From the NCBI GenBank assembly GCA_002897935.1, contig BDTA01000054.1, positions 1-39,605 on the forward strand: DNA of 39,605 nucleotides, given 5' to 3'. Within the stretch, counting starts at the first letter, position 1; each line of letters starts with the position of its first letter. This DNA is from a bacterium BMS3Abin08. GTDB taxonomy: Bacteria > Nitrospirota > Thermodesulfovibrionia > Thermodesulfovibrionales > JdFR-85. Positions 1 to 39,605 of the stretch are shown in pieces. The position numbers were made by a program, and so were the translations under genes. A model generated the notes under the pieces. It was not told the origin of the DNA. It saw only the letters and a list, made by a program, of their open reading frames with translations, and ran no database searches.

Positions 1-237
1 TGACATATGATTGTATAACTCCAACAGTTGCAGTCCTCCGTCATTCCGGCTTGTCCGGAATCTGTCTTTGAAAAAGATTCCCGACTCCCGAATGCGTTCG
101 GGATTCACTTGCGGGAATGACATATGATTGTATAACTCCAACAGTTGCAGTCCTCCGTCATTCCGGCTTGTCCGGAATCTGTCTTTGAAAAAGATTCCCG
201 ACTCCCGAATGCGTTCGGGATTCACTTGCGGGAATGA
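1..237. repeat. 117-bp perfect tandem duplication made of palindromic core repeats
   Basis: Two identical 117-bp units lie head to tail (1-117 and 118-234), and a third unit starts at 235 before diverging. Each unit holds the dyad TTCCGGCTTGTCCGGAA and the smaller palindrome CCCGAATGCGTTCGGG. The array may extend left of the window. No coding sequence is supported here. Confidence 0.9.
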
Positions 238-267
238 CATATGACTGTATTTTATACACAGACTCTA
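238..267. mobile_element. Right end of a family A MITE-like element (left part outside or decayed)
   Basis: The sequence TTTATACACAGACTCTA at 251-267 matches the inverted terminus of the family A elements at 19231-19720 and 36648-36845. It ends in the same TA dinucleotide, at 266-267. No matching left terminus is visible inside the window; the tandem units at 1-237 may be the expanded interior. The slipin stop codon begins two bases beyond the terminus. Confidence 0.6.
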
Positions 268-268
268 T

Positions 269-1036
269 TTATTCTTTTCTGTATTTTTCAGTAAAGAGTG
301 TTATAAGATCAATCGGCACAGGGAAAATAACGGTTGAATTCTTTTCTGAAGATATCTCTGTAAGTGTTTGAAGAAATCTCAGTTGCAGGGTAGCCGGCTC
401 GGTAGCTATAATCTTTGCTGCGTCAGCAAGTTTCTGTGCTGCCTGAAATTCACCCTCTGCATGGATTATCTTTGCCCTGCGCTCCCTCTCCGCCTCAGCC
501 TGTTTTGCTATCGCCCTCTGCATCTCCACAGGAAGATCGACGTTCTTTACCTCGACTGCGGTTACCTTTATACCCCATGGTTCGGTCTGAAAATCTATGA
601 TGCGCTGCAGTTCGGCATTGATGGCATCCCTTTTGGAAAGCAGGTCGTCAAGCAGACTTTGACCAAGAACGCTCCTTAAGGTTGTCTGGGCTATCTGGCT
701 TGTACCGAAAAAGAAGTCCTCAATTGCCGTTATCGCCTTTATAGGATCCATCACCCTGAAGTATACAACGGCATTCACTTTAACAGTAACATTATCCTTT
801 GTTATGACATCCTGTGAAGGCACATCCATTGTTACTGTTCTGAGGCTCACCTTTACGAGTTTATCAATTATAGGCCATATAATGACAAGTCCGGGCCCCT
901 TCACCGGTATGATGCGTCCAAGCCTGAACACCACGCCTCTCTCATATTCCTTGAGAATCTTGATAGCGCCTGCAAGGAAATAAACAACGACCAGGATTGC
1001 AAATACTAAGCTCAGAAACTGAGGTGAAAATATCAT
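269..1036 (-). CDS. Slipin family SPFH/band-7 membrane protein
   Basis: The protein has 255 residues, usual for bacterial slipins. A hydrophobic N-terminal anchor (about residues 5-27) is followed by the band-7 hallmark region [17 protein letters not shown] and [16 protein letters not shown]-type strands (about 30-110). A charged helical stretch [20 protein letters not shown] lies near residues 178-200 and a hydrophobic tail follows. Slipins form oligomeric rings at the membrane and are usually encoded next to an NfeD-family protease, as here, although a 364-bp repeat-filled gap separates the two genes. The start is an ATG with a strong upstream AAGGAGGA. The role in membrane quality control is known only for the family; nothing more specific can be read from the sequence. 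Confidence 0.93.
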
Positions 1037-1400
1037 TTCGATCCTCCTTAATTTTGAGTCCTTAACGGCTGCTGCACAAGGTGCGGCAATTTTGATTAAT
1101 TTTAACCTAAAATGAACGATTTATGATATAAAGATCGAGGGAAGGTGAGGATGATAATCACTCACCGAACGCATTCGGGACGGGAATCCTTCTCAAAGAA
1201 CGATTCCGGACAAGCCGGAATGACAGGACAAGCCGGAATGACGGAATAACGACAACTACATGTATTTGTCATTCCCGCAAGTGAATCCCGAACGCATTCG
1301 GGAGTCGGGAATCTTTTCCAAACAACGATTCCGGACAAGCCGGAATGACACTGTGCCGGAATGACGGAATAAGCCGGAATGACGGAATAACGACAACCGG
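1037..1400. repeat. Intergenic repeat block between slipin and nfeD
   Basis: No gene is supported in this 364-bp gap. The stretch from about 1141 to 1400 is built from copies of TTCCGGACAAGCCGGAATGA, GAACGCATTCGGGA and GGAATAACGACAAC, in both orientations. The part nearest the slipin gene (1037-1140) is AT-rich and presumably holds its promoter, but I could not identify convincing -35/-10 boxes. Confidence 0.8.
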
Positions 1401-2684
1401 CTAATCAATTTTCCTTACATGCAGGCGAAGTCCTTCAACGGACAGGACCTTTACCTTTTCACCCTTCCTGACCGGCTCATCGCTGTATGCCCGCCAGTAC
1501 TCACCATGCACAAGGGTCATACCGTCTTTAAATATATCGGTATGGGCAACTCCCTCGAGACCGGTAAGACCCTCAATCCCGGTAACCGGCTTTCTCCTCC
1601 ATGCCCTGACAGCGAGCCCTACCGTCAAGGTAAAAAAGAGGGCCGTCATCAGGGCTGCAGAAATCACAAGATAAAGGGACAGCTTGAGAAAGGGGCTTGA
1701 ACTCTCAAAGAGCATTAGCGAACCAATAACCATCGACACTATACCACCTATGGTCAGAACGCCGTGTGAGACTACCTTCACCTCGAGGACAAACATTATT
1801 ATGGCAAATACTATCAGGAGTAAACCGGCATAATTGACAGGTAATGTCTGAAAGGAATAAAAGGCAAGGACCAGACATATTGCACCGACAACACCGGGGA
1901 ATATGGCCCCCGGATTTGTAATCTCAAAGAAAAGTCCGTAAAAACCAAGGAGCATTAGGATATAGGCAACATTGGGGTTGCTGATTATGCCGAGGATCCT
2001 GAGCCTCAGGCTCATCTCTCCCCTGACAATCCTTGCATCTTTAGTATGGAGTATCTTCAGGCCTGAAACCGTCTGCACCTTCTTCCCGTCGACCTTCTCA
2101 AGGAGTTCATTCAGGTTCAGGGCGATAAGATCCACCACCTTCAGCTTTAAAGCCTCCCGGGCGCTTACGGAAACGCTCTTCCTGACAGCCTCTTCCGCCC
2201 AGTCCGCATTCCGTCCCCTCCTCTCTGCGATCGACCGTATGTAAGCAACGGCATCGTTCGTGACCTTCTCTACCATAGTCTTGTCCATCTTCCCCCCCAT
2301 ACCAACAGGATGGGCGGCGCCTATGTTTGTCCCCGGGGCCATGGCGGCAACATGAGCGGCCATGGTTATGAAGACCCCTGCCGAGGCGGCACGTGCCCCT
2401 GATGGCGCTACAAAGACAATAACAGGCACCTCGCTGCCGTTGATTGCCTTGATTATCTTACGCATCGAGGTATCAAGGCCACCGGGTGTGTCAAGCTCAA
2501 TCACTACGGCGTTAAAATCCGACTTCTGTGCCCTTTTTATACTCTTTTCAATAAATTCGGAAGTGACCGGGTTTATCACCCCGTCAACGGTAATAACCAA
2601 AACCGCCCTCTCACCTGAAAGGGCAGGAAACGGCAAGAAGACTGATAATATAAACAAACAGAGGTATACCTTCAGGCCTCTCAT
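1401..2684 (-). CDS. nfeD: NfeD family membrane-bound ClpP-class serine protease
   Basis: The protein has 427 residues: a signal peptide (1-23), a ClpP-class protease domain (about 26-215), four or five membrane helices (about 230-350) and a C-terminal OB-like NfeD domain (about 370-427). The candidate nucleophile is Ser101 in GARAASAGVFI, and Lys169 in RKSVS is the candidate general base, the Ser-Lys dyad arrangement of archaeal 1510-N. LDTPGG near residue 64 is the conserved substrate-groove strand. Family members cleave the hydrophobic tails of partner slipins, and a slipin lies just downstream on the same strand. There is no Shine-Dalgarno; instead TATAAT sits six bases before the ATG, so the mRNA may be leaderless. 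Confidence 0.94.
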   Translation of the reverse strand: MRGLKVYLCLFILSVFLPFPALSGERAVLVITVDGVINPVTSEFIEKSIKRAQKSDFNAVVIELDTPGGLDTSMRKIIKAINGSEVPVIVFVAPSGARAASAGVFITMAAHVAAMAPGTNIGAAHPVGMGGKMDKTMVEKVTNDAVAYIRSIAERRGRNADWAEEAVRKSVSVSAREALKLKVVDLIALNLNELLEKVDGKKVQTVSGLKILHTKDARIVRGEMSLRLRILGIISNPNVAYILMLLGFYGLFFEITNPGAIFPGVVGAICLVLAFYSFQTLPVNYAGLLLIVFAIIMFVLEVKVVSHGVLTIGGIVSMVIGSLMLFESSSPFLKLSLYLVISAALMTALFFTLTVGLAVRAWRRKPVTGIEGLTGLEGVAHTDIFKDGMTLVHGEYWRAYSDEPVRKGEKVKVLSVEGLRLHVRKID

Positions 2685-2690
2685 AGAAAT

Positions 2691-2696
2691 ATTATA
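2691..2696 (-). promoter_or_regulatory. -10 box of nfeD, probably giving a leaderless mRNA
   Basis: On the minus strand the sequence reads TATAAT, then six bases, then the nfeD ATG. Transcription would start about at the A of the ATG. No good -35 hexamer is seen 16-18 bases upstream, so this is a -10 call only. Confidence 0.5.
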
Positions 2697-2739
2697 CCCG
2701 AATCCGGCGGTAAAGGTGCATCATAATAATAGTCTGTTG

Positions 2740-2745
2740 TATAAT
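2740..2745 (+). promoter_or_regulatory. -10 box of the hlyD-ABC operon, probably leaderless
   Basis: TATAAT at 2740-2745 is followed by seven bases (TCCTGTA) and the ATG of the HlyD gene at 2753. There is no Shine-Dalgarno in between. A clear -35 is missing. The arrangement mirrors the divergent nfeD start 68 bp away. Confidence 0.5.
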
Positions 2746-2752
2746 TCCTGTA

Positions 2753-3847
2753 ATGATTAAAAAACCCCTGATATTCCTTGGTGTAATCATTGTTCTCCTG
2801 TTAGGCATAGTTGCGACCACAGAGCACCTGAAAAGATCCGATGACCGTACACTCACCATAAGCGGCCGTGCCGAGGCCGATGAGATAATCCTATCCCCCC
2901 GGATCCCCGGAAGGTTGAAGGATGTCTTCATAAGGGACGGCATGGAGGTCAGGAAAGGCGAAAGGGTTGCAACCCTTTTTGACCGTGAGATAAGGGCGGG
3001 CAGGGATGAGATCAAAAACAGGCTGGATGCTTTTAAAGCAAGAATAAAGGCGGAAAAAGAAAACCTCGGTTACCTGAAAAAGAAGGTCCATGAAGACATC
3101 AGCGTGGCTCAAAGGACCCTGATTATCTCAAGGGCACGGAAGAAACAGGCGGAAGCAAAGAGGGACCGGGAGGAACTCCGCTACAGGAGGTACGAAACGC
3201 TCTTAAGGAGGGGGGTAATCCCCCGGGACAGGTTTGATTCCGTAACACTCTCATACAATCTTGCCCTGGAGGAATTTCAGATTGCAACTGAAGAGGTTAA
3301 AAGGGCTGAGACCATCCTTGCTAAGACTCGCCTCTCAAGATTACTTGTCAGGGCAAAGGAGCACGGAATAGAGGGCATGATGGCATCCCTTGATGCATTG
3401 GGAAAAAGCCTTGCCCGGATGGAGATACAACTGTCCTACACGGAAGTAACCGTTCCGCAGGACGGAGTGGTGCTTAGAAAGGTCTCCGAGCCCGGTGAGT
3501 TCCTCAACGCAGGCGGCGTGATCGGCGTGATGATTGATCCGGATACCCTCCATATCAAGACCTATCTGCCTGAACCCTACCTCGGTAAGGTCTCTCTCGG
3601 TACGCAGGTCGATGTCATCACCGATACCTATCCTGAAAGGCCCATAAGGGGCCTTATCTGCTATATCTCCGACGAGGCGGAGTTTACCCCCAAGGAGGTA
3701 CAGTCAAAGGTAGAGAGGGTCAAGGAGGTCTTTGCCATGAAGGTCTGCTTCGGAGAGGATAACGGGGAGGCTTATAAAATCCTGAAGAAAGGCATGCCTG
3801 TGGATGTAGTGATAAAAACCGCCGGCACACAGAACCCGGGGAAATGA
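2753..3847 (+). CDS. HlyD/EmrA-type periplasmic membrane fusion protein of an ABC exporter
   Basis: The protein has 364 residues: a single N-terminal membrane anchor (about 5-23), the first half of a lipoyl/barrel-sandwich domain (SPRIPGRLKDVFIRDGMEVRKGERVA, about 48-72), a long charged coiled-coil hairpin (about 80-200), the second lipoyl half (VTVPQDGVVLRKVSEPGEFLNAGG, about 230-256) and a beta-barrel (to about 335). This is the layout of YbhG/HlyD adaptors that bridge an inner-membrane ABC transporter to an outer-membrane channel. It overlaps the next gene by four bases (ATGA), so translation is coupled to the ATPase. Its substrate cannot be told from sequence. Confidence 0.92.
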   Translation: MIKKPLIFLGVIIVLLLGIVATTEHLKRSDDRTLTISGRAEADEIILSPRIPGRLKDVFIRDGMEVRKGERVATLFDREIRAGRDEIKNRLDAFKARIKAEKENLGYLKKKVHEDISVAQRTLIISRARKKQAEAKRDREELRYRRYETLLRRGVIPRDRFDSVTLSYNLALEEFQIATEEVKRAETILAKTRLSRLLVRAKEHGIEGMMASLDALGKSLARMEIQLSYTEVTVPQDGVVLRKVSEPGEFLNAGGVIGVMIDPDTLHIKTYLPEPYLGKVSLGTQVDVITDTYPERPIRGLICYISDEAEFTPKEVQSKVERVKEVFAMKVCFGEDNGEAYKILKKGMPVDVVIKTAGTQNPGK

Positions 3848-5580
3848 ATCATCCTTGTGCTGAAGACAAGACAAACCCCTCGGAAACACAGCCCGTCATA
3901 TCAATAAAAGGGGTTACAAAGCAATACAGGAAGACCACGGCATTAAGAGATATAGACCTCGACGTTTCCCCTTCTGAAATTACCGGTATTATCGGCCCTG
4001 ACGGGGCGGGAAAGAGTACCCTCCTCAAGATCTGTGCCGGTATTCTTAAGTACAGGGGGAGTGTTGTATTCCGGGGCAGGGAACTCTCTGAAAACCCGGA
4101 GAAGATAAAACCACACCTGGGATTCATGCCGCAGGGGATCGGGCAGAACCTCTACATGGATCTCACAGTGGAAGAAAACATCAGGTTCCTGGCAACCCTG
4201 AAGGCCGTACCGGGGGATGAGGTGAAAGAGAGGGAGGTAGAGCTCCTTCAGGCAACAGGACTGCTGCCCTTCAGGAAGAGGGCTGCCGGAAATCTCTCCG
4301 GGGGCATGAAACAGAAGCTGGGTATCTGCTGCGCACTGATATCCCTCCCCGAGATCCTTATACTCGATGAACCCTCCACAGGGATAGACCCCCTTTCAAG
4401 GCGACAGCTCTGGGAGATTCTGAATAAATACATTGCCACTCAGGGCACAACCATCCTCTTTGGCACCTCCTATATGGACGAGGCGGAAAAGTGTCATTCA
4501 ATAATGTTTCTCCAGCATGGCAGATGCCTTTACAGAGGACATCCGGAAGAGATAATGGACAGGGAGCCGGGACTTGAAGATGCCTTTTTCGAAAGACTCG
4601 TTGAGGCTGGTGAGCGTTTAAAAGAGGTGGAGATACCCCGCACCTGGAGGCTCGGCGCTGGCGAGGGGGATGTGGTGGTTGAAGGGGTAACAAAGAGGTT
4701 CGGTGATTTCACCGCCATCGACGGGGTCTCCCTTGAGGTGACACCCGGAGAGATATTCGGGCTCCTCGGCCCCAACGGCGCCGGGAAGACCACCCTTATT
4801 AAATGCATGATCGGGCTGCTGAGACCTGAAGAAGGGGAAATTCACCTCTCCGGACTCCTGCCGGGATCAAAGGATCTGAGCTACAGGATCGGGTACATGT
4901 CCCAGGTGTTCTCCCTTTACGGAGACCTGACGGTAATAGAGAATATAGAACTCTATGGGACCATCTACGGTATCAGGGGTGAGGTGCTCAAGGAGAGGGT
5001 GGTGTGGGTGATCGATTTCTCCGGCCTCAGGGGATATGAGACCACCGTAGTGGGGTCTCTTCCCCTTGGTATGAAACAGAGGCTTGCACTCGGCTGTGCA
5101 ACACTGCATCTGCCGGCCGTGCTCTTCCTTGACGAACCCACCTCCGGGGTGGATCCCGTCGCAAGGAGGATATTCTGGCAGTTCATAGGGAAGCTCTCGA
5201 AGGAACTCGGAATGACCGTGATCGTGACCACCCACAATCTTGTTGAGGCGGACTTCTGTGACAGGGTCGCAATCATGGATTCCGGGAGGATAATAGCCAC
5301 GGACAGGCCCGGCAGCCTGAAGGAGAAGTTCACAGAGGCTCAGGGCAATGTCTTTGAGGTTTATCCTGACGGGCGCTTGCCACGGGAATGGCTTTCCGAA
5401 AGATCAATCTCCGTGGTCCCCTACGGCAGGAGATACCGCCTCTGGAAGAAGGAACTGGATGAGGAAACAGTAAAGGATATCCTAAAAGCACATGGCATGG
5501 ACTATCACTACATAAAAAGGATACCTCCTCCAATGGAGGACGTCTTCGTCTATTATTTGCGGACTGTCGCCCAAATATGA
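3844..5580 (+). CDS. Double-ATPase ABC exporter protein (YbhF-like)
   Basis: The 578-residue protein carries two fused nucleotide-binding domains. Domain 1 (about 18-240) has Walker A GPDGAGKST (51-59), signature LSGGMKQKL (150-158) and Walker B LILDEPS. Domain 2 (about 275-510) has Walker A GPNGAGKTT (307-315) and Walker B LFLDEPT. The domains are unequal. Domain 1 has Ser in place of the H-loop histidine (FGTSYMDEAE). Domain 2 keeps His (VTTHN) but has LPLGMKQ instead of LSGGQ. In a head-to-tail pair this leaves one consensus and one degenerate ATP site. As I recall, E. coli YbhF shows the same pattern, so it is a family trait. The partners are the HlyD gene upstream and two permeases downstream. 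Confidence 0.93.
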   Translation: MNHPCAEDKTNPSETQPVISIKGVTKQYRKTTALRDIDLDVSPSEITGIIGPDGAGKSTLLKICAGILKYRGSVVFRGRELSENPEKIKPHLGFMPQGIGQNLYMDLTVEENIRFLATLKAVPGDEVKEREVELLQATGLLPFRKRAAGNLSGGMKQKLGICCALISLPEILILDEPSTGIDPLSRRQLWEILNKYIATQGTTILFGTSYMDEAEKCHSIMFLQHGRCLYRGHPEEIMDREPGLEDAFFERLVEAGERLKEVEIPRTWRLGAGEGDVVVEGVTKRFGDFTAIDGVSLEVTPGEIFGLLGPNGAGKTTLIKCMIGLLRPEEGEIHLSGLLPGSKDLSYRIGYMSQVFSLYGDLTVIENIELYGTIYGIRGEVLKERVVWVIDFSGLRGYETTVVGSLPLGMKQRLALGCATLHLPAVLFLDEPTSGVDPVARRIFWQFIGKLSKELGMTVIVTTHNLVEADFCDRVAIMDSGRIIATDRPGSLKEKFTEAQGNVFEVYPDGRLPREWLSERSISVVPYGRRYRLWKKELDEETVKDILKAHGMDYHYIKRIPPPMEDVFVYYLRTVAQI

Positions 5581-5882
5581 AAATGCCCTTACCGTCATTC
5601 CCGCTTGTCGGGAATCCTTCGACTTGTTCGAGATCACAAGAAAGATTCCGGACAAGCCGGAATGACGGAATAACGAAGGCTATGCGCTCTGCGCTTTGAA
5701 CGATTCCGGACAAGCCGGAATGACGGGACAAGCCGGAATGACGGGACAAGCCGGAATGACGGGACAAGCCGGAATGACGGGACAAGCCGGAATGACGGGA
5801 CAAGCCGGAATGACGGGACAAGCCGGAATGACGGAAGGTGAGGGAAATAGTGCCACATTCAGGCTGAGCTATTGAGAATAAC
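5581..5882. repeat. Repeat-filled gap inside the exporter operon
   Basis: This 302-bp stretch separates the ATPase gene from the permease genes and has no coding gene. It starts with core-repeat copies (5597-5680), includes TGCGCTCTGCGCTTTGAACG-type sequence also present near 14290 and 36763, and ends in a seven-copy 18-bp tandem array. The last 45 bp (about 5836-5880) hold only a weak GAGA before the permease ATG. Confidence 0.85.
5707..5832. repeat. Seven tandem copies of an 18-bp unit
   Basis: The unit GGGACAAGCCGGAATGAC occurs seven times without spacing, reading from the end of a normal core repeat at about 5701. It is an amplified half of the genome-wide dyad TTCCGGACAAGCCGGAA. Arrays of this kind usually vary in copy number between strains. 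Confidence 0.95.
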
Positions 5883-7007
5883 ATGAAGAGGATCAGAGCT
5901 ATAGCAATCAAGGAATTCAAGGAGATATGGCGAAACAGGCTGTTTCTCATTCTTGCCTTTATTGTGCCCTTTCTGATGTTTGTGGTCTTCGGCTACGGTA
6001 TCAGCCTCGATATCGAGAACATGCCCTCCTCATATATTGATCATGACGGAACCCGGCTCAGCAGGGACCTGGTCGATAGATTTATCGGAAGATATTTTAA
6101 ACTCACGCGTACGGTGTCGGACCTGAAAGAGGCCGAGAACCTCTTGAGAAAGGGGGCCTTGAGGGCGGTCCTTGTGATTCCCCCGGATTTTTCAAAAAAG
6201 ATCTACCGCGGGGAGACATCGGATGTTCAGGTCCTCATCGACGGCGGGTATCCGTATACATCCATTACAATAAAGGGTTATGCCGAGGCTATTGTGAGTT
6301 CATACAACCGGCGCCTTCTTAAAGAGCGGATCGAAAGGTCGGGTTCTCTCACTTCCCCGGTGCCGGTAAAGGCGCAAACAAGGTATCTCTTCAATGAATC
6401 GTTAAGGAGCAGCTATGCCCTCATCCCGGGTCTTATAGCGATAGTGCTGCTTATGAACCCGGCAGTGCTTACCGCTATAGCCGTTGCAAGGGAGAAGGAA
6501 TTCGGCACAATATACAATATCTATTCGACACCGGTTAAGAAGATCGAGTTCCTCCTTGGTAAGATCATCCCTTATCTCATTATCTCAACAATAAACTTTT
6601 TTGTCGTTGTAGCCACCGTGAAGGTGCTCTTTGCCATACCCATGAAGGGGAGCATCTTTGATCTGATTCCGCCGGCAATCGTCTATGTCCTCATTAACGT
6701 CTCCATCGGACTCCTGATATCATCGGTTACACGCACAGTTGTATCTGCTCAGATCGTTACACTTATTGTAACCATCATACCCGCATTCCTGTATTCCGGC
6801 CTCCTGATACCTGTATCCAACCTCGGTACGGAGGGCAAGGTGATGGCACACATATATCCCACCATGTACTTCATGGACGTAATCCACGGGGTCTATCTGA
6901 AAAGGCTTGGCCTCTTCCAGATGATGAAAGAAATGGGCATGTTAATACTGTACTTTATCCTGCTCTTTTCCTTCTCTGTAATGGTCTTTAAAAAGAGGGA
7001 GGGCTGA
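5883..7007 (+). CDS. ABC-2 type permease (YbhS/YbhR-like), first of two
   Basis: The protein has 374 residues. One N-terminal membrane helix (about 20-40) is followed by a large periplasmic region (about 45-180), then five helices in the C-terminal half (about 185-370). VAREKEFGTIYNIYSTPVKKIEFLLGK is the conserved cytoplasmic coupling segment of ABC-2 permeases, and ALIPGLIAIVLL begins the transmembrane block. It pairs with the similar permease that follows, so the transporter is probably a heterodimer served by the double ATPase. The start ATG has only a weak GAGA upstream. Confidence 0.92.
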   Translation: MKRIRAIAIKEFKEIWRNRLFLILAFIVPFLMFVVFGYGISLDIENMPSSYIDHDGTRLSRDLVDRFIGRYFKLTRTVSDLKEAENLLRKGALRAVLVIPPDFSKKIYRGETSDVQVLIDGGYPYTSITIKGYAEAIVSSYNRRLLKERIERSGSLTSPVPVKAQTRYLFNESLRSSYALIPGLIAIVLLMNPAVLTAIAVAREKEFGTIYNIYSTPVKKIEFLLGKIIPYLIISTINFFVVVATVKVLFAIPMKGSIFDLIPPAIVYVLINVSIGLLISSVTRTVVSAQIVTLIVTIIPAFLYSGLLIPVSNLGTEGKVMAHIYPTMYFMDVIHGVYLKRLGLFQMMKEMGMLILYFILLFSFSVMVFKKREG

Positions 7008-7008
7008 C

Positions 7009-8121
7009 ATCTGGAACCTTATTAAAAAAGAACTCCTCCATATACTCCGTGACAGGGGGCTGCTGATATTTGTCATCTATGCCTTCAGTCTCGATATATT
7101 CCTGGCTGCAAAGGGGTTTCAGCTCATTCCTGAGCATGTTTCCATAGCCGCATATGACGAAGACCACTCGGTGGAAAGCCGCGAACTTCTCAGCAGGATC
7201 CGGGAACCTGCCTTCAGCAAGCCGAGGATAATCAAAGACAGGGCGGAAATAGACCGTATAATGAACAACTCCGAGGCGATCCTTATACTCGATATCCCCA
7301 ACGGATTTGAACGGGATATCCACCGGGAGGGAACAACGGTTCAGGTACTTGTCGACGGATCGCAGAGCACGGCGGCCTACCTCAGTTCCGCCTACCTCGG
7401 AAAGATCATAAATGACTTCTCTCTTGAGAAGACCATCGAGGAAAATTACAGGAAAGGGTTAAGGTTTGAGGTGCCGGTTGAGTTAAGGAGCCGTATACTC
7501 TTCAACCCCGACGCACGTGACGACATATATGAGGGACTTATCGAGTTCTTTATGATGATAACCCTGGTCGGGATGATCCTCCCTGCAGCCATGCTTATCA
7601 GGGAGCGGGAGTATGGAACCATCGAGCAGATACTGATATCCCCACTCAGCATAGGGCGGTTAATCATCCTGAAGATCCTTGCTTCGATGCTCTTCCTCAT
7701 TTCGGTTATCGCTGCAAGCTATCTGCTCGTTCTGAAACTCTGGCTTGGATTGCCCTTAAAGGGAGGAATCACGGATTTTCTCGTTGTGACCCTGATCTTC
7801 CTCATCTCGACAACGGGGCTTGCCTTTATAATAGCATCAGTGGCAAGGAGGTTCAGCCAGATCGGGATGCTTACAATCGTTATCTTTGCCCCCATGCTTC
7901 TTCTGTCAGGCGGATGGGTGCCCCCGGAGGCCCTGCCTGACTGGCTAAGGGCTGCAACGAGGGTCTCCCCGCTCAAGCAGTTCATGGATATCGGGGTCAG
8001 CATACTTATAAGGGGGGCAACCATGGATATGCTTTCGCTAAAACTTGCCAAACTGTTTATCATAGGGGCCGCACTGATAGGCACCGGGGGACTGCTGTAT
8101 AAAAGGAAGGTCTTGAAATAA
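7009..8121 (+). CDS. ABC-2 type permease, second of two, with an apparent ATC start codon
   Basis: Reading from ATC at 7009 gives 370 residues, closely matching the 374-residue sibling in length and layout. The start reads (M)WNLIKKELLHILRDRG, then an N-terminal membrane helix, a periplasmic region, and four or five C-terminal helices with REREYGTIEQILISPLSIGRLIILK as the coupling segment. GAGGGAGGG at 6995-7003 is a good Shine-Dalgarno about five bases before the ATC, and the preceding gene stops at 7005-7007. No ATG, GTG or TTG occurs in frame between the stop at 6979-6981 and GTG 7171. Starting at 7171 would remove the first membrane helix. So the start is either a rare ATC codon or an ATG changed by mutation or sequencing error. 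Confidence 0.82.
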   Translation: MWNLIKKELLHILRDRGLLIFVIYAFSLDIFLAAKGFQLIPEHVSIAAYDEDHSVESRELLSRIREPAFSKPRIIKDRAEIDRIMNNSEAILILDIPNGFERDIHREGTTVQVLVDGSQSTAAYLSSAYLGKIINDFSLEKTIEENYRKGLRFEVPVELRSRILFNPDARDDIYEGLIEFFMMITLVGMILPAAMLIREREYGTIEQILISPLSIGRLIILKILASMLFLISVIAASYLLVLKLWLGLPLKGGITDFLVVTLIFLISTTGLAFIIASVARRFSQIGMLTIVIFAPMLLLSGGWVPPEALPDWLRAATRVSPLKQFMDIGVSILIRGATMDMLSLKLAKLFIIGAALIGTGGLLYKRKVLK

Positions 8122-8858
8122 TGGGGGATTCAGCCGTGAAGGACTGGAGAGACAGTATTTCCTTTGTCCTGGTAAACCCCAGCGAGCCCGGTAATATAGG
8201 GGCCTCTGCAAGGGCGGTAAAAAACATGGGTTTTAATAACCTCATCCTGGTAAACCCCCCGGAGAACTTCATTGAAGGTCGTGACTTCTGGCTTGCATGC
8301 CATGCCACGGACCTCCTCGAGGAAGCAGGTGTCTTTAAGAGCCTCGACGATGCCATCTCGGACAAGGCGCTTGTGGTTGGTACTTCAAGGAGGACCGGGA
8401 AGAAGAGGGGGTTGCTTCTTCCCCTTGAAGAAGCGATAAAGGAGATAAGAAAGAGGGCAACAAAAAACAGGGTAGCCATCCTCTTTGGCCGGGAAGACCG
8501 GGGTCTTACAAATGAAGAGGCCGGGGAGTGCGGCTTTCTTGTAAACATACCTACATCGGAGGAGGCCCCTTCGCTCAACCTTGCCCAGTCAGTCCTTATT
8601 GTCGCCTATGAACTGACCAAGGGTGAGATGAATACGGAGACACCGGCGTTTGTTCCCCACGAGGAACTCCCGGCGCTCTTCGAACATATAGGAAAGACCC
8701 TTGATATACTCGGTTATTTCCCCCGGGGGGACAGGGATATGGAAGTCAGGATAATGAGAAACCTCAAGCATATGCTTGGCCGTTCAGGACTGACCCCCTG
8801 GGAGGCCGGGATGCTTCACGGCATCTGCAGCCGGATAGAAAGGAAGATAAAGGGCTGA
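8121..8858 (+). CDS. trmJ: TrmJ-like tRNA/rRNA 2'-O-methyltransferase (SpoU/TrmH superfamily)
   Basis: The protein has 245 residues and carries the SPOUT methyltransferase motifs in order: NPSEPGNIGASARAVKNMGF (about 16-35), LVVGTSRR (about 78), AILFGREDRGLTNEE (about 115-129) and IPTSEEAPSLNLAQSV (about 140-155), which forms the SAM-binding knot. TrmJ methylates the ribose of position 32 in some tRNAs; the C-terminal extension (about 175-245) fits TrmJ better than plain TrmH. The ATG shares its A with the preceding permease stop codon (TAATG), so it is co-transcribed with the exporter although unrelated in function. It converges with the DUF2062 gene, with 12 bp between stops. Confidence 0.9.
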   Translation: MGDSAVKDWRDSISFVLVNPSEPGNIGASARAVKNMGFNNLILVNPPENFIEGRDFWLACHATDLLEEAGVFKSLDDAISDKALVVGTSRRTGKKRGLLLPLEEAIKEIRKRATKNRVAILFGREDRGLTNEEAGECGFLVNIPTSEEAPSLNLAQSVLIVAYELTKGEMNTETPAFVPHEELPALFEHIGKTLDILGYFPRGDRDMEVRIMRNLKHMLGRSGLTPWEAGMLHGICSRIERKIKG

Positions 8859-8870
8859 TTACCCCCTGCT

Positions 8871-9305
8871 TTAACTGCCTTCGCGCATCCTGCGCAGTAT
8901 TGTTTTTACAAGGAAGTATGACACAACCCCTGCTACCGAGCCGACGAAAAGTGTTCCCACAAAAAAGGGAACCAGAAGTCCTTCCAGCATCCTGAAGATA
9001 TTGAAGATATTAATACTATGAAAATTTATTGAAGACAGGGCATCCTCACTACCTGTCAGCTTTACGCCAAGCCATGTACTGAAGGTGTATATGGGTATTA
9101 TGGTCCAGGGATTTGTAATATAGGCCCCAGCGAGGGTAACCACTTTATTGAATCTGAAGGCGACGGCAATACCGATCGCCATCAGGGTGTGAAGACCAAG
9201 GAATGGCGACATGCCGACAAAGACGCCCAGCGCAAAGGCGAGGGCGGTTCTCCTTGACGATCCCTCAACGGTGAGGACGAGACGCAGTTTATCTCCCAGT
9301 GACAA
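8871..9305 (-). CDS. DUF2062 family small membrane protein
   Basis: The protein has 144 residues with three hydrophobic segments (about 20-50, 58-80 and 108-132). The hallmark of DUF2062 is present: ALGVFVGMSPFLGLHT, later AGAYITNPWTIIPIY. The function of the family is not established. The only in-frame start upstream of the conserved region is TTG at 9305; it lies inside the end of thiL (17-bp overlap), with GGAGGGG about eleven bases upstream. It is the last gene of the galU-hsp20-lon-thiL run. Confidence 0.85.
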   Translation of the reverse strand: MSLGDKLRLVLTVEGSSRRTALAFALGVFVGMSPFLGLHTLMAIGIAVAFRFNKVVTLAGAYITNPWTIIPIYTFSTWLGVKLTGSEDALSSINFHSINIFNIFRMLEGLLVPFFVGTLFVGSVAGVVSYFLVKTILRRMREGS

Positions 9306-10284
9306 AGTGCTGATACCCCTCCGGTTTTATTTCCTGTTCCTCCCCGTCGTTTCCAATAAAATACATCCCTTCATCAATCACCTCACCGATCTCACAGAAC
9401 CCCGGGAACTCTTCCCCGGAGGTGAAGAGAAGCTGGTAGTCCTCACCGCCGGATACCATCAGGGCTCGAAGATCCAGCTTGAAGAACCCTGCCACCTCTT
9501 TCATCCCCGCTCTTTTCGGCAAACGCTCCTCGATGATTCTTACACCCACTTTACTCTCACTGCATAATCTGAAGAGGTCTATAAAGAGACCGTCACTGAT
9601 GTCGATCATTGCGCTTATCTTTTCAGAGTACTCCATCATATCACGGACCTCCGGAAGGAGAAATCTCCTAAGATATGTAACAATCTCATCCCATTGCAGC
9701 TCAAGATCGAGACGCTCTCCCTTTTCCAGGGCAACGGGACGGGCAACCCTTCTTAGTATTTCATGTCCAAGAGCAGCCTCACCAACCGGGCCGGTTATAT
9801 AGACCTTGTCTCCGGGTGATGCACCTGATCTCCTGAGGATTTTACCACCTTCCCTGCCGAGGATTGTAAGCCCTGCGGTAATATCCCTCTTACTCTCCGT
9901 AATGTCACCACCTATGAGGGTAAGATTATATCTCCTGGAGGCGGCCATTAACCCTGAAAAAAAATACTCATATAAGGACAGGTCCACACTCTCAGGAAGT
10001 GAGAGAATCAGGAGCATCCAGTCGGGACTTCCACCCATCGCATAGATATCACTGACGTTTGAGGCGACAAGTTTGTATCCAACCTGAAAGGGGGTAAAAT
10101 AAGTGAGGTCGAAATGTACTCCCTCGACCATCATATCACTGCTGGCCAGAATACTCCCTTTTTCCGGACATGCAAACGCAGCGGCATCATCACCTATCCC
10201 GACGATCAGGTTGTCGGAACAGCAGGCAAATCTCCTTCTTATGTCATCGAGTATGAAGAGTTCTCCTTTATCGGAAAGCTTCAT
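9289..10284 (-). CDS. thiL: Thiamine-monophosphate kinase
   Basis: The protein has 331 residues and phosphorylates thiamine monophosphate to thiamine pyrophosphate using ATP, the last step of the pathway. It belongs to the PurM/ThiL/SelD fold. Visible family features are the N-terminal glycine loop VGIGDDAAAF (about 28-37), the metal-binding ASSDMMVEGVHFD (about 47-59), ASNVSDIYAMGGSPDW (about 74-89) and ISDGLFIDLFRL in the C-terminal half. No Shine-Dalgarno is seen before the ATG, and 71 bp separate it from lon, so it may depend on readthrough. No TPP riboswitch was recognised nearby. Confidence 0.93.
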   Translation of the reverse strand: MKLSDKGELFILDDIRRRFACCSDNLIVGIGDDAAAFACPEKGSILASSDMMVEGVHFDLTYFTPFQVGYKLVASNVSDIYAMGGSPDWMLLILSLPESVDLSLYEYFFSGLMAASRRYNLTLIGGDITESKRDITAGLTILGREGGKILRRSGASPGDKVYITGPVGEAALGHEILRRVARPVALEKGERLDLELQWDEIVTYLRRFLLPEVRDMMEYSEKISAMIDISDGLFIDLFRLCSESKVGVRIIEERLPKRAGMKEVAGFFKLDLRALMVSGGEDYQLLFTSGEEFPGFCEIGEVIDEGMYFIGNDGEEQEIKPEGYQHFVTGR

Positions 10285-10355
10285 CGTTTTGACAGGGGGA
10301 CGGAACCGGACCGTCGGCAGAGGCAGGGATAAACTAAACGGCCTGCCTGACCGGC

Positions 10356-12752
10356 TCAGCCGGATTTTCTTTTCTTCTTCGATGCGGCAGGTGTCCTCCT
10401 GGTCCTCTTCTTCTTTAATGCAGCCTTAAACACCACATCGACCTCCTCCACAAATACAAACTCCACATCCCTCTTCACGTACCTGGGGATATCCTCGAGA
10501 TCCTTTCTGTTCCTCTCGGGGACAATCACCTTCCGAATACCCATCCTCTTTGCAGCAAGGGTCTTTTCCTTAAGCCCTCCGATTGGAAGCACCCTTCCCC
10601 TGAGTGTAATCTCACCGGTCATTGCCACCCTTTTGTCAACCGGCCTTCCCGTAAGGGCCGATGCAATGGCAACAGCCATGGTTATACCCGCGGATGGACC
10701 GTCCTTGGGGATTGCACCTGCAGGTACATGAATATGGATATCGGTCTTTGAAAAGACGTCCTCCTTTATACCAAGGTCCTTCGCCCGTGAACGGACAAAG
10801 CTCAGGGCGGCATGGGCCGACTCCTTCATCACATCGCCAAGTTGTCCGGTAAGGGTTAGTTTCCCCCCGCCCTTCATGGTGATTGCCTCGACGTAGATGA
10901 TATCACCTCCGGATTCAGTCCAGGCAAGTCCTGTGGCCACACCGATCTCATCCTTCTCCATTTCCTCCTCAGGGAGGAACTTCGGGGCGCCCAGATACCT
11001 GTGCAGGCCTCTTGAAGTTATAAAAAAATTCCTTTTTCTCCCCTCGGCAATCTGACGTGCAACCTTACGGCAGAGATTTGCGAGTTCCCGTTCAAGGTTC
11101 CTCACCCCTGCCTCACGGGTGTAATGGGAGATAAGCATATTCAATGCAGAATCGCTAAGCCTCATGATCCTGCCGTTTATACCATGCTCTTCAAGCTGCT
11201 TCGGCAGGAGATAGTTCTTGGCTATCCCCACCTTCTCCTCCTCGGTATACCCGCTCAGATAGATAATCTCCATCCTGTCCCTCAGCGGTCCGGGTATTGT
11301 ATCAACGATATTGCCCGTGGTTATAAACATGACGTTGGAGAGATCAAAAGGAACCCCCAGATAATGATCGACAAAGGAATTGTTCTGTTCGGGATCAAGG
11401 ACCTCAAGCAGTGCGGATGAGGGATCACCCCTGAAGTCGGCGCCTATCTTGTCGATCTCGTCAAGCATAAAGACGGGGTTGTTCTTCCCCGCCTGTTTGA
11501 TTCCCTGAACGATCCGGCCCGGCAGGGCGCCGACATATGTCCTCCTGTGCCCCCTTATCTCGGCCTCGTCACGAACGCCGCCAAGCGACATCCTCACAAA
11601 CTCCCTCCCCAGGCTACGTGAAATGGAACGGCCGAGGGAGGTCTTACCGACCCCCGGAGGACCGATGAAACAGAGGATGGGGCCCTTCATCTTGGACTTC
11701 AGCTTTCTGACACTGAGATATTCAAGTATCCGCTCCTTCACCTTCTCAAGATCATAATGATCCTCATCGAGAACCTTCTTGGCAGCCTTTATATCCAGAT
11801 TATCCTTTGTGACCTTACTCCATGGCAACTCAACAAGCCAGTCGAGGTAAGTCCTTACGGTTGCGGCTTCTGCGCTGTCAGGGTGCATCTTCTCAAGCCT
11901 CTTAAGTTGCTTTTCGGCCTCCTTCAGGACCTTATCGGGCATCTTTGCAGCCTTGATCTTCTGACTGAATTCATTAATTTCCTCCGCCCTCTCATCGATC
12001 TCACCCAGTTCTCTCTGGATCGCCTTCAACTGCTCCCTGAGGAAATATTCTCTCTGTGTTTTGTCTATCTCACCCCTTGCCTCGGTCTGTATCTTCTGCT
12101 GTACAAGGAGTAACTCCACCTCTCTGCCGAGTATATCACTCACCCGTTTAAGTCTCTGTATCGGATCTGCAGTCTCGAGAATCTCCTGCGCCTGCTCAGT
12201 CTTGAGTCCAAGGTTTGAGGCCACGAGGTCGGCCAGTCTTCCGGGGTCATCGAGATTCTCGACAACCACCATAATATCCGGCAAAATGGTCTTGCCCAGC
12301 GACACGGCCTTGTCAAGCTGCTCCTTCACATTTCTCATAAGCGCCTCTACTTCGAGGGTCATCTCGGAAGGCTTCTGATCCTCAATCTTCTGTATCGTTG
12401 CCTCGTAGTAGTTCTCCTTCAACTTGACATCAAGAACCTTTGCCTTTTTCAGACCCTGAACGAGTATCTTCACCCTCCCGTCCGGGAGTTTCAGCATCCT
12501 CATAATAAGACCGGCGGTACCTACACTGTGGAGGTCTTCCGGCCCGGGGTTCTCTACGCTCAGGTCCTTCTGGGTGAGCAGGAGGACCATCCTGTCCGTG
12601 TTAAGGGAATGATCAATGGACTGGATTGACATCTCCCTGCCCACAAACAGCGGAATTATCATATAGGGGAAGATAACGATATCCCTCACGGGAAGTATCG
12701 GTAGGGTATCTGGAATTTCAATATCTTTTTCCTCTTTCACTATATCAACCAT
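10356..12752 (-). CDS. lon: ATP-dependent Lon protease
   Basis: The protein has 798 residues, the normal length of LonA. The N-terminal substrate-binding domain begins with [24 protein letters not shown] coiled linker precedes the AAA+ domain, which contains Walker [12 protein letters not shown] and Walker [12 protein letters not shown]. The proteolytic domain has Ser687 in PKDGPSAG and Lys730 in GGLKEK, the catalytic dyad. It degrades misfolded and regulatory proteins in the cytoplasm. I chose the ATG at 12752 rather than the GTG at 12758, because AAGGAG lies five bases before the ATG and directly abuts the GTG. The small heat-shock gene ends within three bases of this start, so a stress-linked pair is likely. 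Confidence 0.97.
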
Positions 12753-12754
12753 CT

Positions 12755-13129
12755 TCACTCCTTTAAGATCTTTATTTTATAAACCCTATCCTCTGCCTTT
12801 GGCAGTGTAATCCTGAGTATACCGTCTTTTAAAACAGCATCGGCCTTGTCGGGGGCCACGGTAACCGGGACGGGAATTATCCTTCTGAAACGACTGAACT
12901 CACGCTCCATACAGATAAACATTCCCTTTTTTTCATTATCATGCTGTTTCTTCACACCCTCAATTACCAGAAGGTTATTATATACCTTAGCAAGCACATC
13001 CTGCTGTAATACCCCCGGCAACTCTACGACAAAAACAACTGCATCCTCCCTCTCGTAGATATCCACGGGGGGATAATCCCTTCTTGTCTCACCATTCAGA
13101 AGATAAGTCTCTTTAACGATAAATTCCAT
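12755..13129 (-). CDS. Small heat-shock protein of the Hsp20/alpha-crystallin family
   Basis: The protein has 124 residues with an alpha-crystallin domain (about 20-115). Marks are [21 protein letters not shown] at the start of the domain, [14 protein letters not shown] in the middle and the glycine-leucine turn ILRITLPKA near the end. The C-terminal YKIKILKE resembles the I-x-I tail motif that docks sHsp dimers. It holds unfolding proteins in the cytoplasm. It sits directly before lon with an overlapping Shine-Dalgarno, a sensible holdase-protease pair. It lies 26 bp after galU; no strong Shine-Dalgarno precedes its ATG. I saw no CIRCE element. Confidence 0.92.
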
Positions 13130-13155
13130 GTCACTGAAAATCAGAACGCACTGTT

Positions 13156-14031
13156 TTATTGCATGATTTCGGCAGCTATTTCCTTCAAATAAGCTAAAAA
13201 CCGTTCCGACACGGCATCGTTCTTCAAGGCCAGAGAAACAGTGGCCTTAAGAAAACCGAATTTATCACCTGCATCATATCTCTTCCCACTGAAGACAAAC
13301 CCGTAGACCGTCTTTTCTTTCAGCATTCCCTTAAGGGCATCGGTAAGCTGATACTCTCCTCCCTGGCCCGGCTTCATACTTTCAAGGACATCGAAGACCT
13401 CGGGAGTAAGAATATAACGACCGATTATTGCAAGATTGCTTGGAGCTTCTTCGGGCGCCGGCTTTTCTACAAAATCGGTTATCCTGAATACATCCTTCTC
13501 TTCCTTCACTCCTGAAATCGCACCGTAACGGTGGATCTCTTCCCGGGGGACCTCCTCAAGTGCGACTATTGGACAGCCAAGCTCATTATAGAGTTTAATC
13601 ATATCCGCAAGGAGGGTTTCGTCAGGGTCTATTACGTCATCGCTTAAAAGAACTGCAAACGGTTCATCCTTCACAAACGGCTTAGCCCTCAGGATTGCAT
13701 GACCAAGCCCAAGGGGTCGCCCCTGGCGTATATAAGCAAAATTAAGGTGGCTCAGTCTGTTTATCTCGGCAAGCAGCTTCTTTTTACCCTTCTGCCTGAG
13801 GTTCTCCTCAAGTTCATAAACCGTGTCGAAATGGTCCTCGATTGTCCTTTTGTGTCTCCCGGTTATCACTATGAACTCATTTATTCCACAGGCCTCCGCC
13901 TCTTCAACGGCATACTGGATCATGGGTTTGTCAACTATGGGTAGCATCTCCTTAGGCGCGGCCTTTGTGGCCGGCAAAAACCTTGTGCCAAGCCCGGCAG
14001 CCGGCAGAATGGCCTTTGTTACTCCGTTCAT
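13156..14031 (-). CDS. galU: UTP-glucose-1-phosphate uridylyltransferase
   Basis: The protein has 291 residues and makes UDP-glucose from UTP and glucose-1-phosphate. The nucleotide-binding signature AILPAAGLGTRFLPATKAAPKEMLPIVDKP occupies about residues 8-37. Other family marks are EFIVITGRHKRTIEDHFD, RQGRPLGLGHAI, FAVLLSDDVI (metal-binding Asp) and the sugar-binding GEYQLTDAL and GKRYDAGDKFGFLKA. The ATG has AGGAGG four to five bases upstream. A TATAAT at 14050-14055 (minus strand) could be its -10 box, although a matching -35 was not found. It heads the operon galU-hsp20-lon-thiL-DUF2062. Confidence 0.96.
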   Translation of the reverse strand: MNGVTKAILPAAGLGTRFLPATKAAPKEMLPIVDKPMIQYAVEEAEACGINEFIVITGRHKRTIEDHFDTVYELEENLRQKGKKKLLAEINRLSHLNFAYIRQGRPLGLGHAILRAKPFVKDEPFAVLLSDDVIDPDETLLADMIKLYNELGCPIVALEEVPREEIHRYGAISGVKEEKDVFRITDFVEKPAPEEAPSNLAIIGRYILTPEVFDVLESMKPGQGGEYQLTDALKGMLKEKTVYGFVFSGKRYDAGDKFGFLKATVSLALKNDAVSERFLAYLKEIAAEIMQ

Positions 14032-14172
14032 AAAACCTCCTCTTCACATATTATATTTGTTTCATTCGTAAAAAAGATGAAAACACTCGATCGGCCTGTC
14101 ATTCCGGCTTGTCCGGAATCGTTTCTGCAATGTCTTCGTATAAATCACTAACTGTCGGATTGCTTTGTCTAA

Positions 14173-14340
14173 TAAGAGTCTGTGTATAGTTACAGTCATT
14201 TGTCATTCCCGCAATCCCGAACGCATTCGGGATTCGGGAATCCTTCTTAAAGAACGATTCCGGACAAGCCGGAATGACGGAAAAACGACCGCTATGCGCT
14301 TTGCGCTTTCCCGAACGCTTTCGGGGAATGACATTGTACG
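14173..14340. mobile_element. Family A MITE-like element, left end only
   Basis: TA followed by AGAGTCTGTGTATAG at 14173-14189 matches the family A terminus seen at 19538. Core repeats follow (14202-14330). The expected right terminus is not found before the next element begins at 14353, so this copy looks truncated or decayed. Confidence 0.5.
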
Positions 14341-14352
14341 TTGTGTTTAATG

Positions 14353-14489
14353 TTGATGGATTCGTAAAAAATCTGAAAAAGTGTTTTTTTGTCATTCCCG
14401 TGGAAACGGGAATCCAGTCTTTTCAGATAGTTACACGCTTCCTGGATTCCCGCTTTCGCGGGAATGACGACTTTTTACGACTTCATCAA
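14353..14489. mobile_element. Family B MITE-like element (copy 1)
   Basis: Imperfect terminal inverted repeats TTGATGGATTCGTAAAAA (left) and TTTTTACGACTTCATCAA (right) bound about 137 bp. The interior is the dyad GTCATTCCCGTGGAAACGGG and TTCCCGCTTTCGCGGGAATG. No open frame or transposase is present. It abuts copy 2. Confidence 0.7.
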
Positions 14490-14490
14490 T

Positions 14491-14640
14491 GTTAATGCAC
14501 TCGTAATAAGTCCTGATTGTCACCCTGAACTTGTTTCAGGGTCTCATAACTTCTTGATTTATATAGATTTCCCGAACTTAATTCGGGATTCAGAATGACA
14601 GAATACGGTATTTCTGATTTTTTACGACGCCATCAATGTT
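14491..14640. mobile_element. Family B MITE-like element (copy 2)
   Basis: The left end TGCACTCGTAATAAGTC and the right end GATTTTTTACGACGCCATCA are imperfect inverted repeats. The interior, with CACCCTGAACTTGTTTCAGG and CCCGAACTTAATTCGGGA, is nearly identical to the reverse complement of the copy at 36503-36644, the clearest evidence that the whole unit moves as one piece. Confidence 0.75.
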
Positions 14641-14729
14641 AAGTTAAATTTTAAGCCTGTCTTCAACTAAAACACAAAAGAGCCTTATATTTATTCTCAT
14701 GCTCTTTCTCATTTCAAGCAGGTCAAGCT

Positions 14730-14748
14730 CTCCGACCAAAGGTCGGAG
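14730..14748 (-). repeat. GC-rich hairpin with 3-nt loop (family D-like)
   Basis: CTCCGACC-AAA-GGTCGGAG forms an 8-bp perfect stem. Read on the minus strand it is flanked by ATGC and GAGCTTGACCTG. The hairpin at 35338-35356 has the same flanks but two exchanged base pairs in the stem. Confidence 0.6.
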
Positions 14749-14802
14749 CATGCCAATGGCATGCCTTACAGCATAGCCAATGTAAGGTTTTGATATTTTA
14801 TC

Positions 14803-14924
14803 GTAACTACTCAGCCCTATAATCCCCCCTTTAGCAAAGGGGGCGAGGGGGGATTTGAAGAATGTTGAATTAATAAAATCCCCCTTAATCCCCCTTTTCC
14901 AAAGGGGGAGACCTGAGTAGTTAC
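14803..14924. mobile_element. Family E MITE with 12-bp perfect ends and an 8-bp target duplication
   Basis: The ends are GTAACTACTCAG (14803-14814) and its exact reverse complement CTGAGTAGTTAC (14913-14924). The 8-bp direct repeat ATTTTATC flanks both sides (14795-14802 and 14925-14932). The 122-bp interior consists of CCCCCTTTxxCAAAGGGGG-type palindromes and encodes no protein. Inverted ends plus a target duplication are the signature of a non-autonomous transposon moved by a DDE transposase elsewhere in the genome. Confidence 0.88.
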
Positions 14925-14998
14925 ATTTTATCTTTATATTTGCCTCCGGCACTTCAGTGCTTTCGGCAAAAAACATTGTAAAGAAAGTTTGATTAATT

Positions 14999-15053
14999 AC
15001 ATTCCTTGCCTTCATCCCCGGCCAAATGTCGGGGCTTTCGGCAAGGTGCATTG
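14999..15053. repeat. Family D interspersed repeat (copy 1)
   Basis: This copy shares about 50 of 55 positions with 36849-36903. It contains an imperfect hairpin (15016-15034, CCCCG...CGGGG) inside the outer inverted repeat CCTTGCC/GGCAAGG, and ends in GTGCATTG. A weaker copy may lie at about 14951-14991. Confidence 0.65.
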
Positions 15054-15268
15054 TAAATCCGCCTTCCATAGTTATGTGAAACTCCCGTCTACCCCCTCCT
15101 TGACGGAGGGGAGTAAAGTGGAGGGTGTTTTAAACAACTCCTACTTGTTACTTCCGGCACCCGGTCTGTAGCTGTATTTGTTAAAACATCGTTATTGCAG
15201 GACTTTAAAACCACCGAACCATTCTATCTCTCTTTCAAAATCTCTTTGCTTTTCCGTCGCATGTTCTC

Positions 15269-16075
15269 CTACAATTCCGTTCCACAGTATTCCGCCTCGT
15301 AATCCTGAAGCTCCCTGATCGTGGGGTTATCGCCGCACACAGGGCAGTCCGGGTTCCTGGGAACCTTCACCTTCCTGAAGGAAGTCTTCAATGCGTCGAA
15401 GATCAGGAGCTGATTCATCAGGGGCTCACCCCTCTGAAGAATAATCTTAAGAACCTCCAAAGCCTGTAAGCTTCCAACAACGCCGGTAATGGCACCAAGG
15501 ACACCTGCTTCCTGGCACGAAGGTACAAGACCGGGGGGCGGGGGCTCTTCAAAAAGACACCTGTAACAGTGTCCCTCTCCCGGGAGAATCGTTGTAACCT
15601 GCCCCTCAAACCTCAGAATGGCTCCGCTTACCAGGGGTTTTTTCATCAGCACGGAGGCATCGTTTACAAGGTAGCGGGTTGGAAAGTTATCGCTTCCATC
15701 AACGACCAGATCATAGTCCCTGATAAGGTCCATTATATTGTCCTTGGATATCCTCTCCTTTATGGAAACGACCTTCACATCAGGATTGAGCGCCTCGAAG
15801 GTCATCTTTGCCGAGTCTGCCTTATACATACCGACCCTTTCGGTGTTGTGTGCAATCTGTCTCTGAAGATTGCTGAGCTCGATGGTATCATTGTCGATTA
15901 TCCCGATCGTACCAACACCGGCTGCCGCAAGATAATAACCGACAGGGCAACCAAGTCCGCCTGCGCCAACGATAAAAACCTTTGCTTCAAGGAGTTTTTT
16001 CTGACCCTTTCCACCAACCTCCGGAAGGATAATATGTCTGCTGTATCTCTGAATCTGCTCATCGGTGAATTCCAT
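15269..16075 (-). CDS. ThiF/MoeB-type E1-like adenylyltransferase (HesA/MoeB/ThiF family)
   Basis: The protein has 268 residues. It should adenylate the C-terminal Gly-Gly of a ubiquitin-like sulfur carrier (ThiS or MoaD type) for thiamine, molybdopterin or other sulfur transfer. The Rossmann ATP site is FIVGAGGLG (34-42), followed by the acidic loop DNDTIELSNLQRQ (61-73). Zinc ligands are C170, C173, C244 and C247; C187 in PSCQEAG is the conserved family cysteine. ThiF and MoeB cannot be separated by eye, and no ThiS or MoaD gene lies nearby. The ATG overlaps the tusA stop (TGATG); a GTG three bases upstream is an alternative. Linkage to TusA points to sulfur trafficking. Confidence 0.9.
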   Translation of the reverse strand: MEFTDEQIQRYSRHIILPEVGGKGQKKLLEAKVFIVGAGGLGCPVGYYLAAAGVGTIGIIDNDTIELSNLQRQIAHNTERVGMYKADSAKMTFEALNPDVKVVSIKERISKDNIMDLIRDYDLVVDGSDNFPTRYLVNDASVLMKKPLVSGAILRFEGQVTTILPGEGHCYRCLFEEPPPPGLVPSCQEAGVLGAITGVVGSLQALEVLKIILQRGEPLMNQLLIFDALKTSFRKVKVPRNPDCPVCGDNPTIRELQDYEAEYCGTEL

Positions 16076-16320
16076 CACTCCGTCTCCTTTCTGACCACTA
16101 TCACCCAGTCACTGTCATTGATCTTCTCTACCTTCAGGACCTTATGACCGTGGTCTTCCATGGATTTGGGTATACTCCGTGAGGCCTCGGGATAATCAAG
16201 GAGTATCTCGAGAACCTCTCCTACATCCATGGACTCTATGGCAAGCTTGGATTTAACAAACGTATAGGGACATACCAGCCCCCTGATATCGATCTTTTTG
16301 TCAACCTTCACATCTTCCAT
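16075..16320 (-). CDS. TusA/SirA family sulfur carrier protein
   Basis: The protein has 81 residues with the family motif DIRGLVCPYTFVKSKLAIESM; Cys17 in the CP motif carries the persulfide. A second mark is the Asp/Pro-rich ILLDYPEASRSIPKSMEDHGH region. TusA-like proteins relay sulfur from cysteine desulfurases or other donors to tRNA thiolation, molybdenum-cofactor and sulfur-oxidation enzymes. I chose the ATG at 16320 because GGAGG lies eight bases upstream; the longer frame to 16383 runs into a transposable element. The stop overlaps the ThiF/MoeB start, so the two are translationally coupled. Confidence 0.92.
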   Translation of the reverse strand: MEDVKVDKKIDIRGLVCPYTFVKSKLAIESMDVGEVLEILLDYPEASRSIPKSMEDHGHKVLKVEKINDSDWVIVVRKETE

Positions 16321-16369
16321 TACAGCCACCTCCACTTTACAAAAATTATGGGTGCGGTTATCAGTACCA

Positions 16370-16512
16370 TAGTGTCGTGTCAACCTTGTAATGCCGGGGT
16401 GTTTGAATTGTCATTCCCGCTGAGCCTGTCCTCGCCTGTCGGGGATCGGGAATCATACTCCTCTTAGATTCCGGACAAGCCGGAATGACAATTGAGAGTT
16501 GACGCGACACTA
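16370..16512. mobile_element. Family C MITE-like element (copy 1)
   Basis: The TIRs TAGTGTCGTGTCAAC and GTTGACGCGACACTA are bounded by TA on each side (16370-16371 and 16511-16512), as expected for IS630/Tc1-mariner-type insertion. The 143-bp unit is nearly identical to the reverse complement of 26019-26162. The interior carries the TTCCGGACAAGCCGGAA core and AATTGTCATTCC/GGAATGACAATT arms. Confidence 0.85.
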
Positions 16513-16559
16513 TCCTGATTTCAGGATAATTGCAAGGGGTGTTACCCGCAATACTATCC

Positions 16560-17867
16560 TCAATTTTTGATTCCATCACCCTCGACCCGGATAAATGTCG
16601 TTCTCTCGGAAACCACATCAAGCGCGTCTATCTCCTTAATCGCTTTCAGGACGTCTCTTTCCCTTGCCGTATGAGTCAGCAGCACAAGGGGAACCGTCTC
16701 GCCGGCTTTTCTCCCCTTCTGTATGACGGAGGCTATACTAATGTTACCATCCCCGAGTATCCCGGATATCTTCGAGAGGACACCGGGCCTGTCAAGGACA
16801 CTGAACCGGAAATAGTACATGGATTCGATGTCCCCTATCGACTTTATACCCAGGTCCTTCCTCTTACCGATATAATCCAGCCCATCGGCTGAACGGCATC
16901 CTCCTTCAATCCTTTTCCCTATTTCCACGATGTCGCTTACTACGGCGCTCCCCGTGGGCATATCGCCTGCTCCCCTGCCGTAAAAAAGCGTCTCTCCCAC
17001 TGCATCGCCAACTACATATACGGCGTTAAGTACACCGTCCACCTTTGATATCATGTAATCTGCAGGTATCATCGTAGGATGGACCCTTAACTCCACATAT
17101 CCATCCAGCAGCTTCGTTATTGCAAGAAGCTTGATCCTGTACCCGAATTCCCGGGCAAACTCTATATCCAGCGAGCTTATGCGGGATATGCCCTCAACGT
17201 AAATCCTGTCATATGAGAGGGGAACCCCGTAAGCAAGCGATGCAAGGAGCGTCAGCTTATGCGCAGAGTCGATTCCCTCGATGTCAAAAGAGGGATCCGC
17301 CTCTGCATAACCGAGAGCCTGGGCCTCTTTGAGCGCTGTATCAAAGTCCACACCGTCATCCGTCATCTTTGTCAGTATATAATTGGACGTACCGTTGATG
17401 ATCCCGTAAATAGAGACAATCCTGTTTGCCACAAGGCCCTCCCTCATCACCTTTATTATGGGGATCCCTCCGGCAACAGAGGCCTCAAAACCCACCATAA
17501 CCGACCTCTCAACGGCCTCCTTAAAGATATCCTCCCCTTCTGTTGCCAGCAGGGCCTTGTTTGCCGTAACGACATGCTTTCCCTTTCTTATTGCCTCAAG
17601 GATAAACTCCTTAGCCGGATGGATGCCCCCAATCAGCTCAACAACCACATGAATATCCGGATTTTCCAGGATCTCTTTTACATCAGTCGTCAGGGTCCCG
17701 GCCTTCAGGCTCAGGCCCCTGTCACTTTCTATATCGAGATCTGCAATCTTTAAGAGGTTCAGATCCATGCCCGACTTCTCCCTGATAACACCGGCATTGT
17801 CTATCAGGATCCTTGCCGTTCCCAACCCTACGGTACCGAACCCGATTATCCCTACATTAAGAATCAC
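16560..17867 (-). CDS. hom: Homoserine dehydrogenase
   Basis: The protein has 435 residues and reduces aspartate semialdehyde to homoserine for threonine and methionine synthesis. The N-terminal Rossmann domain opens with [17 protein letters not shown] (5-21). The family signature [10 protein letters not shown] is present, followed by [26 protein letters not shown] with the catalytic acidic and lysine residues. A C-terminal ACT domain ([21 protein letters not shown], about 353-430) suggests threonine feedback. The start is GTG, sharing four bases (GTGA) with the upstream aminotransferase stop, so the two are coupled. Confidence 0.96.
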
Positions 17868-19057
17868 CTGAATAACCCCTTTATACCTTTAACCGCCTGC
17901 CTGATCCTGTGATCGTTCTCAACAAGGGCAAACCTTATATATTCATCTCCGCCCTCTCCGAAACCGATGCCCGGAGAGATGGCAACCTTTGCCTCCTTTA
18001 AAATAAACTTGGCAAACTCCAGCGATCCCATCTTAATATAGGGCTCGGGGATCCTGGCCCATACAAACATGGTAGCCTTCGGAGGATCAATCTTCCAACC
18101 GATCCTGTTCAGTCCCCTGCAGAGGGTGTTCCTCCTCTTTTCATATATCTTTCTGATCTCTTCCACACAACCCTGGGGACCCCTGAGGGCTATAATACTT
18201 GCTATCTGGATAGGCTGAAACATGCCGTAATCAAGGTAACTCTTTATCTTCATGAGCGCTCCCACCAGTTCCCTGTTACCTACACAGAACCCTACACGCC
18301 AGCCTGCCATGGAGTAACTCTTCGTGAGCGAAAAAAACTCAACAGCAACATCCTTGGCCCCGGGAACCTGCAGAATGCTGGATGTCTTGAAGCCGTCAAA
18401 AACGAGATCCGCATAGGCAAGATCATGGAGCACTATGAGGTTGTTCTCTTTGGCAAAATCTATCACTTTCCTGAAAAACTCGAGGTCGACAACCTCGGTT
18501 GTAGGATTATGGGGAAAGTTGATTATCAACAGTTTCGGCCTGGGCCAGGTATTCCTGAACGCCTTTTCCAGTTCTTCAAGAAAATCGATACCGGGACCGA
18601 TAGGGACGCTCCTGACCTCACCACCGGCGATTATAACACTATACGGGTGTATAGGATAGGCGGGGGTGGGAGTAAGCGCAACATCCCCCGGCTCCACTAT
18701 TGAGAGGACCAGATGGCTGAGCCCCTCCTTTGAACCGATTGTTACCACCGCCTCTGAGTCAGGGTCGAGCTCCACATCAAACCGCCTCTTGTACCACTCA
18801 CAAATTGCCATTCTCAGCTGAGTGATACCCCTGGAAGCTGAATACCTGTGGTTCTTCGGGTTTCTTGAGGCCTCACAGAGCTTTTCTATAATATGAGGAG
18901 GCGTGGGAACATCCGGATTCCCCATACCCAGGTCTATTATATCCTCCCCACTCCTCCTGGCCTCATACTTGAGGTTATTAACTATGGAGAACACATAGGG
19001 TGGAAGTCTCCTTATCCTGTTAAAGGCAAAACCCTTGGGACTACTGCTGTCATTCAT
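17864..19057 (-). CDS. Class I/II PLP-dependent aminotransferase (AlaC-like)
   Basis: The protein has 397 residues of fold-type I. PLP Lys246 sits in [25 protein letters not shown] (180-189) supplies the conserved Asn, and [12 protein letters not shown] provides the Asp/Tyr that contact the cofactor ring. The C-terminal Arg in EYIRFALV binds the substrate carboxylate. The closest known types by motif are AlaC/YfdZ alanine transaminases and related aspartate-family aminotransferases; LL-diaminopimelate aminotransferase is a less likely reading. Coupling with hom suggests a part in aspartate-derived or branched-chain amino acid supply. A plausible promoter lies 34-64 bp upstream. Confidence 0.88.
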
Positions 19058-19090
19058 AGATGGACCCCTAAATGATTAAATTGATTGATT

Positions 19091-19120
19091 ATTTTAACTC
19101 TTATTGCCAATGAAAGACAA
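19091..19120 (-). promoter_or_regulatory. Probable sigma-70 promoter of the aminotransferase-hom operon
   Basis: On the minus strand TTGTCT (19115-19120) is followed by an 18-bp spacer and TAAAAT (19091-19096). Both boxes match four or five of six consensus bases. The start codon is 34 bp further on. Confidence 0.5.
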
Positions 19121-19230
19121 CATCTAATATAATCAATAATCAAAATCCGGCGATAAACAGCGCCGGACAGGGCGACTTTCGTTGTTTTACCGACATTGTG
19201 CCGGCAAATGCAAGGAACCATATGACTAAC

Positions 19231-19385
19231 TATTGTCTGTGTATAAAGTAAGTCTCTCTATCTGTCATTCCGGCAGTCCTTAAGCCGGAATCCAGTCTTT
19301 TCAATAAGTTCCGGATGTCCCGAATGCTTTCGGGACATGACAAGAATAAAAAATGGCAGTTTATATACAGAATACACAGACACTA
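19231..19385. mobile_element. Family A MITE-like element (copy 1 of a run of three)
   Basis: It begins TA-TTGTCTGTGTATAAAG and ends ACACAGACAC-TA. The right arm seems rearranged: ATATACAG and ACACAGAC both occur, as if the terminus were partly duplicated. The interior has the core GTCATTCCGG...CCGGAATCC and CCCGAATGCTTTCGGGA. Confidence 0.65.
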
Positions 19386-19389
19386 ACTA

Positions 19390-19535
19390 TAAGTCTGTGT
19401 ATAAACTCAACAATAGAGCCGTCATTCCCGCGGTCTGTTGGGCGGGAATCCAGTCTTTTCAGTAACTTCTGGATACCCGACTACAGACTTCGGGTATGAC
19501 AAAAATATAAAACAGCAGTTTATACACAGGCTCTA
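19390..19535. mobile_element. Family A MITE-like element (copy 2 of a run of three)
   Basis: TA-AGTCTGTGTATAAAC (left) and GTTTATACACAGGCTC-TA (right) are near-perfect inverted ends. The 146-bp unit has TA at both borders and a GTCATTCCCG...CGGGAATCC core. It carries no coding sequence. Confidence 0.8.
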
Positions 19536-19537
19536 AT

Positions 19538-19720
19538 TAGAGTCTGTGTATAAATTACGGTCGATTGTCATTCCCGCGATCCCGAACGCTTTCGGGACGG
19601 GAATCCTTCTTAAAGACAGATTCCGGACAAGCCGGAATGACGGAAAGAGGAACGATTCCCCGAACGCTTTCGGGGAATGACGGAATAACGACATCTGTTC
19701 GACGTTATACAAAGACTCTA
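19538..19720. mobile_element. Family A MITE-like element (copy 3), overlapping the icd stop
   Basis: TA-GAGTCTGTGTATAAA (left) and TTATACAAAGACTC-TA (right) bound 183 bp of core repeats. The right terminal CTA (19718-19720), read on the minus strand, is the TAG stop codon of the isocitrate dehydrogenase gene. Confidence 0.8.
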
Positions 19721-20803
19721 TTTACCGGACTTGATCTTCCGCACTATCACATCAGCCACTTCAGATGTCCCTGCAGCAGTAGGGTCGTCGGGATCCGGCT
19801 TCATATCGTAGGTAACGCTCGACCCCTCGGATATGACCTCTGCAACCGCCCTCTGAAGAACCGAGGATGCCTCGTCTTCCCCGATATAGCTGAGCATCAT
19901 CACAGCGGAAAGGATCATGGCAAGGGGATTGACCCTGTTGAGGCCCCTGTATTTGGGGGCACTGCCGTGGGTGGGCTCGAATACCGCTATGCCGTCCCCG
20001 ATGTTTGCACCCGGAGCAAGCCCGAGACCGCCTATCAACCCGGCGCCGAGATCTGAAACTATATCACCGTAGAGATTCGGGAGGACAAGCACATCATAAA
20101 GCTCGGGCTTCTGGACGAGTTGCATACACATATTATCAATGATTCTGTCCTCGAATTCAATACCCGGAAAATCCTCCGAGACCCTCCTGGCAATATCGAG
20201 AAAGAGGCCGTCCGAGAATTTCATTATATTGGCCTTATGGACGGCGGTTACCTTTGCTCTTTTATTCATCACGGCATACTCAAAGGCAAACCTGACGATC
20301 CTCTCGGTGCCGAATACGGAAATGGGTTTTATGCTTATGCCCGAGTCCTCCCTGATCCGGCGACCCGTTGTCTTTTCAATGTAATCAATAAGCCTTAGGG
20401 TGTCTTCTTCCCCTTTTTCAAACTCTATCCCGGCATAGAGGTCCTCCGTGTTTTCCCTGACTATAACGAGGTCGATATCCTCATATTTTGTGCGTGCACC
20501 CCTGTAACTCCTGCACGGTCTTACACAGGCATAGAGGTCGAGTTCCTGTCTCAGGGTGACATTAACGCTCCTGAACCCCTTACCCACGGGCGTTGTAACA
20601 GGGCCTTTAATTGCAACCCTGTTCCTCCTGATAGACTCCAGAACCCTCGCAGGCAGGGGAGTGCCTTCCTCCCTGTAGACATCCTCACCCGCATTCTGGA
20701 CGTCCCATTCTATGTCCACACCTGTTGCTTCTATGACCCTGACGGTGGCCTCGCTTATCTCGGGACCGATACCGTCACCTGGAATAAGAGTAATCCTGTA
20801 CAT
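19718..20803 (-). CDS. icd: Isocitrate dehydrogenase of the decarboxylating isocitrate/isopropylmalate family, probably NADP-linked
   Basis: The protein has 361 residues. The substrate loop [18 protein letters not shown] (79-96), with Ser79 at the position of the regulated serine of E. coli Icd, marks isocitrate rather than isopropylmalate use. [14 protein letters not shown] (243-256) is the metal-binding aspartate segment. Coenzyme loop HGSAPKYRG has Lys284-Tyr285, the NADP-type pair; NAD enzymes usually have Asp-Ile there. It is shorter than the 416-residue E. coli enzyme, and homoisocitrate dehydrogenase cannot be fully excluded. The ATG has a perfect AAGGAGGTGAT upstream. The TAG stop is formed by the end of a transposable element. 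Confidence 0.85.
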
Positions 20804-20830
20804 ATCACCTCCTTAAAACAAAGAGGACCT

Positions 20831-20860
20831 ATTATACAAAAAGACTTTTCTTGACTTCAA
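20831..20860 (-). promoter_or_regulatory. icd promoter
   Basis: On the minus strand TTGAAG (20855-20860), an 18-bp spacer and TATAAT (20831-20836) are seen. The expected start leaves a leader of about 20 bases with a perfect Shine-Dalgarno. The -35 overlaps that of the divergent rpiB promoter. Confidence 0.65.
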
Positions 20861-20880
20861 TGCTGGCTCTAATTTATGAT
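20851..20880 (+). promoter_or_regulatory. rpiB-glyA-nrdR-priA promoter, probably leaderless
   Basis: TTGACT (20851-20856), an 18-bp spacer and TATGAT (20875-20880) lie eight bases before the rpiB ATG. No Shine-Dalgarno fits between the -10 and the ATG, so transcription probably starts at or next to the start codon. Confidence 0.65.
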
Positions 20881-20888
20881 AACATTCA

Positions 20889-21353
20889 ATGTTGAAAGAG
20901 ATAGCCATAGGCTCCGACCATGCCGGACTGGAGATGAAAAACCGGATAAAGGCCCTCCTGATCCGCTGCGGTTATACTCCTCTTGATTTAGGCACCAACG
21001 ATGAGTGCTCCGTTGACTACCCGGATTTTGGAGAGAAGGTCTCGGAAGCGGTTTCCTCGGGTGAAACGGCAAGGGGCATTCTTATATGCGGGACCGGTAT
21101 CGGCATGTCTATTGTCGCCAACAAGTTTCCCGGCGTGAGGGCGGCCCTCTGCCACGACGTCCATGCATCGAGGATGAGCAGGCTCCATAACGACTCCAAC
21201 ATCCTCGTTCTGGGTGGGAGGACGACCGAGAGATCTCTTGCGGAAGAAATTGTGACAACGTGGCTTGAAACCCCTTTTGAGGGAGGCAGGCATGAAAGGC
21301 GTCGGGATAAAATAAACTCAATCGAGGAGAGGATAAAAAGTGCAACTCAATGA
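20889..21353 (+). CDS. rpiB: Ribose-5-phosphate isomerase B
   Basis: The protein has 154 residues and interconverts ribose-5-phosphate and ribulose-5-phosphate. Family marks are [13 protein letters not shown] at the N-terminus, DYPDFGEKV, the active-site Cys67 in [16 protein letters not shown] and [23 protein letters not shown]. It is the first gene of rpiB-glyA-nrdR-priA, a common arrangement in several bacterial groups. It lacks a Shine-Dalgarno and follows a promoter at leaderless spacing. Confidence 0.95.
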
Positions 21354-22575
21354 AGTACGTAAAACAGACCCCGAGGTTTATGACTCCATCATAAAGGAAA
21401 TGCAACGTGAGGAGAGCAAGATTGTCCTGATTGCATCTGAAAACTATGCATCCAGGGCTGTCCTCGAAACACAGGGATCGGTTTTTACCAATAAATATGC
21501 CGAGGGTTATCCCAGGAGGAGATACTATGGCGGATGTGAATACGCCGACCAGGTGGAGGACCTCGCAGTAGAACGTGCAATGAGGCTCTTTGGCGCCGAA
21601 CACGTAAACGTCCAGCCCCATTCCGGGACCCAGGCAAACATGGCGGTCTTTTTCACGGTCCTTAAGCCCGGGGATACCGTGCTTGGCATGAGTCTCAATC
21701 ACGGAGGTCACCTCTCGCATGGCGCGCGTGTCAACTTCTCCGGGTTCCTTTACAATGCCCTGAGCTACGGCGTCAGGCAGGATGGATACATAGACATTGA
21801 CGCGGTAAGGGATATTGCAAGAAAACACCGGCCGAAACTGATTGTAACCGGTGCAAGCGCATACTCGAGGGTTATAGACTTCAGGGCATTTTCAGAGATA
21901 GCAAAAGAGACGGGTGCATACCTCCTTGCCGATATCGCCCATATAGCGGGCCTCGTTGCCAGCGGAGTCCACCCTACCCCCTTCCCCTATGCTGACTTTG
22001 TCACTACAACGACACACAAGACCCTGCGTGGTCCCCGTGGCGGGATGATCATGTGCCGTTCGGAATTTGCAAAAAAAATCGACAAGATGATCTTCCCCGG
22101 GATTCAGGGCGGACCCCTCGTTCACGTAATAGCCGCCAAGGCGGTTGCCTTCAAAGAGGCCCTCTCACCGGGATTCAGGGAGTATCAGGAGCAGATCGTC
22201 AGGAACGCCAGGAAACTCTCTGAAGAATTAACCCTGCGCGGGTTCGATATAATTTCAGGCGGGACAGACAACCACCTGATGCTCGTTGACCTCACAAAGA
22301 AGGGAATTACGGGAAAGGATGCCGAGGCCGCACTTGATATAGCGGGAATCACTGCAAACAAAAATGCCATTCCCTATGATGAAAAACCGCCCGCTATAAC
22401 CAGCGGCATCAGGCTTGGAACCCCGTGCGTCACAACACGGGGGATGAAGGAGGCTGAAATGGTGGAGATTGCGTCCATAATAGACAGCGTAATCAATAAT
22501 TCAAACGACGAATCGGAATTGAGGGAATTGCGTGAACGTACCGCTTCCCTGTGTAAATCTTTTCCTTTATACTGA
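21340..22575 (+). CDS. glyA: Serine hydroxymethyltransferase
   Basis: The protein has 411 residues and converts serine plus tetrahydrofolate to glycine plus 5,10-methylene-THF. PLP Lys227 lies in [15 protein letters not shown]. Other family marks are IASENYAS (31-38), [16 protein letters not shown] (55-70), [12 protein letters not shown] and [14 protein letters not shown] with the PLP-ring Asp and His. It starts at GTG inside the end of rpiB (14-bp overlap), with GGAGAGG about nine bases upstream. Confidence 0.97.
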
Positions 22576-22587
22576 TCCCCCCAGACA

Positions 22588-23037
22588 ATGAAATGTCCCT
22601 TTTGTGGAAACCTGGAAGATAGGGTTATCGATTCACGAACCGGCAAGGACGGCGACGTTATAAGGCGGCGGCGGGAATGCCTGAAGTGTGAACGGCGTTT
22701 CACATCCTACGAAAAAATCGAAGAAAACCTCCCACTGGTTATCAAGAAGGATTCAAGGCGGGAACCCTTTGACCGGTCAAAGATCCTCACCGGGCTGAAG
22801 AAGGCATGTGAAAAAAGGGATATCTCGGCGGAGACCCTCGATGAGACCGTTGATGAGATCCAGAGAAAGCTCCTTGAACTCGAGGTGAAGGAAGTACAGA
22901 GTTCCTGGATAGGAGAGGAGATAATGAACACCCTCAAGGAACTCGATAAGGTCGCCTACGTGAGGTTTGCCTCGGTTTACAGGGAATTCAAGGATCTGAA
23001 TGAGTTCATGGAAGAGATGAAAAGCCTCTTTGAGTAA
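22588..23037 (+). CDS. nrdR: Transcriptional repressor NrdR
   Basis: The protein has 149 residues and represses ribonucleotide reductase genes in response to ATP/dATP. A zinc ribbon with C3, C6, C31 and C34 (CPFC...CLKC) is followed by the ATP-cone domain (about 49-139), opening VIKKDSRREPFDRSKILTGL. Length and motifs are standard. It lies 12 bp after glyA and overlaps the next gene by eight bases if that gene starts at TTG 23030. No ribonucleotide reductase gene is in the window. Confidence 0.95.
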   Translation: MKCPFCGNLEDRVIDSRTGKDGDVIRRRRECLKCERRFTSYEKIEENLPLVIKKDSRREPFDRSKILTGLKKACEKRDISAETLDETVDEIQRKLLELEVKEVQSSWIGEEIMNTLKELDKVAYVRFASVYREFKDLNEFMEEMKSLFE

Positions 23038-24979
23038 GAACGTGCTCCTCTGTGAAATAGTCTTCCCCCAGAACCTTCCCTTTCTCACATACTCGGTACC
23101 GGAACCCCTTAAAGGGACCATCAAACCCGGGCATTTGGTTACGGCGCCCCTGCGCAAGAGGGAGAAAAAGGGCATCGTGCTCAGACTGCGGACGGCCGTT
23201 AATGCCTCCGGCCTTAAAGAGATAACCGGCATTGCCGACTCCACGCCGCTGCTTCCACTACCTCTCATATCCCTGCTTGAATGGGCTGCCGGGTACTACA
23301 TAACCAACCACGGTTTGATGTTGAAGTCCATGCTTTCCGATGTCCTGATATCCCCACCCGGTAAAACCAGGCCCTGCAATCCGGTCATTTCCGGATACGA
23401 TACGGATGAAAACACGGAAGATACGGAAGAGATTATTGCAAATATAAAGGCCTTGACCAATGAAGGCAGGTTCGGCGTCTTTCTCCTGCAGCCGGCCGAT
23501 CAGTACTCACAACTCCAGGTCATCCGGGGACTTCTCTCTGAAGGGGTGTCGGCACTGATACTGTCGCCTGAGATATCCTATGCAGAGAGGATCTATACCG
23601 TAATAAACCGCCGCCACAGAGGAAAAACCGCAATCCTGCACGGCAGGATGAAGAGATCGGAACGTTACGATACACTGAAGGGCCTGCTCAACGGTAATTA
23701 CTCAATCCTTACGGGAACGAGATCCGCCGTATTTGCACCCATGAAGCCCAAAATACTTATTGTGACTCACGAGCATAATCATTCCTATAAACAGGAGGAA
23801 TCACCGCGCTACCATGCCCGTGATGTTGCCGTTATGAGGGCAATGCTCGAGGATATACCCGTCCTGCTTATGTCACCCACACCCTCTCTGGAGTCCCTCC
23901 ACAACTGCAGGAGGAACAGGTACAGGCTGATCAAGACCGGGACCAGGCCCAACCCGCCGGTGGTAAGGGTTCTGGATCTCAAGAAAACCGTATCCCCCGT
24001 CCCCTTTCTCTCCCAGCGGGTGATAAACTCCCTGAAGGCCGTTACCGGAGACGGCGCAGGGAAGAAGGCCATGATCATTATCCAGAGAAAGGGGTATGCA
24101 ATGCTCAGATGTGATGAATGCGGACATATAGAGGAATGTCCCGACTGCATGATACCCCTTGTGTATCATAAAAAAAAGGGCCTCCTCTGCCACTACTGCA
24201 AATTCAGCAAACCCCTTCCACGCTCATGTCCGCACTGCAAGGGCTACAATCTCAACCCCTTCGGGGCAGGTGTCGAGCGGATTCAGGAGTATCTGGATAA
24301 TCTCTTCGAGTCCGGTGTGAAACCCCGGGAGATAACCCTCGATGCCTCCCGTGGCCGGTCAAAGGGGGGTGGTGAGAGTACCAACCTCACATCGACCCGC
24401 TCCCCGGCAGGGGACCGCTACCTGATTGTCGGGACCCTCTCCAGGAGGGGACTTTATTTTAGGAGCCTCGACCTGATCGCCTTTCTCAACCCTGATATCA
24501 TCTTGAACCTGCCGGACTTCAGGTCCTCGGAAAGACTGTTCCAGGAAGTCGTCTCCGTAAGCGATTTTCTGTTACCCGGCGGTGAGATAATACTACAGAC
24601 AGAGGTGCCCTGGCATCCGGTCTTCAGGTACCTCAAGAAATGGGACTACCTCGGCTTTGCCGGGGATGAGCTTCTGAAACGCAGGGAAGCCTCAGCGCCA
24701 CCATTTACCAAAATGATAGCGGTGTATATCTACAAAAAAAGGGAAAGTGATTCAGACAGGGACGATATCGAGGCTGCTGTAGATGGAGTCGGAAACAGGG
24801 AGGATGTCCACGGCCCCGTCAGGACCCTTCCCAGGCTCAGGGGATACGAGGCCTGCTACCAGGTTGTATTGAAGGGCAAGACGATGAAAATACCGAGGGA
24901 AAAAGCCCTGTACCTGAAGGACAGACTCACAGAGGGCGGCTTTACCCTACGCTTTGATGTCGACCCGGTATTCCTTTAA
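23030..24979 (+). CDS. priA: PriA-like primosomal protein N' with degenerate helicase motifs
   Basis: The protein has 649 residues, shorter than the usual 730 or so. PriA signatures are plain: an N-terminal DNA-binding domain with FLTYSVPEPLKG, LTGTRSAVFAPM (228-239), HSYKQEESPRYHARDVAVMRA (251-271), and a zinc region whose eight cysteines are all kept (361, 364, 370, 373, 387, 390, 400, 403). The ATPase motifs are missing. FLLQPADQYSQLQV (151-164) stands where GVTGSGKT should be. IVTHEHNHS replaces the DEEHD Walker B. GTLSRRGLYF replaces GTQMxxKGxDF, and SVSDFLLPGG replaces QVAGRAGR. It probably binds forks or SSB without unwinding DNA, as proposed for actinobacterial PriA. The start may be TTG 23030 or GTG 23042. 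The 3' end overlaps ribF by 33 bp on the other strand. Confidence 0.88.
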   Translation: MSKNVLLCEIVFPQNLPFLTYSVPEPLKGTIKPGHLVTAPLRKREKKGIVLRLRTAVNASGLKEITGIADSTPLLPLPLISLLEWAAGYYITNHGLMLKSMLSDVLISPPGKTRPCNPVISGYDTDENTEDTEEIIANIKALTNEGRFGVFLLQPADQYSQLQVIRGLLSEGVSALILSPEISYAERIYTVINRRHRGKTAILHGRMKRSERYDTLKGLLNGNYSILTGTRSAVFAPMKPKILIVTHEHNHSYKQEESPRYHARDVAVMRAMLEDIPVLLMSPTPSLESLHNCRRNRYRLIKTGTRPNPPVVRVLDLKKTVSPVPFLSQRVINSLKAVTGDGAGKKAMIIIQRKGYAMLRCDECGHIEECPDCMIPLVYHKKKGLLCHYCKFSKPLPRSCPHCKGYNLNPFGAGVERIQEYLDNLFESGVKPREITLDASRGRSKGGGESTNLTSTRSPAGDRYLIVGTLSRRGLYFRSLDLIAFLNPDIILNLPDFRSSERLFQEVVSVSDFLLPGGEIILQTEVPWHPVFRYLKKWDYLGFAGDELLKRREASAPPFTKMIAVYIYKKRESDSDRDDIEAAVDGVGNREDVHGPVRTLPRLRGYEACYQVVLKGKTMKIPREKALYLKDRLTEGGFTLRFDVDPVFL

Positions 24980-25894
24980 AATAACCCTTGCCGTGTCGAT
25001 ATCCCTGGTTATCTGTTCCCTGAGGGCATCGGCGCTTGGAAAGGTCTTTTCCCCCCTTATCCTGTCGATAAAATATACCACGATATCCTTCTTCAGGATG
25101 TTACCTTTAAAATCGAGGAGGTGCACTTCATAACTCTGCTTCCGACCGCCGAAGGTCGGGTTCTTCCCAATATTTGCCACCCCGTCATAAACATTCCCCT
25201 CGACCGATACCTTGACAACATAAACCCCCTCTTTTGGAATGAGTTCGTGGGGGGTGGTGATGTTTGCCGTTGGGGTATTCAGAATCCTCCCTCCCCTACC
25301 TGCGCCCTTTATTACGGTTCCGTGTATTGAATAGGACCTGCCGAGGAAGGATGATGCCTCACAAACCCTTCCCCACTGCAGGAGCTGCCTTACCCTTGTA
25401 CTGCTTACCGTGAATCCGCCGATCTTCATGTTCCGCACGACATTCACCGTGAAACCATACCTCCTGCCGTAATTCCTGAGCATCCTTGTGGTGCCCTTTT
25501 TACCCTTTCCAAACCGGTAGTTATGGCCTACAATTACATGTTTGACTTTAAGTTTTTCAACGAGTATTTGCCTTATGAAGTCATCAGGTGACAGCCTTGA
25601 GAAATCCTTATTGAACCTGATTAACAGAAGGAGGTCGATACCGGATTCCCCGATCAGCCTTATCTTCTGGTCGGTCGGGGTCAGGAGCCTTACATCTCTT
25701 TCAGGGGCAAGGACCTTTACGGGATGGGGCTCAAATGTAATAGCCATGGACGCCCCCCCCATGCGTGATGCTACATCGACAACACGACTGAAGATCTTCC
25801 TGTGCCCGAGGTGTACGCCGTCGAAGTTGCCTATCGTGACGACAGGCGACTCCGGGCTTTCCTCAAGCTCTTCCAATCCCCATATGACTTTCAT
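24947..25894 (-). CDS. ribF: Bifunctional riboflavin kinase / FAD synthetase
   Basis: The protein has 315 residues. The FAD-synthetase (nucleotidyltransferase) half has VTIGNFDGVHLGHRKIF (19-35) and VIVGHNYRFGKGKKGT; the ISSTR-like VSSTRVRQLLQWG follows. The C-terminal riboflavin-kinase domain has GAGRGGRILNTPTANI and GVYVVKVSV (about 195-230). It makes FMN and then FAD. No FMN riboswitch was recognised upstream. A family C element (26019-26162) lies 125 bp before its start. Confidence 0.95.
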   Translation of the reverse strand: MKVIWGLEELEESPESPVVTIGNFDGVHLGHRKIFSRVVDVASRMGGASMAITFEPHPVKVLAPERDVRLLTPTDQKIRLIGESGIDLLLLIRFNKDFSRLSPDDFIRQILVEKLKVKHVIVGHNYRFGKGKKGTTRMLRNYGRRYGFTVNVVRNMKIGGFTVSSTRVRQLLQWGRVCEASSFLGRSYSIHGTVIKGAGRGGRILNTPTANITTPHELIPKEGVYVVKVSVEGNVYDGVANIGKNPTFGGRKQSYEVHLLDFKGNILKKDIVVYFIDRIRGEKTFPSADALREQITRDIDTARVILKEYRVDIKA

Positions 25895-26018
25895 ATCTCC
25901 TCTGCGCTATTGTGAATTGCCTTGACGTGCTGTTCTTCCAATAACCCGTGAATGACATTATTTGCGTTTCCAGGATTCCGACACAGTCAGTACCTTCAGA
26001 ACGGCAAACAAACCGCTG

Positions 26019-26162
26019 TAGTGTCGCGTCAACTCTCAATTGTCATTCCGGCTTGTCCGGAATCCAAGAGGAGTTATGATTCCCGATCCCCGACAGGCGA
26101 GGACAGGCTCAGCGGGAATGACAATTCAAGCACCCCTACATTACAAGGTTGACACGACACTA
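26019..26162. mobile_element. Family C MITE-like element (copy 2)
   Basis: TAGTGTCGCGTCAAC (left) and GTTGACACGACACTA (right) are inverted ends with TA at each border. The unit is nearly identical, by eye, to the reverse complement of 16370-16512, with only a few substitutions and one indel. Confidence 0.88.
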
Positions 26163-26178
26163 TGCAGTAATTTTTAAA
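26149..26178 (+). promoter_or_regulatory. Possible hybrid promoter for purM with its -35 in the MITE end
   Basis: A perfect TTGACA (26149-26154) lies in the right end of the family C element and points outward to purM. TTTAAA, 18 bases further (26173-26178), matches the -10 consensus at four of six positions. An alternative -10 further downstream (TAAGAT, near 26193) cannot be excluded. Confidence 0.35.
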
Positions 26179-26230
26179 GATACAATACAACTTAAGATAA
26201 CAAAAGCCCCTTGCCTAAATAAAGGAAAAT

Positions 26231-27286
26231 ATGCAAAATATAAGCGTTATGTCCGATGGACTGACTTATAAGGCATCCGGGGTGGATGTGGATGAAGGGG
26301 AACGTTTCGTTAAACTCATTTCACCCCTTGTAAAGGAAACCTTCCGTAAAGAGGTCCTTACCGGGCTTGGTGGGTTTGGTGCGCTCTTTGAATTGGACAC
26401 AGGCAGGTTTAAAAGACCTGTGCTGATCAGCGGAACCGACGGCGTCGGGACAAAACTGAAGATCGCCTTTATGGCGGACCGCCATGATACCGTGGGTATA
26501 GACCTTGTGGCGATGTGTGTAAATGACATCCTCACCTCCGGGGCGGAACCACTCTTCTTTCTCGATTACTTTGCTACAGGCCGCCTGAGTGCGGAAACCG
26601 GGAAGGAGGTCGTAAAGGGAATAGTCCGTGGCTGCAGGGAAGCCGGATGCGCCCTGATAGGCGGAGAAACAGCCGAAATGCCGGGTTTTTACAGCGCCGG
26701 TGAATACGACCTGTCGGGGTTTGCCGTGGGGATTGTTGAAAAGGATGAAATTATCGACGGAAGCTCGGTTGATACAGGCGACGCCGTAGTCGGTATTTCC
26801 TCGAGCGGGCTTCACAGTAACGGATTCTCTCTCGTGAGGAACCTGTTCTTTAACCGGAATAAGATGGAGATTGATTCCTACATGGAGGTCCTGGGGAGAA
26901 CCCTCGGGGAAGAACTCCTCGAGCCTACGAGGATATATGTAAACGCCTTTAATCTCCTAAGGGACAAGGGAATCGGCGTCAAGGCAATGGCCCATATTAC
27001 AGGGGGAGGTATTTCAGGCAATCTGCCGAGGGCGCTCCCTGCGGGGAAAAGGGCGCTCCTGCGGCGAGGTTCATGGAAGGAGCCGCCGATTTTCGATGTG
27101 ATAAGAAGGCTCGGTAATATCTCTGAAAAAGAAATGGAAAAAACCTTCAACCTTGGCATAGGATATATTATAATATTAAGCGCTGACGAGGCCGAGAGGG
27201 CCGTCTCCGTGCTGAAGGGTCCGGTTTATGAAAGTTTTATTATTGGTGATATCAAAAATGGAGAAAAGGGGATAGAGTATGCATAA
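26231..27286 (+). CDS. purM: Phosphoribosylformylglycinamidine cyclo-ligase (AIR synthetase)
   Basis: The protein has 351 residues and closes the imidazole ring to form AIR in purine synthesis. Marks are GGFGALFEL, LISGTDGVGTKLKIA (ATP/metal loop), IDLVAMCVNDILTSGAEPLFFLDYFATG and ALIGGETAEMPGFY, followed by ISSSGLHSNGFSLVR. The ATG has AAAGGAAA upstream. It overlaps the M23 peptidase gene by eight bases, so purine synthesis is linked to a cell-envelope gene pair. Confidence 0.97.
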   Translation: MQNISVMSDGLTYKASGVDVDEGERFVKLISPLVKETFRKEVLTGLGGFGALFELDTGRFKRPVLISGTDGVGTKLKIAFMADRHDTVGIDLVAMCVNDILTSGAEPLFFLDYFATGRLSAETGKEVVKGIVRGCREAGCALIGGETAEMPGFYSAGEYDLSGFAVGIVEKDEIIDGSSVDTGDAVVGISSSGLHSNGFSLVRNLFFNRNKMEIDSYMEVLGRTLGEELLEPTRIYVNAFNLLRDKGIGVKAMAHITGGGISGNLPRALPAGKRALLRRGSWKEPPIFDVIRRLGNISEKEMEKTFNLGIGYIIILSADEAERAVSVLKGPVYESFIIGDIKNGEKGIEYA

Positions 27287-28115
27287 AATAAAAAAGCTCC
27301 TCCGCCGTATCTTTGCACCGATAACCATAATGCTTATACCCCACTCCAACAAGAGGCCCATGAGTGTAAAGCTTCCCTCGATAGGAATAATAGTTCTTTT
27401 ATTAGTCTGGACTTCTTTTACGGGTTATATTGTTTTTGTGGGCGTCACTACGGAGAGGTACAACGAGGTGAAGGCGAAGCTGGATTTCTATTACGGCCAG
27501 TTTGCCGACCTGAGAACGACCATTAATTCCCTGAAAAAATCAGAGACACAGTTTAAGCGGTTGTTTTCCCTTGAGAAAAAATCCGAGGTCCTTGAAACCC
27601 TCGATGTATCCGACTCAGGCTCTATAGATATGGAGCTGCTGAAGAAGCAGATTGAAAAGACAATGGATACCGTGGGAGAGATAAAGGACTACCTCAGACA
27701 GCAGCGCGATATCTACTTTGCCACACCAAGGGGATCACCACTTGAGGGGGGGTATATCAGTTCTCCCTTCGGCTGGAGAAAACATCCCAAGACCGGCAGG
27801 AGGGATTATCATACCGGTATCGATATAGCGGCCTGGCCGGGCACCCCTGTACGGGCAACGGCGGACGGTATTGTAAGTTTCGCCGGCTGGAGTGGCGGCA
27901 GCGGCAGGCTTGTAGTGCTTGAACACGGCTTTGGCTTTACCACCGCATATGCCCATAACAAGAAAATCATCGTTAAGGTAGGACAGAAGGTCAACCGGGG
28001 AGATATAATTTCCTATGTCGGTTCCACGGGAAATACCACCGGCCCCCATGTTCACTACGAGGTATGGCTCGATAAAAAGCCCGTTAACCCCCGTTCCTAT
28101 ATGAAAGGAAAATGA
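27279..28115 (+). CDS. Membrane-anchored M23 (LytM) peptidoglycan endopeptidase
   Basis: The protein has 278 residues: a basic cytoplasmic start, one membrane helix (about 34-54), a coiled-coil segment (about 60-145) and a C-terminal M23 domain (about 155-270). The zinc motif is complete: HTGIDIA (His and Asp), then the catalytic AYAHN and the HVHYEVW pair near residue 255. It should cleave peptide crosslinks in the periplasm. The bactofilin gene follows after one base; M23 peptidase-bactofilin pairs act together in cell shape in several bacteria. Confidence 0.93.
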   Translation: MHKIKKLLRRIFAPITIMLIPHSNKRPMSVKLPSIGIIVLLLVWTSFTGYIVFVGVTTERYNEVKAKLDFYYGQFADLRTTINSLKKSETQFKRLFSLEKKSEVLETLDVSDSGSIDMELLKKQIEKTMDTVGEIKDYLRQQRDIYFATPRGSPLEGGYISSPFGWRKHPKTGRRDYHTGIDIAAWPGTPVRATADGIVSFAGWSGGSGRLVVLEHGFGFTTAYAHNKKIIVKVGQKVNRGDIISYVGSTGNTTGPHVHYEVWLDKKPVNPRSYMKGK

Positions 28116-28116
28116 A

Positions 28117-28497
28117 ATGTTTAATAAGAAATATGACAAGATAGAGACGATTGTAGGATTCAACTCAACGATAAAAGGTGAGGTGCATGTCAAGGGGACA
28201 CTACGTACGGATGGGATGATCGAGGGCAATGTAAAGGCGGACTGGGTAGTTGTGGGACAGAAGGGACGCGTCAAGGGGAATATTCACGCCATGGGCGTCC
28301 TGGTGGGAGGTTCGATAGAGGGTAACATCGAGGCAAAGGAGTCTGTTGAGATTAAATCCAAGGGATATATCTGCGGAGATATCAGGACTCAAAAGCTTAT
28401 CATTATAGAAGGCGGTATATTTGACGGCTACTCCATCATGAAAAAAGAGGAGAAGAAGGTTGTTGAACTCCAGAAAGGTCAGCAGGGTCCTGAATAA
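28117..28497 (+). CDS. Bactofilin family cytoskeletal protein
   Basis: The protein has 126 residues. A short tail is followed by the bactofilin beta-helix (about 10-105) with repeated hydrophobic-glycine turns: TIVGFNSTIKGEVHVKGTLRTDG, GNVKADWVVVGQKGRVKGNI and GNIEAKESVEIKSKGYICGDI. Bactofilins form filaments without nucleotide and scaffold cell-wall enzymes. Gene order and one-base spacing suggest the upstream M23 peptidase is its client. The C-terminal tail (KKEEKKVVELQKGQQG) is charged. Confidence 0.93.
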   Translation: MFNKKYDKIETIVGFNSTIKGEVHVKGTLRTDGMIEGNVKADWVVVGQKGRVKGNIHAMGVLVGGSIEGNIEAKESVEIKSKGYICGDIRTQKLIIIEGGIFDGYSIMKKEEKKVVELQKGQQGPE

Positions 28498-28503
28498 ACC
28501 CCG

Positions 28504-30429
28504 GTGAAACAGTCAAGGCGAATATACCGGCAGGACATCTCCCTCGATGACGCACTTCACAGATGGCACGACTCCCTGAAAGGCATTCACAGGACAGAGG
28601 CCGAGCATATACCCGTTGAGAATTCCCTTGGCCGTACCACTGCTTCGGCAGTATTTGCCGCCATATCATCCCCCTTTTTTCATTCCGCTGCCATGGACGG
28701 CTATGCAGTTCCCTTCCATGAGACCTTCGGCGCTTCAGAGACCACCCCGGTTAAACTGAAGATTGGCGATACGGCCGTTGAAGTAAATACAGGAGAACCC
28801 CTGCCCGAAGGATGTAATGCCGTGATCATGATAGAGGAGATCCACAGGGACGGGGATTGTATAATCATCAACTCCCCTGCAACCCCTTACCAGCATGTCA
28901 GGACCGTTGGAGAGGATATTGTTCAGACCGAGCTTATCCTTCCGGAAAATCACCTTGTCCGGCCCATAGACATCGGTGCAATGCTGGCCGGAGGAATCAC
29001 CGGGATAGGTGTCCGGCGAAAACCGCTTGTGCGGATCATTCCCACGGGAAACGAGATTATAGCCCCGGGTGAGCCCCTCTCAAGGGGAAGGATAATAGAC
29101 TTCGACAGCTACATGATAGGGGCGATGGTCCTTGATGCAGGTGGAGATTATACCAGGGAGGAAATAATCCCCGACAACAAAGAGCTACTTAAAGAAGTAC
29201 TGTCTAACTCATTGAATAAATGTGATTTTATTGTAGTTATTGCAGGATCTTCGGCAGGCACCAGGGATTTCACGCCGGATGTGATTGCTGAGATGGGCGA
29301 TATCATTCTGCACGGCATAAGGATAAAGCCCGGAAAGCCCGTCCTCCTTGGAAGCATCGAAGGGAAACCGGTTATCGGTCTTCCCGGCTATCCCGTCAGT
29401 GCTTACATAACCTTTGAACTCTTCGGCCTGCCACTCATTTTACACCTCCTCGGCAGGGCACTGCCCAGGCGGGAGGAACTCATTGCAAGCCTCTCGAGAC
29501 CTGTTACATCACCTCCCGGCAGTGAAGAGTTCCTCCGGGTCAAGGTCGGAAAGGTGGGAGATAAGTATATGGCAACGCCCGTCGGAAGAGGGGCCGGAGC
29601 CGTCATGACGCTACAGCGTGCCGACGGAATTGTACGGGTTCCTGAAATGAGCGAGGGGCTTGCAGCAGAAACAGAAATCAAGGTAACACTGATGAAGGAC
29701 AGGGAGGAGATCGAGAACAACATCGTCTGTATCGGAAGCCATGATAACTGCATTGATTTACTTGCAAACCGGTTAAAGCAGCTCTTCCCGGGATACAGTC
29801 TCTCATCTGCTCATGTCGGCTCGATGGGCGGGCTCGTTGCCGTAAAAAAGGGACAGGCACACATGGCAGGAACACACCTTCTCGACGAAACCTCCGGTGA
29901 ATACAACGTGCCGTTCATAAAGAAGTTCCTGAAGGGAATCCCGCTCACATTGATAAACCTCGTTTACCGCCGGCAGGGGCTTATAGTACGGAAGGGTAAT
30001 CCCAGGGGGATTAAGGGTATTGGAGACCTTACAGGAGAGGACCTTGTCTTCATAAACAGACAACGCGGTTCAGGAACAAGGCTCCTTACGGACAAGTGCC
30101 TGAAGGATGAGGGTATCGATCCCGCTGATATCGAGGGTTACGGCAGGGAGGAGTTCACGCATATGGGGGTTGCCTCTGCCGTTGCATCCGGGGTTGCGGA
30201 CGCGGGTATGGGTATCATAACAGCCGCTATCAGTCTTGGACTTGAATTCGTTCCTGTGGCCAGGGAGAGATACGACATTGTGGTAAAGAATGATTTTCTC
30301 GATTTACCGCCCTTTACCGCGCTTCTCTCCATCATCCGGTCGGATGAGGAATTCAGGGCGATGGTCAACTCCCTCGGCGGATACGATACGAGTGATATGG
30401 GCAGGATCGTTTATGAACAATCCACCTGA
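28504..30429 (+). CDS. MoeA molybdopterin molybdotransferase fused to a PBP-like domain
   Basis: The protein has 641 residues. The MoeA part (about 1-400) inserts molybdate (or tungstate) into adenylated molybdopterin. It shows SPFFHSAAMDGYAV, VNTGEPLPEGCNAVIMIEE, the conserved PTGNEI (180-185), and HGIRIKPGKPVLLG followed by GLPGYPVSA. The C-terminal part (about 410-640) is a periplasmic-binding-protein-like domain (PF12727 type): CIGSHDNCIDLLANRLKQ..., then RGSGTRLLTD and AVASGVADAGMGI, the anion-loop features of ModA/LysR-like binding folds. It has no signal peptide, so it is cytoplasmic and may sense molybdate or tungstate. The start is GTG, with no clear Shine-Dalgarno. Confidence 0.9.
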   Translation: MKQSRRIYRQDISLDDALHRWHDSLKGIHRTEAEHIPVENSLGRTTASAVFAAISSPFFHSAAMDGYAVPFHETFGASETTPVKLKIGDTAVEVNTGEPLPEGCNAVIMIEEIHRDGDCIIINSPATPYQHVRTVGEDIVQTELILPENHLVRPIDIGAMLAGGITGIGVRRKPLVRIIPTGNEIIAPGEPLSRGRIIDFDSYMIGAMVLDAGGDYTREEIIPDNKELLKEVLSNSLNKCDFIVVIAGSSAGTRDFTPDVIAEMGDIILHGIRIKPGKPVLLGSIEGKPVIGLPGYPVSAYITFELFGLPLILHLLGRALPRREELIASLSRPVTSPPGSEEFLRVKVGKVGDKYMATPVGRGAGAVMTLQRADGIVRVPEMSEGLAAETEIKVTLMKDREEIENNIVCIGSHDNCIDLLANRLKQLFPGYSLSSAHVGSMGGLVAVKKGQAHMAGTHLLDETSGEYNVPFIKKFLKGIPLTLINLVYRRQGLIVRKGNPRGIKGIGDLTGEDLVFINRQRGSGTRLLTDKCLKDEGIDPADIEGYGREEFTHMGVASAVASGVADAGMGIITAAISLGLEFVPVARERYDIVVKNDFLDLPPFTALLSIIRSDEEFRAMVNSLGGYDTSDMGRIVYEQST

Positions 30430-30457
30430 AGCCGTGGCTTAAAACTCACCTCTTCTT

Positions 30458-31948
30458 TTGACAACAATGAATAATGCCCTTGCATTTCAGAAGGACCTCG
30501 AGCTTGCCCCCCCCTCTGTTGATGACAAGAGGGCCGACCTGGAACGCCTGCTAAATGCCCTGGGGATGGATAACCTGCAGGTCCCCCTGGGCCTGGTCAG
30601 GGAACTTCCGGCTGCCCTGAGAGACAACGGGTTCAACATATCCCCGCTCTTCGGGATGTTTGATGGGGGCACAAGGCTCATCAGCCTCAACCGGAAGGAG
30701 TTCGCCGGGCTTGCCATAGACATCGGAACCACCAATATAGCCGCATCCCTCCATGATCTCAAAAGGGGAACGAAGATCTCTGCAATGAGCATCGAAAACC
30801 CCCAGAGGGAGTATGGCCCGGACATCCTCTCCAGGGTCCAATTTGCCATGGAGCACGGAGTAAAAGACCTTACCGGCTCCCTCGCAGGAGGACTCAACCG
30901 GCTGATCGAAGAGATAACATCCGGGGGAGCGGTCGAAAGGAAACATGTGGTTGCCGTAACCGTCGCCTCCAACACGGTGATGACCCATTTTCTCCTTGGC
31001 CTCGATGTAAACAACATACCAATAGAGCCCTATACCCCCGTGGTGCATTCACCCGGGTTCTTCACGGCAGGAGAACTCGGTCTCGATATCAATCCCCGGG
31101 GCGTTATTTACATATTTCCGAATGCCGGAAGTTATGTCGGCGGGGATATTGTATCCGGAATAATCTCGACGAAAATACACAGGTCCGGGGCCATCTCGGT
31201 ACTGATAGACGTGGGCACAAACGCCGAGATCGTGATAGGCAACAGGGACTGGCTGCTGGTCGGAGCCGGAGCTGCCGGTCCGGCCCTCGAGGAGGGTATC
31301 TTCTCCTCAGGGAAAAGGGCTGTCGAAGGTAGCATCTACAGAATCGACCTTCGGGGTGATCCCGCCGTACCTGTGTACAGCACCATCAACAATGCCCCCC
31401 CTGCCGGTATATGCGGTTCCGGGATTATCGACCTCGTTGCCGGCCTCTATGAACATGGCATGATCGACAGCAGGGGGAGATTTACTCCGGAGTGCCGTAC
31501 CGGGATCATAAACGGGGAAAGGGCATACACACTGTTTAAGGATGACAAAACACATCTCTACATCACAGAGCGAGAGATCGACAATTTCCTCAGGAGCAAG
31601 GCCGCAATGTTTACATCGCTTCATGTCCTGTTGCAGGCAGTCGGGATAGGGATTGGGGATATTGAGCGTATTTTTATTGCAGGGGCACTTGGGGGCGGTG
31701 TCAGGGTCGAAAAGGCCATAACCCTGGGGATGCTTCCGGATATCCCGGTTGAGAAATATATTCCCGCAGGAAACACGTCCATTAAGGGGGCAAAGCTTCT
31801 CCTTAAGGATGCAGGGCTTCTTAACGATATCCAAGAGGTGCGTTCAGAGATAACCTACCACGAGATGAATACGGATACGACCTTCATGAAGGAATTCCCC
31901 GGAGCACTCTTTATACCACACGCAAACCCTCGGGTGCTGAAGCCTTGA
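30458..31948 (+). CDS. ASKHA/DUF4445 corrinoid-activation-like protein without a ferredoxin domain
   Basis: The protein has 496 residues (493 from ATG 30467; TTG 30458 is the alternative). It corresponds to the middle and C-terminal parts of RACo, which reactivates the corrinoid iron-sulfur protein of the acetyl-CoA pathway. Marks are LELAPPSVDDKRADLERLL (16-34), the ATP phosphate loop GLAIDIGTTNIAASL (86-100), IDVGTNAEIVIGN and FIAGALGGGVRVEKAI. RACo usually has an N-terminal 2Fe-2S domain of about 95 residues. None is present, and an in-frame stop at 30440-30442 rules out a longer start. Reduction would need a separate partner. There is no Shine-Dalgarno before either start. The protein partner is unknown. 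Confidence 0.85.
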   Translation: MTTMNNALAFQKDLELAPPSVDDKRADLERLLNALGMDNLQVPLGLVRELPAALRDNGFNISPLFGMFDGGTRLISLNRKEFAGLAIDIGTTNIAASLHDLKRGTKISAMSIENPQREYGPDILSRVQFAMEHGVKDLTGSLAGGLNRLIEEITSGGAVERKHVVAVTVASNTVMTHFLLGLDVNNIPIEPYTPVVHSPGFFTAGELGLDINPRGVIYIFPNAGSYVGGDIVSGIISTKIHRSGAISVLIDVGTNAEIVIGNRDWLLVGAGAAGPALEEGIFSSGKRAVEGSIYRIDLRGDPAVPVYSTINNAPPAGICGSGIIDLVAGLYEHGMIDSRGRFTPECRTGIINGERAYTLFKDDKTHLYITEREIDNFLRSKAAMFTSLHVLLQAVGIGIGDIERIFIAGALGGGVRVEKAITLGMLPDIPVEKYIPAGNTSIKGAKLLLKDAGLLNDIQEVRSEITYHEMNTDTTFMKEFPGALFIPHANPRVLKP

Positions 31949-32110
31949 AGGCAGAAGGTGGGAGGTGGAAGGTGGGAGGGGTGTTGCAAACTCAATTAAA
32001 TCAGTATATTATAGCAAATACTTAATCTTTTACTCGAAGTACTGAATCCGGCTACCGGAAGCGCTCTGATTTCGCCGTCTCTTTTGGAGATGATCCAACC
32101 GCACCTTTAA
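31949..32110. other. Convergent gap between the corrinoid-activase gene and mazG
   Basis: The 162 bp begin with a purine-rich direct repeat (GGTGGGAGG twice, 31968-31990), then a short AT-rich stretch. No hairpin followed by a T-run, and no gene, could be recognised. Confidence 0.5.
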
Positions 32111-32878
32111 TCATTCCTTCTCCTTGGCTTCCTCCCAGAGCCGGTCCATTTCTTCAAGGCTCAGTTCATCGAGCTTCCTTCCCATAGCCCTTGCCCCTGT
32201 TTCAATGTATCTGAATCTCCTTATAAACCTGTCCGTTGTCCTTCTCAGGGCCTCCTCAGGGTTTATATTTACAAAACGTGAAAGATTCACGATGGAAAAT
32301 AAGAGGTCACCCAGTTCCTCTTCCATCCTCTTACCTTCTCCGGACCTGACAGCTTCCCTGAACTCCTCAAGCTCCTCTTCAATCTTCTCCAGAACACCTC
32401 CCGCCTCCTTCCAGTCAAACCCGACCCTTGAGGCGCGTTCCTGAACCCTCTGGGCCCTCAGGAGAGAGGGCAATGCCCGGGGAACCCCTTCAAGCACCGA
32501 ATCCCTCAGTTTACCTTCCCTCTTTTTGTGTTCCTCCCATCGCTGCACAACCTCCTCGGTGCTTTCCAGATCAAGATTGCCAAAGACGTGTGGATGTCTT
32601 GATACCATCTTCTCCGTTATAGAGTCGAGGACGTCCCGGATATCGAACTCACCCAGTTCCTCTGATATCCGCGCATGGAATATAAGCTGAAACAGCAGGT
32701 CACCGATCTCCTCCTTTATCTTCCCCGGAGAGTTCTCCTCTATTGCCTCGAGGAGTTCATAGGCCTCCTCTATCAGGAAGGGTTTTAAGGACTCCCTTGT
32801 CTGTTCCCTGTCCCAGGGGCAACCGTTTTTATCCCGGAGACGGTCCATGATACTGACGAGACGTTCAAATTTATCCAC
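32111..32878 (-). CDS. mazG: Nucleoside triphosphate pyrophosphohydrolase
   Basis: The protein has 255 residues and hydrolyses (d)NTPs to NMP and pyrophosphate, cleaning the nucleotide pool. It has the double MazG domain: the first half opens CPWDREQTRESLKPFLIEEAYE with the metal-binding EEAYE...EEIGD acids (about 36-64), and the second half has EEELEEFREAV...EEELGDLLFSIVN (about 168-200). The GTG start immediately follows the queE stop (TAAGTG) with AGGGG eight bases upstream. It is the last gene of the run that includes purN, rsmD, coaD and queE. Confidence 0.95.
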   Translation of the reverse strand: MDKFERLVSIMDRLRDKNGCPWDREQTRESLKPFLIEEAYELLEAIEENSPGKIKEEIGDLLFQLIFHARISEELGEFDIRDVLDSITEKMVSRHPHVFGNLDLESTEEVVQRWEEHKKREGKLRDSVLEGVPRALPSLLRAQRVQERASRVGFDWKEAGGVLEKIEEELEEFREAVRSGEGKRMEEELGDLLFSIVNLSRFVNINPEEALRRTTDRFIRRFRYIETGARAMGRKLDELSLEEMDRLWEEAKEKE

Positions 32879-33526
32879 TTATACGCCCCTTCGGTCGGAG
32901 AATATGTATTTATGGATCTGGAGGTTCAGCCTGACGGAGAGCCCGTCATCGAGCATCCACCCTGCAAGGTCTTCCGGTTTGACAGCCCCTGTGGACGGTG
33001 AAAAAAGCACCCTCTCCTCTTCGAGGCCGTACTCTTTCATAACCCCTTTAGACCACTCGTAATCATCCGGCGAGGTGATAACGAACTTTATCTCATCCTG
33101 TTTTCTTAATCTCTTCAGGATGCTGAAATCCATCCTCCCGGCCATGCCGCTTCCCGGGGTCTTTATATCGATAATCGCAACACAACGTTTGTCGAGCTTG
33201 CTGATGTCCCGGGAACCGTTCGTCTCAACAAGCACCTTAAACCCCTCATCCGCAAGCCCTGAAATAAGGATGAATGCATTTTCCTGGAGTAAGGGTTCAC
33301 CACCTGTGACCTCTACAAGCCCGAGCCCCGAGCCCGTGGCATCATCGATAAGGGCCTCTATCTCCGTCTCCTGCCCCCCCTCATAGGCGTAGACTGTGTC
33401 ACAGTAGGTGCATCTGAGGTTACAACCGGTGAGTCTGATGAAAAAACAGGGGTATCCGGCATAGCTTGACTCACCCTGGATACTTCTGAAGGTCTCACAG
33501 ACAAGCAGCCTTCCGTTATTTTTCAT
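32879..33526 (-). CDS. queE: 7-carboxy-7-deazaguanine synthase (radical SAM)
   Basis: The protein has about 215 residues from ATG 33526. It converts 6-carboxytetrahydropterin to CDG in the queuosine/7-deazaguanine pathway. The radical-SAM cluster motif is CNLRCTYC (three cysteines in CX3CX2C), preceded by FRSIQGESSYAGYPCFFIRLTG. VTGGEPLLQ (GGE motif, binding SAM) follows. The start at 33526 is chosen because ATG 33553 has no Shine-Dalgarno; this gives an 11-bp overlap with coaD. Other queuosine genes (queC, queD, queF) are not in the window. Confidence 0.92.
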   Translation of the reverse strand: MKNNGRLLVCETFRSIQGESSYAGYPCFFIRLTGCNLRCTYCDTVYAYEGGQETEIEALIDDATGSGLGLVEVTGGEPLLQENAFILISGLADEGFKVLVETNGSRDISKLDKRCVAIIDIKTPGSGMAGRMDFSILKRLRKQDEIKFVITSPDDYEWSKGVMKEYGLEEERVLFSPSTGAVKPEDLAGWMLDDGLSVRLNLQIHKYIFSDRRGV

Positions 33527-34016
33527 ATTGAAAGACTTCTTTAAGGGCCTCATCTACAGGGCCGGGCACAAGGCCCCTCACATCACCGCCGAAGGATGCG
33601 ATTTCCTTCACCATTGTAGAGGAGAGGAAGGAATACTCCTCGGACGGCATCATAAAAACCGCCTCAATTTCCGAGTCGAGCCTCCGGTTCATCAATGCCA
33701 TCTGCAGCTCATACTCAAAATCGGAGACCGCCCTCAGGCCCCTGACTATAGCAACCACCCCCCTCTGTCTGGCATACTCGACAAGGAGGCCCTTAAAGGG
33801 TTCTATCCTTAGCCTCTGCAGCCCTCCAAGGGACTTTTTCATCAGATCGAGCCTCCTGTCGACGTCAAACAGGGGTTTCTTTTTCGGATTGACGGCAACC
33901 GCCGCTATCACCTCGTCGAAGATTCCGAGGCTGCGTTTTACAATATCGATATGGCCGTTTGTAATGGGATCAAAGGTCCCGGGACATATGGCAACCCTCT
34001 TTGTTTCATTCAACAC
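33516..34016 (-). CDS. coaD: Phosphopantetheine adenylyltransferase
   Basis: The protein has 166 residues from GTG 34016, and makes dephospho-CoA from 4'-phosphopantetheine and ATP. The nucleotidyltransferase motif GTFDPITNGHIDIV is near residue 13; VRGLRAVSDFEYELQMALMN and EEYSFLSSTMVKEIASFGGDV complete the family pattern. The GTG at 34016 sits eight bases from AAGGAG; the longer GTG at 34025 abuts that site. It follows rsmD by 12 bp, a common pairing in bacteria. Confidence 0.95.
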   Translation of the reverse strand: MLNETKRVAICPGTFDPITNGHIDIVKRSLGIFDEVIAAVAVNPKKKPLFDVDRRLDLMKKSLGGLQRLRIEPFKGLLVEYARQRGVVAIVRGLRAVSDFEYELQMALMNRRLDSEIEAVFMMPSEEYSFLSSTMVKEIASFGGDVRGLVPGPVDEALKEVFQYEK

Positions 34017-34028
34017 GTTCGTCACTCC

Positions 34029-34580
34029 TTATTCCACGATGTTATAGCTCGTTAAGGCGGTATCCCCATAGGAATACTCCTTCCGTTTTATCAGTTTACC
34101 AACCTGATCGGGCAGCCTCTTTTTTGAGAAGTGCTCAACCAGAACCATTCCGTCCCTGCTGAGAATCCCGCTTTCAGCAATAAAGGGCAGCACCTTCATT
34201 ATCTCTTCCGTACGGTAAGGGGGATCGACAAAGATAAAATCGAAAACCATGTTCTCCCTCACGGCCTTCTTCAGAAAGGTAAAACTCCCCATCCTGTAAA
34301 CCCTGGCAGATGACGAAAAACCGAACTCCTCTGCAACTTTTTTAATAAGATCCGCCCTCAGGGTATTAATATCAACAAACACAGACCTTCCGGCGCCACG
34401 GCTCAACGCCTCGAGGCCTACGGCGCCGGTGCCCGCGTACAGATCAAGAAAGGCAGAGCCTTCAACAGACGGCCCGATTATGTTGAATATAGCCTCCCTG
34501 ACCTTTGAGGCAGTGGGCCTTATGGTCCTGCCTGCCGCCTTCAGCCTTCTACCCCTTGCCTGCCCTGCAGTGATTCTCAT
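34029..34580 (-). CDS. rsmD: 16S rRNA (guanine966-N2)-methyltransferase
   Basis: The protein has 183 residues and methylates G966 of 16S rRNA using SAM. It opens MRITAGQARGRRLKA, then RPTASKVREAIFNI, and has the SAM motif FLDLYAGTGAVGLEALSRGA (about 43-62) and the catalytic FIFVDPPYR (DPPY, about 115-123). The ATG overlaps the purN stop (ATGA, four bases), and coaD follows. Confidence 0.95.
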   Translation of the reverse strand: MRITAGQARGRRLKAAGRTIRPTASKVREAIFNIIGPSVEGSAFLDLYAGTGAVGLEALSRGAGRSVFVDINTLRADLIKKVAEEFGFSSSARVYRMGSFTFLKKAVRENMVFDFIFVDPPYRTEEIMKVLPFIAESGILSRDGMVLVEHFSKKRLPDQVGKLIKRKEYSYGDTALTSYNIVE

Positions 34581-35236
34581 GCTCCGGTGTCGAGAGGGGG
34601 ATTGATGATCACGGAAGCATTCCTTTCATGACCGTTATCGACAATCACCCTCCTCCCCCCGACCCTCAGCCTTTCCTCTGCAAAGAGCTTGACGGCAAAT
34701 GGGAATATCCTGTGTTCCTCTTTAAGTATCCTTTCCGAGAGGGTCTCTTCCGTGTCATCGTGATATACCGGTACCACAGCCTGAACAATTATCGGACCCG
34801 TATCCACACCCTCATCGACAAAATGCACGGTACATCCCGAAACCTTTACACCATAGTCAACGGCCTGCCTCTGTCCATGTAATCCTGGGAAGGCAGGCAG
34901 GATTGCCGGATGTATATTCATTATCCTCATTGGAAACTCCTCGATAAGGGGTCTCTTTACAACCCTCATGAACCCGGCAAGTATAACAAGCTCAACACCT
35001 CTGTCCTTGAGTTCCCCGGCAAGCTCCGCGTAGTAATCCTCCCCTGAGCGGTAATCCCCGGGTTTCATGACAAGGTGGGGTATGCTGCTCTTGCGCGCCC
35101 TTTCAATTGCATAGGCATCCGGGTTATCCGTGATAAGGACCGCAACCTCGGCAGGAAGGTATCCTGATCCAACCGAATCAATTATGGACTGGAAGTTTGA
35201 TCCCCTTCCAGATGCAAGAACCCCGAGTTTGAGCAT
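34577..35236 (-). CDS. purN: Phosphoribosylglycinamide formyltransferase (folate-dependent)
   Basis: The protein has 219 residues and transfers a formyl group from 10-formyl-THF to GAR. The GAR phosphate loop is LASGRGSNFQSII (7-19). The active site has NIHPAILPAFPGLHGQ (with catalytic Asn and His) and HFVDEGVDTGPIIVQ (with catalytic Asp). AAGGAGG lies five bases before the ATG. It is the first of the purN-rsmD-coaD-queE-mazG chain; purM lies elsewhere in the window on the other strand. Confidence 0.96.
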   Translation of the reverse strand: MLKLGVLASGRGSNFQSIIDSVGSGYLPAEVAVLITDNPDAYAIERARKSSIPHLVMKPGDYRSGEDYYAELAGELKDRGVELVILAGFMRVVKRPLIEEFPMRIMNIHPAILPAFPGLHGQRQAVDYGVKVSGCTVHFVDEGVDTGPIIVQAVVPVYHDDTEETLSERILKEEHRIFPFAVKLFAEERLRVGGRRVIVDNGHERNASVIINPPLDTGA

Positions 35237-35337
35237 CGCCGCCTCCTTACCCTTTAATCTGATATATTATACCCAAATCCGGCAATAAAACCATCTCTTG
35301 ATAAGGCGTTCAACCTTACGAGGATGCCGGCTGAATG

Positions 35338-35356
35338 CCCCGATCTTTGATCGGGG
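35338..35356 (+). repeat. GC-rich 8-bp hairpin with TTT loop
   Basis: CCCCGATC-TTT-GATCGGGG lies just beyond the stop of the holin-like gene. It has ATGC and GAGCTTCACTTG as flanks, nearly the same as the hairpin at 14730-14748 read on the minus strand. No T-run follows on either side, so it is not a standard terminator. Confidence 0.6.
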
Positions 35357-35360
35357 AGCT

Positions 35361-35609
35361 TCACTTGACGAGCCTGTTGTAAATCCAGCCTATTATAGAG
35401 GCGCTCACAAACCCGTCGATAAATCCGTAACAGAGTCCGAGAAAACTCCCGGCGGGCGTAATTGAATATCCCGGGTAAATCGACTCTGCAAGGGTTTTGA
35501 GGAACAGCGTACCATAACCGGTGAAATAACTCAGCCACGTGGTAATAAACAGAGCCCCACCCCAGAGAACTCCCACTGCAATTCCAAGGGCAAAGGGTTT
35601 CAAACGCAT
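35361..35609 (-). CDS. Small two-helix membrane protein (holin-like annotation group)
   Basis: The protein has 82 residues from ATG 35609, chosen because AGGAGG lies five bases upstream. Two membrane helices (about 6-26 and 45-70) are separated by a tyrosine/glycine loop. The pattern IYPGYSITPAGSFLGLCYGFIDGFVSASIIGWIYN is one I recognise from environmental bacterial proteins labelled 'bacteriophage holin', which have no demonstrated lysis role. No phage genes surround it: it sits between rsmI (24 bp upstream) and purN (124 bp downstream). The function is unknown. Confidence 0.75.
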   Translation of the reverse strand: MRLKPFALGIAVGVLWGGALFITTWLSYFTGYGTLFLKTLAESIYPGYSITPAGSFLGLCYGFIDGFVSASIIGWIYNRLVK

Positions 35610-35633
35610 AATCACCTCCTGCAACAATCGGGG

Positions 35634-36452
35634 TTATCCGTCAAGGGTAAGGTCATAAAGCTCCTTCGGTCTTAACCCGTACTGGCCTGCAACCTTCTTA
35701 ACCGCGTCCTTTCTCTTCAACCCCTTCTTCATAAGACCTATCACCTCCTGAAGGGCATCGTCGATGCTGATCTCGGCTTCGGCCATTCCCTCAAGCACAA
35801 TGACATACTCCCCGGCTATCACAGCCTGTTTCAGCTCATCAAGAATATCCGCTATCGTCCCCCGGTAGACACCTTCATTGAACTTCGTAAGTTCGTGGGA
35901 GACTGCGGCATGACGGTCTCCAAGGATATCATGCATATCGCCGAGGGCCTCAATAAGTCTGTGGGGGCTTTCATAAATCACCATCGTTCTATCCTCGAAC
36001 CTTAATTTCTGAAGTCTTTTCCTCCTCTGTGAACTCTTTGGAGGGAGAAACCCCAGGAAAAGGAACTCCCTGGTACTGAGACCCGAGACGCTTAGTGCGG
36101 TTATTATGGCGGAAGGACCGGGGACGGGGACTACGGTAATATTCTCCTCAATTGCCCTCCTGATCAGCACCTCGCCGGGGTCGGATATCCCCGGAGTCCC
36201 GGCGTCGGTAACAAGGGCAACGTCCTTGTCATTCAGAAGGCTGATTATCACCTTTTCAGCCTTCACCTTCTCCCTTGCCCCCCAGTAACTGACAAGGGGT
36301 TTTGATATCCCGAAACGGCTCAGGAGTTTGCGCGTATGCCTGGTGTCTTCAGCGGCAATCAAATCAACCTCCTTCAGCACCCTCAACGCCCTGATAGTTA
36401 TATCCTCAAGGTTACCGATGGGTGTAGCAACTATATACAGGAAGCCGCTCAT
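35634..36452 (-). CDS. rsmI: 16S rRNA (cytidine1402-2'-O)-methyltransferase
   Basis: The protein has 272 residues of the tetrapyrrole-methylase fold, and methylates the ribose of C1402 in 16S rRNA. Marks are GFLYIVATPIGNLEDIT (3-19), EDTRHTRKLL, ALVTDAGTPGISDPG, VPGPSAI and FLGFLPPK, then IYESPHRL. The small C-terminal domain (GLMKKGLKRKDAVKKVA) is present. The region upstream is filled with transposable elements, so its promoter may lie close or within them. Confidence 0.96.
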   Translation of the reverse strand: MSGFLYIVATPIGNLEDITIRALRVLKEVDLIAAEDTRHTRKLLSRFGISKPLVSYWGAREKVKAEKVIISLLNDKDVALVTDAGTPGISDPGEVLIRRAIEENITVVPVPGPSAIITALSVSGLSTREFLFLGFLPPKSSQRRKRLQKLRFEDRTMVIYESPHRLIEALGDMHDILGDRHAAVSHELTKFNEGVYRGTIADILDELKQAVIAGEYVIVLEGMAEAEISIDDALQEVIGLMKKGLKRKDAVKKVAGQYGLRPKELYDLTLDG

Positions 36453-36502
36453 TGTTTTTTCCCCTATGGAAACAGGGCTCTTTATTTAATTCTCAGCAAC
36501 AT

Positions 36503-36644
36503 TTGACAGTCTCGTAAAAAATCAGAAATACCTTATTCTGTCATTCTGAATCCCGAATCAAGTTCGGGAAATCTATATAAATCAAGAAGGAGACCCTGAA
36601 ACAAGTTCAGGGTGACAATCAGGGACTTTTTACGAGTCCATCAA
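36503..36644. mobile_element. Family B MITE-like element (copy 3)
   Basis: TTGACAGTCTCGTAAAAA and TTTTTACGAGTCCATCAA are imperfect inverted ends. The interior is the reverse complement of copy 2 (14491-14640), with only a few changes and a small indel. No transposase is present. Confidence 0.8.
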
Positions 36645-36647
36645 CTA

Positions 36648-36845
36648 TAAGTCTGTGTATAAACTACGATCTTTTGTCATTCCCGCAATCCCGAACGCAT
36701 TCGGGACGGGAATCCTTCTTAAAGACAGATTCCGGACAAGCCTGAATGACAGAGAAACGACCGCTCTGCGCTTTGAACGATTCCCCGAACGCTTTCGGGA
36801 AATGACGGAATAACGACAACTGTCCGACTTTATACACGGACTTTA
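36648..36845. mobile_element. Family A MITE-like element
   Basis: TA-AGTCTGTGTATAAACT (left) and TTTATACACGGACTT-TA (right) bound 198 bp. The interior holds GAACGCATTCGGGA, TTCCGGACAAGCCTGAATGA and CGAACGCTTTCGGGA. It abuts a family B element on one side and a family D repeat on the other. Confidence 0.8.
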
Positions 36846-36848
36846 AGT

Positions 36849-36903
36849 ACATTCCCTGTCTTCATCCCCGGCCAAAGGTCGGGGCTTTCGGCAAGGTGCA
36901 TTG
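36849..36903. repeat. Family D interspersed repeat (copy 2)
   Basis: It matches 14999-15053 along its whole length. It holds the hairpin CCCCGGCC-AAA-GGTCGGGG (36866-36884; seven Watson-Crick pairs and one G-T pair) and ends in GGCAAGGTGCATTG. Confidence 0.65.
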
Positions 36904-36935
36904 CAATCAAAGGGAGATTTCTTGCATCATGGCGG

Positions 36936-37412
36936 TTAATCATGCTTTACGTAGCTGTCCCTGAACCTGTTGAGCCACATTATATGACTCTGCTCCTCAT
37001 TTATTATCTCGTCGAGGATCTCCTTTTCCTTTACAGCGCGTTTGAGACCTATGAAATAAAGAAGCGTCTCTTTCTCAAAGGCCAACGCAAAATCTACCGC
37101 CTCCTCGATATCCTCTATATCCCTCATCCTGATGAGTGCACTGTCGGAACCGAGGAAGAACTCCGACTCGACAAATGCCCTCATGTATTCTGAAACATCC
37201 TCCCACCCCCCGGGCTCATCATCGCCTATTATCTCATATAGTTCCCTGAATCTCTTCTCATGGACAAGTTCCTTCTTGGCGAGGGTATTAAAGAGGTCGA
37301 CGAGGTTCTTATCTTCCTTGAATCTTTCAGCCATGGAGGTATAGAAATCATAACCGAGTCTTTCGGTCCTGATCGCCTGCTCCACCACTTCTCTTAACGA
37401 AAATTTCTCCAT
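36936..37412 (-). CDS. Ferritin-like diiron protein (rubrerythrin-related)
   Basis: The protein has 158 residues, a four-helix bundle. Likely diiron ligands are the glutamate in AIRTERLGYDFY (helix 1), EKKEL-type E and H in KKELVHEKRF (helix 2), FEKETLLYF (helix 3) and NEEQSHIMWL (helix 4), the E/ExxH pattern of rubrerythrin-like domains. There is no C-terminal rubredoxin domain. Such proteins handle peroxide or iron in anaerobes. The ATG has AAGGAGG five bases upstream. It lies about 110 bp after the lipoprotein gene on the same strand. Confidence 0.88.
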   Translation of the reverse strand: MEKFSLREVVEQAIRTERLGYDFYTSMAERFKEDKNLVDLFNTLAKKELVHEKRFRELYEIIGDDEPGGWEDVSEYMRAFVESEFFLGSDSALIRMRDIEDIEEAVDFALAFEKETLLYFIGLKRAVKEKEILDEIINEEQSHIMWLNRFRDSYVKHD

Positions 37413-37472
37413 TCAAGCCTCCTTCTGTTTTAACAAACCTCCCCGCTCAAGCAGCAGGGTGTCATGATATAT

Positions 37473-37493
37473 CCCCCTCCTTGATGGAGGGGG
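37473..37493. repeat. GC-rich hairpin between the lipoprotein and ferritin-like genes
   Basis: CCCCCTCC-TTGAT-GGAGGGGG is an 8-bp stem. A near copy, CCCCTCC-TTGAC-GGAGGGG, is at 15093-15111. No T-run follows on the minus strand, so it looks like an interspersed repeat rather than an intrinsic terminator. Confidence 0.55.
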
Positions 37494-37522
37494 CCAAGCG
37501 AAGGATTCCTGGTTAAGCTCAC

Positions 37523-37816
37523 TTATTGCTTGACTCGTCCTTTTGTTGCCTTCCCATCCCCGACATACTCCCTCAGCCTCTGATCTATCGCTGTTATCTC
37601 TCCGACATCATCGCCCCTCAGCTCCCATGTATAGGCGCCTGAGGAATTCCTCCTGAGGGTCACCCTTGTGGGTTTCCTGGGTGTTATCTGGACTATCTCC
37701 TTGTTTTTTGACTGGCTGAAAGAATCCGTCGCCGGGGGCGCCGCCCTGCTGCAGGACAGCAGTAACAGCGAAAGCGTCAGGAGAAGATAACATGGTTTCA
37801 TTGTCTTATTCATCAT
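37523..37816 (-). CDS. Small lipoprotein of unknown function
   Basis: The protein has up to 97 residues. A hydrophobic signal (about 8-21) ends in LLSC, a fair lipobox with Cys22 as the lipidated residue. The mature part has VTLRRNSSGAYTWELRGDDVGEITAIDQRLREYV, a pattern I have seen in small lipoproteins of related bacteria, without a known function. The start may be ATG 37816, 37813 or 37799; AAGG fits 37813 best. It follows nadE by 17 bp and is likely co-transcribed. Confidence 0.72.
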   Translation of the reverse strand: MMNKTMKPCYLLLTLSLLLLSCSRAAPPATDSFSQSKNKEIVQITPRKPTRVTLRRNSSGAYTWELRGDDVGEITAIDQRLREYVGDGKATKGRVKQ

Positions 37817-37833
37817 GCCTTACGAAGAGCTGC

Positions 37834-39564
37834 TCAGAAGCTCCTGTACCTGTTGGTAATGGGGAATCTCCTGTCACGTCCGAAAGCACGGGGGGTTATC
37901 TTTATTCCCGGCGGGGCCTGTCTCCTCTTGTACTCGCTTCTGTCTATCATTGTAATGACCTTCCTGGAACATTCCTCCTCGCAACCGAGTTTCAGTATCT
38001 GTTCAAAGCTCCTGTCTTCTTCAACATAGGCCCTGAGGATTTTATCGAGTTCCTCATAGGGTGGAAGCGTATCGGAATCCTTCTGGTCGGGCTTGAGTTC
38101 GGCAGAGGGTTCCTTCCACAGGATTCGTCCGGGAATCAGGTCTTTTCCCTCCGTCTTATTCCTCCATTCCGCAAGCTTGTAAACCAGGGTCTTGGGAACA
38201 TCCTTGATTACCGCAAACCCCCCAGCCATATCGCCGTACAATGTCGCATATCCCACGGACATCTCGGATTTGTTTCCGGTAGTCAGGACGATCCAGTTAA
38301 ATTTATTAGAGATGGCCATCAGGATGTTTCCCCTTATACGGGCCTGAATATTTTCCTCAGCCACGTTGGGCTCAGTGCCCTCAAAGGGGGCCTTCAGGAC
38401 ATCAAGGTAGGACCGGAAGATCTCATCTATTGAAAGAACCATCAACTCAAGACCGAGGTTACCGGCAAGTTTCCGGACATCTTCCGTGCTTTCGTCCGAC
38501 GTATACGGAGACGGCATGAATACCCCCTTCACCCTTTCCCTGCCAAGGGCATCAACCGCAATTGTGGCAACGAAAGCCGAATCTATGCCCCCGCTCAGGC
38601 CTACAAGGACCTTGTCGAAATCGTTCTTGTCAACGTAGTCACGTGTCCCGATAAGCAGGGCATTATAGACCTCCTCGAGCTCATCGAGAGGGGGCTTGGG
38701 GGAATAGCTGATATCTACATTCTTGTTTTTCAGTTTATGTCCATGGATTGTTACCCTTCTGCAGGCTGAGGCATCAAGATGCAGCACGTCCTGTCTCCTC
38801 CTGGGGTCGTGAAGCCTGCCCATAAATACAGCATCAAGGTCTATATCTATAAGTATGAAATCCTCGGAGAACTGGGCGCCCCTGTAAATAAGAGCGCCAT
38901 TCTGATCAAAGACAAGGCTTTGTCCGTCAAAAACAAGCTCATCCTGCCCGCCGACGGAATTGAGATATGCAACAACCACTGTATTGTCCGAGGCCCTTGT
39001 CGAGAGCATGTTCTCCCTGAACCCCGACTTGCCCGTCTGGTAGGGAGAGGCATTGATATTTATTATCACTTCCGCACCTGATATTGCCTGTTCCCTCATC
39101 GGACCGTCGGGATACCATACGTCCTCACAGATGTTTATGCCGAAGGTGGCCTCACCGATCCTGTATATTCCGGGCTCACTTCCTCTCTGAAAGTAACGCA
39201 TCTCATCGAATACCCCGTAATTGGGGAGAAATATCTTGTGATATACGTCGACGATATGCCTGTTATGGATAACCGCCGCCGCATTGAATATATCGGCCTC
39301 TTTATCAACATAACCTACAACGGCAACGATATCATCCACCGAATTCCTTATCTCCCTGATGGCAGCGAGGTTATCATTTATAAACTGGGGCTTCAGCAGC
39401 AGGTCCTCCGGGGGGTACCCGGTGACCGCCATTTCAGGAAAGGCAACAATATCCGCCCCCTCGTCTTCCGCCCTCTTTACATGTTTTATTATCCTCTTTG
39501 TGTTACCCTCTATGTCACCTACGGTCGTGTTGATCTGTGAAAGGGCAAGCCTCATGGTTCTCAT
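37834..39564 (-). CDS. nadE: Glutamine-dependent NAD+ synthetase
   Basis: The protein has 576 residues and amidates deamido-NAD+ to NAD+ using glutamine. The N-terminal nitrilase-type glutaminase (about 1-265) has the full triad Glu44 (FPEMAVTGYPPEDLL), Lys110 (HKIFLPNYGVFDE) and Cys146 (NICEDVWYP). The C-terminal synthetase (about 290-576) has the P-loop GLSGGIDSAFVATIA, TGNKSEMSVGYATLYGDMAGGFAVIKD and WRNKTEGK. Start codons ATG 39564 and 39555 are both possible. Only 40 bp of sequence lie beyond the start; its promoter is outside or at the window edge. Confidence 0.97.
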   Translation of the reverse strand: MRTMRLALSQINTTVGDIEGNTKRIIKHVKRAEDEGADIVAFPEMAVTGYPPEDLLLKPQFINDNLAAIREIRNSVDDIVAVVGYVDKEADIFNAAAVIHNRHIVDVYHKIFLPNYGVFDEMRYFQRGSEPGIYRIGEATFGINICEDVWYPDGPMREQAISGAEVIININASPYQTGKSGFRENMLSTRASDNTVVVAYLNSVGGQDELVFDGQSLVFDQNGALIYRGAQFSEDFILIDIDLDAVFMGRLHDPRRRQDVLHLDASACRRVTIHGHKLKNKNVDISYSPKPPLDELEEVYNALLIGTRDYVDKNDFDKVLVGLSGGIDSAFVATIAVDALGRERVKGVFMPSPYTSDESTEDVRKLAGNLGLELMVLSIDEIFRSYLDVLKAPFEGTEPNVAEENIQARIRGNILMAISNKFNWIVLTTGNKSEMSVGYATLYGDMAGGFAVIKDVPKTLVYKLAEWRNKTEGKDLIPGRILWKEPSAELKPDQKDSDTLPPYEELDKILRAYVEEDRSFEQILKLGCEEECSRKVITMIDRSEYKRRQAPPGIKITPRAFGRDRRFPITNRYRSF

Positions 39565-39605
39565 AACACACCTGTTTTCAAATGACCTTTCTCCACCGGT
39601 TTAAT

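Follow-up and report, generated by a model that had tools for sequence, protein, structure and literature searches.

Does the second of two adjacent ABC-2 type permease genes in this bacterium really begin with the codon ATC, as an earlier note on the same DNA proposed? The window, that is the whole stretch of 39,605 nucleotides that we analyzed, corresponds to contig 54 of a draft MAG that totals 2.6 Mb in 123 contigs, and the named relatives of the organism are uncultured Nitrospirota, one of them labelled Thermodesulfovibrio sp. Four consecutive genes on the forward strand are concerned. The first encodes a YbhG-like membrane fusion protein of the HlyD type (positions 2753-3847; PF13437), whose best NCBIfam model by E-value is PRK03598 (9e-41, under the cut-off), and the second an ABC ATPase that carries two nucleotide-binding domains (3844-5580; PF00005 in two stretches). 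They are followed by permease 1, which starts with ATG (5883-7007; PF12698, 1.8e-46), and by permease 2 (7009-8121; PF12698, 7.5e-29, and PF01061, 1.5e-20), which would count 370 amino acids if started at ATC. Permease 2 passes the PF12698 family profile with 101.3 bits versus a gathering score of 31.6, and its nearest full-length ortholog, in genome G003, is 71% identical.

Judged by their sequences, the genes at 2753-8121 would constitute an efflux cassette resembling the YbhGFSR and RbbA-type systems. Indeed, the YbhG-YbhF-YbhS-YbhR exporter of E. coli (PMC7190983) and YhiI-RbbA-YhhJ share with this cassette an HlyD-type fusion protein, a double ATPase and two consecutive ABC-2 permeases. 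However, the permeases are here separate from the ATPase, and they score 125.5 and 335.5 bits with the RbbA equivalog model NF033858, far below its curated cut-off of 1050. The locus is also marked by repeats. The 302 bases between the ATPase and permease 1 (5581-5882) are mostly taken up by a dispersed repeat, GGACAAGCCGGAATGACGG, arranged in tandem; 32 exact copies of it were found in the 597 kb searched, and the corresponding gap measures -17 to 186 bases in relatives, and once 789. Members of this repeat family, as GTCATTCCGGCTTGTCCGGAATC or its complement, are again intergenic at positions 1-240 and 1190-1390 of the window, and those at the contig edge are in part arranged as nearly identical tandem units, each about 120 bases long.

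The frame of permease 2 is closed at its upstream end by a TAA (6979-6981) and then runs uninterrupted from TGG 6982 as far as the stop codon TAA at 8119-8121. As the earlier note had read it, no ATG, GTG or TTG occurs in this frame before GTG 7171 (7171-7173). The ATC codon (7009-7011) is separated by the single base C7008 from the TGA stop of permease 1 (7005-7007), a tight coupling, and lies five bases after the Shine-Dalgarno sequence GAGGGAGGG (6995-7003), whose GGAGG core (6998-7002) stands six bases before it; the distances of one and five bases had been given correctly by the earlier note. The predicted pairing with the 16S tail amounts to -11.9 kcal/mol for ATC 7009 versus -1.0 kcal/mol for GTG 7171. 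A gene with an AUH start should display a ribosome-binding site at proper spacing and encode a conserved protein that is reachable from no canonical start, and permease 2 presents both features. RNA folding around the start showed nothing special (z 1.09).

The orthologous codon, whose comparison the earlier note had suggested, could be read in 14 orthologs with a readable N-terminus. It is ATG in ten of them, including the nearest one (G003), and GTG in two. The last two have an ATG slightly upstream, one codon earlier in one case and seven codons earlier in the other, so that all 14 possess a canonical start at or very near the position of ATC 7009. Since ATG or GTG stands exactly at this codon in 12 orthologs, the real start of permease 2 lies at codon 7009. 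A single ATG-to-ATC change, as had been assumed, is sufficient to account for the difference. In most orthologs, the stop codon of the upstream gene is found 0-6 nt before the start, and the tight coupling of stop and start thus appears to be conserved. The ATC itself is confined to a single genome, with no family member among the orthologs compared sharing it at the homologous codon; it does not show the conservation across related genomes that characterizes infC starts. In one relative (L036 in G002, 1121-1145), the homologous codon is GTC, and its role is taken over by the ATG located seven codons earlier, which is preceded by the same Shine-Dalgarno sequence; this is another route to the loss of the ancestral start.

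One could also assume that this species has a shortened permease 2 beginning at GTG 7171, which is after all the first canonical start in frame. Such a start would discard 54 codons (7009-7170), and nowhere is the protein better conserved than there. Indeed, the identity of these codons to ten relatives is 67-85%, versus 55-69% for the remaining residues, and it is the higher of the two values in all ten comparisons; with the nearest ortholog, it reaches 85% over codons 1-54 and 69% over the rest. Between codons 2-54 and those of the nearest relative, the differences number 4, 5 and 28 at the first, second and third codon positions, thus mostly at the third; counted by codon, 26 changes are synonymous and 7 nonsynonymous. 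Such a conserved N-terminal stretch is not due to chance. The AF2 model, which is moderate overall (mean pLDDT 65), places an interfacial helix at residues 2-14 and TM1 at residues 16-39, with pLDDT values in the low to mid 70s over most of their length; among PDB structures it matches an insect ABCH transporter best (E 6e-9), which supports the fold class only. A start at GTG 7171 would therefore be predicted to remove the first helix, as the earlier note had anticipated, and with it the interfacial helix and part of the outer domain. The GTG moreover has no Shine-Dalgarno sequence, as its pairing energy of -1.0 kcal/mol indicates, and no ortholog supports it, all of them beginning some 54 codons earlier. 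Because the preceding codons are the best conserved and the orthologs start at or near 7009, we do not regard GTG 7171 as the real start, and a shortened permease 2 is very improbable.

Another possibility would dispense with a start codon altogether. A +1 frameshift of the prfB type at GGC TGA C would fuse permease 1 to permease 2. An SD-like GGAGGG is found immediately 5' of TGA C, the facing ends of the two permeases are both predicted to be cytosolic, and prfB of this genome (L080 near 16970) retains its own programmed frameshift site CTT TGA (AGAGGTTGTCTTTGATG). However, re-pairing from GGC to GCU would be poor, and the SD adjoins the P-site codon rather than standing 3 nt ahead of it. 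The orthologs, furthermore, are separate genes with their own starts and a varied stop/start geometry. With GGC at the P site, an adjacent SD and an arrangement that is not conserved in orthologs, the site departs from the prfB type, and we consider such a fusion highly improbable.

We thus come back to ATC 7009 as the start, and to the question of whether the gene behind it is still expressed. The frame of permease 2 is intact over 370 codons, free of stops and frameshifts. It departs from otherwise invariant columns at two positions, a number equal to that of permease 1 and not exceeding that of most relatives. On these grounds, permease 2 appears to be intact and constrained, with no visible decay. 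Its protein is 2-4 points more distant from most other orthologs than is that of the nearest relative (G003), and this extra divergence would be compatible with a slight relaxation. A real disabling mutation would have abolished the start, leaving negligible amounts of permease 2 and an exporter that is dead or built of permease 1 only, decay having not yet accumulated. Supporting this idea, AUC is expected to be far weaker than AUG, since IF3 selects in vitro against weak third-base pairs (PMC10158994), and in Listeria the replacement of the ATG of rsbW by ATA or ATT lowers expression (PMC13068326). The slightly longer terminal branch of permease 2, as compared with that of the nearest relative, points in the same direction. 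On the other hand, the gene shows neither a stop, nor a frameshift, nor an excess of changes at conserved sites, and the strong Shine-Dalgarno sequence has been retained. A recent null mutation is in our opinion unlikely, although it comes first among the rivals, followed in falling order by an assembly error, the TGA C frameshift fusion and the GTG 7171 start.

The Listeria rsbW mutants offer a parallel: there too, a single-base change affects the start codon of the second of two closely linked genes. These mutants differ in that they arose under selection and their lowered expression was demonstrated, whereas for ATC 7009 it would be a prediction.

As it comes from one genome of the genus and from a MAG of 123 contigs, the base at 7011 may reflect a private mutation, or else a wrong consensus call. 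If the consensus were wrong, the organism would really have ATG, or GTG, at 7009. A single base of a draft assembly is involved, and the near relatives are all canonical at or near this codon. However, the prior for such an error is low: we estimate that consensus substitution errors alter the start codon of at most a few genes in 10^4, to be compared with the fixed non-canonical starts of 6 of 2265 conserved Listeria genes, somewhat under 0.3% (PMC13068326). The frame shows no other sign of error. Since real AUH starts would outnumber consensus errors at start codons, the rate of the latter being our own estimate, the sequence at 7009 is probably correct, and we hold an assembly error to be rather unlikely.

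Is ATC 7009 then part of a general relaxation of start usage? A codon-based screen for coding signal was applied to 557 kb of further sequence from this genome plus the window, 597 kb together, in which about 468 genes were called. Strong coding signal upstream of the first canonical start was found only for permease 2 and for prfB, which served as positive control with its frameshift site. The upstream score of permease 2 ranks second among the about 468 genes, and its signal sets in at the codon preceding ATC. N-terminal stretches that are short are easily missed by such a screen, and infC, whose first canonical codon is preceded by fewer than 20 codons, goes unnoticed. As only these two genes stand out, relaxed start usage does not seem to be general, and the ATC start of permease 2 looks like a single-gene event.

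The textbook start codon of infC is AUU. In this genome, infC, which encodes IF3, begins with ATA (G000:C58:60072-60557, reverse strand, L063; also L048-L064 and L113-L122). In each of the family's 15 readable genomes, this ATA stands behind GGAGGT with no plausible canonical alternative, and the same holds for seven readable genomes from other families of the order. Because infC begins with ATA, the lineage does use AUH starts, at a gene for which one would be anticipated. The earlier note had mentioned ATC and ATT starts as known in few genes, infC being the classic case; such starts do exist, and the infC codon is here ATA.

AUH initiation is indeed a rare but already known class of mechanism. 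E. coli and B. subtilis both start infC with AUU (PMC1805508), and ATC and ATT starts have been confirmed for rnhC and infC of Listeria, respectively (PMC13068326). According to E. coli work as cited in that study, ATC is functional as a start at a reduced rate. One clear case plus infC fits the Listeria figures. Both infC and Listeria rnhC share with permease 2 an AUH codon at a conserved start position and a good Shine-Dalgarno sequence. The infC case differs, since its start is conserved and is autoregulated by IF3 in E. coli, whereas the ATC described here belongs to a transporter gene and to one genome.

Altogether, codon 7009 marks the start of an intact permease 2. We think it likely that an ATG, or a GTG, stood there ancestrally and was changed to ATC in this genome, and that the gene is still weakly translated. 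The AUC would be read by initiator fMet-tRNA with reduced efficiency, helped by the strong Shine-Dalgarno sequence at good spacing, and ribosomes terminating at the permease 1 stop, one base upstream, could be delivered directly to it. Use of AUC would lower the output of permease 2 and may affect the ratio of the two permeases, and thereby their heterodimer. A bolder hypothesis would be that ATC has been fixed and selected as an IF3-sensitive brake on the permease 1 to permease 2 ratio, or that TGA C is recoded to give a fused pair; we give it little credence.

The conservation of an AUA start for infC across an order may merit a note. For annotation, gene callers that accept only ATG, GTG and TTG would place the start of permease 2 at GTG 7171, so that its first membrane helix is missing from the predicted protein. 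If the AUC start is real, permease 2 would offer a natural test of how far reinitiation and a strong Shine-Dalgarno sequence can offset a near-cognate start codon behind a coupled gene.
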